Origin: Oscillospiraceae bacterium | Lineage (GTDB): Bacteria > Bacillota > Clostridia > Oscillospirales > Acutalibacteraceae | DNA: 64,000 nt | Direction of reading: 5' to 3' | Assembly (NCBI GenBank): GCA_015066225.1 | Contig: SVOT01000002.1 | Span: 186,001-250,000, forward strand | Part shown: piece after piece, positions 1 through 64,000 of the stretch | Position numbering within the stretch: the first letter of the stretch is position 1 | How the letters are laid out: the number at the start of each line of letters is the position of its first letter | Translations under genes and position numbers: made by a program | Notes under the pieces: model-generated | Told to the model about the DNA's origin: nothing | Seen by the model: the letters and a program-made list of their open reading frames with translations, nothing else | Databases searched by the model: none

Positions 1-200
1 ACACCGCTGTGTGAAACAACAAAGCTGATAGTTTCAATGGCGGCATTGTACCAATCTGCAGGGTTTTGCTCTGCCCAGCCGTTCTGTGGCTGAAGCATTT
101 CGTATTCGCAGCTCTTTGATGCAATTCTTTTACCTGTTTCGTCAAACAAAACTGTTTTTGTTGCAGAAGTGCCAAGGTCAACGCCGATAATGTATTTCAT
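1..200 (-). CDS. xylB: Xylulokinase (FGGY family), N-terminal part
   Basis: The 5' part of a sugar kinase that runs off the left edge of the window; only about 66 residues are present. It begins MKYIIGVDLGTSATKTVLFD, the phosphate-1 motif of the ASKHA fold (DxGTSxTK), and continues with the GWAEQNPADWY block typical of xylulokinases. Xylulokinase phosphorylates D-xylulose to xylulose 5-phosphate in the cytoplasm. The ATG at 198-200 follows a GGA-rich ribosome site. Another FGGY kinase could share this N-terminus, so the substrate is inferred from similarity only. Confidence 0.75.
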   Translation of the reverse strand, partial: MKYIIGVDLGTSATKTVLFDETGKRIASKSCEYEMLQPQNGWAEQNPADWYNAAIETISFVVSHSG

Positions 201-286
201 AAAACCATCCTTTCGTGCTTCATTTTGTATATGGGTTTATTTTACACTTAATTTTTGCGATGTACAAGAGTTTTTCAAAAAATAAG

Positions 287-423
287 TGGTGAGGTTTGTT
301 CGTAGCATAAAACGCTGAATTTTCTGTTTCTATAAAAATTGGGACTTTTACAGGCTTTGTTACCTGTAAAAGTCCCTTGATTTATATGGTTTTATGCGGT
401 CTGCGCTTTTTTACAGCCCCTTA
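287..423. repeat. Structured intergenic repeat, copy 1
   Basis: This stretch between xylB and pnp is closely similar to 60040-60177; both copies end right at the 3' end of a minus-strand gene. An outer stem is formed by GCATAAAAC and GTTTTATGC, and an inner hairpin by GGGACTTTTACAGG and CCTGTAAAAGTCCC. In copy 2 the outer stem is GCACAAAAC/GTTTTGTGC, a compensatory T-A to C-G change, so the pairing appears to be maintained. It may act as a terminator or 3'-UTR element of pnp, or be a mobile palindromic repeat. The remainder of the 201-420 gap shows nothing else clear. Confidence 0.7.
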
Positions 424-2598
424 GTTTCTTCTGTCTCTGTTGAAGTTTCTTCTGGGGCGTCTTTCTCTTTCGGGCTCGTCGTCGTTTTCGGGAACAAGAC
501 CTTCAACTTCGATAAGAGCATCTCTTCTTGAAAGATTGATTCTGCCCTGGTCATCGATTTCAGTAACCTTAACAATTACTTCGTCGCCAACGTTTACGCA
601 GTCTTCAACCTTCTCTGTTCTCTTAACGTCAAGCTTTGAGATATGAACAAGACCCTCTTTGCCGGGAGCGATTTCAACGAATGCACCGAAGGACATAAGT
701 CTTGTAACAACACCCTTGTAGATTGCACCAACCTCGGGGTCGTTTGCAATAGTGTTGATGATGTCAAGAGCACGGTGTGCATCGTCAATGTCAACTGCTG
801 TAACGAAGATTGTTCCGTCTTCTTCAACGTCAACCTTACAGTTACACTCAGCACAGATTTTCTGAATAACCTTACCCTGTTTGCCGATAACGTCGCCGAT
901 TTTCTCAACATCAATTTTTGTTGTGAGAAGCTTGGGAGCGTATTTTGAAAGCTCTTTTCTGGGCTCTGCAATAACGGGGCACATAATTTCATCGAGGATA
1001 TACATACGTGCTTTGTATGTTTTCTCGAATGCTTCCTTGATAATTTCGGGTGTAAGACCGTGAACCTTGAGGTCCATCTGGATAGCGGTGATACCGTTCT
1101 TTGTACCTGCTACCTTGAAGTCCATATCGCCGAAGAAGTCTTCAAGACCCTGAATATCAACCATTGTCATAAAACGGTCGCCTTCAGAAATAAGACCGCA
1201 GGAGATACCTGCAACGGGAGCCTTGATGGGAACACCTGCTGCCATAAGAGCAAGAGTTGAACCGCAGACTGAGCCCTGTGATGTTGAACCGTTTGAAGAA
1301 AGAACCTCAGAAACAACACGGATTGTGTAGGGGAATTCTTCCATTGAGGGGATAACGGGGAGAAGAGCTCTTTCAGCAAGAGCACCGTGACCGATTTCAC
1401 GTCTGCCGGGGCCTCTTGAGGGCTTTGTTTCACCAACAGAGTATGAGGGGAAGTTGTAGTGGTGGATATATCTCTTTTCAACGTCTTCGTCGATACCGTC
1501 GAGCATCTGAGCGTCACGTGCAGTGCCGAGAGTTGCGATTGAAAGAACCTGAGTCTGACCACGGGTAAACATACCTGAGCCGTGTACTCTTGAGAGAAGG
1601 TCAACCTGAGCGTTGAGGGGACGGATTTCGTCGATGCCTCTGCCGTCTACACGCTTGCCCTCGTCAAGGAGCCAGCGGCGAACAACAAATTTCTGGAGCT
1701 TGTAAAGGCAATCCTCGATTTTGTCTGCCTCTTCGGGATATTTCTCATCGAACTCTGCGTGAACAGCATCATAGATGGGAAGAAGTCTTTCGTCACGGAT
1801 TCTCTTGTCATCTGTGTCAAGAGCCGCTTTAACGTCGTCAATAGCAAATGCTTTGATTGCTTCGAAAAGCTCTTCAGAGGGGTCGTTTGATTCGAAGGGG
1901 ATTTTCTCTCTGCCGATTTCAGCAACAATGCCCTTGATGAATTCAACAATTTTCTTGTTTTCTTCGTGAGCAAACATAATACCGTCGAACATAACCTCGT
2001 TAGAGATTTCGTTTGCACCTGCTTCAATCATAGCAACGAGGCTGTCTGTTGAAGCAACGGTAACAGTCATTTCTGTTTTTGCTCTTTGCTCGAGAGTGGG
2101 GTTGATAACGTATTCGCCGTCAACAAGGCCGAGAGAAACGCTTGATACGGGGCCGTCCCACGGAATGTTTGAAATAGCAATAGCTGTGGAAACACCCCAG
2201 AGAGCAGCAATTTCGGGTGAACAGTCGGGGTCAACAGACATAACTGTTGCAACAACTGAAACGTCGTTTCTCATATCCTTGGGGAAGAGGGGACGAATGG
2301 GTCTGTCAATAACACGTGATGTGAGAACAGCCTTTTCGGAAGCCTTACCTTCACGGCGCTGGAATGAGCCGGGAATTCTGCCGACTGCATAGAGCTTTTC
2401 TTCAAAGTCAACTGAAAGGGGGAAGAAGTCAACGCCTTCACGGGGCTTGTCTGCCATTGTTGCGGTACAGAGAACTTCTGTTTCACCGTAGCGAACAAGG
2501 CAAGCGCCGTTTGCAAGGCCTGCCATTTTGCCGGTTTCGATAACTAATTTTCTGCCGGCAACTTCTGTTTCGAAAGTTCTGAAATCCTTGAAAAACAT
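421..2598 (-). CDS. pnp: Polyribonucleotide nucleotidyltransferase (PNPase)
   Basis: 3'-to-5' phosphorolytic exoribonuclease that degrades mRNA in the cytoplasm using phosphate. The 725 residues show the expected order: two RNase PH-like domains (about 1-230 and 325-550) separated by an all-alpha linker, then KH (about 560-620, with VIGKQGKVIQKI) and S1 (about 628-700, with GAFVEIAPGKEGLVHISKL), ending in an Arg/Asn-rich tail. Length and domain order are standard. It lies just downstream of rpsO, the classic rpsO-pnp pairing. The ATG follows GAGGTAAAATT. The leader at 2599-2701 can form an imperfect long stem that could serve post-transcriptional control. Confidence 0.98.
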   Translation of the reverse strand: MFFKDFRTFETEVAGRKLVIETGKMAGLANGACLVRYGETEVLCTATMADKPREGVDFFPLSVDFEEKLYAVGRIPGSFQRREGKASEKAVLTSRVIDRPIRPLFPKDMRNDVSVVATVMSVDPDCSPEIAALWGVSTAIAISNIPWDGPVSSVSLGLVDGEYVINPTLEQRAKTEMTVTVASTDSLVAMIEAGANEISNEVMFDGIMFAHEENKKIVEFIKGIVAEIGREKIPFESNDPSEELFEAIKAFAIDDVKAALDTDDKRIRDERLLPIYDAVHAEFDEKYPEEADKIEDCLYKLQKFVVRRWLLDEGKRVDGRGIDEIRPLNAQVDLLSRVHGSGMFTRGQTQVLSIATLGTARDAQMLDGIDEDVEKRYIHHYNFPSYSVGETKPSRGPGRREIGHGALAERALLPVIPSMEEFPYTIRVVSEVLSSNGSTSQGSVCGSTLALMAAGVPIKAPVAGISCGLISEGDRFMTMVDIQGLEDFFGDMDFKVAGTKNGITAIQMDLKVHGLTPEIIKEAFEKTYKARMYILDEIMCPVIAEPRKELSKYAPKLLTTKIDVEKIGDVIGKQGKVIQKICAECNCKVDVEEDGTIFVTAVDIDDAHRALDIINTIANDPEVGAIYKGVVTRLMSFGAFVEIAPGKEGLVHISKLDVKRTEKVEDCVNVGDEVIVKVTEIDDQGRINLSRRDALIEVEGLVPENDDEPERERRPRRNFNRDRRN

Positions 2599-2626
2599 AA
2601 TTTTACCTCAATTCTTTTTTAGATTT

Positions 2627-2701
2627 CCACCGTATGATTAGCAACAAAGAAAAACACAAAATGCTTGCGCTTTTCTTTATCGCTAACGCATACATCGGTG
2701 G
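2627..2701 (-). promoter_or_regulatory. Imperfect stem in the pnp leader
   Basis: Arms CCACCG at 2627-2632 and CGGTGG at 2696-2701, extended by ATGATTAGC and GCTAACGCAT with small mismatches, enclose an inner AAAGAAAA/CTTTTCTTT pairing. It lies 30 nt ahead of the pnp start. In enteric bacteria pnp is autoregulated through a cleaved leader stem; a similar role here is an inference only. Confidence 0.4.
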
Positions 2702-2750
2702 ATTGGATTTTTATATTTTACCCGAAAAAACGGGATAAAACCTGTTTTAA

Positions 2751-2789
2751 AAAACGGCTAACGGGACAAACGGTTTTCCGTTTGTCCCG
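2751..2789 (-). terminator. Intrinsic terminator after rpsO
   Basis: A perfect 12-bp stem, CGGGACAAACGG with a TTTT loop and CCGTTTGTCCCG, starts 10 nt after the rpsO stop. On the minus strand it is followed by a T-rich run. It probably gives partial termination between rpsO and pnp. Confidence 0.7.
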
Positions 2790-2799
2790 AAAAGAGCAA

Positions 2800-3063
2800 T
2801 TATTTACGAAGGCCAAGACGAGCAATGATTGCACGGTAGCGTTCGATGTCTGTCTTCTGAAGGTATGCAAGAAGGTTTCTTCTGTGACCAACCATTTTGA
2901 GAAGACCTCTGCGAGAGTGGTGGTCCTTCATGTTGTTTTTAAGATGTGCGTTGAGGTCGTTGATTCTCTTTGTGAGAACAGCGATCTGAACTTCGGGAGA
3001 ACCTGTGTCGCCCTCGTGTGTAGCAAATTCTTTGATGATTGCCTGTTTTTCTGCCTGTGTCAT
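2800..3063 (-). CDS. rpsO: 30S ribosomal protein S15
   Basis: Small-subunit ribosomal protein that binds 16S rRNA early in assembly. The 87 residues ([20 protein letters not shown] at the start, then [30 protein letters not shown] and [10 protein letters not shown]) match the family length and motifs fully. A longer in-frame extension to 3192 exists, but the ATG at 3061-3063 follows GAGGTG by six bases and gives the standard N-terminus, so the short start was chosen. Transcribed from the promoter at 3164-3192 and followed by a terminator and pnp. Confidence 0.98.
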
Positions 3064-3163
3064 TTTTTTCACCTCATTAATATATTCCCAAATAACCCAG
3101 CAATACGGTAGGTGAATGCCGCAAAATTGGCTTACTCCATACTCCGAGTCATAAGGCTTTGAT

Positions 3164-3192
3164 ATTATATCACAAGGCTTTGTAAAATGCAA
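3164..3192 (-). promoter_or_regulatory. Sigma-A promoter of rpsO
   Basis: On the minus strand, -35 TTGCAT and -10 TATAAT are separated by exactly 17 bases. The transcript would carry a leader of about 90 nt before rpsO. Confidence 0.8.
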
Positions 3193-3209
3193 GCGAAATT
3201 TAAAAATAG

Positions 3210-4079
3210 TTACGAGGCTTTATTTTGCTTTTTTGTGCGAATTATAATAATCGTTTTAGAAGCAAAGCCTGTTAATAAATAAAATTTCAACCATTCAAAA
3301 ACGCCTGAAATTCCGCTTACAGAAACAGCAATTGCATCGGGGATATGACCGATAGAATCAACGGACACTATTTCCCATATAATAAATGATAAAGCCAACG
3401 GTACTATTTCCAAAAGAATAAATCCAATGCCTGAGGCTATATAATTCTTTTTGAATTTTTGGTTTAATTCGTACGGCTTTTTAGAAAGCTTGATGGTTGA
3501 AAAAACAAGCAAAAACATAATTGCTGCAAATTGTACCCAAGCAATAGCCAATCGCCAGTAATTCAAGCTGTATTCCCAAATTAAGGTTCTTTTTATGTCG
3601 CTCCAGGCTATACCCATTGTTGCACGGATAAAAATATCTGCAAGGGGAATAATCGCCCAAAGGCACCAAAGAGCATAATTGCTTTTGGCTTTATAAAAAA
3701 CGATACTGCAGGCAAATAATGGCAAAGCAACGAAAAGTCCGAGTATGCCGAGGTTTAAAAAGATAAAAACAAAAATTGCGACTACACCTGCGATTAAAAG
3801 ACCTTTTCCGATTTTCTTTTCTCTGTCATTTGTTTGAATCGCAGAAGCTGCTTCGGGTATTTTTTCAACTTCTGTTTCTCTTTCTTCATTTCGTATAAGC
3901 TCATCAAGAGACACGTTGAAAATTTCCGCAAGCCTAATTATTTTTTCCAAATCCGGTGTGGAGTTGCCGTTTTCCCATTTTGAAATGGATTGCCTTGAAA
4001 CGTTCAGCTCATTCGCCAAATCTCCTTGGGACAGGTTGTTTCGGGTTCGTAATTTATAAATTTTTTCGCCGATAGTCAT
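3210..4079 (-). CDS. XRE-family regulator with membrane domain
   Basis: The 289-residue protein has an N-terminal helix-turn-helix of the Cro/CI type (about residues 7-60, with [21 protein letters not shown]), a short acidic linker, and then five or six hydrophobic segments from about residue 92 to 280. This one-protein layout suggests a DNA-binding regulator tethered to the membrane, perhaps sensing a membrane or envelope signal; the target is unknown. It has its own promoter (4107-4136) and is convergent with nothing obvious; rpsO lies downstream on the same strand. The ATG follows GGGGTGACAAGCT, so the ribosome site is moderate. Confidence 0.85.
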
Positions 4080-4106
4080 AGCTTGTCACCCCTTTGTTAT
4101 GACATT

Positions 4107-4136
4107 ATTATACTATGACGGGAATCGGTTTGTCTA
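4107..4136 (-). promoter_or_regulatory. Sigma-A promoter of the XRE regulator
   Basis: TAGACA and TATAAT are separated by 18 bases on the minus strand. GTCATA occurs on both sides of the -10 box as a short direct repeat, a possible autoregulatory operator. Confidence 0.65.
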
Positions 4137-4178
4137 TCAAGAAAGCTTTAAAATTTAGCAACCAACAGTTGCAATTTC

Positions 4179-4221
4179 AAAAAATGCGGAATGCAGAGAA
4201 AAAATCCGCATTCCGCATTTT
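4179..4221 (-). terminator. Intrinsic terminator after the FGGY kinase
   Basis: A 14-bp inverted repeat (AAAATGCGGAATGC / GCATTCCGCATTTT) with a short loop is followed on the minus strand by a T run. It lies 10 nt beyond the stop of the kinase at 4232. Confidence 0.75.
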
Positions 4222-4231
4222 GAATTCCGAA

Positions 4232-5809
4232 TTACATTTCCACCGCTGCTCTTTCAACTGAAAGACCTTTTTTGTAGCTTTCCATAAACAGGTTGAAGGA
4301 TTCAACGATGTTTTCGTCTGGCTCAAGAGTTGTCATTTTCTGTGTTGCGAAAATCTTGTTGTCAAGATAATCGGGGAAGAGCTCGTTTTCTTCCTTGTTA
4401 ACAGCGAATGCCGCAAGCACCGCAATACCCCAAGCACCGCCTTCGCCTGCTGTTTCCATAACGGAAACGGGTGCGTTCATGCAAGCGGCGAGAACACTCT
4501 GACCGATAACGGGTGTTTTGAAGAATCCGCCGTGGCCGAGAATTTTATCGATTGCAACGTTTTCTTTTTCAAGAATTTCCATACCGATTTTTATTCCGCC
4601 GAATGCAGTAAATGTCTGCACTCTCATAAAGTTTGCAAGAGAAAATCTGCTGTCGGGCTCCCTTACGAAAAGGGGCTTGCCTGTTTCAAAGCCTGTGAGG
4701 AATTCACCTGAGAAATAGTTATATGAAAGAAGCTTGCCGCAGTCCTTGTCTGCCTCTGCAGATTTTTGGAAAAGTGCTGTGAACAAATCACCGAGAGAGC
4801 ACTCTGCACCCATAAGGTCAAGAACCTCTTTGAAAAGATAAGTCCATGCATTGATATCAGATGTGCAGTTATTACAATGCACCATAGCAACGGGAGCACC
4901 GTCGGGTGTTGTTACCATATCAATTTCACGGTAAAGCTTTGAAAGAAGCTTTTCGAGAACAATCATAGCAAATACGGAAGTACCTGCGCTGACATTACCT
5001 GTTTTAACTCTTACGGAGTTTGTTGCAACCATGCCTGTGCCTGCGTCGCCCTCGGGGGGGCACATGGGGATACCCGCCTTGAGGTCGCCCTCTTCGTCAA
5101 GAAGCCTTGCGCCCGCTTCTGTAAGGGTGCCCGCATTTTCGCCTGCAACAAGAACTGTGGGAAGAATGTCACGGATTTTCCAGGGGAAGCCCTTTTCTAC
5201 AACAAGAGCATCGAATTTATCAAGCATTTTTTCGCTGTAATTGTTGCCCTCCATAGGGAACATACCCGATGCTTCACCGATACCGAGAACCTTTTCACCG
5301 GTGAGAAGGGTGTGAATGTAGCCTGCGAGAGTTGTGAAATATGCAATATCCTTAACGTGCTCCTCGCCGTTTAAAATTGCCTGATAAAGGTGGGCAATGC
5401 TCCAACGGTCGGGGATGTTGAAATCAAAAGCCTCTGTGAGCCTGCTTGCGGCCTCGCCTGCAAGAGTGTTTCTCCACGTGCGGAAGGGACAAATCAATTC
5501 ACCCTCCTTGTTAAAGGGAAGATAGCCGTGCATCATACCGCTTATGCCGATTGCTTTAAGGCTTGTGAGAGTGATGCCGTATTTTTCTTTAACATCTTTT
5601 TTGAGTGAGCCGTAGCAGCCTTTAAGACCGGCGAAGAATTCTTCTTCAGCATAAGTCCAGATGCCGTTTACAAGGCTGTTTTCCCAATCGAAGGCGCCAA
5701 CAGCGAGAACGTCACCGCAATCGTCAATGAGAACACCTTTGATTCTTGTTGAGCCAAATTCAATACCGAGGATTGCTTTGCCGTCGAGAATTAATTGTTT
5801 TTTATCCAT
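4232..5809 (-). CDS. FGGY-family carbohydrate kinase
   Basis: ATP-dependent sugar kinase of 525 residues. The ASKHA fold is shown by the phosphate-1 loop [17 protein letters not shown] (about 13-29), the [15 protein letters not shown] adenosine-site block near residue 270 and the [20 protein letters not shown] segment near residue 435. It differs from the xylB at the window start and resembles the ribulokinase/xylulokinase-like group that is common in Clostridia; the sugar is not determinable from sequence. The ATG follows GGAGATATAGTT. It appears to be a single-gene unit closed by the terminator at 4179-4221. A palindromic repeat at 5842-5865 separates it from udg upstream. Confidence 0.88.
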
Positions 5810-5841
5810 AACTATATCTCCTTTGAGCGTTTTTATTTATC

Positions 5842-5865
5842 ACGGGACGGTCAAGACCGTCCCCT
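5842..5865. repeat. Dispersed palindromic repeat, copy 1
   Basis: A perfect hairpin, GGGACGGTC - 2 nt - GACCGTCCC, lies in the gap between udg4 and the FGGY kinase. A second copy, including identical flanking bases, lies at 51731-51753. It looks like a short REP-type intergenic repeat. Confidence 0.65.
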
Positions 5866-5869
5866 ACGT

Positions 5870-6442
5870 TTATATCTGAATGTTCAGTTCTTTGATCTTA
5901 TCTCTCAGCTTCTGAAAATCCGAGAGTGCATCGGGCTTGTTAAGCGGGTTTCTGAGAAGTGCGGCGGGGTGAAAGGTACCCATAAAAAGAATGTTGCCTT
6001 TTTGGATAAATTCGCCGTGCTGTTTCGTGACACGAAAGTCCTCGGAAATGAGCTTTTGTGCCGCAATTCTGCCTAAGCATACAATGATTTTAGGCTTAAT
6101 AAGCCTTGTCTGATTTCTCAGCCATTCAATGCAAATATCCTGCTCCTCGGGCTTGGGGTCGCGGTTTTGAGGTGGTCTGCATTTAACGATATTTGCAATA
6201 TAAATATTCTTTTTTCTGTCAAGGTCGATTACCTTTAGATATTTATCTAAAAGTTGACCGGCTTTTCCCACAAAGGGCTCGCCCTGCAAATCCTCGTTTT
6301 CACCGGGACCCTCGCCGACAAAAAGAATATCTGCATTTTCGTTTCCCACGCCAAAAACAAGATTTGTACGTGTTTCGCCTAAGGGACAGCTTTTGCAATC
6401 TGAACAGTCTCTTTTTAGTTGTTCAAAGTTTTCGTATTTCAA
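5870..6442 (-). CDS. udg: Family 4 uracil-DNA glycosylase
   Basis: Removes uracil from DNA, starting base-excision repair. The 190 residues carry the family 4/5 features: an N-terminal iron-sulfur cysteine group (CSDCKSCPLG near residue 14), the GEGPGENEDLQGEPFVGKAG active-site motif (about 43-62), cysteines near 86 and 100 that can complete a 4Fe-4S site, and the C-terminal HPAALLRNP motif near residue 157. It overlaps the upstream peptidase gene by 4 nt (start inside the previous stop), indicating an operon with pepQ-like and yqeG-like genes. Confidence 0.92.
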   Translation of the reverse strand: MKYENFEQLKRDCSDCKSCPLGETRTNLVFGVGNENADILFVGEGPGENEDLQGEPFVGKAGQLLDKYLKVIDLDRKKNIYIANIVKCRPPQNRDPKPEEQDICIEWLRNQTRLIKPKIIVCLGRIAAQKLISEDFRVTKQHGEFIQKGNILFMGTFHPAALLRNPLNKPDALSDFQKLRDKIKELNIQI

Positions 6443-7503
6443 AGGATTATCAGCTCCTTGGGGGTGTTGGTGAGGTTTTCATACCCGTTTTCGGTTATGA
6501 GCGCCATATCCTCTGTTCTTACACCGAATTTGCCGGGGATATATATGCCCGGCTCAACCGTAACAACGTTGCCGACCTCTAAAACGGCATTGCTTCTTGG
6601 TGAAAGATTGGGGAGCTCGTGGATTTCAACACCTACACCGTGACCTGTTCCGTGACCGAAGCAGTCGCCGAAGCCTGCATTTTTAATAATATCTCTTGCG
6701 GCTTTGTCAGCTTCGGAGCAAGGCAGCCCTGCTTTTAAAACGGAAAGAGCTTTTTTCTGCGCTTCCAGCACGATGTTGTATATTTCCTTTTGCTCCTTGC
6801 AGATGCTTCCCACCGCAACAGTTCGTGTCATATCACTGTGGTAGCCTTTATACACTGCACCGAAATCCATTGTGACAAAATCGCCGTTTTTAACCACGTT
6901 GTCGTCCGGTACGCCGTGGGGCATAGAGGTTTTTTTGCCTGCAACGGCAATAGTTTCGAATGATAGGGCTTCTGCCCCGTGTGAGAGCATATAAAAATCA
7001 AGCTCCAGGGCAATCTCTTTTTCTGTTACACCGGGTTTTATGAAGGTGAGAATGTGCTCGAAGGCAGCCTCTGCTATTCTTTGAGCCTGTTTTATTGCGT
7101 CAACCTCTTCGGATGTTTTAACCATTCTCAGCTCGTTTATTTTATTTTCCAGCCTTTTTGATGGGGTCACACGGCAGGGAAGAAAGGCAGTTTTGAAAAA
7201 ATCCGCCATGCTTACGGTGAGGCGTTCCCTTTCTGTGTAAGCCTTTAAAATTCCTTTTTCTTTAAGATAATCTTTTATTTCTATTGAGGCTTTTGTAACA
7301 AGCCTTGCTTTGCATAAAGCAGTTTTCTGCGCCGCCTCGATATAACGGCTGTCCATAAAAAGAACGGCATCGTTTTTTGTGACTAAAAGATAGCCGTCTG
7401 ATGACGGAAAGCCTGTGAAATATCTTCTGTTTTCGGGGGAATATATGAGAATTGCCTCGTGGGTGTTTTTGAGAAAATTCTGTAGCTTTTTAATTTTCTC
7501 CAT
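6439..7503 (-). CDS. M24-family Xaa-Pro aminopeptidase/dipeptidase
   Basis: Cytoplasmic metallopeptidase of 354 residues that cleaves peptides with proline in second position. It has a creatinase-type N-terminal domain (1-125) and the pita-bread catalytic domain. The metal ligands are visible: two Asp in MDFGAVYKGYHSDMTRTVAV, His in GHGTGHGVGVEIHE, Glu in VVTVEPGIYIPG and Glu in VRTEDMALIT. It overlaps yqeG upstream by 14 nt and udg downstream by 4 nt, so the three genes are very likely cotranscribed. Whether it acts on tripeptides (aminopeptidase P) or dipeptides (prolidase) is not clear. Confidence 0.93.
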   Translation of the reverse strand: MEKIKKLQNFLKNTHEAILIYSPENRRYFTGFPSSDGYLLVTKNDAVLFMDSRYIEAAQKTALCKARLVTKASIEIKDYLKEKGILKAYTERERLTVSMADFFKTAFLPCRVTPSKRLENKINELRMVKTSEEVDAIKQAQRIAEAAFEHILTFIKPGVTEKEIALELDFYMLSHGAEALSFETIAVAGKKTSMPHGVPDDNVVKNGDFVTMDFGAVYKGYHSDMTRTVAVGSICKEQKEIYNIVLEAQKKALSVLKAGLPCSEADKAARDIIKNAGFGDCFGHGTGHGVGVEIHELPNLSPRSNAVLEVGNVVTVEPGIYIPGKFGVRTEDMALITENGYENLTNTPKELIIL

Positions 7504-8014
7504 AATAACCGTGCTCCTTTAAAAATGCTTCTCTCAGGGGTTTTTCTTTTATTCTGTTTTTCTTATAGTGGTTTTTCCAAAACCACTTGTTTTCAACAGG
7601 GTCAACAAGAAGCGGAACGGCTCCGCAACGATTGGCAGCGGCAACATCGGTAAAAACCTGGTCGCCAACCATGCCGATTTTTGTTATATCCACATTTAGC
7701 TTTCTTGACATTCTGAGAAGCCCCAAGGGCAGAGGCTTTTTTGCAAAAGCGTGGAAACGCACGCCGAAGGTTCTCGAAAACCAAAGTGCTCTGATATGGG
7801 GCGTGTTTGTGACAATGGCAACCTTGATGCCCGCCTCCTTCAAAGCTTTTATCCACGAAATGGCACCGGGGATTGTGGAAAGTGTTGCATCCTTAACGGT
7901 TGTGTTATCTAAATCGAAAAGAATGGCTTCAAGCCCCAGTTGTTTTACAACCGCCGGGGTTATGTCGTTAACCTCACGAAACATATATTTTATTGTAGTA
8001 TCTTTTTCTTTCAT
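7490..8014 (-). CDS. yqeG: YqeG-family HAD phosphatase
   Basis: A HAD-superfamily subclass IIIA phosphatase of 174 residues. Motif I is ILFDLDNTTV (about residues 31-40; the first Asp is the nucleophile), motif II is VTNTPH near residue 70, and motif III/IV is KIGMVGDQVFTDV near 117-129. The family is conserved in Bacillota, where the gene often sits beside yqeH or aroE; here it starts an operon with the Xaa-Pro peptidase and uracil glycosylase. The physiological substrate is not known. The start codon follows a weak ribosome site. Confidence 0.9.
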   Translation of the reverse strand: MKEKDTTIKYMFREVNDITPAVVKQLGLEAILFDLDNTTVKDATLSTIPGAISWIKALKEAGIKVAIVTNTPHIRALWFSRTFGVRFHAFAKKPLPLGLLRMSRKLNVDITKIGMVGDQVFTDVAAANRCGAVPLLVDPVENKWFWKNHYKKNRIKEKPLREAFLKEHGYYGEN

Positions 8015-8071
8015 AGTATCGCCTTCAGAATATTGTCAAATTACTACATTTTCCATAATATCATAAAAAAA

Positions 8072-8114
8072 TAAAAAAGAAAAGAGATGAAACCCCTTTT
8101 TGAGGATTCATCTC
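8072..8114 (-). terminator. Intrinsic terminator after rpsU
   Basis: The inverted repeat GAGATGAA / TTCATCTC with an approximately 15-nt loop is followed on the minus strand by a T-rich run. It lies 8 nt after the rpsU stop. Confidence 0.7.
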
Positions 8115-8121
8115 TCACTTT

Positions 8122-8298
8122 TTAATAGAATTTACGTTTACGAGCAGCTTCGGATTTTTTCTTTCTCTTTACAGAGGGTTTTTCGTAATGCTCTCTTTTA
8201 CGTACTTCCTGGATAACGCCGTCTCTAGAAGTCTGTCTTTTAAATCTGCGAAGTGCGCTATCTAAAGATTCATTTTCTTTAACTTTTACCTGACTCAT
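8122..8298 (-). CDS. rpsU: 30S ribosomal protein S21
   Basis: Small basic ribosomal protein of 58 residues. The translation begins [20 protein letters not shown], continues with [20 protein letters not shown] and ends in a Lys/Arg-rich tail, a full-length match to S21. In Bacillota it binds the 30S platform near the anti-Shine-Dalgarno end of 16S rRNA. The ATG follows a GGAGGGAGGG ribosome site. It stands alone between its own consensus promoter (8358-8386) and a terminator. Confidence 0.97.
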
Positions 8299-8357
8299 TT
8301 ATAGTTCCCTCCCTCCGCTGTTACCAACAAAGGTATAATCATCAAAATACACGATAC

Positions 8358-8386
8358 ATTATACATTGTCAACTGTGCTGTGTCAA
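8358..8386 (-). promoter_or_regulatory. Consensus sigma-A promoter of rpsU
   Basis: Exact consensus boxes TTGACA and TATAAT with 17-bp spacing on the minus strand, as expected for a strongly expressed ribosomal gene. Confidence 0.9.
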
Positions 8387-8419
8387 GGGGGAATTTATTA
8401 ATTATTTGTAAATTAGAGA

Positions 8420-10219
8420 TTATTTACTTTCGCTTTCGCTGTATTTTTCAGCCTGCAGGCGGAACATATATGAATATTTACCGCCCTGTGCCATCAATTC
8501 CTCGTGGGAGCCGTGCTCTATGATTTCGCCCTTTTCAAGCATAAAAATCTCGTCAGCCATAACTGTTGTTGAAAGTCTGTGTGAAATAAATACAACGGTT
8601 TTTTGATCTGCTGCCTTTGACATTGATTGGTTAAGCGCGTATTCAGCAACAGGGTCAAGGTTGGCGCTTGGCTCGTCGAGAATTGCAAAGGGGCAATCCT
8701 TGTAAAAGGCTCTTGCGATTGCAATTTTCTGCGCCTCACCGCCGGAAAGAGAAACGCCGTCGTCGTCAAACTCGCGCAGCAGAATGCTGTCTGTACCGTT
8801 GGGGAGCTTTCTGTCGAAGTTTGCCGCTTTGATTGCGCTTTCAACCTTTTCTTTGTCAGGCGTGTCATCCATAGATACGTTTTCGCCCAAGGTTGCACCG
8901 AAAAGTGAGAAATCCTGAAAAACAGCGGCAAAGTTTTTGTGGTAGGCTTTTATATCCCACTCCTTGATGTTGACACCGTCAATGGTTATAGCTCCCTCGG
9001 TAACATCATAAAGGCGAAGAAGGAGATTTGTGAGCGTGGTTTTGCCCGCACCGTTGTAGCCCACAAAAGCAATTTTTTTATATGGTGATATTTCAAGATT
9101 GATGTTTCTCAGAACGTATTTTTCAGTTCCGGGGTACTTGAATGATACGTTTTCAAATTTTATAACAGGGGGATTTTTAAAAACAGTTGTTTTTTCGCCT
9201 GAAATCATTTTTTCTTTTGCATTCATAAATTTGCGGAACTTTTCAACGTAAAGACCGTTTTCTCTCATATTTATGGCAAGCTGGCTCGTGAGAGCAAAAA
9301 CGCTGTTGCTGATTGAAGCGGCGCCGTTGAAGGTTGCGGCAAAATCACCCATAGTCACGTCCTTTGTGACAATAGCCTTGTAGCCCATAAACATCGTTAT
9401 GCCGAAATATATGAGCAGGGTCATTGGCAAGGACTCCTGGCAGAAATACAGCTTCCATTGTTTTGTAAGGTATGGTGAAATTGTTTTTATTCTGTCGAAG
9501 ATGTTTTTGTTATAACGCGCTTCAATCATTTCACCCGCACCCGAAAGGCGCAATTCTTTAGCATAATCCTGCAAATAGAAAACCCTGCTGAAATAAAGAT
9601 TTTTTCTGTCGAGGGGTGTCATTGCCTCTGTGCGTTCAACGTTGACCTTTGCAATGCGCCTGCCGATAGGAGTCATTATTGCAACACAGACAACAACGAA
9701 AATAAGGCACATCGGGTCGATTGAAACGATAACGGAGCCAATTGTTAAAACGCTTATGACGTTCGTGAGAACGTCCTGTGTGTCGGCAAGGAGTGAATAT
9801 GCACGCTCATTCATTGCCGTCATGGCAAGAACAAGGTCGTTATAAAATTCGGGGTTGTCATATGCCTCGTAATCCATTTTTGCCGCTTTTTCATAAATGG
9901 TTTTGTAAACGGCAAAATACAGCTTCTGTTTTTGCTTTGGCATTGATATTTCATAAAACAGGGTAGTCAGGAGGTTTGTTATAAGAACAAAAATAACGAA
10001 AGCACAAAGAGCAACCAGAACCCTGTAATAATCCTTGCCCTCACTTGCAACGTCGATTATGTATTTTAACAATACAACATTTGAAAGAGTCCACGGCAGG
10101 TTGGCAAGCACGTCAAAAAACAAATAACCGCAAATCATAAACGGAGTGTGCTTGAAAATGAATCTAAGCATATAAATGTTGTTTTTTAACGTATTGGTAT
10201 TTCTTTTTTTGTTATTCAT
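8420..10219 (-). CDS. ABC transporter, fused permease-ATPase, second of a pair
   Basis: Half-transporter of the type I exporter class, 599 residues. Residues about 15-330 carry six hydrophobic segments; the nucleotide-binding domain follows with Walker A GYNGAGKTTL, signature LSGGEAQKIAIARAF, Walker B CPFAILDEPSANLD and the H-loop VVFISHRLS. It overlaps the stop of the upstream exporter gene by 8 nt, so the two probably form a heterodimer. The ATG follows GGAGGTGGCTGAAA. Unusually for heterodimeric exporters, both subunits keep intact Walker B glutamates. The substrate (peptide, lipid or drug) cannot be told from sequence. Confidence 0.93.
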   Translation of the reverse strand: MNNKKRNTNTLKNNIYMLRFIFKHTPFMICGYLFFDVLANLPWTLSNVVLLKYIIDVASEGKDYYRVLVALCAFVIFVLITNLLTTLFYEISMPKQKQKLYFAVYKTIYEKAAKMDYEAYDNPEFYNDLVLAMTAMNERAYSLLADTQDVLTNVISVLTIGSVIVSIDPMCLIFVVVCVAIMTPIGRRIAKVNVERTEAMTPLDRKNLYFSRVFYLQDYAKELRLSGAGEMIEARYNKNIFDRIKTISPYLTKQWKLYFCQESLPMTLLIYFGITMFMGYKAIVTKDVTMGDFAATFNGAASISNSVFALTSQLAINMRENGLYVEKFRKFMNAKEKMISGEKTTVFKNPPVIKFENVSFKYPGTEKYVLRNINLEISPYKKIAFVGYNGAGKTTLTNLLLRLYDVTEGAITIDGVNIKEWDIKAYHKNFAAVFQDFSLFGATLGENVSMDDTPDKEKVESAIKAANFDRKLPNGTDSILLREFDDDGVSLSGGEAQKIAIARAFYKDCPFAILDEPSANLDPVAEYALNQSMSKAADQKTVVFISHRLSTTVMADEIFMLEKGEIIEHGSHEELMAQGGKYSYMFRLQAEKYSESESK

Positions 10220-12032
10220 TTTCAGCCACCTCCTTATAGCCGGAAGCCTGAAGAGTAAACATTTCGCGGTAATAGCCGTCGTTTTCCATCAGTTTGCTGT
10301 GCGTGCCCTGCTCTGTTAACACACCCTTGTTGAAAACTAAAATGTTGTCGGAGCGTGTGGCACTTGAAAGCCTGTGTGAAATATAAATAACGGTTTTACC
10401 CTTTGTGCCCTCAAGAAGGGCATCGTACATTTTGCTTTCAGCTACGGGGTCAAGGGCAGAGGAGGGCTCATCGAGAACGGCAACATCAAAATCTCTTGCA
10501 AAGAGACGGGAAATTGTAACCTTTTGTGTTTCGCCGCCCGAAAGAAGAATTCCATCCTTGTCAAATTCTTTTGTGAGAATTGAATTCTCTTTATTGGGGA
10601 GCTTGTTGATTTTTTCAGAAACTCCCGCCATTCTCAAAGCATTTACTGCAACTTTTCTGTTTTCTTCGGTAATCTCTTTTGTGAGAACGTTTTCTGCAAC
10701 GGTCATTGCGAAAACTCTGTAATCCTGGAATACACAGGCGAATTTCTCACGATATTTTAAAAGGTCATATTCTTTTATGTTTATTCCGTTATAAAGAATT
10801 TCACCCTCCGTAACGTCATAAAGACGCATTAAAAGCTTTGAAAGAGTTGTTTTACCGGCTCCGTTATGACCCACCACGGCAATAGTCTGCCCTTTTTCGA
10901 TTTTAAAGGAAACGTCCTTTAAAATGTAGTCGCTGTCTTCTTTATATCTGAAGGAAACATTTTTGAATTCGAGGCTTCTGAAATCCTCGGGTATAACGTC
11001 ACCGCCCTGTATTTTCGGCTCATAATCAAGAAACTCTCTGAGATTCTGTACCCACAGACAATGCTTTTGCTGCATTGCAAAGTATCTTGCCAGCTGATTT
11101 GTTTTATTTCTGCAGGTTGTTATAGCCGAAACGAGAACAGAGAACTGTGAAATGGGCAGGTTTTGTGCAACAAGAAGCCTGTAACAGCCGTAAACAAAAC
11201 CGCCCGTAACGGGGATTATTTCTGCAAAATAGTCTGAAATGCATTCAAGAAGAGCAATTTTCCAGCCGTATTTTTTAATTACGGCAATATTTTTCGAAAT
11301 GGCGGATTTAAACCTTTTCTCAAGCACAACGAAAATGTTGGTGGTTTTGATTTCTTTTGCAAAATCCTTGAGAAGAATTGTTCTTCTTACGTAATCCTTT
11401 TCTCTCTCATAGGGCGTCATATCCTTTTCTTTTTCAAGCTCCACGTTGTTTTTGAGAATTCTGAACCACATAACAACTACCGGGCAAAGTATGAATATGA
11501 GAAGCCACGGGTCGATTGAAACAAGGTACATAACAAGAAAAACAAGACTGACCACCGAGCCGAGTGTCCAGGCTGAGCCCTCAATTATTCTTTTGAAGCC
11601 ACCCAAATCAACAACCCATGTTGCACGGTTATATTTGTCGAAAAATTCGGGATTTTCGTAGCAGGCGAGCTCAACCTCCTGGGCTTTTTTGAAAATCAGG
11701 GAGTTTATGTAGCTTTCGCATTTTATTTCGAATTTGATTCTTACTGTGTAAAGGTCAATATAGCCGATTAAATCCACCAGAAGCTTACCCAGGACTATGA
11801 TGCCCATTCTTATCGCAAAATCCCGAAAGCTACCGTTGCTTTCAATTATAGAAAGGGCTGTTTCAAGAAACATAACGTTTATGACAACCGCATAGTAAAT
11901 GTTTTCTGCTATATAGGAGAAATATATTATAAAAAGTGACAAAGGGGCGCACTTGAGTGCACAGCCCAGCATAAAGGCTGTGTTTTTTATGATGTGCGCT
12001 TTCTGGCGAGTCTTTTTTGCAGTAGCTTTCAT
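10212..12032 (-). CDS. ABC transporter, fused permease-ATPase, first of a pair
   Basis: Half-transporter of 606 residues with six membrane segments (about 20-320) and an ATPase domain showing Walker A GHNGAGKTTL, signature LSGGETQKVTISRLF, Walker B DVAVLDEPSSALD and H-loop VIYISHRLS. A 21-codon upstream extension is possible, but the ATG at 12030-12032 follows GGAGAAGGTA, so it was preferred. Transcribed from the TTGACA/TACAAT promoter at 12067-12095 and translationally coupled to the second exporter subunit. No peptidase domain or precursor peptide gene is adjacent, so a bacteriocin role is not supported. Confidence 0.93.
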   Translation of the reverse strand: MKATAKKTRQKAHIIKNTAFMLGCALKCAPLSLFIIYFSYIAENIYYAVVINVMFLETALSIIESNGSFRDFAIRMGIIVLGKLLVDLIGYIDLYTVRIKFEIKCESYINSLIFKKAQEVELACYENPEFFDKYNRATWVVDLGGFKRIIEGSAWTLGSVVSLVFLVMYLVSIDPWLLIFILCPVVVMWFRILKNNVELEKEKDMTPYEREKDYVRRTILLKDFAKEIKTTNIFVVLEKRFKSAISKNIAVIKKYGWKIALLECISDYFAEIIPVTGGFVYGCYRLLVAQNLPISQFSVLVSAITTCRNKTNQLARYFAMQQKHCLWVQNLREFLDYEPKIQGGDVIPEDFRSLEFKNVSFRYKEDSDYILKDVSFKIEKGQTIAVVGHNGAGKTTLSKLLMRLYDVTEGEILYNGINIKEYDLLKYREKFACVFQDYRVFAMTVAENVLTKEITEENRKVAVNALRMAGVSEKINKLPNKENSILTKEFDKDGILLSGGETQKVTISRLFARDFDVAVLDEPSSALDPVAESKMYDALLEGTKGKTVIYISHRLSSATRSDNILVFNKGVLTEQGTHSKLMENDGYYREMFTLQASGYKEVAENE

Positions 12033-12066
12033 TACCTTCTCCACAAAAATAGTATATTGATAATAG

Positions 12067-12095
12067 ATTGTATATAAAAATCCAAGGATTGTCAA
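12067..12095 (-). promoter_or_regulatory. Sigma-A promoter of the ABC exporter pair
   Basis: TTGACA and TACAAT with 17-bp spacing on the minus strand, just upstream of the first exporter gene. Confidence 0.8.
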
Positions 12096-12096
12096 T

Positions 12097-12147
12097 AAAA
12101 AAGACTACAAGCCTATCTTTTCAGATAAGGTTGCAGTCTTTTTCTTG
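12097..12147 (-). terminator. Intrinsic terminator after the SCP2-like gene
   Basis: A/T-flanked imperfect stem: AAAAGACT...CCTATCT pairs with AGATAAGG...AGTCTTTT. It is 11 nt beyond the stop at 12158 and overlaps the -35 box of the next promoter. Confidence 0.7.
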
Positions 12148-12157
12148 GAATTTACGA

Positions 12158-12976
12158 TTATTTTGCCATCGCGCCGATTTCCATCATATATCCGCCGATT
12201 TGAGCACCAAACTCAGGGGCGCCGTCCATAATGAGCTTGCCCTGCTGAACGGATTCAAGCATATCGTCGATTGACATAAGAATACCCAGAGCACTGTCAA
12301 GATTATTGAAGCGCATTGTAAAGAAGGGAAGAGCACGCTTGTATTCGCCTCTGCCTGCTTTACTCTTGCCGGCTTTTATTCTGATGTATGCAGAAACGGA
12401 GTCCTCACCGTCAACCTTCCATGCATAAACACGGTCGGGGCTCTTTGAAGTCCAGTCGTGGATTTCGGGGTGACCCATTTTGTTGAGCGTGCTGATACCG
12501 GATGAAAGAAGATAGAAGTAGCATTTAACCGTAAGACGTTTGTCTTCTTCTTTTTCCGGCGGCTTTTCGGCTGTCAAAAGACTTGACATTTTAAGAAGAG
12601 CCATCATAAACACGCCGAATTCATAGGCATTGCTCAGACCAATCATTTTGGGGAGCGTAGCGGGACCGATTTTGCCTTTGAAGAATGCATTCATAGATTC
12701 AACGTTTTTGAACTGAAGCTCAACAAATTTCTGCTTTTTAACTCTGTATGCAACTTTGTTTGCGTGAACGAGCCATTCATCGCCGTTTACCATAAAGTGT
12801 GTTGCCCACTTTCCTTCGGGAGCATCGGGGTCAAGACAACTAACCTGATAGATGCAGTGAACCTTTTCAAATTTCTTTTTGAGTGAGGGAACGTCTGCAA
12901 CGATAGTTTTCAAGAGGGGCAACGCACCGCAAAGGAATATTTTATTGGTATATAAAGCCTCTTGGCTGTTTGGCAT
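12158..12976 (-). CDS. Uncharacterised protein with C-terminal SCP2-like domain
   Basis: A 272-residue soluble protein without signal peptide. I do not recognise the N-terminal 150 residues. The last 60 residues (MRFNNLDSALGILMSIDDML, then a GKLIMDG turn and an amphipathic helix) follow the pattern of the SCP2 sterol-carrier-like domain and resemble the C-terminus of the protein encoded at 16346-17122. SCP2-type domains bind hydrophobic or acyl ligands. It is the last gene of the transketolase/aminotransferase run, separated by 157 nt containing a long hairpin. A role as ligand carrier or accessory subunit for the locus is inference. Confidence 0.65.
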   Translation of the reverse strand: MPNSQEALYTNKIFLCGALPLLKTIVADVPSLKKKFEKVHCIYQVSCLDPDAPEGKWATHFMVNGDEWLVHANKVAYRVKKQKFVELQFKNVESMNAFFKGKIGPATLPKMIGLSNAYEFGVFMMALLKMSSLLTAEKPPEKEEDKRLTVKCYFYLLSSGISTLNKMGHPEIHDWTSKSPDRVYAWKVDGEDSVSAYIRIKAGKSKAGRGEYKRALPFFTMRFNNLDSALGILMSIDDMLESVQQGKLIMDGAPEFGAQIGGYMMEIGAMAK

Positions 12977-13024
12977 TTTTTACCACCCTTTCTTTGAAAA
13001 ACAACTAATTTTAATAGGAACATA

Positions 13025-13133
13025 GTTTTTGAGGAGGAGTGTGTGGATTTGGCTTTTTGGCGACCCCGAAGCGCACAAAGGTACGTGAGTTGGCGGGGCA
13101 AAAGCCAAAGATGCATACTCATACCTCAAAAAA
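13025..13133. repeat. Long imperfect palindrome between tktC-like gene and SCP2-like gene
   Basis: Nested arms GAGT...ATTTGGCTTTT and AAAAGCCAAA...ACTC enclose a central ACAAAGGTACGT stretch, bounded by TTTTTGAGG and CCTCAAAAA. The central motif GCGNACAAAGGTACGT recurs at 60020-60034 in another intergenic region. It resembles a REP/MITE-like element and may form an mRNA hairpin inside the operon. Confidence 0.55.
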
Positions 13134-14144
13134 TTAGAATTCGTCGTCCCAGTCGTTGTCTTCTTCAAAGTCTGCCTTCATTACTTCACGAACAGCTTCG
13201 ATGATGCCGTTGGAGTCAATGCCGAGGTAGCTCATAATGTCTTCGTGAAGACCGATGGGTGCGAAGGTATCCTGAACACCAAGCTTCTTGAATGCGCAAC
13301 CCTTACCGGATTCAACAACAACCTCCGCAACAGCACTGCCGAGACCGCCGATAACTGTGTGGTCTTCAACTGTGATGATGCGGCGTGTATCCATAACAGC
13401 TTTGAGAACAGCCTCTTTGTCAAGGGGCTTGATTGTGTGCATATCAAGAACACGAACCTTGAGCCCGTCTGCCTTTTCAAGGAATTCTGCTGCCTGGAAG
13501 GCCTGGAATACGCAAGAACCGCAAGCGATGATTGTGATGTCGCTTCCTTCGTGAACTTCAACAGCCTTGCCTACCTCGAAGCCGTAGTTTGCATCCTTGT
13601 AAAGAACACGGTCAAAGCCACGGTTGATTCTGATGTAGAAGGGGCCGGGTGTGTTATAAGCTGCCATAACTGCGTTGTAGGTTTCGTAACCGTCAGCGGG
13701 GCAGATAACTGTAAGATTGGGGATAGAACGTGTAAGAGCAAGGTCGCAGATTGCGTGGTGAGTTGAACCTGCCTGGCCGAATGATGTGCCTGAATGGGTT
13801 GCAATAACCTTTGCGTTGATGTTCTGGTAGCAGAGGTCTGTGTGGAGCTGGTCTGCAGAACGGAATGATGCAAACTGTGAGAATGTTGAAAGGAAAGGAA
13901 CAAGGCCTGCCTTTGCCATACCTGCGGCAACACCGAACATATTCTGTTCAGCGATACCAACGTTAAAGAAACGGTCGGGGAATTTCTTCTGGAAATCACC
14001 GATTTTTGTCGATTTTGCAAGGTCAGCAGTGAGTGCAACAACCTCAGGATGTGCCTCTGCCAACTCAACAAGAGCCTGGCCGTAAATTTCGGCTGTGGAG
14101 AGAGATGTTGACTGTTCAGCTGTGTAACTTAATCCGCCTGCCAT
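13134..14144 (-). CDS. Transketolase, C-terminal subunit (split)
   Basis: 336 residues corresponding to the pyrimidine-binding and C-terminal domains of transketolase. Diagnostic parts are TADLAKSTKIGDF, the catalytic-Glu block FNVGIAEQNMFGVAAG (about 60-75), THSGTSFGQAGSTHHAICDLAL, and the C-terminal EDHTVIGGLGSAVAE. With the N-terminal subunit encoded 2 nt upstream it should make a TPP-dependent enzyme that transfers two-carbon ketol units. Split transketolases occur in archaea and many anaerobes, and in specialised catabolic loci. Here the neighbours are aminotransferases and SCP2-like proteins rather than pentose-phosphate genes, so the substrate may be unusual. The C-terminus is a strongly acidic tail. 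Confidence 0.93.
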   Translation of the reverse strand: MAGGLSYTAEQSTSLSTAEIYGQALVELAEAHPEVVALTADLAKSTKIGDFQKKFPDRFFNVGIAEQNMFGVAAGMAKAGLVPFLSTFSQFASFRSADQLHTDLCYQNINAKVIATHSGTSFGQAGSTHHAICDLALTRSIPNLTVICPADGYETYNAVMAAYNTPGPFYIRINRGFDRVLYKDANYGFEVGKAVEVHEGSDITIIACGSCVFQAFQAAEFLEKADGLKVRVLDMHTIKPLDKEAVLKAVMDTRRIITVEDHTVIGGLGSAVAEVVVESGKGCAFKKLGVQDTFAPIGLHEDIMSYLGIDSNGIIEAVREVMKADFEEDNDWDDEF

Positions 14145-14146
14145 AA

Positions 14147-15019
14147 TTATTCAGCCTCCTTTTCTGCACGTGCAACACGTTTCTGATAAGTTTCTTCAAG
14201 AGATTTTTTACCGTTAGCGTATTTTTCATCGTCAAATGCACCGTAGTGCCATCTGAAGTCGCCTTCGATAAAGTCGATACCGCAACCCTTAACTGTGTCG
14301 CAAAGGATAAGAACGGGCTTGTCGGTTTCGTTTTCGTATGCAAAGTCAATGGCTTCGCAAAGCTCTTTGATGTTGTTACCGTCAATTTTCTTAACGATAA
14401 AGCCGAATGCTTCCCACTTGTCTGCAAGGGGCTCGAGAGCCATAACGTCTTCTGTGTTGCCGTCAATCATATTGTGGTTACGGTCAACAAGGGTGATAAG
14501 GTTTGTGAGCTTGAAGTGAGCCGCACTCATTGCTGCTTCCCAGTTGGAGCCTTCGTCAAGCTCGCCGTCACCGAGAACAACGAATGTTTTGTAGTCTTTC
14601 TTGAGGAGTCTTGCAGCAAGAGCTGTGCCGACACCGATTGAAAGACCGTGGCCGAGAGAGCCTGTCGAAGCGTCAACGCCAACAACCTTGTTGGAGTCAA
14701 GGTGCATACCCATTTTTGAACCTGAAAGGTTAAATGTTTTGAGCATTTCCTTGTCGTTGAAGCCAAGGTCGCAAAGAACAGGTGCATAAGCAATACCTGC
14801 GTGACCTTTACTGAGAATGAATCTGTCGCGATCTTCCCAGTTGGGTTCGTCAACCTTGATGTGCATATATTTGTGATAGCACACAGTCATAATATCCATA
14901 ACGCTCATACCGCCGCCGATGTGGCCGCTGCCTGCCCAGTATGTTGTGTCAAGGCAGAGGTTACGGAGTTCGTGAGCTTTCTTTTCAAGAGCAAGCCACT
15001 CCTGTTTTGAAAGAGCCAT
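14147..15019 (-). CDS. Transketolase, N-terminal (TPP-binding) subunit (split)
   Basis: 290 residues forming the diphosphate-binding half of transketolase. It has TTYWAGSGHIGGGMSVMDI near the start, SKGHAGIAYAPVL, and the TPP motif GDGELDEGSNWEAAMSAAH ending in LVDRNHNMIDG (about 148-187). It ends 2 nt before the ATG of the C-terminal subunit, with the ribosome site of the latter (GGAGG) inside the last codons, so the subunits are translationally coupled. The ATG follows AGGAGGAATAACA. It is third in the minus-strand run SCP2-like, aminotransferase, tkt-N, tkt-C. Confidence 0.94.
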   Translation of the reverse strand: MALSKQEWLALEKKAHELRNLCLDTTYWAGSGHIGGGMSVMDIMTVCYHKYMHIKVDEPNWEDRDRFILSKGHAGIAYAPVLCDLGFNDKEMLKTFNLSGSKMGMHLDSNKVVGVDASTGSLGHGLSIGVGTALAARLLKKDYKTFVVLGDGELDEGSNWEAAMSAAHFKLTNLITLVDRNHNMIDGNTEDVMALEPLADKWEAFGFIVKKIDGNNIKELCEAIDFAYENETDKPVLILCDTVKGCGIDFIEGDFRWHYGAFDDEKYANGKKSLEETYQKRVARAEKEAE

Positions 15020-15064
15020 TGTTATTCCTCCTAATATAAATTACCGAAAACTCGGTTTGATTCC

Positions 15065-16333
15065 TTAGCCTAATTCGGGATGATTCTTTTTAACAGCCTT
15101 GAAAGCATCCTCTGCAATTTCAATTGAAAGATTAATATCTTCTTTTGTAAGAGATGCGTTGATGAAGTGGTTGTGGTGAGAGGTGATGAACAAGCCTCTG
15201 TTAACACACTCTGCAACCCAATCCTGGTGAAGAAGAAGAGAATCATCGTTTGCTATTCTTAAATAGAAAAGGGCGGGAGCACCGGAAACAACAAGGTCGA
15301 ATCCGTGTTCAAGACCTGCTTTTTTGAAGCCGTCTGTGAGCTCTGTGCCCATTTCTCTGAAGAGCTTGGGAGCATCAAGCTTTTTGAGCTTGTTGATGGT
15401 TGCTATACAAGCAGCAAAGGGAACGGCGCTCATCCAATAAGAGCCTGTGTATGAAAGGCTTGATGCGGCGTTTCTGAGGAATTCCTTGCCGCAGAAGGCG
15501 GACATATTGTAGCCGTTTGCAAGAGCCTTACAGAAGCAGATTATGTCAGCCTCGAAGCCGAAGAAATGGTCGCTGCCTGCAAGGTCAAGACGGAATCCGC
15601 AACGAACGTCGTCAACAATAAGAACAATTTCTTCCTCTGTGCAGAGCTTTCTTACGTCCTGCCAGAAGCCTTCGATGGGGAAGGAGTTGTCGCTGAAGTT
15701 GCCGTGGTTATAGGGCTGGGCGATAACAGCGGCGATTTCGCCCTTGTTATCTTCAAGAAGCTGTTTGAATGCCTCAATGTCATCCCAGGGGGTGTAGAGG
15801 TTGTTGGCAACGTCCTCGGGGGTAACACCGGGGTAGTCAAGCTTCTGAACCATGGGAGAAACACCGTGGTAGAAGCCGTGGAAGAAGATGAGCTTCTTCC
15901 TTTTTGTATGTGCACGTGCTGTAAGGATTGCGCCCTGCGTAGCATCGTTACCGTTTTTTGCAAAGAATGCCCAGTCTGCACAGTTTACTGTGTCAACAAG
16001 AAGCTCTGCACACTCAACCATAATTTTGTCGGGCGAGGTTACGCAGTTGCCTTTCTTGATTTGTTCAATGGCGGCGGCGTCAACGTCTTCATCGCAATAG
16101 CCGAGAACGTTGGGGCCGTAAGCGCACATATAGTCGATGTATTTGTTACCGTCAACGTCCCAGAAATAAGAGCCCTGTGCTTTTTCAGAGAAGCGGGGCC
16201 ACCTGTTAACGGGGATGAACTGACCCTCTGCAGGGCCTAAGTGACCGTAAACACCTGAGGGGATTACCTGGGCAGCACGAGCATACCATTCATCCGATTT
16301 TGTTGTTTTGTATAATGGAAATTTTTTACTCAT
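15065..16333 (-). CDS. Class III aminotransferase, glutamate-semialdehyde-mutase-like (A)
   Basis: PLP-dependent enzyme of 422 residues. It has the fold-I class III layout: YFWDVDGNKYIDYMCAYGPN near the N-terminus, the cofactor-binding NGNDATQGAILTARAHT block, the VDDVRCGFR segment (family usual DEVxxGFR, so Glu is replaced by Asp), and the Schiff-base Lys in ICFCKALANGYNMSAFCG. It is related to glutamate-1-semialdehyde 2,1-aminomutase but is too divergent, and too far from any haem genes, to assign that role. It sits 45 nt upstream of the split transketolase and 12 nt downstream of an SCP2-like gene, so it is part of their operon. The ATG follows AGGAGGTAGCAAA. Confidence 0.88.
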   Translation of the reverse strand: MSKKFPLYKTTKSDEWYARAAQVIPSGVYGHLGPAEGQFIPVNRWPRFSEKAQGSYFWDVDGNKYIDYMCAYGPNVLGYCDEDVDAAAIEQIKKGNCVTSPDKIMVECAELLVDTVNCADWAFFAKNGNDATQGAILTARAHTKRKKLIFFHGFYHGVSPMVQKLDYPGVTPEDVANNLYTPWDDIEAFKQLLEDNKGEIAAVIAQPYNHGNFSDNSFPIEGFWQDVRKLCTEEEIVLIVDDVRCGFRLDLAGSDHFFGFEADIICFCKALANGYNMSAFCGKEFLRNAASSLSYTGSYWMSAVPFAACIATINKLKKLDAPKLFREMGTELTDGFKKAGLEHGFDLVVSGAPALFYLRIANDDSLLLHQDWVAECVNRGLFITSHHNHFINASLTKEDINLSIEIAEDAFKAVKKNHPELG

Positions 16334-16345
16334 TTTGCTACCTCC

Positions 16346-17122
16346 TTATGCAAGATATAATGCAACTCTGTCAAGAATACGGTTGACGTTGTCAAGCATA
16401 CTGACAAGACCGTGCATTTCGATTTTACCCGTACCGATGCAGGTGAGGGCATTTACGTTGCCGTCAAAAAGTGCACGTGCGGTTTCGATTGATTCAAAAA
16501 TCATAGCGGCACGGTATTTTTCGGGTGCTTTTTTGAGTGTTACAAGGCGATGGTCCTTGCAGACAATTTCAACAGCGGGACCGTTTTTGATGCCGACAAG
16601 AATGCTGCCGTCCGCAATATATTTGGCGCTGAATTTGCCAACGTGGTCGTTGTTTGCAATCTGTGAAATCGCAACGCCGATTGTGTAAAGCATAAGTGTT
16701 GTGCTTCTTTCAAAGAAAACCGGGTCCTTGAGGTCCTCTTCGCTTGCTCTCATATATTTTGAAAGTATATCTGTGAGAGCTGTGAATTCCTTGAGAAGGA
16801 ATTTGATGTGTGTGAAGCCCTTTGATGGGATGGGTGTAACCGTTCCGTCAATAAGACCGTTGAATTTTTCACAGCTTCCGAAGGGGAGCTTAACATCACA
16901 GTTGCTGCAGCCCTGCTCCATACGGCATTTGCCGTTTTTGAAGAAAAGTGTAGCCGAGGGGCCGTCTTTTACTTCCAAGCCGATTGAAATAGGCTTTTTA
17001 CCCTGCAGAAGCTCTGCGGCTTCCGGAACAATTTCGCAGAGATTTTCCAAAGTACCGAGAACAGCATACATATTGATGTAGGCAAGTGTTTTTGTATCCA
17101 TAAGATTTTGCAAAGCAAACAT
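16346..17122 (-). CDS. SCP2-like protein with Cys cluster
   Basis: Soluble protein of about 258 residues, first gene of the minus-strand run. The C-terminal 110 residues (GSILVGIKNGPAVEIVCKDH, FESIETARALFDGN, GKIEMHGL and an amphipathic end) match the SCP2 sterol-carrier pattern; the N-terminal half may be a second, more divergent copy. Four cysteines at about residues 67-82 (C-x5-C-x2-C-x7-C) could bind metal or an iron-sulfur centre. The AGGAGG ribosome site abuts the ATG at 17122, so the in-frame TTG at 17113, nine bases downstream of GGAGG, may be the true start. Transcribed from the promoter at 17168-17196. Confidence 0.68.
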   Translation of the reverse strand: MFALQNLMDTKTLAYINMYAVLGTLENLCEIVPEAAELLQGKKPISIGLEVKDGPSATLFFKNGKCRMEQGCSNCDVKLPFGSCEKFNGLIDGTVTPIPSKGFTHIKFLLKEFTALTDILSKYMRASEEDLKDPVFFERSTTLMLYTIGVAISQIANNDHVGKFSAKYIADGSILVGIKNGPAVEIVCKDHRLVTLKKAPEKYRAAMIFESIETARALFDGNVNALTCIGTGKIEMHGLVSMLDNVNRILDRVALYLA

Positions 17123-17153
17123 CCTCCTTTACTTGGTGTATTTTGATAGATAC

Positions 17154-17166
17154 AACTAATCTAGTT
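17154..17166. promoter_or_regulatory. Operator-like palindrome at the minus-strand promoter
   Basis: AACTA-ATC-TAGTT lies at the predicted transcription start, immediately downstream of the -10 box at 17168-17173. The position suits a repressor site; the regulator is not encoded next to it. Confidence 0.4.
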
Positions 17167-17167
17167 T

Positions 17168-17196
17168 ATTTTAGCAGATGGTTAGTACAAAGTCAA
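17168..17196 (-). promoter_or_regulatory. Sigma-A promoter of the SCP2/aminotransferase/transketolase run
   Basis: TTGACT and TAAAAT with 17-bp spacing on the minus strand. It is divergent from the promoter at 17335-17362; the 140 bp between them are AT-rich and hold no gene. Confidence 0.75.
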
Positions 17197-17334
17197 CAAA
17201 CACAGCAAAAAAATTGGACAGTATATAGTGAAAAATAACTCAAAAACAATAAATCTGCGTAAAGTTATGAAATGTTCATAAAAGTTGGTGATTTATTTTG
17301 TTGAGTTTAAACATTTGTTAATTATCTCAGACGC

Positions 17335-17362
17335 TTGACTTTTTTATATTATAATGTATAAT
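17335..17362 (+). promoter_or_regulatory. Sigma-A promoter of aminotransferase B
   Basis: TTGACT and TATAAT with 16-bp spacing, 32 nt ahead of the coding start. A second TATAAT lies within the spacer. Confidence 0.78.
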
Positions 17363-17366
17363 TAAA

Positions 17367-17382
17367 GTGAATACAAATTCAC
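17367..17382 (+). promoter_or_regulatory. Operator-like palindrome at the plus-strand promoter
   Basis: GTGAAT-ACAA-ATTCAC, a perfect inverted repeat, covers the expected transcription start of aminotransferase B. It differs from the palindrome at 17154-17166, so the two sides need not share one regulator. Confidence 0.45.
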
Positions 17383-17394
17383 CATTCAGGAGGT

Positions 17395-18879
17395 TTGAAA
17401 ATGGATACAAGATTTGCTATTAGTGAGTATCATGATGCAGCGGCTGTCACAAAACAGCTTGATGAACTCATTAAACAACCCATCTACACTATTAAACCCG
17501 ATGTTCTTCAGAAATATGAGGACGAATACTACGGTGTAAAATGTGCAAAAAGTAAGGAAATGATCGAGGAGGCTAAAAAGGTTATCCCCGGCGGTGTTCA
17601 GCACAACCTTGCTTTCAACTATCCCTTCCCCCTTGTTTTCACAAAGGCAGAGGGTATGAAGCTTTACGATATCGACGGCAACGAATATTTTGACTTCCTT
17701 CAGGCGGGCGGCCCCACAGTTCTCGGCTCCAATCCCCCTGTTGTAAGAGAAAAGGTTATCGAGCTTCTTAACACTTGCGGTCCCTCAACAGGTCTTTTCC
17801 ACGAGTATGAATACAAGCTTGCAAAGAAAATCTGCGACAGCATGGAATCTGTTGAAATGTTCCGTATGCTCGGTTCAGGTACAGAGGCTTGTATGGCAGC
17901 TATCCGTGTTGCAAGACTTGCTACAAAAAACAAAAACGTTGTTAAAATGGGTGGCGCATACCACGGCTGGTCAGACCAGTTAGGCTACAGCATCCGTGTT
18001 CCCGGTTCAAAATTCACACAGGCTCACGGTGTTCCGCTTTATCTCTTCAAGCACACACAGGAATTCTTCCCCAACGACCTTGATTCTCTTGAAAGAGTTC
18101 TCAAGCTCAACCAGTTCCGCGGCGGCACAGCAGCCGTATTTATGGAGCCCATCGGCCCCGAAAGCGGCACACGTCCCCTTGATTTCGATTTCAACAAGGG
18201 CGTTGAAAGACTTTGTCGTAAATACGGTGCACTTCTCGTATTCGATGAAGTTGTTACAGGCTTCCGTATCGGTATGGCAGGTGCTCAGGGCTACTACGGC
18301 GTTTCTCCTGACCTTACAATCTTCGGTAAGGTTATCGCCGGCGGTTATCCCGGTGCAGGCGGTATCGGCGGTAAGAGAGAATATATGAAATACCTTGGTG
18401 CAGGTCTTGACTCTAACGGCGAAAAGGTTAAGAAGGCATTCATGGGCGGTACTATGGCTGCTACACCTCTTTCTTGCGTTGCAGGCTACTACACACTTGA
18501 AGAAATCGACAAACAGAATGCTTGCCAGGTTGCAGGTCAGATGGGCGACAGACTCACAAAGGGTCTTCAGGAGCTTATCAAGAAATACAACCTTCCCTTC
18601 GTTGCATTCAACCAGGGCTCCGTTTGCCATATCGACACAGTTGGTACAATGCACTACTCAATCAACTGGGCAAAACCCTGGACAATTCCTTCAGTTCTTT
18701 CCGCAACAAGCGAAAGAAAAGCAGAAATGCAGCACATGGGTGCGGCTTATATGGCAGAGGGTCTTGTTACTCTTGCAGGTAGCCGTCTTTATACAAGTGC
18801 AGCATACACTCCCGAGCTCATTGACGAAGCCCTCAGAAGATTCGACAGAGTATTCGAGAACGTTGCAAAGAAAGTCTAA
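17395..18879 (+). CDS. Class III aminotransferase, glutamate-semialdehyde-mutase-like (B)
   Basis: PLP-dependent enzyme; the ATG at 17401 with AGGAGGTTTGAAA upstream is the likely start (492 residues). Class III motifs are complete: KLYDIDGNEYFDFLQAGG, RMLGSGTEACMAAIRVARL, AYHGWSD, LLVFDEVVTGFRIG and the Schiff-base Lys in LTIFGKVIAGGYPGAGGIGG. It keeps the canonical DEVxxGFR that the divergent paralogue at 15065-16333 has altered, and has an N-terminal extension of about 60 residues before the usual start of the fold. Transcribed divergently from the SCP2/transketolase run and closed by a strong terminator. Its amino acceptor is unknown. Confidence 0.92.
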   Translation: MKMDTRFAISEYHDAAAVTKQLDELIKQPIYTIKPDVLQKYEDEYYGVKCAKSKEMIEEAKKVIPGGVQHNLAFNYPFPLVFTKAEGMKLYDIDGNEYFDFLQAGGPTVLGSNPPVVREKVIELLNTCGPSTGLFHEYEYKLAKKICDSMESVEMFRMLGSGTEACMAAIRVARLATKNKNVVKMGGAYHGWSDQLGYSIRVPGSKFTQAHGVPLYLFKHTQEFFPNDLDSLERVLKLNQFRGGTAAVFMEPIGPESGTRPLDFDFNKGVERLCRKYGALLVFDEVVTGFRIGMAGAQGYYGVSPDLTIFGKVIAGGYPGAGGIGGKREYMKYLGAGLDSNGEKVKKAFMGGTMAATPLSCVAGYYTLEEIDKQNACQVAGQMGDRLTKGLQELIKKYNLPFVAFNQGSVCHIDTVGTMHYSINWAKPWTIPSVLSATSERKAEMQHMGAAYMAEGLVTLAGSRLYTSAAYTPELIDEALRRFDRVFENVAKKV

Positions 18880-18891
18880 TCAACTTAAAAT

Positions 18892-18921
18892 TAAAAAGCC
18901 ACGGTTCGCCGTGGCTTTTTT
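18892..18921 (+). terminator. Strong intrinsic terminator after aminotransferase B
   Basis: GCCACGG-TTCG-CCGTGGC followed by TTTTTT, starting 19 nt after the stop. It separates the aminotransferase from the aldolase gene, so the latter depends on read-through or on an unseen promoter. Confidence 0.9.
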
Positions 18922-18954
18922 AGGAATTAAGAATTGAAAACGGAGACAGTTTTT

Positions 18955-20175
18955 ATGGATATTTTAGAAGCAAAACAAATTGTAATAAAAGCGGGTCACG
19001 AGCTTTTGGAAGCGGGTCTTATCGTTAGAACATGGGGTAATATCAGCTGCCGTATAAACGAAAAGCAGTTTGTTATCACTCCCAGCGGTATGGCGTATGA
19101 CACACTCACCCCCGATGACATTGTTCTTGTTAACATTGCTGACCTTTCCTATGAGGGTGACGTTAAGCCCTCTTCAGAGAAGGGAATTCACGCATCCTGC
19201 TACGAGCTTCGCCCCGACGTTAACTTTGTTATCCACACCCACCAGAAAAATGCTTCAATTGTGAGCACATTGGGTCTTGATATCAACAATATCACCGGTG
19301 CAGATGCTGAAATAATCGGCACAGATGTTCCTTGTGCATCATATGGTCTCCCCGGTCAGCCCAAGCTTCGCCAGGGTGTTATCGGCGCAATCACACGCTC
19401 AACATCAAAGGCGGCTATAATGAAGCACCATGGCGCTGTGTGTATGGGCGAAAGCTACGAGGATGCTTTTGCAGTTGCAAACGCACTTGAAAGAGTTTGT
19501 GAAAAATTCATTGTTGAGCGTTGCTGTGAGGTTTCCGGCAAAGCTGTTGATACCTTTACAGGTGTTGTTGATTATATTACAGATGTTTTCAAATCCGACG
19601 GTAAATACAAAGCAGCAAAAGAATTTGCTCCCTGCGACAGCGAGAGAAAGGGCGATTGCTTCTTTGTGAGTGAAGAAAATAAGACGGCGGCTATTATTGA
19701 CACAAAGAGTGGTGCCTGGGTAGGCGGCGGCGATATTCCCGAAAGTGCAGATATGCATTGGGCTATTTATAAAAAGAGAGCCGACGTTAACTACATTCGC
19801 CACACGAAGAATGAAAGTGTTGTTGCAATGTCAAGAAAGGGTAAGAAAATGAAGCCCCTGCTTGATGACTTTGCTCAGCTTTGCGGTCCTGTTATCAAAT
19901 GCGCTGTTTTTGACCCCTCAAGCACACTTAAAACAAGCAAAAAGGTTGCAAAAGCGCTTGGCAACAAAAACGCAGTTCTTGTTAAAGATAACGGTGCAGT
20001 TTGCGTAGCGGGCAACCAATACGATGCAGAGGCTGTTGAATTGGTTATGGAAAAAGCCGCAAAAACAGCAGTTGGTGCAGAGCTTTATGCAGAGGTTAAG
20101 CCTTTGAGCGCTCTTGATTCAAATCTTATGAGAATCATCTACAAACTGAAATATTCAAAAAAAGCAGGTAAATAA
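18955..20175 (+). CDS. Tandem class II aldolase/adducin-like protein, second half degenerate
   Basis: 406 residues made of two class II aldolase-type domains. The first (about 1-200) keeps the family hallmarks: TWGNIS, PSGMAYDTLTPDDIVLVN, the Glu in SSEKGIHASC, the metal-binding HTH in NFVIHTHQKNAS, and the third His in MKHHGAVCMGESYEDAF. The second (about 225-395) repeats the pattern but has HTK in place of HTH (NYIRHTKNESVV) and DNG in place of HHG (VKDNGAVCVAGNQYDAE), so it probably lacks metal. Class II aldolases act on phosphorylated ketoses or decarboxylate/epimerise. The ATG at 18955 follows GGAG by nine bases; an upstream in-frame TTG was rejected. Confidence 0.85.
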   Translation: MDILEAKQIVIKAGHELLEAGLIVRTWGNISCRINEKQFVITPSGMAYDTLTPDDIVLVNIADLSYEGDVKPSSEKGIHASCYELRPDVNFVIHTHQKNASIVSTLGLDINNITGADAEIIGTDVPCASYGLPGQPKLRQGVIGAITRSTSKAAIMKHHGAVCMGESYEDAFAVANALERVCEKFIVERCCEVSGKAVDTFTGVVDYITDVFKSDGKYKAAKEFAPCDSERKGDCFFVSEENKTAAIIDTKSGAWVGGGDIPESADMHWAIYKKRADVNYIRHTKNESVVAMSRKGKKMKPLLDDFAQLCGPVIKCAVFDPSSTLKTSKKVAKALGNKNAVLVKDNGAVCVAGNQYDAEAVELVMEKAAKTAVGAELYAEVKPLSALDSNLMRIIYKLKYSKKAGK

Positions 20176-20193
20176 GCTTTTTGGCAGAAAAAT

Positions 20194-20225
20194 CCCCGGG
20201 AGTGAGAACTCCCGGGGTTAAATTT
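20194..20225 (+). terminator. Intrinsic terminator after the aldolase
   Basis: A 10-bp GC-rich stem, CCCCGGGAGT / ACTCCCGGGG with a 4-nt loop, followed by TTAAATTTTT. It may also act on the convergent minus-strand gene ending at 20239. Confidence 0.85.
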
Positions 20226-20238
20226 TTATGTGATTTAA

Positions 20239-20733
20239 TTAAAACATCGTTATAACAACAACCATAGTTGCGATGAAGCCGACGGCGAAAATAACTGCAA
20301 GAAGGATTCTCAGAGCAAAGCGGATTTTCTGCCAGGTGGTTTCTTTTTTGTAGCACTTAATTGTGTTAATTAAAAGAATTGCTGCGGAGAGAAGTGCCAT
20401 GCTGATGAAGAAAATTATTACGTTGAGGCAGGCATCTGTGGTGAGGTTGTAGCCCACCTGGTTAATTGATTGCGCATAAAAATCCTCTTTAATAATAACG
20501 AATGCACAATAAGCCGTTGCAATAAAACCAAGAATAAAGGGGGTGATAACCATTTTGTTCCTGTTTTCTTCAGCTTCGTTTTTATAAAGCTTTGAACGTT
20601 TCGGCACAAGTATTCTGCGCAGGAGCTTGTTTTTTAGTGTTATGCTATTTTTAAATAACATATTGGGGTGATAAGCAGCATTTCGTCTTGCAACAATGCT
20701 GAAAATTATAAGTAAAAGTAAAATTACATCCAT
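20239..20733 (-). CDS. Small membrane protein of unknown function
   Basis: 164 residues with one hydrophobic segment at the N-terminus, a basic loop (about 25-60) and three further membrane segments (about 62-82, 100-125, 138-162). I do not recognise the family. It begins one base after the stop of the GH39-like gene, whose last codons supply the GAGGTAAATTAAA ribosome site, so the two are translationally coupled. Confidence 0.6.
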   Translation of the reverse strand: MDVILLLLIIFSIVARRNAAYHPNMLFKNSITLKNKLLRRILVPKRSKLYKNEAEENRNKMVITPFILGFIATAYCAFVIIKEDFYAQSINQVGYNLTTDACLNVIIFFISMALLSAAILLINTIKCYKKETTWQKIRFALRILLAVIFAVGFIATMVVVITMF

Positions 20734-20734
20734 T

Positions 20735-22426
20735 TTAATTTACCTCGGTGATTTCATAAAATATAACGGCGTGGGGGTCAAGAGTTGTGTTGAGAGAGAT
20801 TTTGCCGTCCTTGACGGTTACAGTGGTTTCTGTGGGGGTGAGCTTGGAACACTCTGTGTATTTTTCATAAAGCTCGTTGAAATAAATATCTCTCGCTTTT
20901 TCGTCCATAAGCGTAGTTGTTGCATCGATTTCGGGGTCATCCGGTGACCAGGCGAAGCAATCATCGCCTATGCCGTATTTTTCTCTGTCCTCAACCCATT
21001 CGTCAAAATAGTTGCAGTCATCATCTATTGTATAGGTGGTGATTTTCAGTTTTTTGTTGTTGAATTGGGGGGCATTTATTTCAAAGGCAAGCTCCGCATT
21101 GGTTTTGTATTGAAGATCGTTTTTGAAATTGTATGCCATAACGTAGAGAGTTTCTGTTTCGTCATTGAAAGCGGAAACGGCATCAACCTCACCGCCGAGA
21201 ATCAAGCCGCTTTTTGTTTTCTCGGTGTGTGTTCTTGTGGCATTTGCCATTTTGGCGGCATTTTTTGCAACGTGGTAGCTCACTGTGGGATTGCCGCTGA
21301 AAAATCCGCCGGAAAGGTATGACCACGCGGAGAAATACGCGATGTCATTATTGAACATCTGAGTGATTAAGCGTGCGTCGTAAGCTGCCTGGTAGGTGTA
21401 GCCACAGGTTCTTGTCAGCAATTCGTCACTATCCTTACCGCTGTTGATGCCACAAAGGATTCTGCCCTCGTCAATACCATAAATAAGGTCTGTTAAACCG
21501 TTCTTTTCGGCGACACCTCTGATATATTCAATGGTTTCGGGAAGTGTGTAGCCGTCTGTGTAATCCCCCGGAGTTGAGTCGTAGAATGAAGCGGAAAGGT
21601 ATTTGAGGGGGGAGCCTGTTTTGCCTGTTTTGTAGTTTTTGCCTTTGGCGCAATGCTCAATAAAAATTGCTTCATCCCATATGCCTTCGGTTACGCTCAT
21701 TGAATGGGCGCCAACGAAAACATCCTCACCGAGAACATCCACAAGAGCCTGTGCGGTGTAGTCATAAAGCTTGCAGTAGCTTTCAGCGCTTTCTTTTGCA
21801 AGGATTTCTTCGTCCTCACTGTCGGAGCCAACAAACCAATCAGCATTTTCATATTCGGTCATAACACCGAAGCGCCACGAAAGGACCTCTTCTTTGCCGA
21901 ATTCTTTAACAAGTGCCTCGGTAATTGCTTTTATGTAATTATAATAAACGTCGTAATCATCGGGGGGATAGCGGTTCATACCGAAGCCCGCATCCGTTGA
22001 GGCTTTTTCTGAATATTTGAGGGGCACGCTACCCAGCTTGAGCATAGGCTTACCGCCCGCTTCAACTATTCCCCTGCAGTTTTCAATAAGAACTGTGAAA
22101 TCGTAGTCGTCAAGGACACTTTTGTCAAGGGGATTTTTGAACAAATCACGTGTTTCTGTGCCGCCCGTGCATTGCATAAATTGAACGTATTCAACGAAAT
22201 CGAAAATATTATTCTCTTTGTTGGGCGTGATGCTTACAAAGGGGTTACCCTCAATAGACCAGACGTTGACATTGTTAACAACGTTGTAGAGGGTGTTGTA
22301 TGTTTTTGTGGTGTCAACTGTGAAGGTGTATTTGTTGAAAACACCCGATGCAATAACACCGAAAACAGATAGCCCCACAATTATCAGCGGAAGAGCTATG
22401 CAAAGAAATTTTTTAAAAATTTTCAT
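20735..22426 (-). CDS. Secreted or anchored GH39-like glycosidase-family protein
   Basis: 563 residues starting MKIFKKFLCIALPLIIVGLS, an N-terminal signal/anchor segment. The body looks like a clan GH-A (beta/alpha)8 barrel of the GH39 type: WRFGVMTEYENADWF in the place of the acid/base block and LIYGIDEGRILCG in the place of the nucleophile block, followed by a C-terminal beta domain. The match is to pattern only, so enzyme activity and substrate (xyloside or related) are uncertain. The upstream extension to 22483 was rejected because the ATG at 22426 follows GAGGTATTT. It lies downstream of the DUF2804 gene with a hairpin (CCTTGC/GCAAGG) between them. Confidence 0.6.
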   Translation of the reverse strand: MKIFKKFLCIALPLIIVGLSVFGVIASGVFNKYTFTVDTTKTYNTLYNVVNNVNVWSIEGNPFVSITPNKENNIFDFVEYVQFMQCTGGTETRDLFKNPLDKSVLDDYDFTVLIENCRGIVEAGGKPMLKLGSVPLKYSEKASTDAGFGMNRYPPDDYDVYYNYIKAITEALVKEFGKEEVLSWRFGVMTEYENADWFVGSDSEDEEILAKESAESYCKLYDYTAQALVDVLGEDVFVGAHSMSVTEGIWDEAIFIEHCAKGKNYKTGKTGSPLKYLSASFYDSTPGDYTDGYTLPETIEYIRGVAEKNGLTDLIYGIDEGRILCGINSGKDSDELLTRTCGYTYQAAYDARLITQMFNNDIAYFSAWSYLSGGFFSGNPTVSYHVAKNAAKMANATRTHTEKTKSGLILGGEVDAVSAFNDETETLYVMAYNFKNDLQYKTNAELAFEINAPQFNNKKLKITTYTIDDDCNYFDEWVEDREKYGIGDDCFAWSPDDPEIDATTTLMDEKARDIYFNELYEKYTECSKLTPTETTVTVKDGKISLNTTLDPHAVIFYEITEVN

Positions 22427-22476
22427 AAATACCTCAGAATAATCTGCCTTGCCCCAAGGGGAGCAAGGCGGATTAA

Positions 22477-23571
22477 TTACCATTTGTTTTCAACGTATTC
22501 GCAGAATGCGTACATATCCTTGATTTCAAGCTTTGTTCCGTCATCAAGGGTAACGTCACCGTTCCAAAGGCCGTGAACCTGATGAGTGTGCATTCTTGCA
22601 ACACCCACATTCATATCCGAGTGTTGGTCGAAGAATGGTGTCATTGTCAGATTGAATCTGCCGTCCTCGGAAACAAATTTCCAAGGCTTCATATATTTAT
22701 CGGGTTTGGGGAAAACCTCAACGTCAACGGCACCGAATTTGTGTGCCTTGCCGTCAAAGAAAAGGCAGGTTTCGGTAGCGTTGCTTTCGTCGCCGATAGC
22801 CCAGGTTATTTCAAAGCCGAAAATGTGCTTGTTACCCGCTTCATCATAAAGGTATGTAGAGCCGTTGCCCCAATACCAAACCATACGGTAAGGGGTGTTT
22901 ACTCTGCCCCAGTCAAGTGCGCAGAAGGTGTTTTCTTTCGAAAATTCGTAAACGTCGTCACCGTATCTGAAGGTGCCCTCGCAGGGCATACAGTTCTGCT
23001 TTGTTGTCATAAAATATTTTGTGGGCTCATTTTCAAAGGGTAAAACAGTTGTGATGTTTTCGAGACCCGGCATGATATCCATCTGAAAATTGCACTCAAC
23101 AATTTTGCCCTTAACAGGCATCTTGAAATAAAGTGTTCTTGAGTTTTCCTGTGTGTTGAAATCGAGCTCAGCCTTGCCCACCTTTGTTTTGAATCTGTTG
23201 GGTACGTCGCCCTTTGCGGGAAGAATATATTTGTTGTCGCCACCAAGGAAAAGGGCGAAGGCATCGGCAATAACCTTGCCGTTTTTTATATCAATAAGCT
23301 TTGCGGCGGCATAACCACCAACGGAGATGTTTGCAAAGCTTATCTGAACGGAGTAATCCTTGTTGCCCAGCTGGTAAAAATCCCATTCCTTTTTTCTTTT
23401 GTTGGGTTTTGAAAAAGAACGCTCGTAGTCGAAGACGTTGTGCCTTGCCCAGCCCTTTGCAAGAAGTGTGCCGTCGGCGGCAAGAAGTCTTGTTTTTTCA
23501 GTATATTCGGTTTGCTTGGAGCTTTCCTTCCACTCGCCATAGGGGATATAGGTTCTTTTTGTTTCGCTCAT
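22477..23571 (-). CDS. DUF2804 family protein
   Basis: 364 residues, no signal peptide. The pattern of a beta-rich protein with RMVWYWGNGSTYLYDEAGN, the GFEITWAIGDESNATETCLF block and a MHTHQVHGLWNG segment near the C-terminus fits the DUF2804 family, whose function is not established; its fold is thought to be related to beta-sandwich carbohydrate-modifying proteins. The ATG at 23569-23571 follows GGGAGTGTTTACT; a TTG five codons upstream was rejected. First gene of a short unit with the GH39-like gene. Confidence 0.8.
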   Translation of the reverse strand: MSETKRTYIPYGEWKESSKQTEYTEKTRLLAADGTLLAKGWARHNVFDYERSFSKPNKRKKEWDFYQLGNKDYSVQISFANISVGGYAAAKLIDIKNGKVIADAFALFLGGDNKYILPAKGDVPNRFKTKVGKAELDFNTQENSRTLYFKMPVKGKIVECNFQMDIMPGLENITTVLPFENEPTKYFMTTKQNCMPCEGTFRYGDDVYEFSKENTFCALDWGRVNTPYRMVWYWGNGSTYLYDEAGNKHIFGFEITWAIGDESNATETCLFFDGKAHKFGAVDVEVFPKPDKYMKPWKFVSEDGRFNLTMTPFFDQHSDMNVGVARMHTHQVHGLWNGDVTLDDGTKLEIKDMYAFCEYVENKW

Positions 23572-23603
23572 AGTAAACACTCCCAATAATTTTTATATAT
23601 TAC

Positions 23604-23633
23604 ATTGTAACAGATATTACCAATAAAAAGCAA
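23604..23633 (-). promoter_or_regulatory. Probable sigma-A promoter of the DUF2804 gene
   Basis: TTGCTT and TACAAT with 18-bp spacing on the minus strand. Confidence 0.5.
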
Positions 23634-23722
23634 TACCAAATGTAAAAACAACAACCATATTGAATTCCATTATAATCGGCTTGCTCCGAAACTTGTCATT
23701 TGCTACTTAAAATTTGCAAAAT

Positions 23723-23759
23723 AAAAAGCTCTTGCTTCGAAAAGAAGCAAGAGCTTTTT
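23723..23759 (-). terminator. Intrinsic terminator after groEL
   Basis: A perfect 16-bp stem, AAAAAGCTCTTGCTTC / GAAGCAAGAGCTTTTT, with a 5-nt loop lies just beyond the groEL stop; symmetrical A and T runs make it bidirectional. Confidence 0.88.
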
Positions 23760-23768
23760 GAAAAATAA

Positions 23769-25743
<1,975 letters not shown>

Positions 25744-25761
25744 TTAATTTACAACTACTTT

Positions 25762-25788
25762 TTAGCACTCGAGACACAAGAGTGCTAA
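25762..25788 (-). promoter_or_regulatory. CIRCE operator (HrcA site)
   Basis: TTAGCACTC-N9-GAGTGCTAA, an exact match to the CIRCE inverted repeat, lies between the -10 box and groES. HrcA repressor binding here is established for this element in Bacillota; hrcA itself is not in the window. Confidence 0.97.
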
Positions 25789-25798
25789 CACAATACCT

Positions 25799-25827
25799 AT
25801 AATAACCCTTTTTAAGTAAATAATCAA
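25799..25827 (-). promoter_or_regulatory. Sigma-A promoter of groES-groEL
   Basis: TTGATT and TATTAT with 17-bp spacing on the minus strand, immediately upstream of CIRCE. Confidence 0.85.
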
Positions 25828-25922
25828 GTGTTTTGAAAAAATAAATACCTCTATATTTAAAATTTACAAATGATTTACATATTATACTATGTAATTTTAT
25901 TTAAGATAATTCTCTGAGAAGT

Positions 25923-25955
25923 AAAAATGCAACAGGTTTTACCTGTTGCATTTTT
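25923..25955 (-). terminator. Intrinsic terminator after the PqqD-like gene
   Basis: A perfect 14-bp stem, AAAAATGCAACAGG / CCTGTTGCATTTTT, with a 5-nt loop, directly after the stop at 25958; symmetrical runs of A and T. Confidence 0.88.
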
Positions 25956-25957
25956 GT

Positions 25958-26296
25958 TTATCTGAATGTCACAAAGCCGTATTTCTGAAGTGTTCTGAAA
26001 TACGTTGCAAGGCGCTCGTAAAGGGGGTGTGCTTTTTCACCGAAATGCTCATCCACCGCTTCGCCTATTTCGAGAATTGTCTTTTTGCCGTCAATAAGCG
26101 GCCACACAAAGCTGCCGTTTTCGTCAAGATGAATGTAGCTGACGGCAGGCTTTTTAAAGAGCTTCTGAAAGACTTTGTTTGTCAGCCCCTTATTTTCCAT
26201 CTCAAGGGTAACGTTGCCGTTTTCATCCTGTGACCAGTTTAATCCGGCTTTGTGTTGTGGAATTTTTTCAAGAAAGTTTTCGCCGTTGTTTTTCAT
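25958..26296 (-). CDS. PqqD-family protein
   Basis: 112 residues. The centre and C-terminus (SYIHLDENGSFVWPLIDGKK, TILEIGEAVDEHFG, LYERLATYFRTLQKYGFVTF) match PqqD, the winged-helix fold that serves as peptide-recognition element in many RiPP pathways. Here it is not beside a radical SAM enzyme; instead its start overlaps the stop of the OPT peptide transporter by 4 nt, so both come from one mRNA. Binding of an imported peptide or of the transporter is a plausible but unproven idea. Confidence 0.85.
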   Translation of the reverse strand: MKNNGENFLEKIPQHKAGLNWSQDENGNVTLEMENKGLTNKVFQKLFKKPAVSYIHLDENGSFVWPLIDGKKTILEIGEAVDEHFGEKAHPLYERLATYFRTLQKYGFVTFR

Positions 26297-28209
26297 GCTT
26301 TTTTATCACGCTTTTTCCAGATTGTGAATTTGAGAACTGTGAGAATGATAATTGCAAAGAGAAGAAGACCGCCAAGGTCAGAAACTGCGGCGGGGATGCC
26401 GAGCTGTTTTGAAAGGTTGAGCGCCTTATCAACACCGAAAATTGCAAGAAGTGCAAGGAGTATGCCAACAAGACCCTCACCCGCAATCATACCGGAGCAG
26501 AAAAGAATACCGTCGTTGACAATAGCCTCCTTGTGCTCTGCTTTTTTGCCTTTGATTTTATCCATAGCGAGTCTGATAAGACCGCCGACCATAATGCAGG
26601 CGTTGAGATGCACGGGGAGATATACACCGATAGCAAAGGGAAGAACAGGGATGCCGATGATTTCAACCGCAACAGCGATAAACACACCGATAAACACGAG
26701 ACCCCAGGGAAGGTTACCGTCCATTACGCCCTCAACGATGATTTTCATAAGAGTTGCCTGCGGTGCGGCAAGCTCGCCCGAGCCGAAGCCCCAGGCAGAA
26801 TCAAGAAGGTAAAGTGTGCCGCCGATTGCAAGAGCTGCGGCAACAACGCCGGCAATTTCACCGATTTGTTGTTTCTTGGGAGTTGAGCCCAGAATGTAGC
26901 CCGTTTTAAGGTCCTGTGAGGTGTCGCCCGCAATAGCGGAAACGATGCAGATAACTGAGCCGATTGCAATAGCACTGCACATACCCTCAATACCTGTTGC
27001 ACCGGTAATTTTAAGGATGAGTGTTGCAATGAGAAGTGTGGCGATTGCCATACCGGAAACGGGGTTGTTACTGCTTCCCACAAGGCCAACCATTCTTGAA
27101 GAAACGGTTGCAAAGAAGAAGCCGAAGATAACAATGATAAACGCACCGAGAAGTGAAACGGGGATTGCGGGAATCAACCATATAAGCACTGTAAGAACAA
27201 TGATTGCAACAATAACTATTTTGATGTTGATTTCTTTGGCTGTGCGAAGCTGTGAGGTTGAGCCGGAGCCCTTCATATTTTTCATTGCACCTGTAAAGGT
27301 TTTAACAATGAGGGGAAGGGATTTAACAAGGCTAATGATACCGCCTGCGGCAAGGGCACCCGCACCGATGTAGCGGATATAAGTGCTCCAGATACCTGAG
27401 GCACCTTTGGCGGCAAATATTTCAGCGATGGAAGTTGTGCCGGGATAAAGAACGGAATCGCCGCCGAAAAGAACGATTACGGGTATAAGAACAAGCCAGC
27501 TGAAGATACCGCCTGCGAACATAAATGACGATATTCTTGCGCCACAAATGTAGCCAACGCTCATAACGGCGGGGTAAATCTGTGTGCCGATTTCACCGGC
27601 AAAGCCCTTGACACGCAAAGAAACCTCGCCCGAAACAAGCTTGAGACCGTCAATGATAAATTTGAAAAGCGCAGCAAAGCCCATACCTGCGAAAACGGTC
27701 GTTGCACTCGAGCCGCCTTTTTCACCTGCGAGAAGAACCTCTGCACAGGCCTTGCCCTCGGGGTAGGGAAGTGTGCCATGCTCTTTAACAATAAGAGCAT
27801 TTCTCAACGGAATCATAAAGAAAACACCGAGAAGACCGCCGATGAGAGCGATGAGTGTTATTTCAAGAAGGTCGGGCTTTTCCATTTTGCCGTCTGCTGC
27901 CCAAAGGAAAAGAGCGGGCAAGGTGAAAATCGCACCTGCGGCGAGGGATTCACCGGCGGAGCCGATTGTCTGCACAACATTGCTTTCAAGAATGGAGTTT
28001 CTGCGCATAATGATTCTGATAACGCCCATTGCAATAACTGCGGCGGGGATAGAAGCAGAAACAGTCATACCGACTCTGAGACCAAGGTATGCGTTCGCGG
28101 CGCCGAAAACAACGGCTAGGATGATACCCATGACTATTGAGGTAACAGTGAGCTCGGGAGTTACCTTTTCAGCAGGGACATAGGGTTTGAATTCGTTTTT
28201 GTTATCCAT
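26293..28209 (-). CDS. OPT-family oligopeptide transporter
   Basis: Polytopic membrane protein of 638 residues with about 14-16 hydrophobic segments. Family marks are the N-terminal ELTVTSIVMGIILAVVFGAA, NAYLGLRVGMTVSASIPAAV, the GTLPYPEGKACAEVL block near residue 145 and GDTSQDLKTGYILG near residue 430. OPT proteins import short peptides or metal chelates by proton coupling. It has its own promoter (28262-28291) with a GTCGAT-N4-ATCGAC palindrome in the leader. The PqqD-like gene overlaps its 3' end, and a PepD dipeptidase lies upstream, consistent with peptide use. Confidence 0.95.
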   Translation of the reverse strand: MDNKNEFKPYVPAEKVTPELTVTSIVMGIILAVVFGAANAYLGLRVGMTVSASIPAAVIAMGVIRIIMRRNSILESNVVQTIGSAGESLAAGAIFTLPALFLWAADGKMEKPDLLEITLIALIGGLLGVFFMIPLRNALIVKEHGTLPYPEGKACAEVLLAGEKGGSSATTVFAGMGFAALFKFIIDGLKLVSGEVSLRVKGFAGEIGTQIYPAVMSVGYICGARISSFMFAGGIFSWLVLIPVIVLFGGDSVLYPGTTSIAEIFAAKGASGIWSTYIRYIGAGALAAGGIISLVKSLPLIVKTFTGAMKNMKGSGSTSQLRTAKEINIKIVIVAIIVLTVLIWLIPAIPVSLLGAFIIVIFGFFFATVSSRMVGLVGSSNNPVSGMAIATLLIATLILKITGATGIEGMCSAIAIGSVICIVSAIAGDTSQDLKTGYILGSTPKKQQIGEIAGVVAAALAIGGTLYLLDSAWGFGSGELAAPQATLMKIIVEGVMDGNLPWGLVFIGVFIAVAVEIIGIPVLPFAIGVYLPVHLNACIMVGGLIRLAMDKIKGKKAEHKEAIVNDGILFCSGMIAGEGLVGILLALLAIFGVDKALNLSKQLGIPAAVSDLGGLLLFAIIILTVLKFTIWKKRDKKA

Positions 28210-28243
28210 ATATTCTCCAATCCGACCTCCAAATGAAATCGGG

Positions 28244-28291
28244 GTCGATTTTTATCGACTTATTGTATCATAAATCACGGTAAAAATACAA
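28244..28291 (-). promoter_or_regulatory. OPT promoter with leader palindrome
   Basis: TTGTAT and TACAAT with 18-bp spacing (28262-28291), followed by the perfect inverted repeat GTCGAT-TTTT-ATCGAC at 28244-28259. The palindrome sits at or just after the transcription start and could be an operator. Confidence 0.5.
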
Positions 28292-28299
28292 TACCATAA

Positions 28300-29733
28300 T
28301 TATTTCAATTTCTCCAATATTTTCAACAAAAGGTTGAATGTGTTTTTTGTTGAAGAAATGCTCAACCTTTCGTTTACGGTGTGCACGTCATAGAGCGAGG
28401 GACCGATGGCAATGCAGTCGAAATTTTCAATTTGCGAGGCGAAAACGCCGCACTCAAGACCTGCGTGTATAGCCTCAACCTTGGGCTGTTTTTTGTAGAA
28501 ATCAAAATAAGCTTCCTTGTAAATTTCTCTCAGAACAGAATCGGGGTTGAATTCCCACGGGGGATAGTGACCGGAAGCGTCGCTTTCCCAATTGATTTTG
28601 TCAAAAAATGAAATAAGAACTTTTTCTAATTCGCAAAGCCCGTCTGTTTTGTTGCTTCGAAGGGCGAAGTGGAGCATAATTCTCTCTTCTTCGGTTTTGA
28701 AAATGCCAAGGTTTGTTGACGTTTCAACAAGTCCGTCAATATCCTTGCTCATTTCAATTACACCGTCGGGCACGTTAGCTAGGGTGTGAAGTATATTGTT
28801 TTTTGTTTGCTCCGATATAACGAGTGAAGCTGTTTTACCGAAAAGCTCAACAGAATAAGAAAAATCGGGCTCGTTTGTGTATTTCTTTTTGAGGTTTTCA
28901 AGGATTTTCAAAGCCTCGGCAGAAAAATCATCTGAATTTTCTACAAGCAACTCAATTTTGCAAAGATTGGGGATAGCGTTTGATTTGTCGCCGCCGTTAA
29001 TTGAAATAACATCGAAATCGGTTTTTAAGCTATTTAAAAATTCACCTGCAAGAATATTTGCGTTAACTCTGTTTTTGTGAATTTCAACGCCCGAGTGGCC
29101 ACCAAGCAAGCCCCGTAAAATTACGGTTACTTTTATTCCGCTTTTTTTCTGTGAATTAAGGGGAGCGTATATTTTTAAATCACTTCCCCCTGCGCAGGAA
29201 ACGGTTACGGTATCGTCCTCTTCGGAATCAAGGTTAATCATTCTTTTTGCACTGAGAATGTTCATATCCATTTTTCGTGCGCCAACCATACCGATTTCTT
29301 CATCCGTTGTGAAAACCGCTTCAATGGGCGGGTGGGGGATATCGTCACTTTCAAGAATGGCAAGAATCATAGCAACGGCAATACCGTTGTCACCGCCGAG
29401 GGTGGTGTTTTTTGCCTTGAGAAAATCGCCGTCAACAAAGGTCTCAATGCCGTGTTCATCAAAGTTTATTGTGCAGTCCTCTGTTTTCTGGCACACCATA
29501 TCAAGGTGACCCTGCAAAATAACAGGCTCGCTGTTTTCGTAGCCTGCAGTTCCCGGCTTGAAAATTATAACGTTTTCTGCATCATCCTTAACGTATCTGA
29601 AATTATGGTTAATTGCAAAATTTCTGCAATAACGGCTTATGCCGCCCATATTTTCGGAGCTGTGAGGAATATCGCAGATTTGCCCGAATATATCAAAGAC
29701 ACGCTGGGTTAATATGATATTGGAATGCTTCAT
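28300..29733 (-). CDS. pepD: Aminoacyl-histidine dipeptidase (M20, PepD type)
   Basis: Cytoplasmic zinc dipeptidase of 477 residues (family about 485). Metal and catalytic regions are visible: ILQGHLDMVCQK (His ligand, about 78-89), TLGGDNGIAVAMILA (Asp ligand), FTTDEEIGMVGARKMD (catalytic and ligand Glu), and the C-terminal AIHAGLECGVFA (ligand Glu). A much longer reading frame upstream has no ribosome site; the ATG at 29731-29733 follows GGGAGGTAATT and gives the normal N-terminus. Driven by the consensus promoter at 29783-29811. Confidence 0.94.
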   Translation of the reverse strand: MKHSNIILTQRVFDIFGQICDIPHSSENMGGISRYCRNFAINHNFRYVKDDAENVIIFKPGTAGYENSEPVILQGHLDMVCQKTEDCTINFDEHGIETFVDGDFLKAKNTTLGGDNGIAVAMILAILESDDIPHPPIEAVFTTDEEIGMVGARKMDMNILSAKRMINLDSEEDDTVTVSCAGGSDLKIYAPLNSQKKSGIKVTVILRGLLGGHSGVEIHKNRVNANILAGEFLNSLKTDFDVISINGGDKSNAIPNLCKIELLVENSDDFSAEALKILENLKKKYTNEPDFSYSVELFGKTASLVISEQTKNNILHTLANVPDGVIEMSKDIDGLVETSTNLGIFKTEEERIMLHFALRSNKTDGLCELEKVLISFFDKINWESDASGHYPPWEFNPDSVLREIYKEAYFDFYKKQPKVEAIHAGLECGVFASQIENFDCIAIGPSLYDVHTVNERLSISSTKNTFNLLLKILEKLK

Positions 29734-29782
29734 AATTACCTCCCGACAAAAAACTATCCTATGAGCTTGCAAATACCGGATT

Positions 29783-29811
29783 ATTATAACAATTTGTATA
29801 AGCTGTGTCAA
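29783..29811 (-). promoter_or_regulatory. Consensus sigma-A promoter of pepD
   Basis: Exact TTGACA and TATAAT boxes with 17-bp spacing on the minus strand. Confidence 0.9.
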
Positions 29812-29848
29812 ACATATTGAAACTTTCCCGGATGTGAGGTATCTATGA

Positions 29849-30067
29849 AATAACTTTGAAAAGGTGACGTTATGGCAGAATAAAACTATGACCAAAGTAG
29901 CAGGATGGAAATCGGATTCCCAAAAATAAAAAAAGCTTGGGGCTGTCAGCCCTAACGGCAAGACATATATTAATTATATAGAGGGGAATCAGTTAGTGCT
30001 TTATTATATGGCAGCAGCTGAATATGACGGAACTGTTGATGAGTTTTTGGAATCAAACTTCAGATAA
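29849..30067 (+). pseudogene. Small gene remnant with one internal stop
   Basis: Read on the plus strand, one frame gives FEKVTLWQNKTMTKVAGWKS, then DSQK, a TAA stop at 29927-29929, and in the same frame KKLGAVSPNGKTYINYIEGN and VLYYMAAAEYDGTVDEFLES before a final stop. The composition and flow are protein-like on both sides of the stop, and no start with a ribosome site precedes it. I do not recognise the family. It is probably the decayed 3' end of a secreted or small binding protein gene, but chance coding potential cannot be excluded. Confidence 0.4.
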
Positions 30068-30112
30068 AAAGGAGTGTAAAAACTAAACTGACCACATTTT
30101 GCAGACGGTGCA

Positions 30113-30158
30113 AAAAGCCTCCTACGGTAGCTTCTTAATTCTACCATAGGGGGCTTTT
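30113..30158. terminator. Bidirectional terminator hairpin
   Basis: AAAAGCCTCCTACGGTAG pairs with CTACCATAGGGGGCTTTT with two non-Watson-Crick positions. It lies between the gene remnant and the 3' end of the large esterase gene and could terminate both. Confidence 0.65.
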
Positions 30159-30201
30159 GACTGTTTTTACCGGGCTTGTTTAGCTTTTACAGCCCTTTTT
30201 G

Positions 30202-33200
30202 TTATGAGAAGTTTGAAACCTGAAGCATTGCGTATGCGTACCATTGACCTATGTTAAACATAGATTCTCCGCAATAATGTGCTCCGTCGTATTCGCCGTT
30301 TTCGTTGTTGTTTTCGTATTTGGATTTACAGGTTGAGGTGTCAATCCAAATTGAATCGGCGAGCTTGTTGCCGGAAGAATCTGTGTTTTCATACAGACCC
30401 TTGGCAGTTTTGTTTATTATGTTTTTACTTGTTGTAACGGGAACGTACCAATATGAAGCATTCTGCGTTTTGTGGGTATTTACCGTGTCGGAATAAACCC
30501 AACTGTTATAGGTTTGTGATGCGTTTGTCAAGGGATTCTGGAACGTTTTACTGTTGTATGCCGCAATACCGCCGTCAACAAATCCGATATGTGCGTCGGC
30601 ATCCCTTGATTCGAAAGCTGAGCGTACCTTGTTTACAAGAATATTTTGCAGGTCACCGTATTGATTAGCCCACGCTTCAACGCAAGCATCGCTTTCACCC
30701 TGGTGCCACATAAATGATCTGATATTAATGTTGTTAGCGCCGTGTATTTTTACAAGGTCGTTGAGGGCAGAGTTTACGTAAGCAATCATATTGTCTGCAA
30801 GGTAGCCGCCTAAATCGTTGTAGATGTATTGGTCTGTAATAGCGTGCTGGTAGCCATCCTCGTGTAACCAGTTACCGCCAAGGTAAGTGCCGGCGGCGGT
30901 GTATTTGATGATATACCATTTTTCGCTTTTTGTGGATTCATTGGTTGCAAGGTAATACGAAAGACCTAGTTCAGGGCCAAACCAAAGGTCCGCCTGACCG
31001 CCTATGCCTAATCGGAAGGTCTCAAACTCGCTGTTAGAATAGAAGGTTTTCCAGTCCGAGGAGCCATTGGGACTGTTGATGTTGTTGTATCTGATGCTGA
31101 CGTTTGAAAAATCCGTGTCACCAACTGCCGCTTTGACATCTGCGGTTAAGGGGCTTGCACCGTAAGCATTTGACTGTCCGGAGATTATTATAACGTTTGC
31201 CGTTGTGTTTTTGAGTTCAATCATTTCTTCCATATTTGTAAAGAAGGGGTTAGTCTTATTTTCTTCCTGCTCTGTCAAGAGATCGCGGTCGTTAATATCA
31301 AGAACGCCGTCAAAGTTCAAATCACAGGCATATTTTTGCTTTGTGGTTAAACCGTTTTGGTTTATAAGAGCTTTTTTAATTGCGTTTATATCGCTCTGTG
31401 TAAAGGGAATTTCGTCGCAATCGAAGTCACCCTTCAGATAAACCGCGACCGTTTTCTTGTGGCCGTTTATTATAGCCTCAAAAACAGAGCAGTCAAGAAC
31501 GTCAATGTGACCGTCGCCGTCAATGTCTGATGTGAGCATATCGGGGTAATCGTATTTGTCGTTTGAAAGGGCACGGTTTACAAGCTGTTGGTAGTCCGAT
31601 GCATTTATGGAGCCGTCGTTTACGATTTCACCGATGTTTACAAGGGTGTAGGTGTCTTTATTTAAAACGGCGCTGACGTTGTAGACACCTGCCGTGTCAA
31701 ACACAGGGCCCGAACCCGAAATGTTTGTTTTCTGACCCCATAGCTGCTCTGTGTTTGCGCTTTGCAGGGCGTGTGCAACCTCGCCGCTTGCGAATTCAGC
31801 AATTGTCTTGCCTGATGTTTGTGATGCTACGTCTGTGACAGTTGAGCCTTGCGCACCCGCGCCGACTCCGTTCTGTACCTTGCCGGAGCCGTCGGCTACT
31901 GCATCAGTAAGGTAATAGCTGTTGGATATTGCTGCGGCAGATGCATTGAAGCCCGCAATACCGCCCGCATAAGTACCTGCATTTACCATACCTGCATTGT
32001 AACAGTTGTCGATTGTGCCTGAGTTGTAGCCTGCAACACCGCCGCCGTAGGCTTTACTGTTAACAACAGTATAAAATGCGTAGCAGTTTTGTATTTTACC
32101 CTCGTTTCTGCCACAAACAGCACCGATATATTGATTACCGCTGAAATATGAGTAATCAATACCTGTTTTTTCAATTACGCCATTTGCAGAAACGTAGCCG
32201 AAAAGACCGCCGTGGGATGTTGCGGAATCATCCAGATAAAGACCGTTAACTGTGTGGCCCTGACCGTCGAAGTGGCCGTTGTATTTGTTAGTCTGCGTTC
32301 CGATGGGAGTCCAGTTTCTGAATGAAGAGGTGTCGTTTGCCAACGTGCCGTAGTTCATAAGAACATTTTCGTTATCTGTGATGTCACATGTGAGCACGGC
32401 GTTTGCGTTAACGTCACCTGTGTTTACGTTGTCTCTGAACCAATAAAGCTCACCGGCGCTTGAAATTTCATATACGTTGTCTTTTTTGCCGTCGCCGTTA
32501 ATGTCGTATTTATCGGTGGTGAGTGTGGGTGCAACCTGCTTACCGCACATATCGCAGAAGCCGTTGGTATGTGTTGCATTACAGATGTCGGTTCCTTTCT
32601 GTGCTATTGCCTTGAAGTTGTTTCTTATGGTATCTATGTTGCCGGTTGAGATGTAATAGCAATAAGAAATCGGCTCATAACTACGGAAATGTAAATAATC
32701 AACAACACCCATATAAGAGGTAGGGTCTTCTGTTGCGGGGGAGGTTGTTGAGCAACGGGTTGAGCCGTCACCGCCATAATAAACACCTGTGTGGAAAAGA
32801 GTCTGACCGGGGCAATAAATACCTATTGCGAAGCTGTCGTCATCATCGCCTTTAAACGCCGCCCAGTTTTCGTTGCAGATAAAATCCTGGTCTGTGGCAG
32901 TTCCCCAGAAGCCAAGGTCGGTTCTGTTTACTTTTGTGTTGTTGTCTGACCAAGGCTCTCCGCCGGAATAATAAACAAAATCATTAAGAGGTTCAACGCA
33001 ATAAAACGCCGGAAGCTCCTGTGAGGTTGTAACACCGGGGTAACCCGAGAAATCAACAAATCTGCAGGTAGCACGCATCAAGCCGTTTTCAAGGGTATAC
33101 CAGGCTTCCATATACGACGGGGTAATATCTTTGGCTTCTTTTGCCCAGTCAAGTGGACGGCATTTTATATATATTTCATTGTCAGAAACCTTCAGGTCAA

Positions 33201-34890
33201 CAATTTTACTCGCTTCATTATAAAGGTTTCCGCCCTGAACGGGGTTGTAGTTCCATACCGCTTCACCGTACATACCCGGCTCATAGGGGTAGGAGCCTGT
33301 TCCGTAATATGATTGCTGAACAAGTCTGCCTGTATCGTGAGCGTTGATTAAGTTAACGCTACTGCTTGTGTTATAGCTCCAGCTTGAAGTGTTGACTTTT
33401 GATTTGAAATCCACCTCGGTGGTTTTGGTGCCGTATTTTTTAACGGACGACGTAACGCTGTTAGTCAGGTCCTCCATATAGGTGAGTGCACCGCCCCAAT
33501 CAAGGTCAATACCGATTTTGTAATCAGTGCTTGAAAGGTAAACCATACCATCGGAATCACCAAGACTTGACGCTTTTGAAAATGCGATGGAGTTAAAGGT
33601 GAAATTCATATAATCCTTATTGAGAGGGATAAAGGTTACACTTGTAACGGTAGTCTGGGTTGTACCTGCAAGAAAACCGTCAATATAACCTGAAAAAGTG
33701 CCGTTTTTGTTGGGCTCCAAAAAGAATTCTTCGATTGTTCCGTTAAAATTCAGTTCACCTTTAACGTATGCATCAGAGGAATAACTGATTTCATAGCGAT
33801 TAAACGCCGCTGTTGTATAATTAATAGAATAACTGTTATTTGAATAGCTGAGGGTTTTTTGAGTTCCGTTTACGTTAACACTTTTTTCTTCAGATGTGTT
33901 AACGTTTACGGTGAAATCAACCGTTCTGTTGCCATAGGTTACGGTAATTGTCTGTGTGCCCGCTTCAGTTAAATATTCCGGAGAACATCTGAAGCCCTCG
34001 TCAATATTCTCGCTTGTGCCGTCGGGATACGTAACACCGATTACAAGCCCCTTGGTGTCAAGCTTTTCGCCAACGCAATACACCTGCTTCAATGGCAAAT
34101 TGACAATTTCAAGGTCGCCGGTTACGAGTGGGTCCCATTTTGAGTAAAGGCACAGACTTGCGGGGGAAGCAGGTGAGCTTGCTGTTATTTTCTCACCTGT
34201 GCCGTTGGGACCGGTGTACCAGCCTGCAAAAACAAGATTTTCTCTTTGAGGAACGGGAAGTGCACCGTAGGTAGTGCCTGAGGTATATGTAAAGGTTTTG
34301 CGATGGTCGTAGTTGTTTGCGTATTCATATGCCGCTTTTGAACGGATTTTTATGTCTGAAACCGTTACGTCGGATTGAGGGGAGTTGTTATCAAATCTTA
34401 TCTGAATATAGCCGGCGTTTTCGGGGGTCGTGAAGCTCCACTCGTTAAGCCCGTATTGGTATGCAAATTTAGTTTCATTAGAAATATAGTTTCCTGTGGT
34501 GTCAAAATAAAAGACAAAGGTTTCAAAGTTGGTGGTAGTGCCGTTTGCAACGTATGAAAACATATATTCTGTGTTGGCATCAACAGGCATTGAATAGAAC
34601 GCACCTACCGAGCTCATTGAAAAGGTGGTGAAAGCTTCTGTGGCAGTGGTATTGTTTACAAGCACGAAGCTACCGTCGGCAACATCTGTTGTTAAAGTGC
34701 TCGTTGTAGAAGAATCACCGGTGTGCACCTTCAGATTCGGGTGATTTGCCCACAGCTCAAAAACAAACAGGTTGTCAAAGGTAAGTTCATATAATCCCGT
34801 AGCCGCCAACGCCACAGGGGTTAAGATGCTTGCTGTGAGCAACACAACGCAAACAAATAAAACAGATATGTGTAATAAAGTCTTTTTCAT
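30202..34890 (-). CDS. Large secreted SASA-type acetylesterase, multidomain
   Basis: 1562 residues, exported by a signal peptide (residues 1-30, MKKTLLHISVLFVCVVLLTA). Then: a beta-rich binding-like module (35-185), an InlB-type repeat (FAGWYTGPNGTGEKI, about 221), a bacterial Ig-like domain (258-332), a long unassigned beta-sandwich region (440-765), GLUG-type repeats (about 880-1000), two dockerin-like calcium repeats (1083-1147 with DIDGDGHIDVLD, 1150-1205 with DLNFDGVLDIND), and a C-terminal SGNH/SASA domain with GQSN (1238), WHQGES (1395) and a late DGAH. It should deacetylate glycans such as sialic acid or xylan outside the cell. The ATG at 34890 follows GGAGG; no partner cohesin is in the window. 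Confidence 0.85.
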   Translation of the reverse strand: MKKTLLHISVLFVCVVLLTASILTPVALAATGLYELTFDNLFVFELWANHPNLKVHTGDSSTTSTLTTDVADGSFVLVNNTTATEAFTTFSMSSVGAFYSMPVDANTEYMFSYVANGTTTNFETFVFYFDTTGNYISNETKFAYQYGLNEWSFTTPENAGYIQIRFDNNSPQSDVTVSDIKIRSKAAYEYANNYDHRKTFTYTSGTTYGALPVPQRENLVFAGWYTGPNGTGEKITASSPASPASLCLYSKWDPLVTGDLEIVNLPLKQVYCVGEKLDTKGLVIGVTYPDGTSENIDEGFRCSPEYLTEAGTQTITVTYGNRTVDFTVNVNTSEEKSVNVNGTQKTLSYSNNSYSINYTTAAFNRYEISYSSDAYVKGELNFNGTIEEFFLEPNKNGTFSGYIDGFLAGTTQTTVTSVTFIPLNKDYMNFTFNSIAFSKASSLGDSDGMVYLSSTDYKIGIDLDWGGALTYMEDLTNSVTSSVKKYGTKTTEVDFKSKVNTSSWSYNTSSSVNLINAHDTGRLVQQSYYGTGSYPYEPGMYGEAVWNYNPVQGGNLYNEASKIVDLKVSDNEIYIKCRPLDWAKEAKDITPSYMEAWYTLENGLMRATCRFVDFSGYPGVTTSQELPAFYCVEPLNDFVYYSGGEPWSDNNTKVNRTDLGFWGTATDQDFICNENWAAFKGDDDDSFAIGIYCPGQTLFHTGVYYGGDGSTRCSTTSPATEDPTSYMGVVDYLHFRSYEPISYCYYISTGNIDTIRNNFKAIAQKGTDICNATHTNGFCDMCGKQVAPTLTTDKYDINGDGKKDNVYEISSAGELYWFRDNVNTGDVNANAVLTCDITDNENVLMNYGTLANDTSSFRNWTPIGTQTNKYNGHFDGQGHTVNGLYLDDSATSHGGLFGYVSANGVIEKTGIDYSYFSGNQYIGAVCGRNEGKIQNCYAFYTVVNSKAYGGGVAGYNSGTIDNCYNAGMVNAGTYAGGIAGFNASAAAISNSYYLTDAVADGSGKVQNGVGAGAQGSTVTDVASQTSGKTIAEFASGEVAHALQSANTEQLWGQKTNISGSGPVFDTAGVYNVSAVLNKDTYTLVNIGEIVNDGSINASDYQQLVNRALSNDKYDYPDMLTSDIDGDGHIDVLDCSVFEAIINGHKKTVAVYLKGDFDCDEIPFTQSDINAIKKALINQNGLTTKQKYACDLNFDGVLDINDRDLLTEQEENKTNPFFTNMEEMIELKNTTANVIIISGQSNAYGASPLTADVKAAVGDTDFSNVSIRYNNINSPNGSSDWKTFYSNSEFETFRLGIGGQADLWFGPELGLSYYLATNESTKSEKWYIIKYTAAGTYLGGNWLHEDGYQHAITDQYIYNDLGGYLADNMIAYVNSALNDLVKIHGANNINIRSFMWHQGESDACVEAWANQYGDLQNILVNKVRSAFESRDADAHIGFVDGGIAAYNSKTFQNPLTNASQTYNSWVYSDTVNTHKTQNASYWYVPVTTSKNIINKTAKGLYENTDSSGNKLADSIWIDTSTCKSKYENNNENGEYDGAHYCGESMFNIGQWYAYAMLQVSNFS

Positions 34891-34932
34891 GCAAAAACAA
34901 CCTCCATCAGAATAGATGCGGATACACATCAA

Positions 34933-34961
34933 ATCATATCATAAACCGCAGCTTTTCTCAA
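34933..34961 (-). promoter_or_regulatory. Sigma-A promoter of the secreted esterase
   Basis: TTGAGA and TATGAT with 17-bp spacing on the minus strand; TATGAT occurs twice in tandem. Confidence 0.65.
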
Positions 34962-35059
34962 GACGTCTTTTGACGAAAAAATGAATTCTAAACAGAGTTT
35001 GGTTGAATGATAATAACGGATTCAATTTTAATTAATGCGAAGAATTGTATATAATTATT

Positions 35060-35330
35060 GTGAACGCCCGATTGTATCCGGCTTCGCCGAGTGTGGTTCG
35101 AATCCACCTTGACAGAGATTTTAGTGATATTGTGCCTACGTCACAGTGATATTTTCACTTCGTGAAAGTGATATTGAAACCTGCGGTTTCAGTGATATTA
35201 TATTCGCCTAAAACTGCCCGAAGGGCAATATCACTCGGCTTCAGCCGAATATCACTGCGCAGCAATACAACTCGCCGAAAGGCGAATATAACTGAAAAAG
35301 ACGATTGCAAAAGCAATCGTCTTTTTCTTG
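35060..35330. repeat. Hairpin-array repeat, AGTGATATT type
   Basis: AGTGATATT occurs four times (35123, 35145, 35167, 35191) and its inverse AATATCACT two to three times (35227, 35248, variant at 35285). Between the copies lie separate small hairpins such as TTCAC-TTC-GTGAA, GAAACC-TGC-GGTTTC, GCCC-GAA-GGGC, CGGC-TTCA-GCCG and CGCC-GAAA-GGCG. The whole can fold as a many-armed structure closed by the 9-mers. It starts after a tRNA T-arm copy at 35093-35108 and ends with a 15-bp hairpin (35294-35327) and a tRNA-Tyr 3'-end copy. No gene is present. Confidence 0.75.
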
Positions 35331-35455
35331 GTGGGAGCGGGTGGATTCACGCTCCGCGTGAAGTTCGTTCGCTACGCGAACCGTCGCATTTTATGTCCCT
35401 CGCGTCTCCGCCAAGGCGAACCGACGCGAGAAGGACAACGTGGTTCGAATCCACC
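35329..35455. repeat. tRNA-Tyr fragment pair 1
   Basis: 35329-35348 repeats the 3' acceptor/T-arm part of the nearby tRNA-Tyr (TGGTGGGAGCGGGTGGATTC), and 35440-35455 holds the T-arm in opposite sense (GTGGTTCGAATCCACC). Between them are palindromes around CGCGTGAAG and GTCGCAT...ACGCGAG. There is no anticodon arm, so this is not a functional tRNA. Confidence 0.7.
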
Positions 35456-35529
35456 TTGACTTTTTCTTGTCTATGGGCTACAAAAAGATATTTTTGCCGT
35501 TTTTGCGTATGAATTTGAACCCTCACATC

Positions 35530-35749
35530 TTTTAGTGAAATCGTTCGCTTTCGCTCACGGTGAAATCCAAAACAAGTTTTGGATGAAATATTTTGCCTTT
35601 CGGCAAAATGTGAAATTAAATCCACCCACTCGCCGTCGAGGCGAATTTCACACGCCGTAGGCGTATTTCACATTGCGAAGCAATATTTCACCCACCCGAA
35701 GGGGTGGATTTAGTTGAAAAACCGACAAGTCGAAACTTGTCGGTTTTTC
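35530..35749. repeat. Hairpin-array repeat, GTGAAAT type
   Basis: The same design as 35060-35330 with another 7-mer: GTGAAAT/ATGAAAT copies on the left half and ATTTCAC copies on the right (35644, 35665, 35684). Hairpins between them include TCCAAAAC-AA-GTTTTGGA, ATTTTGCC-TTTC-GGCAAAAT, CGCC-GTCGA-GGCG, CGCC-GTA-GGCG, TTGC-GAA-GCAA and CCACCC-GAAG-GGGTGG. It is followed by a 12-bp hairpin (ACCGACAAGT type, 35716-35748) and a tRNA-Tyr fragment, as in the first array. Confidence 0.75.
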
Positions 35750-35850
35750 TGGTGGGAGCGGGTGGATTCGATGGGCTCTGCCCATCATTCGCAAGCTTGC
35801 TTGCGAACTCCCGATTGTGTTCGCCTTCGGCGAGGGTGGTTCGAATCCAC
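35750..35850. repeat. tRNA-Tyr fragment pair 2
   Basis: A second copy of TGGTGGGAGCGGGTGGATTC at 35750-35769 and of the opposite-sense T-arm GTGGTTCGAATCCAC at 35836-35850, with palindromes GATGGGC-TCT-GCCCATC and TTCGCAAGC-GCTTGCGAA in between. It lies 55 nt from the intact tRNA-Tyr. Confidence 0.7.
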
Positions 35851-35904
35851 AAGAACTTTTCCGAATAAAACAAAAAAGATAGCCTCTTGGCTATCTTCTT
35901 TGTT

Positions 35905-35989
35905 TGGTGGGAGCGGGTGGATTCGAACCACCGAAGGCGGTGCCAACAGATTTACAGTCTGCCCCCTTTGGCCACTCGGGAACACTCCC
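35905..35989 (-). tRNA. tRNA-Tyr (GTA)
   Basis: An 85-nt class II tRNA with encoded CCA. The acceptor stem GGGAGTG/CGCTCCC, the D-arm, the anticodon loop CTGTAAA (anticodon GTA), a long variable arm and the T-arm GGTGGTTCGAATCCACC are all in place. Copies of its 3' part occur at 35329 and 35750. It is directly downstream of tRNA-Thr, probably in one transcript. Confidence 0.95.
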
Positions 35990-36008
35990 ATATAAATATT
36001 CAAAAAAA

Positions 36009-36084
36009 TGGAGCTGGTGGACGGACTCGAACCCCCGACCTGCTGATTACAAATCAGCTGCTCTACCAACTGAGCTACACCAGC
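36009..36084 (-). tRNA. tRNA-Thr (TGT)
   Basis: A 76-nt tRNA with encoded CCA. Acceptor GCTGGTG/CACCAGC, D-arm GCTCAGTTGGTAGAGC, anticodon stem-loop GCTGATTTGTAATCAGC (anticodon TGT) and T-arm with GGTTCGAGTCC are complete. Confidence 0.95.
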
Positions 36085-36190
36085 AACTTAATGCTTGAAT
36101 AATATATCACAAATATCCCACTGTGTCAAGAGAAATTTTTCAAATTTTTAAATTTATTTTTCCCTTTGATTTTTCGGGAGTTTTTATAAG

Positions 36191-36227
36191 AAAAACCACC
36201 CTTGAAACTCTGTTTCAGGGGTGGTTT
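36191..36227 (-). terminator. Intrinsic terminator after argS
   Basis: The stem AAACCACCCTTGAAAC / GTTTCAGGGGTGGTTT (one mismatch) with a 3-nt loop is followed on the minus strand by TTTTTC. It lies 10 nt after the argS stop. Confidence 0.85.
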
Positions 36228-36236
36228 AAAACGTTG

Positions 36237-37982
36237 TTACATACTCTCGGGGGCTTCGATGCAAAGCATTGAAAGCACGTTTTTCATTGTGTTTCTCACA
36301 CATTTGCAAAGGAAGATTCTTGCCTGCATAAGAGCTTCGTCGTCAACCATAACGCGTTGTGCGTTATAGAAACGGTGGAATTTTGTTGCAAGGTCTGTTG
36401 CATAATGGGTGATTTTTGCCGGGTCGTATGACTTAGCGGCGAGAACGATTGTGCCGGTGAGCGCTGCAAGGTGTGCGATGAGGTCAGTTTCTTCGTCGCT
36501 TGAAAGAAGAGTGAGCTCTGCTTTCTCGGGCATTCTTGCCGTGATTCCCTCAGACTCAAGCTTTTTAAGAATACTGCAGATTCTTGCGTGTGCATACTGG
36601 CAATAATAAACGGGGTTCTGGTTTGACTGCTCAACTGCAAGGTCAAGGTCAAAATCCATAGCCGAGCCCGCTTCTCTCATATTGAAAAGGAAACGCACTG
36701 CGTCAATGGGAACCTCATCAAGAAGGTCAACAAGTGTGATGGCTTTACCTGTTCTTTTTGACATTTTAACGGGCTTGCCGTCCTTCATAAGGTTAACAAG
36801 CTGCATAAGAACAACGTCGAGCCTGTTGCCGTCGATGCCGACAGCCTCCATAGCGCCCTTCATACGTGCAACGTGGCCGTGGTGGTCTGCGCCCCAAACG
36901 TCAATTGCAGTGTCAAATCCGCGTTTTTCAAGCTTGTTTCTGTGGTAAGCGATGTCGGCGGCAAAATATGTGGGGTTGCCGTTCTGACGGATGAGAACAT
37001 CATCCTTGAGCTCAAGCTTTTCAATATCCTCGTCGGATTTACCCTCACGCTTGAGGATTGCTGTCATAACATCAATGTTTTTGTACCACAATGCGCCGTC
37101 TTTTTCGTATGTGTGGCCGTTCTTTTTAAGAATTTCGATTGTTTCAAGAAGCTCGCCGCCATTGTGAAGTGTGAGCTCTGAGAACCATGTGTTGTAATTA
37201 ATGCGGTATTTTGCCATAGCCGCTTTCATTTTTTCAATATTTTTCGGAAGAGCGTAATCAACAAGCGCCTTTCTTCTCTCTGATTCCGAAACGTCGAGAA
37301 GACCGTCGCCCACCTCGTCGATATAGCTTTGTGCAAGAACTCTGATATCGTCACCGTGGTAGCTGTCCTCAGGGAGCTCAATGAAATCCTCGCCCTTGAG
37401 AATCTGCTGGTAACGAACATCAAGAGAAAGAGCAAACTTGTCAATCTGGTTGCCGGCGTCGTTTACATAGAATTCCCTTTCAACGTAGTAGCCCGCCCAA
37501 TCGAGCACGGCTGCAAGGCAGTCGCCGAGAGCACCGCCACGGGCGTTACCCATATGCATAGGGCCGGTGGGGTTTGCAGAAACAAACTCAACGTTGATTT
37601 TTTTACCGTTGCCGAAATCACTTTTGCCGTAGCTGTCGCCACAGGCTTCAACGTCAAGAAGAATGTCTGCATAAAAATCGGGCTTCAAAAAGAAGTTGAT
37701 GAAGCCGGGGCCCGCAACCTCACATTTTGAGAAATATGTATCAGCGAGGTCGATTTTTTCGAGAATACCCTCAGCAATTTTTCTTGGGGGCATACGAAGT
37801 GCCTTTGAAAGCATAAATGCCGCATTTGCGGAATAATCGCCGTTTTTTCTGTCGGCGGGGATTTCTGTTTTGAAGTTGGGAATTTCCGCCTCGATAAATG
37901 TGCCTTCTGCAATATTGCTTTTTATTGCCTGTGTAACAGAAGAAATAATCTGTTCCTCTGCAAGTTTAACTAATTTTGACAT
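36237..37982 (-). CDS. argS: Arginyl-tRNA synthetase
   Basis: Class I synthetase that charges tRNA-Arg, 581 residues. The N-terminal tRNA-recognition domain precedes the Rossmann core with SANPTGPMHMGNARGGALGD (HIGH motif as HMGN, about 129-148) and the KMSKR loop (VKMSKRTGKAIT near 390); a DALR anticodon-binding domain forms the C-terminus, ending in the usual Met. It is the last gene of the run ddl, DUF1934, argS, a frequent arrangement in Clostridia, and starts 3 nt after the DUF1934 stop. Confidence 0.98.
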   Translation of the reverse strand: MSKLVKLAEEQIISSVTQAIKSNIAEGTFIEAEIPNFKTEIPADRKNGDYSANAAFMLSKALRMPPRKIAEGILEKIDLADTYFSKCEVAGPGFINFFLKPDFYADILLDVEACGDSYGKSDFGNGKKINVEFVSANPTGPMHMGNARGGALGDCLAAVLDWAGYYVEREFYVNDAGNQIDKFALSLDVRYQQILKGEDFIELPEDSYHGDDIRVLAQSYIDEVGDGLLDVSESERRKALVDYALPKNIEKMKAAMAKYRINYNTWFSELTLHNGGELLETIEILKKNGHTYEKDGALWYKNIDVMTAILKREGKSDEDIEKLELKDDVLIRQNGNPTYFAADIAYHRNKLEKRGFDTAIDVWGADHHGHVARMKGAMEAVGIDGNRLDVVLMQLVNLMKDGKPVKMSKRTGKAITLVDLLDEVPIDAVRFLFNMREAGSAMDFDLDLAVEQSNQNPVYYCQYAHARICSILKKLESEGITARMPEKAELTLLSSDEETDLIAHLAALTGTIVLAAKSYDPAKITHYATDLATKFHRFYNAQRVMVDDEALMQARIFLCKCVRNTMKNVLSMLCIEAPESM

Positions 37983-37985
37983 TTT

Positions 37986-38402
37986 TTAAACCTCATTTAT
38001 TTTCATTAAAAGATTATTTTCACCAATAAGCTCCGAGCTGCTCTCAATTCGGTAGCAAAGAAGAATTTTACCCGAGCAATCGGGAATCTGAGCGTTGACC
38101 CTCGTTGCAACAATGTCCATATTCATTTCACCGAATGGCGTTTTATATAGGCAGGAATGGGTTTTGCCCTCTTCAATAAGAAAGCTTGCTTCATAAACAC
38201 CGCTTCTGCTCATTTCAATGAAGTGGTCGTTTATGATTTTTACAACCGTTTCGCATTTGCCCATTTCCTCATCCGGCTCTGTGTAGGAAATGACTTTTAC
38301 ACCGTCAATTTCCTGCAAGGTGCCCATAGCCTTGAGCTTGCTGCTGTCGCGGTCGTCGTGGTATTGCTGTTCACTTACGAACTCAATTTCAACCCTTCTC
38401 AT
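37986..38402 (-). CDS. DUF1934 family protein
   Basis: 138 residues, small cytoplasmic beta-barrel (calycin/lipocalin-like) family found in Bacillota next to argS, as B. subtilis YwiB is. Visible features are the ISYTEPDEEMGKCETVVKI stretch, the turn MSRSGVYEASFLIEEGKTH and the PFGEMNMDIVATRVN strand pair. The function is not established. Its start overlaps the ddl stop by 4 nt, and argS follows after 3 nt, so the three are cotranscribed. Confidence 0.88.
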   Translation of the reverse strand: MRRVEIEFVSEQQYHDDRDSSKLKAMGTLQEIDGVKVISYTEPDEEMGKCETVVKIINDHFIEMSRSGVYEASFLIEEGKTHSCLYKTPFGEMNMDIVATRVNAQIPDCSGKILLCYRIESSSELIGENNLLMKINEV

Positions 38403-39460
38403 CGCATTCTTTCCTCAGCGTACTCAATGAGCTTGTCGATAAGGGCGGAGTATTCAACGCCAACCTGACCGAAAAGCTTGGGGAACATCGAAATTGAAGT
38501 GAAGCCCGGAAGAGTATTTATTTCGTTGAGATAAATTGTGCCGTCCTCTGCGAGGAAGAAATCAACTCGTGAAAGACCGGTGCAGCCCATAGTGCGGTAT
38601 GCGTTAACAGCCGCCTGTCGAACCTTTTCGCTGACCTCTGCGGGCAAATCTGCAGGGATTGCAAGACCTGTTGAATTGTCAATGTATTTTGCTTCATAGT
38701 CATAGAACTCTGCTGTGGGAAGAATTTCACCGATACAGGAAGCAACGGGGTAGTCGTTACCCATAACGGCACACTCGATTTCTCTGCCCACAAGTGTTTC
38801 TTCAAGAACTACCTTGTAGTCGTTGGCAAAGGCAATGTCAAGCGCCTTTAACAGCTCAAGGTGGTTGTGGGCTTTCGAGATGCCCACAGAAGAGCCTGCA
38901 TTTGCGGGCTTTACGAATATGGGATAGCCGAGCTTCTGCTCGATTACATCAAAATTGACTCTGCCGTCCTTGTAGTCGGTCTCGGTGAATGCAACCCATT
39001 TTGCACCGTTTATGCCTGCCGCATCTGCAAGGGTGTTTGTAACGGCTTTATCCATACACATTCCGCTTGCAAGAGGGGTGCAACCAACGTAGGGGATGCC
39101 GGCAAGCTCGAAAATGCCCTGGATTGTGCCGTCTTCGCCGTTTTTGCCGTGAAGCACGGGGAAAATAACGTCGATTTTGATTTTTTCATAGGCACCCATA
39201 TCATTGAGAATGATAAGAGCCTTGTCTTTTTTGTCGGGCGAAAGAACGGCGGGGGTTGTATCGTCGTCATTGAACCAGGAATTGTTTTCGATGGAATCAA
39301 TGTCGCCTGTGTAAAAATACCATTCGCCCTCTTTTGTGATGCCAAGGGTGAGAACGTTGTATTTTTCTCTGTCGATATTTCTTAAAACGGAGGCGGAGGA
39401 GCGAAGAGAAACCTCGTATTCACTTGAGCAACCGCCGAAGATAACAAGTAAGTTTTTCAA
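38399..39460 (-). CDS. ddl: D-alanine-D-alanine ligase
   Basis: ATP-grasp enzyme that makes the D-Ala-D-Ala dipeptide of peptidoglycan precursors. The 353 residues contain LLVIFGGCSSEYEVSL at the N-terminus, HGKNGEDGTIQGIFELAGIP (about 109-128), the ATP-grasp lysine region FVKPANAGSSVGISKAHN, and the metal site LSRVDFFLAEDGTIYLNEIN near 305. The GYTxxSMYP-type loop is TLPGFTSISMFPKL, with Phe after SM. First gene of the ddl-DUF1934-argS operon. Confidence 0.96.
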   Translation of the reverse strand: MKNLLVIFGGCSSEYEVSLRSSASVLRNIDREKYNVLTLGITKEGEWYFYTGDIDSIENNSWFNDDDTTPAVLSPDKKDKALIILNDMGAYEKIKIDVIFPVLHGKNGEDGTIQGIFELAGIPYVGCTPLASGMCMDKAVTNTLADAAGINGAKWVAFTETDYKDGRVNFDVIEQKLGYPIFVKPANAGSSVGISKAHNHLELLKALDIAFANDYKVVLEETLVGREIECAVMGNDYPVASCIGEILPTAEFYDYEAKYIDNSTGLAIPADLPAEVSEKVRQAAVNAYRTMGCTGLSRVDFFLAEDGTIYLNEINTLPGFTSISMFPKLFGQVGVEYSALIDKLIEYAEERMR

Positions 39461-39484
39461 AAAATCACCTTATTACATAATAAC

Positions 39485-39523
39485 ATAAATATACATCATA
39501 AATATACATCATAAATATACATC
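39485..39523. repeat. 13-bp tandem repeat in the ddl leader
   Basis: ATAAATATACATC occurs three times in perfect tandem, followed by a partial unit. It lies between the ddl promoter and the coding start, so it is transcribed as part of the ddl 5' UTR and could vary in copy number by slippage. Confidence 0.85.
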
Positions 39524-39527
39524 ATAA

Positions 39528-39556
39528 ATAATAACACAATAATTTTCCTAAATCAA
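39528..39556 (-). promoter_or_regulatory. Sigma-A promoter of ddl
   Basis: TTGATT and TATTAT with 17-bp spacing on the minus strand, upstream of the tandem repeat. Confidence 0.65.
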
Positions 39557-39588
39557 TTATTAATTACTATGATATTTTGATAATAGTG

Positions 39589-39617
39589 TTTACCTTTTTA
39601 GATAAAAATGCTACAAT
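39589..39617 (+). promoter_or_regulatory. Sigma-A promoter of deoC
   Basis: TTTACC and TACAAT with 17-bp spacing on the plus strand, about 50 nt before the coding start; divergent from the ddl promoter. Confidence 0.65.
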
Positions 39618-39667
39618 AAAACCATAAATAACTGTATTTAGCAAATTTTTTAAAAAGAGGGATGAAA

Positions 39668-40333
39668 ATGGAGTTAAAGGAAATCCTTAGCCACGTTGAC
39701 CACACACTTTTAAAGCAGGAGTCAACGTGGGAGCAGATAAAAGCAATATGTGACGACGGTGTGAAATTCGGCACGGCAAGTGTCTGTATTCCGCCGAGCT
39801 ATGTTAAACAGTGTTCAGATTATTGCGGCGACAAAATTGCAATATGCACGGTTATCGGCTTTCCCAATGGCTATAACACAACAGCCTGCAAGGTGTTTGA
39901 AACCGCAGATGCCGTTAAAAACGGAGCAGACGAGATTGATATGGTTATTAATATCGGTTGGCTCAAAGATAAAAGATATGATGACATTCTTAATGAAATC
40001 AAAGAAATCAAAAAAGCCTGCAACGGCAAGGTCCTGAAGGTTATTATTGAAACCTGTCTTCTCACCGACGAGGAAAAGGTTAAAATGTGCGAGCTTGTTA
40101 CAGCGGCGGGTGCAGATTTCATCAAAACCTCAACAGGCTTTTCAAAGGGCGGCGCAACGTTTTCTGATATTGAGCTGTTCTCGGAAAATATTGGCGAAGG
40201 TGTGAAGATGAAAGCCGCCGGCGGAATAGCATCTCTTGCCGATGCGGAGAAATTTCTTTCTCTCGGTGCAGAGCGTCTGGGCACAAGCAGAATTGTTTCC
40301 ATTGCAAAAAGCGAAGAGGGAAGCGGGTATTAA
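39668..40333 (+). CDS. deoC: Deoxyribose-phosphate aldolase
   Basis: Class I aldolase that splits 2-deoxyribose 5-phosphate into glyceraldehyde 3-phosphate and acetaldehyde in nucleoside catabolism. The 221 residues have the DeoC signature: SHVDHTLLKQ at the start, ASVCIPPSYV, CTVIGFPNGYNTTACKVFE, the proton-relay Lys in KVIIETCLLTDEEK, the Schiff-base Lys in FIKTSTGFSKGGAT and the phosphate loop MKAAGGIASLADAEKF. The ATG at 39668 was chosen because the GAGGG ribosome site is six bases upstream; the ATG at 39662 touches it. Confidence 0.97.
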   Translation: MELKEILSHVDHTLLKQESTWEQIKAICDDGVKFGTASVCIPPSYVKQCSDYCGDKIAICTVIGFPNGYNTTACKVFETADAVKNGADEIDMVINIGWLKDKRYDDILNEIKEIKKACNGKVLKVIIETCLLTDEEKVKMCELVTAAGADFIKTSTGFSKGGATFSDIELFSENIGEGVKMKAAGGIASLADAEKFLSLGAERLGTSRIVSIAKSEEGSGY

Positions 40334-40392
40334 TAAAAAGTAATCATACCTGATGGTACAAATTTCAATCAGACAGAAGGGCGGTAGAGAAA

Positions 40393-41745
40393 ATGAATAT
40401 GAATATGGAATTAATCTATGTCCCCGTTGCTAACATCCACCAGAAAAGAGAAATGATGGCAGAGTGGAAGGCTACCAGCAACAGCGCTTCAAAAGCCGCA
40501 CTTATTTGTGCGGTTGTGCCGGTTGTTGTGTTTTTTATCTTTAAAAGTGTTCCGTCGGAATTGGGGTGGCTACACCTTGTGTCTGCATTGTTGTTTGCTG
40601 CGGCAAGCTACCTTTGCAAAAAATGGAGTTACTGGGGCTATATAGCGGTTCTTGCGGCAACAATTATTAACTGCTCGGTGGTATCGCTCAATTACAGCGA
40701 AAAGCTCAATTTCTATTTTTTGAGCTGTGTTGCACTTGCCGCAATGTCATTTGTGCCGTGGTTTTTTTGCTTCAAATGTCTTGTGAACTATAAAAATGTT
40801 TTCAAGGAGCTTCAGAAGTCGCAAGGATTCCCGAATTTTATAGCCAACACGGCAGATTTGTACGGCGACAAAATGTATCTCAAGGATAAAGATAAAATTC
40901 AATATGAAAAGAATCAGGGCGCCTCGTATAACGGCTTGAATACAGAAGAGGATATAAAAGCCGAGGAATTTATGCGCTCTCAAAACCTCAAAGTCAAATC
41001 CGGGGGCGAATTCAAGGTTGATAATTTTGAGTCCAAGGAATATTTTACTCAAAAGCTGAAGCAAGAGCCAAAAACATATAAACACGGCATAATGATTTTC
41101 GGCAAAGAAATAATTTTCCTTCATAACGATTTTGACACAATGGAGGACAGCGAAAAAAGAGCTCTTATGGCAAAATGGCACTCAAACGTAAGGTGGGCTA
41201 CGGGGGGCAATCTGTATATTGTGATTGTCTTAATGCTTATGGGTGCGATGATTGGCGGCTTTCAGGATTTTTTTATAACGATGTTTTTCTATTTCTTGGT
41301 TGCACTTTTTGTTATTGGCACAAACTATGTCAAAATGAGTGCCGCCTGCGGTCCCTATATAACGCTGGGCATTTTAGCGGTTTATGGGGCAAATGTCGGG
41401 CAAAGCTTGTGGGGTGCGGCGTTTACCATTGGCGCTTTGCTGGTGGGAATCCCCACAATTCTCGGTTCAATAAGATGTATTCTTAACCGCCATATTTACA
41501 GGGCACTTTCAAAGCACGACGGCTTCCCCCATTTTATAAGAACAACGGCGCAGCTTTACGGCGACCAGATGTATATTTTAGAGAAGAATGAGCCTGTTAA
41601 AAGAAGACCCATAACAAAAGAGGGTATGATTGTTATGGATATCGGCTACGACGAAAAGCCGAAAAAAGACGACGGCCCTTGGAATGCTTTTGACTACAGA
41701 GATAATTTGAATGAAGAGGAAAAAGGGAATGAAAATAACAGCTAA
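40393..41745 (+). CDS. Internally duplicated membrane protein, unknown function
   Basis: 450 residues built from two similar halves. Each begins with an MxxWxxx segment, has four or so membrane spans, and ends in a soluble segment: GFPNFIANTADLYGDKMYLK (about 145) and GFPHFIRTTAQLYGDQMYIL (about 380). The ends are charged and the C-terminus is Glu/Asn-rich. I do not recognise the family. It lies 60 nt after deoC and its last 17 nt overlap the BNR-repeat gene, so translation is probably coupled. Confidence 0.72.
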   Translation: MNMNMELIYVPVANIHQKREMMAEWKATSNSASKAALICAVVPVVVFFIFKSVPSELGWLHLVSALLFAAASYLCKKWSYWGYIAVLAATIINCSVVSLNYSEKLNFYFLSCVALAAMSFVPWFFCFKCLVNYKNVFKELQKSQGFPNFIANTADLYGDKMYLKDKDKIQYEKNQGASYNGLNTEEDIKAEEFMRSQNLKVKSGGEFKVDNFESKEYFTQKLKQEPKTYKHGIMIFGKEIIFLHNDFDTMEDSEKRALMAKWHSNVRWATGGNLYIVIVLMLMGAMIGGFQDFFITMFFYFLVALFVIGTNYVKMSAACGPYITLGILAVYGANVGQSLWGAAFTIGALLVGIPTILGSIRCILNRHIYRALSKHDGFPHFIRTTAQLYGDQMYILEKNEPVKRRPITKEGMIVMDIGYDEKPKKDDGPWNAFDYRDNLNEEEKGNENNS

Positions 41746-42724
41746 AGAAAATTATATTAAAGAATTCATATATCCCCCGAAAACTGTTACTGACAGCTGC
41801 CACGCTTCAACGGTTTTGCCCCTTTCAGACGGTAGCGTTGTTGCCGCTTGGTTCGGTGGCACAAGGGAGGGTAACGACGACGTAAAAATATGGGTCAGCG
41901 TTCGTGAAAACGGCAAGTGGGCTCAGCCGTACAGCGTTGCGGTGGAGGGTGAAAGCCTGCCCCATTGGAACCCCGTTCTTTTCCTCAGAGAAAACGGCGA
42001 AATTATTTTGTATTTTAAATACGGCAAACCTATCCCGAAATGGGTAACATATTATTGCATTTCAAAGGATGGTGGCAAGAGCTTTTCAAAGCCGAAAATT
42101 CTTGTGCCCGGGGACATCGACGGTGGCAGAGGCCCTGTGAAAAACAAGGCTATCCGCCTTTCTGACGGTATGGTTGTTGCCCCTGCTTCAAAAGAGACTT
42201 TGACAAAAAACTGGAAATGCTTTGTTGATATTTCCAAGGATGACGGGCTCACTTTTGAGCATTCCGGCTTTGTTTTAAGACCGAAAAGAAACTTTAAAAC
42301 AGTTAATATGATTCAGCCCACTCTTTGGGAGGATGACAAGGGTCTTCATATGCTTGTGAGAACAGGCAGCGGCTATATTTACAGAAGCGACAGCAAAAAC
42401 GGCGGCAAAACCTGGTGCAAGGCTTATGATACCGGTCTTCCCAACCCCAACAGCGGTATTGACGTTGTGAGGCTCGAAAACGGCGTGCTTGTTCTTATAA
42501 TGAATCCCGTTTCAGAAAATTGGGGCGACAGAGCACCCCTTGTGCTTATGTATTCTGTTGACGGTGGCGACACATTTACAGAATTCTTCAAATGTGAAGC
42601 CACAACAGGCGACCACGAATTCAGCTACCCCGCAATCACCGCGGTGGAAAACACACTCCACATTACATACACCCATGAAAGAGAGGGTATTGTTTACGAA
42701 AGAGTGGAGCTTTTGTTTGATTGA
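41729..42724 (+). CDS. BNR-repeat (sialidase-like) family protein
   Basis: 331 residues without signal peptide, predicted six-bladed beta-propeller of the BNR type. Asp-box-like elements are seen at SKDGGKSFSKPK (about 115), SKDDGLTFEHS (about 165), SKNGGKTWCKA (about 224) and SVDGGDTFTEF (about 278), with HASTVLPLSDGSVVAAWFGG near the start, where sialidases place their Arg-rich FRIP region. The arrangement is typical of the exo-alpha-sialidase-like proteins of gut bacteria, but a cytoplasmic location and missing export signal make the substrate uncertain. It precedes the uridine-kinase-like gene by one base. Confidence 0.8.
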   Translation: MKITAKENYIKEFIYPPKTVTDSCHASTVLPLSDGSVVAAWFGGTREGNDDVKIWVSVRENGKWAQPYSVAVEGESLPHWNPVLFLRENGEIILYFKYGKPIPKWVTYYCISKDGGKSFSKPKILVPGDIDGGRGPVKNKAIRLSDGMVVAPASKETLTKNWKCFVDISKDDGLTFEHSGFVLRPKRNFKTVNMIQPTLWEDDKGLHMLVRTGSGYIYRSDSKNGGKTWCKAYDTGLPNPNSGIDVVRLENGVLVLIMNPVSENWGDRAPLVLMYSVDGGDTFTEFFKCEATTGDHEFSYPAITAVENTLHITYTHEREGIVYERVELLFD

Positions 42725-42725
42725 T

Positions 42726-43277
42726 ATGAAAGATAAAAATGAAATAACGGTTGAAAAAATAAAAGAGCTTTTAACCGACGGGTGTAGCGTTTGGGTTGCC
42801 GTTGACGGCAACTGCGCAAGCGGTAAAACTACCTTTGCAAAAGAGCTTTCGGCATTTTTTGATTGCAATGTTTTTCACATAGATGATTTTTATTTACCGA
42901 AAATTTTGCAGACAAATGAAATTGCGGGTAACATTGACCGCCGAAGATTTCTGGAAGAGGTTCTGTTGCCTTTGAAAAACGGCAATGAGAGCTTTTTCAG
43001 AAAATTCGATTGCAAAACCCAGAGCTATGGCGAGCCTCAAAAAACAGGGGAAAAAGAGGTTAATATAGTTGAGGGCAGCTTTTCCTGTCACCCTGATTTT
43101 TTTGAGTTTTATGATATGAGCATATTTTTGACTGCTTCACCCGATGTTCAAAAAGAGCGGATTATAAAACGAAACGGCGAAGACGGCTTCAAGGTATTTG
43201 AACAAAAATGGATACCCGCCGAGGAAAAATATTTTAAAGCGCTTAGCATAAAAGAAAAATGCACTTTGTCTTTCTGA
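42726..43277 (+). CDS. Uridine kinase-like P-loop protein
   Basis: 183 residues with Walker A VDGNCASGKTTFAKEL (about 25-40), the FHIDDFYLP loop that follows in the uridine kinase/phosphoribulokinase group, a VEGSFSCHPDF turn and an R-rich lid (KERIIKRNGEDGFKVFEQKW). It should phosphorylate a small hydroxyl substrate using ATP; the substrate is not identifiable. The start is one base after the previous stop. The stop codon lies inside a terminator hairpin (43257-43289). A longer reading frame upstream overlaps the BNR gene and was rejected. Confidence 0.8.
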   Translation: MKDKNEITVEKIKELLTDGCSVWVAVDGNCASGKTTFAKELSAFFDCNVFHIDDFYLPKILQTNEIAGNIDRRRFLEEVLLPLKNGNESFFRKFDCKTQSYGEPQKTGEKEVNIVEGSFSCHPDFFEFYDMSIFLTASPDVQKERIIKRNGEDGFKVFEQKWIPAEEKYFKALSIKEKCTLSF

Positions 43278-43289
43278 CAAAGTGCATTT
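43257..43289. terminator. Bidirectional terminator between convergent genes
   Basis: The perfect 14-bp stem AAATGCACTTTGTC / GACAAAGTGCATTT with a TTTCT loop covers the last codons of the kinase gene and ends 2 nt before the hydF stop. Confidence 0.85.
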
Positions 43290-43291
43290 CC

Positions 43292-44491
43292 TTATATTTT
43301 TTTATATAAATCGGGGAAAATTTCAAGGCTACGCTTTAAAATGCCGTGCATCTGTGCGATTGCCACACCGTAGTTAACAATAGGTGTGGCGCATTCCTTA
43401 CAAATGCGGATTCTGTTTTTCATTTCCTTTTCATTGAGCATACAGCCGCCACAATGCACAACAAGCTCAAAATCCGAAACGTCTTCGGGGAATTCCCCGC
43501 CCGAGGTGAAAGAAAATTCGGGCTCAGAGGAAGTGTAGCTTTTTATCCACCCGGGGAGCTTTACGGTGCCGATGTCGTTGCATTGGCGGTGGTGGGTACA
43601 GCCTTCACTGATAAGTATTTTGTCGCCGTTTTTAATGTTCTTCAGCTTCAAAGCGCCCTCAACGAGTGTATTCAATTCACCCTTGTAGCGTGCCATAAGT
43701 ATAGAAAACGAGGTAAGAGGAATGTTTTCGGGCACAGCTGCCGAAACTCTGCCGAAAGCTTGTGAATCGGTAATAACCATCCTCGGCTTTTTGCTCAGAG
43801 ACCCGAGAGTTTCTGAAAGCTCGGTATCCTGGCAGACAATAGCAGAGCAATGGGCGTCAAGAATTTCTCTGAGTGTTAATTGCTGCGGGAGGATGAGTCT
43901 GCCCTTTGGCGCAGATTCGTCAATGGGTGTTACAAGAACAACTAAATCCCCTTTTTCAAGCATATCTGCAACTATGAATCGGGGAGAGGGTCTGTTTTTT
44001 GAAAGTGCACCCAGTTTTTCTTTCAGTTCTGAAATGTTGACGTTGTTTTTTGCGCTGACAAATATTTCGTTTGCTTCGGATTCGGGAGCGTTTTGAAGCA
44101 AGTCTGATTTGTTGTAAACGACGATATATGGGATTTCTCTTTTTTGAAATTCTGCAATAAGGTCTTCATCTATTGTTGTTTTGCCTTTGGTGGCATCCAC
44201 AATTAAAACGGCAATATCGGTTTTTGCAAGTGTTTCACGTGTTTTTTCAACTCGCTTTTCACCAAGGGAGCCCTCGTCGTCAATGCCGGGTGTGTCGATT
44301 ATAACAACCGGCCCGATGGGCAAAAGCTCCATTGCCTTTTTTACGGGGTCGGTGGTTGTTCCCTTAACGTCTGAAACAACGGAAAGCTTCTGACCCGTAA
44401 CTGCATTTACAACGCTTGATTTACCTGCGTTTCGAAGCCCGAAAAAGCCTATATGCACTCTTTCGGCGGAAACAGTTTCTTGTAAACTCAT
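43292..44491 (-). CDS. hydF: [FeFe]-hydrogenase maturation GTPase HydF
   Basis: Scaffold protein on which the hydrogenase 2Fe subcluster is assembled before transfer to HydA. The 399 residues show an N-terminal GTPase domain (G1 GLRNAGKSSVVNAV at about 19-32, G3 VVIDTPGIDDEG, G4 VYNKSDLL) and a C-terminal domain with the iron-sulfur ligands (CTHHRQCNDIG near 303 and VVHCGGCML near 350). It is the last gene of the maturation operon, 9 nt after hydG. Confidence 0.97.
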   Translation of the reverse strand: MSLQETVSAERVHIGFFGLRNAGKSSVVNAVTGQKLSVVSDVKGTTTDPVKKAMELLPIGPVVIIDTPGIDDEGSLGEKRVEKTRETLAKTDIAVLIVDATKGKTTIDEDLIAEFQKREIPYIVVYNKSDLLQNAPESEANEIFVSAKNNVNISELKEKLGALSKNRPSPRFIVADMLEKGDLVVLVTPIDESAPKGRLILPQQLTLREILDAHCSAIVCQDTELSETLGSLSKKPRMVITDSQAFGRVSAAVPENIPLTSFSILMARYKGELNTLVEGALKLKNIKNGDKILISEGCTHHRQCNDIGTVKLPGWIKSYTSSEPEFSFTSGGEFPEDVSDFELVVHCGGCMLNEKEMKNRIRICKECATPIVNYGVAIAQMHGILKRSLEIFPDLYKKI

Positions 44492-44500
44492 AAAAGCACC

Positions 44501-45949
44501 TCAAAATCTGAAATCTCTGCGGTTGGAGTTTTTGATGTCTGCGATGTTACTTTTGGCAATTTCCTTAACCTTTTCACCGGGGATTTTTTCAAGCTCCGAT
44601 TTAATGAGCTCATAACCGATTTTCTTTGTTTCATCGCTTGCGTAATCTTCAAGGTATTCTGAAAGCGTCATAAGTGCGTTGGGATGGCAGCAGTTAAGTA
44701 TCTGTCCCGATTTGCAGAGGCTCATAAATCTGTCACCTGTTCTGCCCTCGCGGTAGCAGGCGGTGCAGAATGAGGGGATATGACCGTTTTCCATAAGCCA
44801 GCGAACAACCTCATCAAGTGTTCTTTGGTCGGAAACGTCAAATTGCTCAGAGTCGTGGGGGCGCTCCTCCTCGGTGTAGCCGCCCACAGAGGTGCGTGAT
44901 GCACCGCTGATTTGCGAAATGCCAAGGTGAAGAACCTCGCCACGTACCTTCTCACTTTCACGGGTGGAAATAATCATACCTGTGTAGGGTACAGCAATTC
45001 TTATGCAGGCGATGATTTTTTTGAACATATCATCGCTCAGACCGTTGTCAAAGGTGTCGGGGTCAATATCGTCGGCACGTTTAAGGCGCGGTACGCTGAT
45101 TGTGTGGGGGCCAACGCCGTGAACAGCCTCAAGGTGCTCTGCGTGCATAAGAAGACCGACGAACTCATACATATATTTTTCAAGTCCGAACAAAACGCCT
45201 AGACCAACGTCATCAATGCCACCCTCCATAGCTCTGTCCATAGCTTCTGTGTGGTAGTCGTAATCGTGCTTGGGGCCTGTGGGATGAAGCTCGAGGTAGC
45301 TCTCCTTGTGGTAGGTTTCCTGGAAAAGGATATATGTGCCGATGCCTGCATCCTTGAGCTTTCTGTAGTTTTCAACGGTTGTTGCGGCTATATTTACGTT
45401 AACTCGGCGGATAGCACCGTTTTTGTGGTTGACGCTGTAAATTGTCTTTATGCACTCAAGGATATATTCAATGGGGTTGTTTTTGGGGTCTTCGCCTGCT
45501 TCAATGGCAAGGCGCTTGTGACCCATATCCTGAAGTGCGATAACCTCGTTTTTAACCTCCTCCTGTGTCAGCTTTTTACGGGCGATATGCTTATTTTTGA
45601 GGTGATAGGGGCAATAAACACAGCCGTTTACACAGTAGTTTGAAAGGTAAAGGGGAGCGAACATAACGATTCTGTTGCCATAAAACTTCTGTTTTATGTC
45701 GTTGGCGAGAGCGTACATTTCTTCAATCTTCTCTTTGTTTTCACAAGCGAGAAGTACAGCCGCATCCCTGTGTGTGAGGCCTGTGCAGCGGTAGCCGTTG
45801 CCCTCCTTTACGGGGCGTGCTTTTTCAAGAATTTCGTCAATAAGCTTGAAGTTATTTTTATTTTCCTCGGCATATTTTATTGTTTCTAATATTTCGCCGT
45901 CGTTAATAAACTCTTCTGCTTTAAGGGATTTGGGGTTGTAAATTGCCAT
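44501..45949 (-). CDS. hydG: [FeFe]-hydrogenase maturation radical SAM enzyme HydG
   Basis: Tyrosine lyase that supplies CO and CN ligands for the hydrogenase H-cluster. The 482 residues have the radical SAM motif C-x3-C-x2-C (YCVNGCVYCPYH, about 109-120), conserved VGGYTEEERPHDSEQF, and the C-terminal cysteine cluster (FCTACYREGRTG ... ILNCCHPNA) that holds the auxiliary iron-sulfur cluster. It lies 4 nt after hydE and 9 nt before hydF. Confidence 0.97.
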   Translation of the reverse strand: MAIYNPKSLKAEEFINDGEILETIKYAEENKNNFKLIDEILEKARPVKEGNGYRCTGLTHRDAAVLLACENKEKIEEMYALANDIKQKFYGNRIVMFAPLYLSNYCVNGCVYCPYHLKNKHIARKKLTQEEVKNEVIALQDMGHKRLAIEAGEDPKNNPIEYILECIKTIYSVNHKNGAIRRVNVNIAATTVENYRKLKDAGIGTYILFQETYHKESYLELHPTGPKHDYDYHTEAMDRAMEGGIDDVGLGVLFGLEKYMYEFVGLLMHAEHLEAVHGVGPHTISVPRLKRADDIDPDTFDNGLSDDMFKKIIACIRIAVPYTGMIISTRESEKVRGEVLHLGISQISGASRTSVGGYTEEERPHDSEQFDVSDQRTLDEVVRWLMENGHIPSFCTACYREGRTGDRFMSLCKSGQILNCCHPNALMTLSEYLEDYASDETKKIGYELIKSELEKIPGEKVKEIAKSNIADIKNSNRRDFRF

Positions 45950-45953
45950 AATA

Positions 45954-47003
45954 TCAATCCTTTCGTATATCTCCTCGGTCTGTTACTATTTCATAGCCGA
46001 TTTTTTCAATTTTGTTTTTTAACTGTGTAATATGAAATGCATTTTCTGCACCTGTGTTCAGCTTGTTGTTATAAAGCGCGTATTTTTTTCTTGCGTTTTC
46101 GGGTGAGAGGTTGGGCATAACAACGTTTGCGCCCGAAAGAATACCAAGCTCCCGACCCTCGGGGTGAATTGTTCCCAATGCCGTTGTTGAGGGTAGAAGA
46201 ATATTCGGCTTTATAAGGCGGATTATTGAAAGCAAAAAGCAAGTCAGCTCTGCACTGCCACCGGGATATTCGCCAAATGGTGTGTCTTTGTGGGGCACAA
46301 AGGGTCCAATACCGCACATTTCGGGCTGAAATTCTTCAATGAATTTTAAATCCTCTGCAATATGGCGATTGTTTTGGAAGGGTGCACCCACCATAAAACC
46401 GCAACCCGTCTGAAAACCAAGCTTTTTGAGTGTTTGTAAACAGTTTATTCTTGTTTTTAAAAGCATTTTTTCGGGGTGGAGCCTTGAATAAAGCTCCTCG
46501 TTTATTGCTTCGTGCCTGAGAAGATAGCGGTCTGCCCCCGCTTTTTTCAGAAGACGGTAGCTTTCCTCGGAGCGCTCGCCCATAGAAAGAGTTATTGCGC
46601 AATCGGGGAAAAGTGCTTTTATTTTTTTTACAATGTCGCAAAGAACCTTGTCGGTGAAAAAACCATCCTCACCACCCTGCAGTACAAAGGTGCGAAAGCC
46701 CAGCTTATAGCCGTTTTCGGCACAGCTTAGTATTTCGTCGGGTGTGAGCCTGTATCGCTGGCAAAGAGTGTTGCTTTTTCGTATTCCGCAATAAAAACAA
46801 TCGTTTTTGCAGATGTTGCTTATTTCAATGAGCCCACGTATAAAAACGGCGTTGCCGTAAATGCTTTTGCGGATGTTTTCCGCTTTTTTGCGTAAATATT
46901 CGGTTGTTTCTTCGTTTCTGTTTTCTAAAAGGAATTCGTATTCAGCAAGAGAAAGTGAATGCTCCCTTTCAAGCTTATCAATTAATTTAAGTATATTATT
47001 CAT
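45954..47003 (-). CDS. hydE: [FeFe]-hydrogenase maturation radical SAM enzyme HydE
   Basis: Radical SAM enzyme of 349 residues that acts in building the organic part of the 2Fe subcluster. It has the C-x3-C-x2-C motif in ISNICKNDCFYCGIRKSN (about 62-79), FVLQGGEDGFF, the GFMVGAPFQNNRHIAEDL block and LPSTTALGTIHPEGRE. The start overlaps the stop of the TM1266-like regulator by 8 nt. Confidence 0.96.
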   Translation of the reverse strand: MNNILKLIDKLEREHSLSLAEYEFLLENRNEETTEYLRKKAENIRKSIYGNAVFIRGLIEISNICKNDCFYCGIRKSNTLCQRYRLTPDEILSCAENGYKLGFRTFVLQGGEDGFFTDKVLCDIVKKIKALFPDCAITLSMGERSEESYRLLKKAGADRYLLRHEAINEELYSRLHPEKMLLKTRINCLQTLKKLGFQTGCGFMVGAPFQNNRHIAEDLKFIEEFQPEMCGIGPFVPHKDTPFGEYPGGSAELTCFLLSIIRLIKPNILLPSTTALGTIHPEGRELGILSGANVVMPNLSPENARKKYALYNNKLNTGAENAFHITQLKNKIEKIGYEIVTDRGDIRKD

Positions 47004-47253
47004 CGCTAATCACATTTGAAAAAACGGTTTTTGCGCTTACACCGGGGAGATTTCCGATTTTTCCGCTGAGTGTTGAAATGATGTCTTGGGGAGCATCCAC
47101 CGCAACGCTTATAAGACTTATATGCCGTTGACGGTAGGGGATTCCCATTCTGCCGATAATATATTCTCCGTAGTTGTGAAGAATTGAGTTAAGCTGATCA
47201 ACTGAGTCGTTTTTTTCAACGATAATGCTGATAACTGCAACACGAGATGCCAA
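46996..47253 (-). CDS. TM1266-family iron-only hydrogenase system regulator
   Basis: 85-residue ACT-like protein (ASRVAVISIIVEKNDSVDQL, then NSILHNYGEYIIGRMGIPY and a final GNLPGVSAKTVFSNV strand) of the putative regulators that accompany hydrogenase maturation genes. ACT folds bind small effectors, but the ligand is unknown. The start is TTG with GGGAGTG upstream, and the gene opens the hyd operon behind the leader at 47271-47360. Confidence 0.9.
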   Translation of the reverse strand: MASRVAVISIIVEKNDSVDQLNSILHNYGEYIIGRMGIPYRQRHISLISVAVDAPQDIISTLSGKIGNLPGVSAKTVFSNVISDE

Positions 47254-47270
47254 AAAATATCACTCCCAAC

Positions 47271-47300
47271 AAAAAATGACGCACCAATGGTAGGTGCGTC
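47271..47300 (-). terminator. Leader terminator ahead of the hyd operon
   Basis: GACGCACC / GGTGCGTC with a 7-nt loop followed on the minus strand by ATTTTTTG, within the 5' UTR and only 20 nt before the first start codon. The position indicates attenuation rather than the end of an operon. Confidence 0.8.
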
Positions 47301-47360
47301 GTTAGTAAATCTTTGCGCCTACCTTTCCCTCAGGGCGAAGCCCTTTATGTCAGGTACTAC
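47271..47360 (-). promoter_or_regulatory. Attenuator or riboswitch-like leader of the hyd operon
   Basis: A leader of about 90 nt. On the minus strand it contains TACCT near the 5' end, the hairpin AGGGC-TTC-GCCCT, then AAGGTAGGCGC, and lastly the terminator hairpin. GGTAGG can pair either with the upstream TACCT region or with CCTACC in the terminator loop and stem, giving two exclusive folds. I could not assign a known riboswitch class; the GCGCAAAG stretch slightly recalls the c-di-GMP-I class, but the rest does not fit. Confidence 0.6.
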
Positions 47361-47364
47361 AATA

Positions 47365-47393
47365 ATTATACAATATTTTAAAAAATATTTCAA
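47365..47393 (-). promoter_or_regulatory. Sigma-A promoter of the hyd maturation operon
   Basis: TTGAAA and TATAAT with 17-bp spacing on the minus strand. It lies just outside the 3' end of the GH63-like gene, whose stop is at 47400. Confidence 0.8.
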
Positions 47394-47399
47394 TATCGG

Positions 47400-48920
47400 T
47401 CAGGATTTAATTATTTCCTTTTTCCCGTTCCATATAATTTCAACGGTTACGGGGACATTCGATTTAACGGTAACAACAGGTTTTTCGTCAGCAGAAAGTC
47501 TTTTTTCGCATATTAAGGTGAGCTCACCGTTGTTGCCGAAGGGGTATTTTTCGATGCCGTGTTTGTTAAGGAGGTTTATGTGCCAGGTTATTTTGTTGCT
47601 TGCGGCATCGGGCTTAATGCCGAAAACGTATTCAAACATAACGGAAATGGGGATAAGCCCCGTCCAACCGACAAAATCCGACATTGAGGTGTTGCCCCTC
47701 ATAAATTTGCCGTTGCTTTTTTCGGGTGCATAGTTTTCAAAAAGAGTTCCGGTATCTTTAAATACGCTTACTGCCGCGTCAAGGTGGGTGCAGGCGATTT
47801 CGTGTGAAAGAGCGTATTCACCATAAGCATCAAGCCCCTTTAATACCATATAGTTTGTGGGAGCCCAAACAGAGCCGCACCAATAACCGCCTTGGTTATC
47901 GTATTCGGGATGGTCTTTTGAAAGAGTGGGGACTCTGTGGTCTGTTTTAAATTCAGTTTCGTTATTCAGGTGGGCAATAAAAATGTCTTTTCTTTCATCG
48001 GGGACACATTTTGCAAGAAGCGCCCAGAAAGCACCGATATGCTTAACACCGTTAAAAGTGTCATCGTTTTTGAGGTCATAATAAAAGCCTGTTTTTTCAT
48101 CCCACAGCTTTTCGTTGATAACCTTAAAGAGGTGGTCGCTTTCCTGCTTGAATTCGGGTATGAATTCCTCCCTGCCCAACTCCTTTGCCATTTTTATAAG
48201 AAGGTTGCAGGCGTTAAGCTCTTGCATACAGGCATCCACCCAAATCATATGACCGTGGCTGTAGCACACGTGGTATTTTTCGTCGAGTCTGGGGCAGTTA
48301 TCCATTCCGCAACCGTAGCCCGAAGAAAAATATGTGCCGTCACGCCAGGTGAAATGCTCCTGCATCCATTGATGGTATGCAACAAGGCAGGGAAAAACTC
48401 TTGCCAGCCTTTCTTTGTCACCAAAATTAAGGTAATATTCCCATTCGCACCACGTCATAACCTCGGGCCCGGTTGAAGCCGGGTCGTGGCGGGCGAAAAC
48501 GTCACAGCCCGTTTCTTCTTCGATCTGGCGGCAGATGAAGCCGTCAATATGTTGGTGAGCGTAAAAATTATCAAACGTTTCCTGGAATTTGAAAATTCTG
48601 TCAGCATATTTTCCGAACATAAGCATAAATGCGGAATCCCACATAAAAATACAGTTATTAAAAGCCGCATCAATGTAATTCTTGATAAAACCCGTGCCTT
48701 CCTTGGGTTGGCCAAGATTTTTAAAGGCTATTTCCCATGCCTTCCAATAACAATCAATATAATCCTTGTGGTTTTCCCAAATCGGTTGGGGGAGCTTTTC
48801 TTTTTCTTCGTTGAAAATCGGAAGAGGGGAGTTGTCAACCTCTGCGCCAATAAAAGAATTTTCTTCCATCAGCTCCTTGTCGTCGTATGTAATTTCGTTG
48901 TTTTGTTTGAATGCTATCAT
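47400..48920 (-). CDS. GH63-like glycosidase, (alpha/alpha)6 barrel
   Basis: Cytoplasmic protein of 506 residues without signal peptide. Features include FIKNYIDAAFNNCIFMWDSAFMLMF, the HDPASTGPEVMTWCEWEYYL block, and GGYWCGSVWAPTNYMVLKGL followed by FENYAPEK near the C-terminus, with the W/D/E positions usual for trehalase-like and MGH1-type GH63 hydrolases. It probably hydrolyses a small glucoside or mannosyl derivative. The ATG follows CAGGTGATATT. It is downstream of uxaC on the same strand, with a hairpin (GCCCCCTC/GAGGGGGGC, 48937-48957) between them. Confidence 0.78.
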   Translation of the reverse strand: MIAFKQNNEITYDDKELMEENSFIGAEVDNSPLPIFNEEKEKLPQPIWENHKDYIDCYWKAWEIAFKNLGQPKEGTGFIKNYIDAAFNNCIFMWDSAFMLMFGKYADRIFKFQETFDNFYAHQHIDGFICRQIEEETGCDVFARHDPASTGPEVMTWCEWEYYLNFGDKERLARVFPCLVAYHQWMQEHFTWRDGTYFSSGYGCGMDNCPRLDEKYHVCYSHGHMIWVDACMQELNACNLLIKMAKELGREEFIPEFKQESDHLFKVINEKLWDEKTGFYYDLKNDDTFNGVKHIGAFWALLAKCVPDERKDIFIAHLNNETEFKTDHRVPTLSKDHPEYDNQGGYWCGSVWAPTNYMVLKGLDAYGEYALSHEIACTHLDAAVSVFKDTGTLFENYAPEKSNGKFMRGNTSMSDFVGWTGLIPISVMFEYVFGIKPDAASNKITWHINLLNKHGIEKYPFGNNGELTLICEKRLSADEKPVVTVKSNVPVTVEIIWNGKKEIIKS

Positions 48921-48963
48921 AATATCACCTGAAAATGCCCCCTCAAAAGAGGGGGGCTATATA

Positions 48964-50364
48964 TTATTCTACTCCAAAATATTTCACAGCGTTGTTATAT
49001 GAAATATCCTGCACAACCCTTGAAAGGAATTCGATATCCTCGGGGTATTTGCCCTCTTCCACAAGGTCGCCGAGAAGCTCGCAGAGAATTCTGCGGAAAT
49101 ATTCGTGGCGGGGGTAAGAAAGAAAGCTTCTTGAGTCGGTAATCATACCCACAAATTTTGAAATAACGCCAAGATTCATAAGGGTCTGCATCTGTGTTCT
49201 CATGCCGTCGTAGTTGTCGTTGAACCACCAGGCAGAGCCGAACTGAATTTTGCTCTCTGCTTCGTCGGACTGGAAGTTGCCAAGCATTGTGCCGAGAACG
49301 TAGTTATCCTTGGGGTTAAGGGTAAAAAGAACAGTTTTCGGGAGAGCGTATTCTGTATTCATCGCATCAAGAAGCCGTGAAAGATTAACGGCTATTTCAT
49401 AGTCTGCAACGGAGTCGTAGCCTGTGTCGGGGCCAAGCTTTTTAAACATAACGCCATTGTTATTTCTCATTGCGCCGATATGAATTTCCATACCCCAGCC
49501 AAGACGGGCATATTCATTTGCAAGGAAAAGCATAAGCTCGGTTTTGTATTTGTCAATTTCGTCTTTCGTGAGTTCTTCGCCGGAAAGACGTTTTTTGAAT
49601 ATTTCATTAAGTTCATCTTCACTTGCCCTGTTATAGGGTACATAGGTGAAAGCGTGGTCGGATGCTCTGCAGCCCATTTCTGCGAAAAACTCGATTCTTG
49701 AAAGAAGAGCTTTTTTGAGCTCAGTGAATGTGGGCACAGCCTTACCTATAACGCTTTCAAGGGCTTTAACCCAATCGTTGTAGCCGTCAAGCTCAATTCC
49801 TAAAGCCTTATCGGGGCGGAAGGCGGGAAGAACCTTGCATTTAAATGATTTATCTTCAGCCAAAAGCTTGTGATATTCGAGAGTGTCTGCCGCATCGTCT
49901 GTTGTGCAGACAAATTTCACGTTGCTTTTTTCAATAAGCTCACGGGGAGTGAAGCCACCTGCCTTTATTTTTGCATTTGCCTTTTCCCAGATTTCGTCGC
50001 AGGTTGCGGGTGAAAGGGGCTCGTAAATGTCAAAATATCTTTGCAATTCAAGGTGAGTCCAATGGTAAAGGGGGTTGCCGATAAGGTTGGGCATTGCACT
50101 TGCCCATGCCTTGAATTTTTCATAGGGTGTTTTGTCGCCTGTGATGTACTCCTCGCTTATACCGCAGGAGCGCATACCACGCCATTTGTAGTGGTCGCCG
50201 CCAAGCCACAGGTAGGCAATATCCTCAGGTGTTTTGTTTTCATATATTTCTTTGGGCTGAAGGTGGCAATGCCAGTCGAAAATGGGTGTGTTTTCACAAG
50301 CCGCATAGAGTTTTTTTGCAGTTTCGGTGGAAAGAAGAAAATCCTTATCCATAAATTTTTTCAT
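48964..50364 (-). CDS. uxaC: Glucuronate isomerase
   Basis: Isomerises D-glucuronate to D-fructuronate and D-galacturonate to D-tagaturonate, the entry step of hexuronate breakdown. The 466 residues have the full family pattern: KFMDKDFLLSTETAKKLY, IFDWHCHLQPKEI (metal-binding HxH, about 29-41), the GDHYKWRGMR block, CTTDDAADTLEYH, and LGWGMEIHIGAMRNNN. It is divergent from the LarA-like gene, sharing a 109-nt promoter region, which links the two halves of the uronate/sugar-acid cluster. Confidence 0.97.
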   Translation of the reverse strand: MKKFMDKDFLLSTETAKKLYAACENTPIFDWHCHLQPKEIYENKTPEDIAYLWLGGDHYKWRGMRSCGISEEYITGDKTPYEKFKAWASAMPNLIGNPLYHWTHLELQRYFDIYEPLSPATCDEIWEKANAKIKAGGFTPRELIEKSNVKFVCTTDDAADTLEYHKLLAEDKSFKCKVLPAFRPDKALGIELDGYNDWVKALESVIGKAVPTFTELKKALLSRIEFFAEMGCRASDHAFTYVPYNRASEDELNEIFKKRLSGEELTKDEIDKYKTELMLFLANEYARLGWGMEIHIGAMRNNNGVMFKKLGPDTGYDSVADYEIAVNLSRLLDAMNTEYALPKTVLFTLNPKDNYVLGTMLGNFQSDEAESKIQFGSAWWFNDNYDGMRTQMQTLMNLGVISKFVGMITDSRSFLSYPRHEYFRRILCELLGDLVEEGKYPEDIEFLSRVVQDISYNNAVKYFGVE

Positions 50365-50393
50365 AAAATCGCCTCCGAAAAATTTCTTTTAAT

Positions 50394-50422
50394 ATATTAT
50401 CACACAACAGTAATATTTTCAA
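50394..50422 (-). promoter_or_regulatory. Sigma-A promoter of uxaC
   Basis: TTGAAA and TAATAT with 17-bp spacing on the minus strand. A plus-strand promoter for the divergent larA-like gene was not clear. Confidence 0.65.
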
Positions 50423-50473
50423 CGAAAAGCCTAAAAATAAAAACAATAACATTATTTAGCAAGAGGTGATGTT

Positions 50474-51718
50474 TTGTTTATTGAAAGCGGCGGAGTTATT
50501 GATGACGAAAGGCTTTTTGATATCATAAAAAAATCTGTGGAAGGGAGAAATCTCAGAAAGGTTCTTCTTTTGCCGCCCGACTATACAAGAATGTATTCGG
50601 GTGCAGGCAAAATCACAAATATGTATTATAACCTTTTGAAGAAAACCTGTCAGGTTGATATTATGCCTGCTCTCGGCACACATCGCCCCGTTACCAAAGA
50701 GGAAAGCGAGGTGTTTTTCGGTAAAGATATTCCGTACGAAAAGCTGATTGTTCACAACTGGCGAACGGACGTTGTTAAAATCGGCGAGGTTCCGTCGGAA
50801 TTTGTTGAAAGTGTTTCAGAGGGGCTTGTAGATACCAAAATAGATGTTGAAATAAATAAAAGGTTGTTAGATAAATCCTATGACCTTATTATTTCAATCG
50901 GGCAGGTTGTGCCCCACGAGGTTGTTGGTATGGCAAACTACTCGAAAAACATTTTTGTCGGCTGCGGCGGAAGCAGTATGATAAATTCCTCGCATATGCT
51001 TGGTGCTTTTTACGGCCTTGAACGGATTATGGGCAGAGACTTTTCGCCTGTGAGAAAGGTTTTTGACTATGCTGAGGAAAATTTTATTAAGGATATTCCG
51101 CTGATGTATGTTCTCACGGTTACCACAACAAACGAAAACGACGAGACCCTTCTTCACGGCATATATATCGGCAGAAAACGGGAGCTTTTTCAGATGTCTG
51201 TGGGTAAAAGTCAGCAAAAGAATATGACCAGGCTTTCAAAGCCCATTAAAAAGGCGGTTGTTTTTCTTGACCCGAGAGAATTCAGAAGCACGTGGCTTGG
51301 CAATAAAGCGGTTTACAGAACACGAATGGCGATGGCAAGCGGCGGCGAGTTGATTGTGCTTGCACCCGGTGTTAAAAAATTCGGAGAGGATGACGAAAAC
51401 GACAGGCTCATAAGAAAATACGGTTACGTTGGCAGAAAAAAGGTTCTTGAGCTTGTGAAAGAGGAGGAAGAGCTGAAAAATAATCTTTCGGTGGCGGCGC
51501 ACCTTATCCACGGCTCTTCTGACGGAAATTTCAATGTCACCTATTGCACAAAGCACCTTACAAAAGAAGAGGTTGAAGGTGTGGGCTTCGGTTATATACC
51601 ATACGATGAAGCCGTGAAAAAGTATGACCCCAAAAAGCTGAAGGATGGCTATAACACGGTTGACGGGGAGGAAATCTATTATATAAGTAATCCGGCACTC
51701 GGGTTGTGGACGGTTTAA
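50474..51718 (+). CDS. LarA-family (DUF2088) hydroxyacid epimerase
   Basis: 414 residues of the nickel-pincer-dependent lactate racemase family. Family segments are LLLPPDYTRMYSGAG near the start, the PALGTHRPVTKEE histidine loop (about 73-85), and ISIGQVVPHEVVGMANYSKN near 140, where LarA has the His and Lys that hold the cofactor. With uxaC, a 6-phosphogluconate dehydrogenase and a PfkB sugar-acid kinase next to it, a sugar-acid (mannonate/gluconate) epimerase is more likely than a lactate racemase; this is inference. The start is TTG, with AGAGGTG upstream. No larB, larC or larE cofactor genes are in the window. Confidence 0.8.
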   Translation: MFIESGGVIDDERLFDIIKKSVEGRNLRKVLLLPPDYTRMYSGAGKITNMYYNLLKKTCQVDIMPALGTHRPVTKEESEVFFGKDIPYEKLIVHNWRTDVVKIGEVPSEFVESVSEGLVDTKIDVEINKRLLDKSYDLIISIGQVVPHEVVGMANYSKNIFVGCGGSSMINSSHMLGAFYGLERIMGRDFSPVRKVFDYAEENFIKDIPLMYVLTVTTTNENDETLLHGIYIGRKRELFQMSVGKSQQKNMTRLSKPIKKAVVFLDPREFRSTWLGNKAVYRTRMAMASGGELIVLAPGVKKFGEDDENDRLIRKYGYVGRKKVLELVKEEEELKNNLSVAAHLIHGSSDGNFNVTYCTKHLTKEEVEGVGFGYIPYDEAVKKYDPKKLKDGYNTVDGEEIYYISNPALGLWTV

Positions 51719-51730
51719 TATAATAAATGT

Positions 51731-51753
51731 AGGGGACGGTCTTGACCGTCCCG
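51731..51753. repeat. Dispersed palindromic repeat, copy 2
   Basis: GGGACGGTC-TT-GACCGTCCC between the LarA-like gene and gnd, with the same flanking GTAG and G as the copy at 5842-5865. Confidence 0.65.
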
Positions 51754-51774
51754 CTTTAAGAAAGGAACAAATCA

Positions 51775-53226
51775 ATGAAAAAAGCAGATATAGCACTTAT
51801 CGGGCTCGCGGTAATGGGCGAAAACCTTGCAATGAATATGGAAAGCAAGGGCTTTACCGTGGCGGTATTTAACAGGGAAAACGGCGTTGTTGATAAATTT
51901 ATCAACGGACGAGGCAAAAACAAAAGCTTTATCGGTGCACATACTTTAGAGGAATTGGTTGAAAAAACAGAAAAGCCGAGAAAGATAATGATGATGATAA
52001 AAGCGGGCTCACCTGTTGACGAGGTCATAGAAAAGCTCATACCGCTTCTCGAAAAGGGCGACATTATTATTGATGGCGGCAATTCGCATTTCGAGGATAC
52101 CGAAAGGCGCACAAAATACGTTGAAAGCAAAGGTCTTTTCTACATCGGCACAGGTGTTTCGGGCGGTGAAGAGGGGGCACTCAACGGGCCCTCAATGATG
52201 CCCGGCGGCTCAGAAAAAGCGTGGCAAAGCGTCAAGCCGATTTTTCAGGCAATTTGTGCCAGAACAGATGATGGCACACCCTGTTGCGATTGGGTAGGCT
52301 CAGGCGGGGCGGGCCATTTTGTTAAAATGGTTCACAACGGCATTGAATACGGCGATATGGAGCTTATAAGTGAAATATACCATTTTATGAAAGTGATTCT
52401 TGAGTTTTCTGCTGAGGATATGCACAGAGTTTTTTCACAATGGAGCGAGGGCAGGCTGGGCAGCTACCTTATTGATATCACCGCAGAAATCTTCACCGTT
52501 AAGGATGAGGACGGCACACCCCTTGTTGAAAAAATACTCGACTCTGCAGGGCAAAAGGGAACAGGTAAATGGACGGGCATCACAGCCCTCGGTGAGGGTG
52601 TGCCCCTGACACTTATAACCGAATCGGTTTTTGCAAGGTATCTCAGCTCAATGAAGGAGGAGCGAGCAGAGGCATCAAAGGAGCTGACGGGACCCTTTAT
52701 AGATTTCAAGGGCGAAAGGGAAGAATACGTGGGCAGAATGGAAGAAGCCCTTTATTGTGCGAAAATAATTTCCTATGCACAGGGATATGCATTGATGAGA
52801 GAGGTTTCACAAAAATACAACTGGGAGCTCAAATTTGGCGGTATTGCCCTTATGTGGCGTGGCGGCTGCATAATCAGAAGTGTTTTTCTTGACAAAATCA
52901 AAGAGGCTTTTGACAAAAACAAGGATTTAAAAAATCTGCTTCTTGACGGATATTTTAAAAACGAGGTTCTTGGCGGAATGGAAAGCCTGAGAAAAATCTG
53001 CGCAATTTGTATGCTCAACGGTGTGTATGCTCCGTCTCTGAGCGCCGCACTCACTTATTTTGACGGCTACCGCTCTGAAAAGCTACCCGCGAACCTTATC
53101 CAGGCACAAAGAGATTTTTTTGGCGCCCACACCTATGAAAGAACAGATTTCCCGAGAGGAAAATTTTTTCACACCAACTGGACAGGTAAAGGCGGCAACA
53201 CAGCCTCAACAAGCTATAATGCGTAA
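51775..53226 (+). CDS. gnd: 6-phosphogluconate dehydrogenase (decarboxylating)
   Basis: Oxidises 6-phosphogluconate to ribulose 5-phosphate and CO2. The 483 residues match the long, NADP-type enzyme: Rossmann motif IALIGLAVMGENLAMNME (about 6-23, with Ala replacing the usual Gly after GL), GGNSHFEDTERR, the catalytic FVKMVHNGIEYGDMELI (about 183-199), GKWTGITALGEGVPLTLI, and the C-terminal RDFFGAHTYERTD plus HTNWTGKGGNTAS. Between the LarA-like epimerase and the sugar kinase it may serve gluconate use as well as the pentose phosphate pathway. Confidence 0.97.
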   Translation: MKKADIALIGLAVMGENLAMNMESKGFTVAVFNRENGVVDKFINGRGKNKSFIGAHTLEELVEKTEKPRKIMMMIKAGSPVDEVIEKLIPLLEKGDIIIDGGNSHFEDTERRTKYVESKGLFYIGTGVSGGEEGALNGPSMMPGGSEKAWQSVKPIFQAICARTDDGTPCCDWVGSGGAGHFVKMVHNGIEYGDMELISEIYHFMKVILEFSAEDMHRVFSQWSEGRLGSYLIDITAEIFTVKDEDGTPLVEKILDSAGQKGTGKWTGITALGEGVPLTLITESVFARYLSSMKEERAEASKELTGPFIDFKGEREEYVGRMEEALYCAKIISYAQGYALMREVSQKYNWELKFGGIALMWRGGCIIRSVFLDKIKEAFDKNKDLKNLLLDGYFKNEVLGGMESLRKICAICMLNGVYAPSLSAALTYFDGYRSEKLPANLIQAQRDFFGAHTYERTDFPRGKFFHTNWTGKGGNTASTSYNA

Positions 53227-53255
53227 AAGCGGATGGACGCGTAAAAGGAGTAGAA

Positions 53256-54332
53256 ATGATAAAAATAAAATCCAACTACAAATACGCTCTCGTTGTCCCA
53301 ACCAGTATGGGAGTGAGGCTTTTGCCGCCCGACAGGCAGACTGTTTTTTCTTCAGAAATATTTTATATGCAGGCAACCTCTGCAGAAACCAACGTTGCAT
53401 CAGTTTGCTCTTATCTCGGCCTTCCCGTAAAGGTTCTCACAACCTTTGTTAAAGACAGCCCTATTGCCCATTTTATAAAGGCAAATCTCCGCTCTCGCAA
53501 TATGGATTTTGATGGCAAGGATGTGGAGCAGGGCGGCCCTTGGGGCTACCGCCATCAGTTCAATATTGCAGACAGCGGCTTCGGTTCCAGAGGGCCACGA
53601 GTTCACAATGACCGTGCAGGCGAGGTGGGCAAAACCCTTAGCGTTAATGATTTTGATTTGGAAGAGCTTTTCGGCGAGGAGGGCGTTGGTGTGCTTCACC
53701 TAACGGGGCTGATATGTGCCCTTTCGAAAGAAACGGGGGAGTTTTGCCTTGAGCTTGCAAAAACAGCGAAAAACCACGGCACAGTTGTTTCTTTTGATTT
53801 TAATTACCGTGCATCATTCTGGGAAAATCGTCAGCAAGAGCTGAGAGGCACCTTCAAAAAAATCGCCGATATTTCAGATATTATAATTGCAAATCAATCA
53901 GATTTTGAGCTGTGCCTTGGCTTGCAATTTGATTCAGAAAAATATAATGCTGAAATGACACCCGCCCAACAGTTTAAAGAAACCGTTAATCAAGTTAAAG
54001 AAAGATTTCCCGGCGCAAGTATTTTTGCTACAAATCTTCGTGAGGTGAAAAATGCAAACCGCCATTTATGGGGCGCGGCTATGCAAAGCGGTGAGGAGTG
54101 GACGGCAATCGAGCCAAGAGAAATTTCGGTGATTGACCGCATCGGTGGCGGCGATGCCTTTGTGGGCGGTCTGCTCTATGGTATTCTTAAAAATTACACG
54201 CCCGAAAAGCAACTGCAATTCGGTTGGGCGTGCGGTGCCCTTGCCTGCACCTATTTCACCGATTATCTTCAACCCGACAACGAGGAGCAGATATGGGATG
54301 TATGGGACGGAAATATGCGAGTAAAAAGATAG
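53256..54332 (+). CDS. PfkB-family sugar kinase, probably 2-keto-3-deoxygluconate kinase
   Basis: Ribokinase-fold enzyme of 358 residues. It has the N-terminal sugar-binding region (GLPVKVLTTFVKDSPIAHF), SFDFNYRASFWENRQQ (about 180), a DIIIANQSDFELCLG helix and the PfkB signature IDRIGGGDAFVGGLLYG with the catalytic Asp (near 297). In the context of uxaC and the sugar-acid epimerase, 2-dehydro-3-deoxygluconate is the likely substrate, since that is the next intermediate in hexuronate breakdown, but gluconate-type substrates remain possible. It follows gnd by 29 nt with an AAGGAG ribosome site. Confidence 0.85.
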   Translation: MIKIKSNYKYALVVPTSMGVRLLPPDRQTVFSSEIFYMQATSAETNVASVCSYLGLPVKVLTTFVKDSPIAHFIKANLRSRNMDFDGKDVEQGGPWGYRHQFNIADSGFGSRGPRVHNDRAGEVGKTLSVNDFDLEELFGEEGVGVLHLTGLICALSKETGEFCLELAKTAKNHGTVVSFDFNYRASFWENRQQELRGTFKKIADISDIIIANQSDFELCLGLQFDSEKYNAEMTPAQQFKETVNQVKERFPGASIFATNLREVKNANRHLWGAAMQSGEEWTAIEPREISVIDRIGGGDAFVGGLLYGILKNYTPEKQLQFGWACGALACTYFTDYLQPDNEEQIWDVWDGNMRVKR

Positions 54333-54340
54333 AATAGTAT

Positions 54341-54476
54341 CTTTTAGCGCAGAAGCCGTTTTTGCTCGCTCAGAGTATCTCATACACCGTCGCTCACAAA
54401 AAAAGACTTCTGCATCTAAAATCTACCATTCTATGATAAAGGTGACCTTTTAGCGCAGAAGCCATTTTTGCTCGCT
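54341..54476. repeat. Pair of 30-nt direct repeats
   Basis: CTTTTAGCGCAGAAGCC followed by a T-rich stretch and GCTCGCT occurs at 54341-54370 and again, with one mismatch, at 54447-54476. Between them lies an AGAAGTCTTTTT-type inverted segment. It could be a short mobile or palindromic element; no gene is present. Confidence 0.6.
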
Positions 54477-54502
54477 AATGAAACGAAAAGCTCTAAAAAT
54501 TA

Positions 54503-54543
54503 CAAAAAACTGCCCGAAAATTACATTCGGTGCAGTTTTTTTG
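54503..54543 (+). terminator. Intrinsic terminator ahead of the membrane-protein array
   Basis: AAAAACTGC-CCGAA pairs with TTCGG-T-GCAGTTTTT with an approximately 7-nt loop, followed by a T run. It insulates the array from the sugar-acid genes upstream. Confidence 0.8.
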
Positions 54544-54584
54544 TTTTGTCTGCTATGCTATAGACAGCAAAGGAGATGTTAGAA

Positions 54585-55097
54585 ATGAAAAAAGTGAAAA
54601 GAATAAATACTGATTTACAGTTCGTTGTAGGTCTTTTAAGTGTAGGCATATTGTGGCTTACAGGCATATTTTCAGGTTCGTTGTGGTTTTACAGCGACAG
54701 CTTGTTTTTGTCGTGTATTCTTCCGCTGATTGGTGCAATACTTATCCCTGTTTTGGTTATGGTGTTCGCCTATATCAGCAAAAGGTATTCTATGAAGTTT
54801 ATGTATATTGCGGCTTTGGTGGCTTCCGGTGTTCCTTTGGTATCGAGCATTTTAAGTGCAATTTTTAGTGACGACGGAAGCATTTTGTCGTGGATATACG
54901 GCTTAACCATTGGTTGGATGCTATATCCGTTTTCATTATTGAGCTGGTCTGTTTTTGATGGAGTGTCCTCATTCTTCTTCGTTTTTACTGAGGAGTTTGT
55001 AGGTGGCGACAGCTTGAAGGTGTTAATGGTTATTATGATTATCGCTTCGCTCATAGTCTATAAAGTAACAAAGCCTGTGAAAAAGTGCCCGGAATAA
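54585..55097 (+). CDS. Small membrane protein, array family A (A1)
   Basis: 170 residues with four or five hydrophobic segments and a basic end (VTKPVKKCPE). I do not recognise the family. It is a paralogue of the protein at 55504-55995: 68 consecutive bases (54787-54854) are identical to 55685-55752, coding for MKFMYIAALVASGVPLVSSI. The ATG at 54585 follows AAAGGAG by nine bases; an ATG at 54576 touches the ribosome site. First gene of a seven-gene run ending in a two-component system. A TGTCT...AGACA palindrome lies just upstream (54547-54571). Confidence 0.72.
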   Translation: MKKVKRINTDLQFVVGLLSVGILWLTGIFSGSLWFYSDSLFLSCILPLIGAILIPVLVMVFAYISKRYSMKFMYIAALVASGVPLVSSILSAIFSDDGSILSWIYGLTIGWMLYPFSLLSWSVFDGVSSFFFVFTEEFVGGDSLKVLMVIMIIASLIVYKVTKPVKKCPE

Positions 55098-55118
55098 AGC
55101 TTGAAGGAGGTGTTTATT

Positions 55119-55472
55119 GTGAGCAACAACAGTACGTCTGAAAAACTAAAAACAATATATAAAATATTCACAGCAATTTTTAGTGTATCATTGGTTGCAA
55201 GCATAGCAAATATTTTAATAGAGGCCTTTTGGATTGAATCACCCTATGTTCTTAGTTTCGTTTTTGGTGGCATTATATATTTCTTTGGCTCCGTTAGTGG
55301 CTTGGGAATTGTTCCGTTGTTTATAATGGTAACGCTTGTGCTTGTGAGTACGATTTTTGCAATCAAAGAAAAAAATCACAAGAACATTATGAATATGGGG
55401 CTTTTAAAAACTCTGACAGTGATTACAGTAAGTGCATTTTTACAGAATATTATGTTAATAGAAATGGTCTGA
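55119..55472 (+). CDS. Small membrane protein, array family B (B1)
   Basis: 117 residues starting at GTG, eight bases after AAGGAGG. Three hydrophobic segments are followed by a basic FAIKEKNHKNIMNMGLLKTL stretch and a last membrane span. The same [FV]AxxEKNxKNI[FM]N motif occurs in the proteins at 56371-56742 and, in altered form, at 56766-57152, so these form a second paralogous family within the array. Function unknown. Confidence 0.68.
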   Translation: MSNNSTSEKLKTIYKIFTAIFSVSLVASIANILIEAFWIESPYVLSFVFGGIIYFFGSVSGLGIVPLFIMVTLVLVSTIFAIKEKNHKNIMNMGLLKTLTVITVSAFLQNIMLIEMV

Positions 55473-55503
55473 AAACCTCTTTGCGGGAAAGGAGATGTTC
55501 TTA

Positions 55504-55995
55504 ATGAAAAAAATGAATCCTTTTTTACAGTTTCTTATAGGCTTTTTCGGCATAGGCTTTTTGTGGCTCGCAGGTGTAATTTCATTTGAAACCGATAATT
55601 TGTTTTTGAGGCATTTTATTCCCCTTATAGTAGTAATTCTTATCACCTCGGGAGCGATGATATCCGCAGTCATTGCCAAAAAGCATTCTATGAAGTTTAT
55701 GTATATTGCGGCTTTGGTGGCTTCCGGTGTTCCTTTGGTATCGAGCATTTTAGGTTCAATTATTTGTGATATCAGGAACGGTTTAGAGTGGCTATACGGT
55801 TTAACCATTGGTTTGCTGTTACATCCCTTTGAATTATTGAGCCGATCTGTTTTTGACGGTGCTTCCTCGTTTTTTGATGTTTTTTTATATGGCTATGTAG
55901 AAAGCGACGGTTTACAAATGCTGGCGACTATCATTATTATCGCTTCGCTCATAGTCTATAAAGCAACAAAGCCTGTAAAAAATTGCCCGAAGTAA
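55504..55995 (+). CDS. Small membrane protein, array family A (A2)
   Basis: 163 residues, close paralogue of A1 with the same membrane layout (LIGFFGIGFLWLAGVISF, MKFMYIAALVASGVPLVSSI, IIIIASLIVYKATKPVKNCP). The 68-bp perfect identity with A1 points to recent duplication or gene conversion. The ATG at 55504 follows AAAGGAG by nine bases. Function unknown. Confidence 0.72.
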   Translation: MKKMNPFLQFLIGFFGIGFLWLAGVISFETDNLFLRHFIPLIVVILITSGAMISAVIAKKHSMKFMYIAALVASGVPLVSSILGSIICDIRNGLEWLYGLTIGLLLHPFELLSRSVFDGASSFFDVFLYGYVESDGLQMLATIIIIASLIVYKATKPVKNCPK

Positions 55996-56015
55996 CGCTG
56001 AAAGGGGTTGAGCTT

Positions 56016-56354
56016 ATGAAGAAAAAAGAAACTGAAATTGTAGAAAATCTGAAAAATTTTTTAATTGCACCATACATATATTTTACACTTCTGTTGGGAT
56101 CTCTTCTTTCGGCCTGTGTTTTGTTTGAGTTTGGCGTGCTTGAGACCATTAAAGAACTTTTAATGTATTTGTTCGGAATATTGTATATGGCAGGGTTTAT
56201 TAACGTTCTTTGGTTAATAATTTCATTCGTTTGGTGTGTGGTTATATGCTGCAAAGAAAAAAGCAAACGAATATTTTTTAAACCATACGTTGCAGTAGCG
56301 TTTATTCTGATGACAGTTTTTATAATAGTTTATTTTTCGAGACCTTGGTATTGA
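56016..56354 (+). CDS. Small membrane protein in the array, divergent
   Basis: 112 residues with a charged start (MKKKETEIVENLKNFL), three hydrophobic segments and a basic CCKEKSKRIFFKP loop that may correspond to the EKNxKNI motif of family B. The ATG at 56016 follows GGGG by about eight bases; a longer reading frame begins inside the previous gene and was rejected. Confidence 0.62.
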   Translation: MKKKETEIVENLKNFLIAPYIYFTLLLGSLLSACVLFEFGVLETIKELLMYLFGILYMAGFINVLWLIISFVWCVVICCKEKSKRIFFKPYVAVAFILMTVFIIVYFSRPWY

Positions 56355-56370
56355 GAATGGGGGCTCAGAT

Positions 56371-56742
56371 ATGAATAAAAAGACAGTTTCACAGAGTGTG
56401 AAGGATTTTTGCAAAACCTTTGCAATCATTTACGGAGTGGGGATATGCTTTAATATAACGGCACACTTGTTCGCATATGTTGGCTCTGTGTTAAATTTGG
56501 GCGATTGGTTTGATAAATTAGTGAACTGGTTAATGTTCCCTTACGTTCTGGTGTTTGGTATGCTCAGCTTTTATATTGTGGCACCTATAATGGTGATATC
56601 AGCATTGATTATTTGCGGAGTCGTTTTTGCCATATCTGAAAAAAATTCGAAAAACATTTTTAATCTTCCGTTGCTTGGAACGATAGGCTTGGTTGTTATA
56701 AACACGATTATGCTTCTTTTAATTCCGGGCATATTTGGTTGA
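56371..56742 (+). CDS. Small membrane protein, array family B (B2)
   Basis: 123 residues beginning MNKKTVSQSVKDFCKTFAII, with three membrane segments and the VFAISEKNSKNIFNLPLLGT motif before the last span. Its N-terminus is very similar to that of the next protein (MNKKPVSQKVKKLCAPFAMI), so the two are tandem paralogues. Function unknown. Confidence 0.7.
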   Translation: MNKKTVSQSVKDFCKTFAIIYGVGICFNITAHLFAYVGSVLNLGDWFDKLVNWLMFPYVLVFGMLSFYIVAPIMVISALIICGVVFAISEKNSKNIFNLPLLGTIGLVVINTIMLLLIPGIFG

Positions 56743-56765
56743 GTGATTCAAAGGAGGCTCACTTT

Positions 56766-57152
56766 ATGAATAAGAAACCTGTTTCACAAAAAGTGAAAAA
56801 GCTCTGTGCCCCCTTTGCAATGATTTACGGGTTGGGGATATGGTTTGTAGCAGTAACAGAGATATTAAAAAAGCTCGCTTTTGATTTTGGTGTTAATGAA
56901 TGGTTTATTGATTTAATAAATGAAATCATATTCGATTCATATTATCCATTGATTATATCAATGGTTTTCTTGAGAGAAATTGTGTTTTTGCTTCCTGTAG
57001 CGGCGGTGTTGGCGTTAATTATTTTTGGCGTTGTTTATGCACGGCGTGAAGGGAATATAAGAAACATTTTCAATGTTTATATATGGGGAACAAGCGCATT
57101 GGTAATTATATCTGCTACAGCCAGGTATTTGATATTGTATGAATTTTTCTGA
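56766..57152 (+). CDS. Small membrane protein, array family B (B3)
   Basis: 128 residues, paralogue of B2, with the motif changed to YARREGNIRNIFNVYIWGTS. The ATG at 56766 follows AAAGGAGGCTCACTTT; an upstream reading frame from 56739 overlaps the previous stop and was rejected. Function unknown. Confidence 0.7.
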   Translation: MNKKPVSQKVKKLCAPFAMIYGLGIWFVAVTEILKKLAFDFGVNEWFIDLINEIIFDSYYPLIISMVFLREIVFLLPVAAVLALIIFGVVYARREGNIRNIFNVYIWGTSALVIISATARYLILYEFF

Positions 57153-57181
57153 GTTTTATTTTTAAAAGGTCAGGTGAGATT

Positions 57182-57781
57182 ATGATTAAAAGATTCAAAG
57201 AAAATGAACGTGCCCAGATTATTTTGGGCGTTGGAATATTCAGCGTGTTGTGGATTCTTGCTGTTTTGTTTGCAGGTGAAATTACTTTTATTGACACCGT
57301 AACCCTTTTCACAAGTGAAATGTTCCCGCCGTTTTTAAACATAATACTTCCCTTTGTTTTTGTACCCCTTTTGTGTATCGTAGCGGTTCTCAGCAAGCGC
57401 TACGGCTTGAAAAAGCTTTACAAAAGTGCATATCTTGTAGCTGTGATTCCTATGGCGGCAGGGGCAATGGCAGTTGTAGCTTCAGCTGTTTCAGAGCTTT
57501 TTATATACAGGCTTGAGTGTGTTGAGTGGCTTGAATTGATTTTGGAAACAGTGTTAAGTATATATATGGTTTGCTCAATGTTTGTGGCGATTCCCGTGAC
57601 GTCTTCAGCAGTGGCTTTTAGTGAGGGTGTAAGTTTTTATACAGAGGGTTTGATTGTGGAAGAAGAGGTGGGATTGATATATTTTATTTTCGGCTTTTTC
57701 TTCTTCGGCATAATCTTTTCTATGCTGAGCTACGATTTAACCGAAGAAAGGCAGAATAACGATATTCAACTTCACGCATAA
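57182..57781 (+). CDS. Small membrane protein, array family A (A3)
   Basis: 199 residues, a more distant member of family A: LGVGIFSVLWILAVLFAGEI corresponds to the first span of A1/A2, and AVLSKRYGLKKLYKSAYLVA to their FAYISKRYSMKFMYIAALVA. It lacks the KPVKKCP ending and instead has a hydrophilic C-terminus. Last of the membrane proteins before the regulator gene. Confidence 0.68.
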   Translation: MIKRFKENERAQIILGVGIFSVLWILAVLFAGEITFIDTVTLFTSEMFPPFLNIILPFVFVPLLCIVAVLSKRYGLKKLYKSAYLVAVIPMAAGAMAVVASAVSELFIYRLECVEWLELILETVLSIYMVCSMFVAIPVTSSAVAFSEGVSFYTEGLIVEEEVGLIYFIFGFFFFGIIFSMLSYDLTEERQNNDIQLHA

Positions 57782-57789
57782 AAAAACGG

Positions 57790-57818
57790 TGGCAATAAAT
57801 AAAAAGATGTGTTATATT
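57790..57818 (+). promoter_or_regulatory. Possible promoter of the two-component genes
   Basis: TGGCAA and TATATT with 17-bp spacing, 18 nt before the regulator start; the -35 box is weak, so read-through from the array is also likely. Confidence 0.4.
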
Positions 57819-57836
57819 AAACTGTGAGGTGGGAAT

Positions 57837-58547
57837 ATGCTTAAAATTGCAATTTGCGATGATGAGAAAACTGTTTGCGATTACATAGAAAAGCGCACAA
57901 GGGATTACCTTGCAAAAATTGATGAGGATGCTGTTCTTGCGGTGTTCCGCGACGGGGCACCGCTTGTCAGAAATTGTGAGGAGAATCCCACGGCATTTGA
58001 CATCATTTTTCTCGATATAAAAATGAAAACCGTCAACGGGGTGGACTGTGCAAAACAGCTTCGTGATTCAGGGGTGGGGGCTCTTATTGTTTTTGTTACC
58101 TCGTCGGCAGAATATGTTTTTACGGGCTACGAGGTAAAGGCGTTCCGCTATATTCTCAAAACGGACCTTGTCAACGCTTTTGACAGAATATTCGGCGAAT
58201 GCTTAAAGGAGCTTTCAAAATCAGACGACAGCTTTTACACAATTAAAACTGCCTCCTCCGTAAACAACGTCCCCTTGAACGATATCCTTTATTTCGAAAG
58301 CAACAAAAGGGTGCTTGTTGTTCACACAAAAAATGCACAATACAGCTTTTATGAGAAGCTGGACAAGGTTGAAAAAGACCTTGATGGCAAGGATTTTATA
58401 AGAACACATCAAAGCTATCTTGTAAATGCCAAAAAAATTAAAAGCCTGTCAAAGGATTGCGCAGAGCTTCATGGCGGCGAAACCGTGCCCGTCAGCAAGA
58501 GTAAGTCCTCTGCAGTTAAAAATGCGTATCTTTGGGCAAAAAGGTGA
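57837..58547 (+). CDS. LytTR response regulator (AgrA/VirR type)
   Basis: 236-residue transcription factor. The receiver domain has the acidic pair in AICDDEKTV (residues 8-9), the phosphorylated Asp60 in IIFLDIKM, VFVTSS (Thr/Ser switch) and the conserved Lys in AFRYILKTD. The LytTR DNA-binding domain follows from about 135 (ILYFESNKRVLVVHT, FIRTHQSYLVNAKKI). Such regulators control peptide-quorum, bacteriocin or envelope genes through direct-repeat sites. It precedes its GHKL kinase by 6 nt and follows the membrane-protein array by 55 nt. Confidence 0.95.
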   Translation: MLKIAICDDEKTVCDYIEKRTRDYLAKIDEDAVLAVFRDGAPLVRNCEENPTAFDIIFLDIKMKTVNGVDCAKQLRDSGVGALIVFVTSSAEYVFTGYEVKAFRYILKTDLVNAFDRIFGECLKELSKSDDSFYTIKTASSVNNVPLNDILYFESNKRVLVVHTKNAQYSFYEKLDKVEKDLDGKDFIRTHQSYLVNAKKIKSLSKDCAELHGGETVPVSKSKSSAVKNAYLWAKR

Positions 58548-58553
58548 TGAAAA

Positions 58554-59888
58554 ATGCTTGAATTTATTGAAACTACGTTGTTTTATCTCATAAGGCTGTT
58601 TTCATCAACTCTTGAAATGTTTTTTGCATTTCTTCTGATGAACGCCTTTTTCGATGAAAAATATAAAAGCAGAATACCCAAATGGGCTGCGTTTGTGGCA
58701 AGCTCCGGCATTCTTCTTGCGTTGCAGGAGACCGGTCAAAGCGGTAACATCAAAACCGCTGTGCAGATGCTTCTGATTTTTGTTGTGTCATTGTTTATTT
58801 TTGACGGCAAAAAACGGTTAAAGGGTCTTTTCTGCGTTGTTTATTCGCTTTTTGTTGCACTTTCAAAGCTTCTTTCCTATTTTGCTTTTTCGCTGTTTAT
58901 TGACAGGGTTTTTGAAAAAATACCCTATCTTGAAACAGACAGCTTTTTCTATCGAATCCTTTCTATTGAACTGCCGAACATATTTATGTTTGTTATAATT
59001 ATGCTTTTGGGTATGTTCACAAAATCAAAGAACAAAGCCGTTCCTATAAGATATTGGCTTCTTCTTCTGACTGTTCCGGTTACAACTCTGGGTACACTTA
59101 CCGTTTACCAATACTATATAGACAGAATGGCACCGGGCGAGGACATAAACATCTACATAATTGTTTCAACCGTGGGCCTTGTGTTTATTAACGTGCTTGT
59201 TTTTACGCTGTTTTCAAAGCTTCAGAATCAGCTTGAAATGCGGCGCAATGCCGACCTTCTCAGCACGCAGATGCGCCTTGAAAAGGAATCCTTCAAACGA
59301 ATTGAAGAAAGCTATAACAGAACAAGAGAGCTTCGCCACGATTTGAAAAATCATATATACGTTCTTAAAGGCATAACAGAAAACGGAACAAAGGAAGAGG
59401 TGCTTTCATACCTTGAAAAAATGACCGATGCCGTTGAAGAAGCAACGTATATCTCAATGAGCGGCAATTCAGCAGTTGATGCAATACTGAACGAAAAGCT
59501 TATTGATGCGAGAAAAAACGGTGTGTCAACACAGTTTGACATCACACCCCTGCGGGAATTGAAAATATCGGCCATGGATGTCTGCACAATTCTCAGCAAT
59601 GCTCTTGACAATGCTGTTGAGGCTTGTGTGAAGCTTGAACAACCCGGCGACAGATATATTGACGTGAAAATTGAGGACGGGGAAAATGAAATGATAATCT
59701 CTGTTAAAAATCCGTCTGCAGAAGCACCGAAGCGCAGAGCGGGTGCTTACGTTTCACGAAAAAAAGACAAGGAAAATCACGGGCTTGGTCTTAAAAGCAT
59801 CAAAAGGACGGTTGACAAGCACAAAGGTGATATGCTTGTTAAATACGAGGACGGAGTTTTCAATCTTGTTATTTCATTACCGTATTAA
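58554..59888 (+). CDS. GHKL-type sensor histidine kinase (AgrC-like)
   Basis: 444 residues. Six or seven membrane segments fill 1-220; a dimerisation helix follows with the phospho-acceptor His262 in RELRHDLKNHIYVLKG. The ATPase domain has the N-box ILSNALDNAVEAC (about 346-358) and the G-box GLGLKSI (409-415). This layout is that of peptide-sensing kinases such as AgrC and of envelope sensors. No AgrB/AgrD-like pair was found beside it, so one of the neighbouring small membrane proteins may take part in sensing; that is inference. It ends just before a strong terminator. Confidence 0.94.
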   Translation: MLEFIETTLFYLIRLFSSTLEMFFAFLLMNAFFDEKYKSRIPKWAAFVASSGILLALQETGQSGNIKTAVQMLLIFVVSLFIFDGKKRLKGLFCVVYSLFVALSKLLSYFAFSLFIDRVFEKIPYLETDSFFYRILSIELPNIFMFVIIMLLGMFTKSKNKAVPIRYWLLLLTVPVTTLGTLTVYQYYIDRMAPGEDINIYIIVSTVGLVFINVLVFTLFSKLQNQLEMRRNADLLSTQMRLEKESFKRIEESYNRTRELRHDLKNHIYVLKGITENGTKEEVLSYLEKMTDAVEEATYISMSGNSAVDAILNEKLIDARKNGVSTQFDITPLRELKISAMDVCTILSNALDNAVEACVKLEQPGDRYIDVKIEDGENEMIISVKNPSAEAPKRRAGAYVSRKKDKENHGLGLKSIKRTVDKHKGDMLVKYEDGVFNLVISLPY

Positions 59889-59896
59889 TAAAAGAT

Positions 59897-59938
59897 AAAG
59901 GGGCTGTAAAAAAACGAACGTTTTTTTACAGCTCCTTT
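59897..59938 (+). terminator. Intrinsic terminator after the histidine kinase
   Basis: A 20-bp stem, AAAGGGGCTGTAAAAAAACG / CGTTTTTTTACAGCTCCTTT (one mismatch), with a 2-nt loop and built-in T run, 8 nt after the stop. Confidence 0.9.
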
Positions 59939-59975
59939 TCAGGGGTTAGGAAAAAAAGATGCAGAACGGACAAAC

Positions 59976-60036
59976 CGAGCAAAAACAAGGCTTCAGACTT
60001 GTTTTTGTTTGCCCGAAGGCGTACAAAGGTACGTCG
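59976..60036. repeat. Hairpin plus ACAAAGGTACGT motif
   Basis: AAAAACAAG-N8-CTTGTTTTT is followed by GCCCGAAGGC and GTACAAAGGTACGTCGAGTG. The latter matches the core of the long palindrome at 13025-13133. It abuts copy 2 of the structured repeat. Confidence 0.55.
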
Positions 60037-60039
60037 AGT

Positions 60040-60177
60040 GGCGAGGTTTGTTTGTAGCACAAAACACAAGAATTTCGTTCTTTATTAAAAAATAGGACTT
60101 TTATAGGCTTTAAACCTAATAAAAGTCCCTTTATTTATATAGTTTTGTGCGGTCTGCGCTTTTTTTACAGCCCCTTA
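60040..60177. repeat. Structured intergenic repeat, copy 2
   Basis: Counterpart of 287-423. The outer stem is GCACAAAAC/GTTTTGTGC (T-A replaced by C-G relative to copy 1) and the inner hairpin is AGGACTTTTATAGG / CCTAATAAAAGTCC. Like copy 1 it ends at the stop of a minus-strand gene, in GCGGTCTGCGC and a T-rich ACAGCCCCTTA end. Confidence 0.7.
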
Positions 60178-60627
60178 TAGTCTGACTTTAAAAACTAATT
60201 TGTGGGCTGTTTCGCTTGCGGAATTTTTTCTGCAGGGTGCGTGAGCATCCTCGGGAAAAAATACTGCGAAGTAACCCTTTCTCAGCTCAAAGAACTGACC
60301 GTTCGGGGCATCCATAAAGGCGATGTCGCAGCCTTCTTTGAAATCCTCGGTTACGGTGCACTCCCTTGTGTTTGCCCAACCGAAGTTTTCGGCGCCATGG
60401 AACATAACCTGCACGTCGGCATATTCCTTGTGTGCCTCGTATTTGAGGGGATTGTCGGGGTTTACGGTATATGTAGCCACATTGCACCACATATTGTCGC
60501 CGTCGATATCAATTCTGCCCTCAGCGAACGGAGCTTTGCAGAAAGCGTTATATTGCTCCTCTACCTTTTCAAAGCCGGGGAGCTTGCTGAAATAAAGGCC
60601 CATATTTTCTACTTTGTCGTAAATCAT
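60175..60627 (-). CDS. YhcH/YjgK/YiaL family protein
   Basis: 150 residues, single cupin-like beta barrel. Family marks are LPGFEKVEEQYNAF, the YEAHKEYADVQVMFHGAENF block with a likely metal-binding His/Asp set (about 63-80), and the C-terminal VFFPEDAHAPC. Members are found in sialic acid, uronate and other sugar operons and are proposed to be sugar mutarotases or isomerases. Here it is the last gene of a tRNA-synthetase operon, overlapping the membrane-protein gene by 4 nt, an unusual context. Confidence 0.92.
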   Translation of the reverse strand: MIYDKVENMGLYFSKLPGFEKVEEQYNAFCKAPFAEGRIDIDGDNMWCNVATYTVNPDNPLKYEAHKEYADVQVMFHGAENFGWANTRECTVTEDFKEGCDIAFMDAPNGQFFELRKGYFAVFFPEDAHAPCRKNSASETAHKLVFKVRL

Positions 60628-61301
60628 AAGTCAACCTCGCCAAGCATAATTTTTCTTTCCATTTTTTCGTTTTCGGGAAGAGTTGCGTTGTAAAGGACTG
60701 TCCATGCAATAACTCCGGCGAAAACAAGGGGGATAAACCAGAAAGAGGAGGAAAGCTCAAGAACCTCAATGCTACCGATCATATCAGCAAAAGATGTGCC
60801 GAGAAGTGTTGAGAATTTAATAGAACCTTCAAGAATAGGTGCGGCTACAGCCTCAAAGCATTCGGGAATTATCATTGAAAAACCGATACCTGCAATGCAA
60901 GCGTAAATAACCTTGCGGTTGTTTTTGCAAGCAAAGGCACAAACAGCGGCAGCTATGGCGCAAATTGCAACAGCAACCATTGCAACCATAAGTACGAGAG
61001 CAGGATTGAGCACAACACCCAACTCCTCCATAATATTGCCGTCACCCTCAAATCCGCTTATCGAGTTAATCAATTTACCGAACTCATAAATTGAGGTTGT
61101 GTCGCCGAGGTGAGTGGGTGCTTGACCGCCGTGCTGCTGAAGATATTCGGTGAAGGAGCCGATGTTCAAAAGCTCGCCTATGCTGAAAAGAGCCTCAAGA
61201 CCTGCAGAAGCCATTGAATATGTGAAGTTTTCGCCGAAAATCATAAGGGGTATTGAAGCCAATGCACCAAGGGCGGCGATTATTTTATAAACGTATTTCA
61301 T
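60624..61301 (-). CDS. Membrane protein of unknown function
   Basis: 225 residues with four hydrophobic segments (about 8-28, 100-125, 130-155, 185-208) and a polar loop at 45-95. I do not recognise the family. It follows glnS by 20 nt and overlaps yhcH by 4 nt, so it is part of the gltX-glnS operon. The start MKYVYKIIAALGALA follows a GGA-type ribosome site. Confidence 0.65.
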   Translation of the reverse strand: MKYVYKIIAALGALASIPLMIFGENFTYSMASAGLEALFSIGELLNIGSFTEYLQQHGGQAPTHLGDTTSIYEFGKLINSISGFEGDGNIMEELGVVLNPALVLMVAMVAVAICAIAAAVCAFACKNNRKVIYACIAGIGFSMIIPECFEAVAAPILEGSIKFSTLLGTSFADMIGSIEVLELSSSFWFIPLVFAGVIAWTVLYNATLPENEKMERKIMLGEVDL

Positions 61302-61321
61302 TTTTTTCTGTCCTTTCGGAA

Positions 61322-62983
61322 TTATTTTTTCCAGGATGAATTAAGCTGAACAGTACGGTTGAAAATGGGTGCTTCGGGAGTTGAATCCTTGTCAACACAG
61401 AAATAACCGTTTCTCATAAACTGGAAGGAATCAAGAGCCTTTGCGTCTTTGAGACTTTCTTCAATAAGGCAGTCCTTCAAAACAACAAGTGATTCGGGGT
61501 TGATTGCGTTAACAAATTCATCATCGGGAACACCCGCGGGGTCTTCAACGTTGAAAAGTCTGTCATAAAGTCTGACTTCCGCCTTGAAGGCCTTGGGACC
61601 TGCCCAATGGATTGTGCCCTTAACCTTTCTGCCATCGGGAGCGTTACCACCCTTTGTTTCGGGGTCATAGGTGCAATGAAGCACTGTAACGTTGCCGTCT
61701 TCGTCAGTTTCGTAGGAGTTGCAGGTGATGAAATATGCACCCTTGAGCCTTACCTCGTTACCGGGGAAAAGACGGAAATATTTTTTAACGGGTTCAGCCA
61801 TGAAGTCGTTTCTTTCAACAAAGATTTCTCTGCCGAAGGTAACGGTTTTTTTGCCGAGCTCGGGCTTGTCGGGGTGAACCTCAACCTCAATTTCCTCTGT
61901 CTGATTTTCGGGGTAGTTGTCGATAATAACCTTGAGGGGCTCAAGAACAGCCATTGCACGGGGGGCTTCTGCGTTGAGCTCATCTCGCACGCAAGCCTCA
62001 AGAAGACCGTAGTCAACAACGCTGTATGCTTTTGAAACGCCAACCTTTTCGATGAAGGTGCGAAGTGCCTTTGCGGGGTATCCCCTTCTTCTCATACCGC
62101 AGATGGTAGCCATTCGTGGGTCATCCCAACCGCTGACCAGGTTATCTGTAACAAGGCGGATATTTCTTCTTTTACTTGTGATGCAATAGTTAAGGTTAAG
62201 ACGCGCAAACTCAATCTGTCTGGGGGGCTCCTCAAAGCCAATCTGCTCAAGGAACCAGTTGTAAAGAGGTCTGTGGTTTTCAAACTCGAGAGAGCAGAGA
62301 GAGTAGGTTACGCCTTCACGTGCGTCGGAAAGGGGGTGTGCAAAGTCATAAATGGGGTAAACGCACCATTTGTCGCCTGTCTGATGGTGGTCAACGTGCA
62401 TAATTCTGTAAATAGCGGGGTCACGCATATTCATATTGGGTGACGCCATATCAATTTTTGCGCGAAGCACCTTTGCACCGTCGGGAAATTCGCCGTCGGT
62501 CATTCTCTTGAAAAGGTCAAGGTTTTCTTCAACGCTTCTGTCACGGTAGGGGCTGTTTTTGCCGGGCTCGGTAAGGGTGCCTCTGTATTCACGCATTTCT
62601 TCTGCGGTGAGGTCGTCAACGTAAGCCTTGCCGTCCTTAATGAGCTTTATTGCACATTCATAAAGAAAATCGAAATAGCTTGAAGCATAAAGGCACTTCT
62701 CCCATTTGAAGCCAAGCCACTCAATATCCTCCTTGATGGATTCGACGTATTCTAGGTCTTCCTTAGCGGGGTTTGTGTCGTCAAGACGAAGGTTGCAGAC
62801 ACCGCCGTATTTCATAGCGGTTGTGAAGTCAATGCAGATTGCCTTTGCGTGACCGATGTGAAGATAGCCGTTTGGCTCAGGGGGGAAACGTGTCTGAACT
62901 CTTGTGTTGACACCCTCTGCCAATTCTTCATCAATGATATCGTGGATAAAGTTTGATAAATTTTCTGTTTTGATTTCGTCCAT
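61322..62983 (-). CDS. glnS: Glutaminyl-tRNA synthetase
   Basis: Class I synthetase of 553 residues that charges tRNA-Gln directly. The HIGH motif is in PPEPNGYLHIGHAKAICIDF (about 33-52), the substrate region in NLRLDDTNPAKEDLEYVESI, and the KMSKS-like loop in NYCITSKRRNIRLV; two beta-barrel anticodon domains follow. GlnRS is patchily distributed in Clostridia, where many species use GatCAB instead. It lies 11 nt downstream of gltX in the same operon. Confidence 0.97.
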   Translation of the reverse strand: MDEIKTENLSNFIHDIIDEELAEGVNTRVQTRFPPEPNGYLHIGHAKAICIDFTTAMKYGGVCNLRLDDTNPAKEDLEYVESIKEDIEWLGFKWEKCLYASSYFDFLYECAIKLIKDGKAYVDDLTAEEMREYRGTLTEPGKNSPYRDRSVEENLDLFKRMTDGEFPDGAKVLRAKIDMASPNMNMRDPAIYRIMHVDHHQTGDKWCVYPIYDFAHPLSDAREGVTYSLCSLEFENHRPLYNWFLEQIGFEEPPRQIEFARLNLNYCITSKRRNIRLVTDNLVSGWDDPRMATICGMRRRGYPAKALRTFIEKVGVSKAYSVVDYGLLEACVRDELNAEAPRAMAVLEPLKVIIDNYPENQTEEIEVEVHPDKPELGKKTVTFGREIFVERNDFMAEPVKKYFRLFPGNEVRLKGAYFITCNSYETDEDGNVTVLHCTYDPETKGGNAPDGRKVKGTIHWAGPKAFKAEVRLYDRLFNVEDPAGVPDDEFVNAINPESLVVLKDCLIEESLKDAKALDSFQFMRNGYFCVDKDSTPEAPIFNRTVQLNSSWKK

Positions 62984-62994
62984 AATTTATCTCC

Positions 62995-64000
62995 TTAAAG
63001 TGATTTGAGAACGTTGTTGATTCTTGCTTCGATTTTTTCTTTTCCGAGAAGGCTCATAATTGAGCAAAGGTCGGGAGTGTTTTTTCTTGAGGTTACCGCA
63101 AGGCGGATAACGGTTGAAACGTCACCCACGTGACCCTTGAAAAGCTCGGGGTTCTTTTTGTATTCTTTAACGTTTGGTGTGAAGCCGAGGGGCTCGCAAA
63201 GGTCCTTGATTTTTGAGAACCAGACGTCTTTGTCATCTTCGGTGCTGTAAACCTTGAGGTAGCTTTCAAGAATTGCCTTGGCATCCTCTTTTTGAATGTT
63301 TTCGGGGAGCTCAAAGGCGGGAGCATAGAACTCGTCAAACATATATGAGAAATATTCTTTAACCTCGCTCCATTTTGCAATATCCTTTCGGGGCTTGGGA
63401 CTTTCCCTGTCAATGTTGACCATCGCTTTTGATTTTTCGGGGTCAGCGGTGAAAACGTTGAAAAAGTCTTCATCGTATTTTTTTGCCCATTCTGCGATAT
63501 AGCTGTAAACATCTTCTGCATTCATAACAGAAATAACGTTTTTGCTGACATCGTTGAGCTTTACAAGGTCAAAAAGGCAACCGCTGGGGCTCATTTTTTT
63601 CAGGTTGAAGGGGAAGCTGAAGGCGTCTGCCTTGGGATTTGCTCTGCGCCAATCCTCGAAGTTTGAGTTGAGAAGAGTGAGAAGGTACTCAATAAGGCTT
63701 TCTTTCGGGAAGCCCTCTTCAACAAAATAGCTGACAGCCGCTTCGGGGTCCTTACGCTTTGAAAGCTTGCGTTTTGTGCCGTCTTCTTCATCAATTTTCA
63801 TAACCTGAGGGGTGTGGGCGTATTTTGGCACCTTGAAGCCACAGGCCTTGAAAAGAGCGATGTGCTTTGGCACGGATGAAATCCATTCCTCACCACGAAT
63901 AACGTGGGTTGTTCTCATAAAATGGTCGTCACAAGCGTGTGCGAAGTGATATGTGGGGATGCCGTCTGATTTGAGAAGCACCTCGTCGATGATGTTTTCG
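62995..64000 (-). CDS. gltX: Glutamyl-tRNA synthetase, C-terminal part
   Basis: The 5' end lies beyond the right edge; 334 codons are present. It shows the active-site end (KSDGIPTYHFAHACDDHFMR, THVIRGEEWISSVPKHIALF), the KMSKS loop (TKRKLSKRKDPEAAVSYF) and the alpha-helical anticodon-binding domain with FLKxLT-type ending near ARINNVLKSL. It charges tRNA-Glu and is cotranscribed with glnS. The HIGH motif is outside the window. Confidence 0.95.
   Translation of the reverse strand, partial: ENIIDEVLLKSDGIPTYHFAHACDDHFMRTTHVIRGEEWISSVPKHIALFKACGFKVPKYAHTPQVMKIDEEDGTKRKLSKRKDPEAAVSYFVEEGFPKESLIEYLLTLLNSNFEDWRRANPKADAFSFPFNLKKMSPSGCLFDLVKLNDVSKNVISVMNAEDVYSYIAEWAKKYDEDFFNVFTADPEKSKAMVNIDRESPKPRKDIAKWSEVKEYFSYMFDEFYAPAFELPENIQKEDAKAILESYLKVYSTEDDKDVWFSKIKDLCEPLGFTPNVKEYKKNPELFKGHVGDVSTVIRLAVTSRKNTPDLCSIMSLLGKEKIEARINNVLKSL

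Follow-up and report, generated by a model that had tools for sequence, protein, structure and literature searches.

What controls seven small genes for membrane proteins that stand in a row and lead directly into a two-component system, and what do these proteins do? This question is raised by positions 54585 to 59888 of the window (i.e., the whole 64,000-nt stretch of DNA analyzed here). As the sequence-only reading had described, seven multi-span membrane ORFs (54585 to 57781) are followed by genes for a LytTR response regulator (RR) and then a GHKL histidine kinase (HK), all in one direction. The intergenic gaps are 16 to 31 nt within the array, 55 nt between the array and the RR, and 6 nt between the RR and the HK. 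A Kyte-Doolittle scan gave three to six membrane spans for each array protein. The features of the locus are listed below.

54495..54525, + strand: LytTR-type direct repeat AAAAATTACA-N12-AAAATTACA with a 21-nt period (exact match); proposed RR binding site
54502..54544, + strand: terminator-like hairpin followed by a T-run, with the second repeat in the loop (RNA fold, -17.6 kcal/mol; z, -5.5)
54554..54559, + strand: candidate -10 element, hexamer TATGCT with TGC in front, 28 nt past the second repeat (TANNNT at offset 28 in 34/35 sites)
54585..55097, + strand: A1, family A, 170 aa, 5 TM (ORF; no Pfam or NCBIfam match; AlphaFold model of five long helices, pLDDT 84)
55119..55472, + strand: B1, family B, 117 aa, 3 to 4 TM, GTG start (ORF and family comparison)
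55504..55995, + strand: A2, family A, 163 aa, paralogue of A1 and identical to it over a run of 68 nt (sequence comparison)
56016..56354, + strand: highly divergent 3-TM protein, 112 aa, possibly family B (phmmer E values against B proteins; long branch)
56371..56742, + strand: B2, family B, 123 aa (sequence comparison)
56766..57152, + strand: B3, family B, 128 aa (sequence comparison)
57182..57781, + strand: A', A' subfamily, 199 aa, 5 to 6 TM (sequence comparison and tree)
57810..57818, + strand: proposed separate extended -10 element (TGTTATATT) for RR-HK, with no direct repeat (by eye, aligned gap)
57837..58547, + strand: response regulator, REC + LytTR, 236 aa (PF04397, 5e-23; PF00072, 8e-12)
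58554..59888, + strand: sensor histidine kinase of the GHKL type with a multi-TM sensor, 444 aa (PF14501, 3e-26; alignment of 14 orthologues)
59897..59938, + strand: inverted repeat closing the operon, likely terminator (20-nt arms, 95% complementary)

Judged by sequence comparison, the array is well past chance, because orthologous arrays occur in other genomes. A1 and A2 share 60% aa identity, and the proteins encoded at 55119, 56371, and 56766 are true paralogues by sequence (family B); to this extent, the proposal of two alternating paralogous families plus one divergent member holds. The protein encoded at 57182, however, is 23% identical to that at 54585 and falls in a separate clade with orthologues in other genomes. 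It is a member of an old, separate subfamily (A'), so that "family A" comprises two subfamilies, and with the gene order A B A b B B A', the alternation is only partial. The protein encoded at 56016 can be counted in family B only as a highly divergent member, if at all: its phmmer E values are 0.005 to 0.4 against B proteins (best value against A proteins, 0.06), and it has the longest branch in the B tree. Its strong profile match arose by construction because it was included in the profile seed.

The sequence-only reading had recognized no family for these genes, and searches of Pfam, NCBIfam, PADLOC, and PHROGs likewise assigned none to the seven proteins. Matches of B2 to a PTS transporter model (E, 0.006) and of B3 to the PADLOC candidate-system profile PDC-M62A (E, 4e-4; 43 residues) were taken as chance similarities between hydrophobic segments. 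DUF6097 matched two of three scanned fusion-type proteins (E, 2e-4 and 1e-3), under its cutoff. Profile comparisons revealed no sound homology of A with B (53 columns aligned; 32% probability) or with the XRE-DUF2157 proteins described below (3%), and A and B are separate families. Fold comparisons yielded no match that points to function. Four relatives (G008, G012, G017, and G020) carry A-B fusions, and because the two are fused in some relatives, A and B probably work together; G007 had B matches and no A match. An order-wide search with A5 among 394 genomes (long model; cutoff, 1e-4) detected only the source genome, and thus the families look narrow. No recognized account of the locus, the site, or the A/B families was found in the open PMC literature.

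The pair had also been called AgrC/AgrA-like. The REC + LytTR regulator is the only LytTR match in the source genome and adjoins the GHKL kinase, with PF00072, PF04397, and PF14501 all over their cutoffs. The RR and HK do resemble AgrA and AgrC, but their scores were far below the equivalog cutoffs (AgrA model, 65 bits versus a cutoff of 400; AgrC model, 52 bits versus 500). AgrB (PF04647) was not found in the source genome (95% complete) and was over the cutoff in 3 of 22 genus genomes, on contigs other than that of the two-component system. A variable sensor domain is a trait of Agr and other pheromone receptors, whereas the mean pairwise identity among 14 HK orthologues was 79% in the sensor, 85% in the DHp-like part, and 72% in the ATPase domain. 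Given that no AgrB was found and that the sensor is conserved, the system is, as far as its sequence indicates, not Agr, and the earlier label does not extend beyond resemblance.

The sequence-only reading had suggested a search for LytTR direct repeats upstream of 54585. Such a repeat is present at 54495 to 54525, before the A/B array, and is the sole exact copy in the source genome. Of 35 sites examined (five of them from other genera), 34 have a -10 hexamer that begins at an offset of exactly 28 nt from the repeat; at each of the other offsets between 10 and 49, no more than 6 of the 35 had one. The array promoter has a good -10 and a poor -35. The overlapping hairpin may insulate this promoter from transcription upstream. 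In the 55- to 91-nt gap before the RR, aligned across 15 genomes, a -10-like element was noted by eye, in a weaker form in four. Stems comparable to that at 54502 to 54544 were noted by eye at some other sites.

The exact site was detected in 14 of the 15 genus genomes with an RR orthologue (i.e., 64% identity or more) and in none of the 7 without (Fisher p, 5e-5); the sole exception, G021, has arrays cut by contig ends. All 24 exact genus sites lie upstream of a multi-TM gene: 13 precede the operon linked to the two-component system, 4 precede distal A/B arrays, and 5 precede operons of XRE-HTH and multi-TM genes, with the others before one B-like gene close to the end of a contig and one gene for a 123-aa 4-TM protein. 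The pattern was defined from 17 of these 24 sites; the other 7, together with 5 variant sites in other genera, were found later. With up to two mismatches allowed, 65 sites were found versus 66 with a reversed-pattern control, and thus only exact sites stand out. The distal A genes in G003, G014, and G015 had no site in the upstream stretch inspected.

At the family level, the degenerate exact pattern yielded 13 sites in 250 family genomes versus 1 for the control. RR relatives were present in 8 of these genomes and family A in 7, with both in 6 (p, 6e-10). Three of the eight site genomes (G164, G165, and G226) had no detected RR, three of the eight RR genomes (G064, G240, and G319) had no site, and two sites preceded soluble proteins (422 aa in G029 and 306 aa in G154). 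A single site common to all RR relatives was rejected after 23 loci were scanned (L148 to L161 and L118 to L126): five had a site with two or three mismatches at the HK end, and L121 had a three-mismatch match elsewhere (four-mismatch matches were counted as chance). The order A/B-RR-HK is kept within the genus, while the copy number and makeup of the arrays vary widely among relatives. With the operon kept in the genus, the upstream direct repeat, and the co-occurrence of regulator and site, the proposed tie of the array to the LytTR/GHKL system now has sequence support stronger than proximity.

The repetition of the genes had been read as a hint of diversifying selection or a need for dosage. 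Whole-gene dN/dS was 0.18 to 0.65 in ten A/B or fusion pairs and 0.07 to 0.10 in four RR/HK pairs, with 6 of the 14 dS values above 1, i.e., near saturation. The identical run of 68 nt common to A1 and A2 was not reached in any of 20,000 codon permutations (mean, 19; largest, 51); these paralogues show gene conversion. Because whole-gene dN/dS is below 1 and the paralogues are gene converted, diversifying selection is unsupported, and we rejected it as a whole-gene effect.

We consider it an even chance that the locus is an autoregulated, envelope-responsive LytTR/GHKL two-component system that switches on lineage-specific A/B membrane proteins. Regulation of the array by the neighboring sensor-regulator pair is probable, with good sequence support, while a protective role of the A/B proteins is what we infer. 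The multi-TM kinase would sense a conserved envelope condition (e.g., a perturbed membrane or a compound that acts on membranes) and phosphorylate the RR. Then, in the step with strong sequence support, the RR would bind the predicted site at 54495 to 54525 and activate the adjoining promoter. Expression of the A/B array would rise, as the sequence also supports, together with that of the RR-HK pair through read-through; the pair probably has its own weak promoter besides. In related species, the same predicted site also fronts additional A/B arrays and operons of the XRE/DUF2157 type. The A-B fusions suggest that A and B form one membrane complex. Least certainly, this complex might stabilize or protect the membrane by analogy with Lia/Psp envelope-stress effectors, and an enzyme or transporter role would be unnecessary. 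A bolder version, which we judge less likely than not, makes A and B the two kinds of subunit in an undescribed class of membrane-stabilizing complex, multiplied and recombined by lineage, with a LytTR two-component system doing the job of LiaRS/Psp in these Clostridia, where no PspA was detected.

Membrane stress, peptide immunity, and sensing had all been guessed for the array, and the context in relatives favors envelope stress. In relatives, DUF2157 was over its cutoff in all three scanned XRE-operon proteins (L252, 5e-16; L254, 1e-10; L255, 4e-14), of which that of L255 has no HTH. PadR genes precede the site in L252 and an A gene in L125, and a DUF2339 gene lies downstream of a site in another genus; a HAAS match (E, 0.0038) was below the cutoff. 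PMC11237479 places DUF2157 in the LiaF membrane region, and the LiaFSR/Psp systems covered there resemble this one in that a two-component system acts over small membrane proteins. In relatives here, genes for DUF2157 and PadR proteins fall within or close to the predicted regulon; the sole site of the source genome stands before the A/B array. The systems differ in that the regulator is LytTR instead of LiaR, PspA was not found, and A and B have no detected sequence relation to those effectors. PspA/LiaH (PF04012) was detected in 0 of 22 genus genomes (search controls matched in 9 of 14); PspA is also absent where the regulator is absent, so this absence gives no specific support for the envelope reading.

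The A/B proteins could instead be immunity proteins against membrane-active bacteriocins, induced by Blp/Agr-type peptide sensing. Duplicated, gene-converted sets of small multi-span proteins would fit immunity genes, and in the BlpRH regulon of S. gallolyticus (PMC8545106), an HK and a REC-LytTR regulator likewise drive several promoters through one conserved (30-bp) operator. Here, however, the 28 operons downstream of sites contained only two small ORFs with an RBS (one an A-gene fragment and one without peptide-like features), i.e., no plausible peptide precursor gene, and the targets are of A/B and DUF2157 types. The conserved sensor (unlike pheromone receptors), the scarcity of AgrB, and the whole-gene dN/dS below 1 also argue against peptide immunity, which we judge unlikely. 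Similarly improbable is that A and B are signaling partners of the kinase and regulator (inhibitors or co-sensors), in an LRS-like feedback loop plus a kinase. LytTR Regulatory Systems (LRS; HdrRM/BrsRM of Streptococcus mutans; PMC6193735) are two-protein systems distinct from two-component systems, in which a LytTR regulator and a membrane inhibitor share an operon that is autoregulated, mostly through direct repeats 12 bp apart. The locus shares with them a regulator of the LytTR type, membrane proteins encoded in the regulator's operon (adjoining the RR across the genus), and probable autoregulation through a 9-12-9 direct repeat, present upstream of the operon promoter. The regulator here, in contrast, carries a receiver domain and is paired with a histidine kinase, which places it outside the two-protein definition, and its membrane proteins are several and of other families (DUF3021 and DUF2154 had no match). 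Site-bearing A/B arrays also sit in distal operons of relatives, far from the two-component system, and their wide variation in copy number and makeup fits targets better than fixed partners.

Quite improbable, in our view, is that the system tunes transport or metabolism (e.g., of glycans), with A and B as subunits of a novel transporter. RR relatives in other genera (42 to 52% identity) do lie beside a GH38 mannosidase gene (scanned in L159, with neighbors of GH38-like length in most of L156 to L161) or, as scanned in L148, beside genes for MFS and GtrA proteins, and a distal array in G001 is flanked by GH3 and flavin oxidoreductase genes. Yet L156 to L161, L118, L148, L149, and L153, which include the GH38-type and GtrA-type loci, had no site with three or fewer mismatches, and the seven proteins had no significant match to an ATPase or transporter family.

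The regulon thus assigned gives two membrane-protein families that lie outside the searched libraries a defined regulator, DNA site, promoter geometry, and set of targets. If the envelope reading is true, it would constitute a LytTR-run envelope response without PspA, together with a DNA pattern for finding more targets. The named relatives are all metagenome assemblies, and the close relatives include gut microbes. The presence of the same switch before membrane-protein genes in related species suggests an undescribed way to adjust or protect the cell membrane.

The array of seven small multi-span membrane genes is real: the coordinates proposed in the sequence-only reading were confirmed, and a REC-LytTR response regulator and then a GHKL histidine kinase lie downstream. 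The features are as follows (window positions).

54341-54370 and 54447-54476, 30-nt direct repeat (97% identical; no further copy in the window) between a sugar-kinase-like gene and the array promoter
54495-54525, LytTR-type direct repeat, the proposed regulator-binding site
54585-57781, array genes in the order A1, B1, A2, b (56016), B2, B3, A' (57182)
57837-58547, response regulator
58554-59888, histidine kinase

The genome (2.04 Mb; 18 contigs; 95% complete) contains a single LytTR match, the array-adjacent regulator. The 14 closest named loci (L134 to L147; regulators 64 to 83% identical) all come from metagenome assemblies bearing the label Oscillospiraceae or Clostridia. A ruminant gut sample is named in nine of the titles, and the other five give no host.

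The proposed division into two families holds for A1 and A2, which are close paralogues, but A' forms a subfamily apart, which is old and has distinct orthologues. Gene b is divergent, as claimed, and its assignment to family B is doubtful. Family A proteins are predicted to have five helices and family B proteins three or four. As first read, the seven belong to no recognised family (Pfam, NCBIfam, or PHROGs); a PADLOC search of them gave a single match of 43 residues, judged stray. By the tree, A1 and A2 are a duplication within this lineage (support, 98/97). They share a 68-nt identical run, whereas the longest produced by 20,000 codon permutations was 51 nt; this points to gene conversion. 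The repetition had been taken to suggest diversifying selection; pairwise NG86 dN/dS was instead 0.18 to 0.65 for ten A/B or fusion pairs versus 0.07 to 0.10 for four regulator or kinase pairs. The A/B proteins thus evolve faster than the regulator, yet under purifying selection overall.

Upstream regions of 21 loci (13 linked to the two-component system and 8 distal to it) shared the element AAAAATTACA-N12-AAARTTACA, which was present in all 13 linked and four distal loci. It was not seen within the upstream stretch inspected for the distal loci of G003, G014, G015, and G006; the G006 distal genes belong to a run downstream of a one-mismatch site located further upstream. The window's own genome has one exact copy, at 54495-54525, where the sequence-only reading had advised looking for a LytTR site. 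Among 22 genus genomes, 24 exact sites occurred in 14 of the 15 with a regulator orthologue versus none of the seven without. Only exact sites carry weight, because sites with up to two mismatches (65) equalled a reversed-pattern control (66). The pattern was derived from 17 exact sites; at each of the seven found by later search, the gene that follows encodes a multi-span protein (in five, an XRE-HTH protein with 11 to 14 predicted spans, then a 1-2-span protein; in one, the product of a B-like gene close to a contig end; in one, a 123-aa 4-TM protein). Six further sites with one or two mismatches, chosen from the genus list by fitting spacer, precede DUF2157-type operons (three) or 456- to 467-aa multi-TM proteins (three). 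This survey of 30 sites left out 35 other rows, two of them one-mismatch (G020:C27 and G005:C88).

Adding five variant sites from other genera (L150, L151, L152, L154, and L155; two to three mismatches, at or just past the kinase gene end and overlapping it in L150 and L152) gave 35 sites. A TANNNT hexamer, which played no part in site selection, starts exactly 28 nt past the second repeat in 34 of them; no other offset between 10 and 49 has more than 6. Repeat length and spacing agree with those of the LytTR Regulatory System (LRS) operons described in PMC6193735. The presumed -35 in the window is poor, as would fit an activated promoter. A strong hairpin resembling a terminator (z, -5.5) carries the second repeat in its loop and could block transcription from the upstream sugar-kinase-like gene. 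An alignment of 15 genomes shows another -10-like element ahead of the regulator, this one lacking a repeat (weaker in G008, G012, G017, and G020); the regulator-kinase pair may therefore have its own basal promoter. The exact site and its co-occurrence with the regulator uphold the claimed tie, and by sequence evidence the array is probably the output of the adjoining LytTR system.

Family A was present in 14 of the 15 regulator-bearing genus genomes versus two of the seven others (G010 and G015), and family B in 11 versus none (16 and 11 genomes in total). Gene content preceding the regulator differs among genomes.

G003: B-A-A'
G014: B-A-A'-A'
G008, G017, G020: A-B fusions and additional B genes
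G012: a lone A-B fusion
G006, G013: 286-aa fusion-length proteins matching the A profile only, and B
G007, G001, G011, G002: one to four B genes (G001 counted up to the contig end)
G018: two B-like genes missed by the B profile
G021: contig end

A second array with A genes lies on a different contig in G001 (flanked by GH3 and flavin oxidoreductase genes), G002, G011, G018, and G021. One A gene of G006 (L106/L253) and the kinase gene of G003 (L088) each appear as two ORFs.

Family A appears narrow in distribution: 7 of 250 genomes of the family matched, and 1 of 394 across the order. Regulator relatives (E ≤ 1e-40) occurred in eight of the 250, six of which also had family A (Fisher p, 6e-10; 2e-5 with the own genus left out); in G154, G240, and G319, from other genera, the A gene is distant from the regulator. 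A degenerate exact site gave 13 hits in eight family genomes (control, 1), five with the regulator and three without, and was absent from three regulator genomes. Some may be chance: the G164 site is inside a gene, and that of G226 lacks a -10 at offset 28. G165 has three sites (L266, L269, and L271; AAAAATGACA-N12-AAAATGACA, TATTGT at offset 28) and no detected regulator relative; perhaps another LytTR regulator uses the same site there. Variant sites precede DUF2339 in L150 (likewise L152, by 88% identity) and short multi-TM proteins in L151 and L154; the L155 contig stops soon after. Judging from the genes behind the site in family genomes and these five loci, most of the targets found where regulator and site co-occur are membrane proteins, of families that change; the exceptions, one G029 site and the G154 site, precede soluble proteins. 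The G154 protein (L265; 306 aa) is lipid (diacylglycerol) kinase-like by eye, with TATGAT at offset 27. In L154:11149-14097 and L151:11166-13517, from another genus, a two-component relative and variant site are followed by other short multi-TM proteins, and a unit of ~150 aa occurs twice within one L154 protein, in its neighbor, and in L151. In L148, L149, L153, and L118, regulator/kinase relatives ~50% identical follow genes for MFS and GtrA proteins (families assigned by a scan of L148); no site with up to three mismatches was found there.

The A-B fusions in relatives suggest that A and B are in contact. DUF2157, which PMC11237479 assigns to the LiaF membrane region, was found in 3/3 XRE-operon proteins scanned. 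In L252 the site is preceded by a PadR gene, and in L125 a PadR and HAAS-like pair (HAAS match below its cut-off) lies upstream of an A gene; the same paper connects PadR-HAAS pairs with envelope stress. PspA was found in none of the 22 genus genomes, regulator-bearing or not. Given this context, envelope-stress effector is the likeliest role of A/B, with moderate confidence. The competing roles are immunity to a peptide and a feedback partner of the LRS type, the counterpart of the membrane inhibitor that in an LRS shares an autoregulated operon with the LytTR regulator; structure searches added nothing on function. Downstream of LytTR sites, 10- to 14-span proteins (L244, L245, L248, L250, L251, L252, L254, and L255), with an N-terminal XRE-HTH in all except L255, each precede a 220- to 261-aa, 1-2-span protein (no Pfam family in 2/2 scanned).

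Mean kinase identity among 14 orthologues, leaving out the broken G003 copy, was 79% in the multi-TM sensor region, 85% in the DHp-like part, and 72% in the ATPase domain. No AgrB turned up in the window's genome, and following 28 operons from the site revealed no plausible peptide gene. Together with the conserved sensor, this argues for a conserved cue rather than a strain-specific pheromone. Regulation of the LytTR/GHKL type is already known; the target families that it would control here are uncatalogued.
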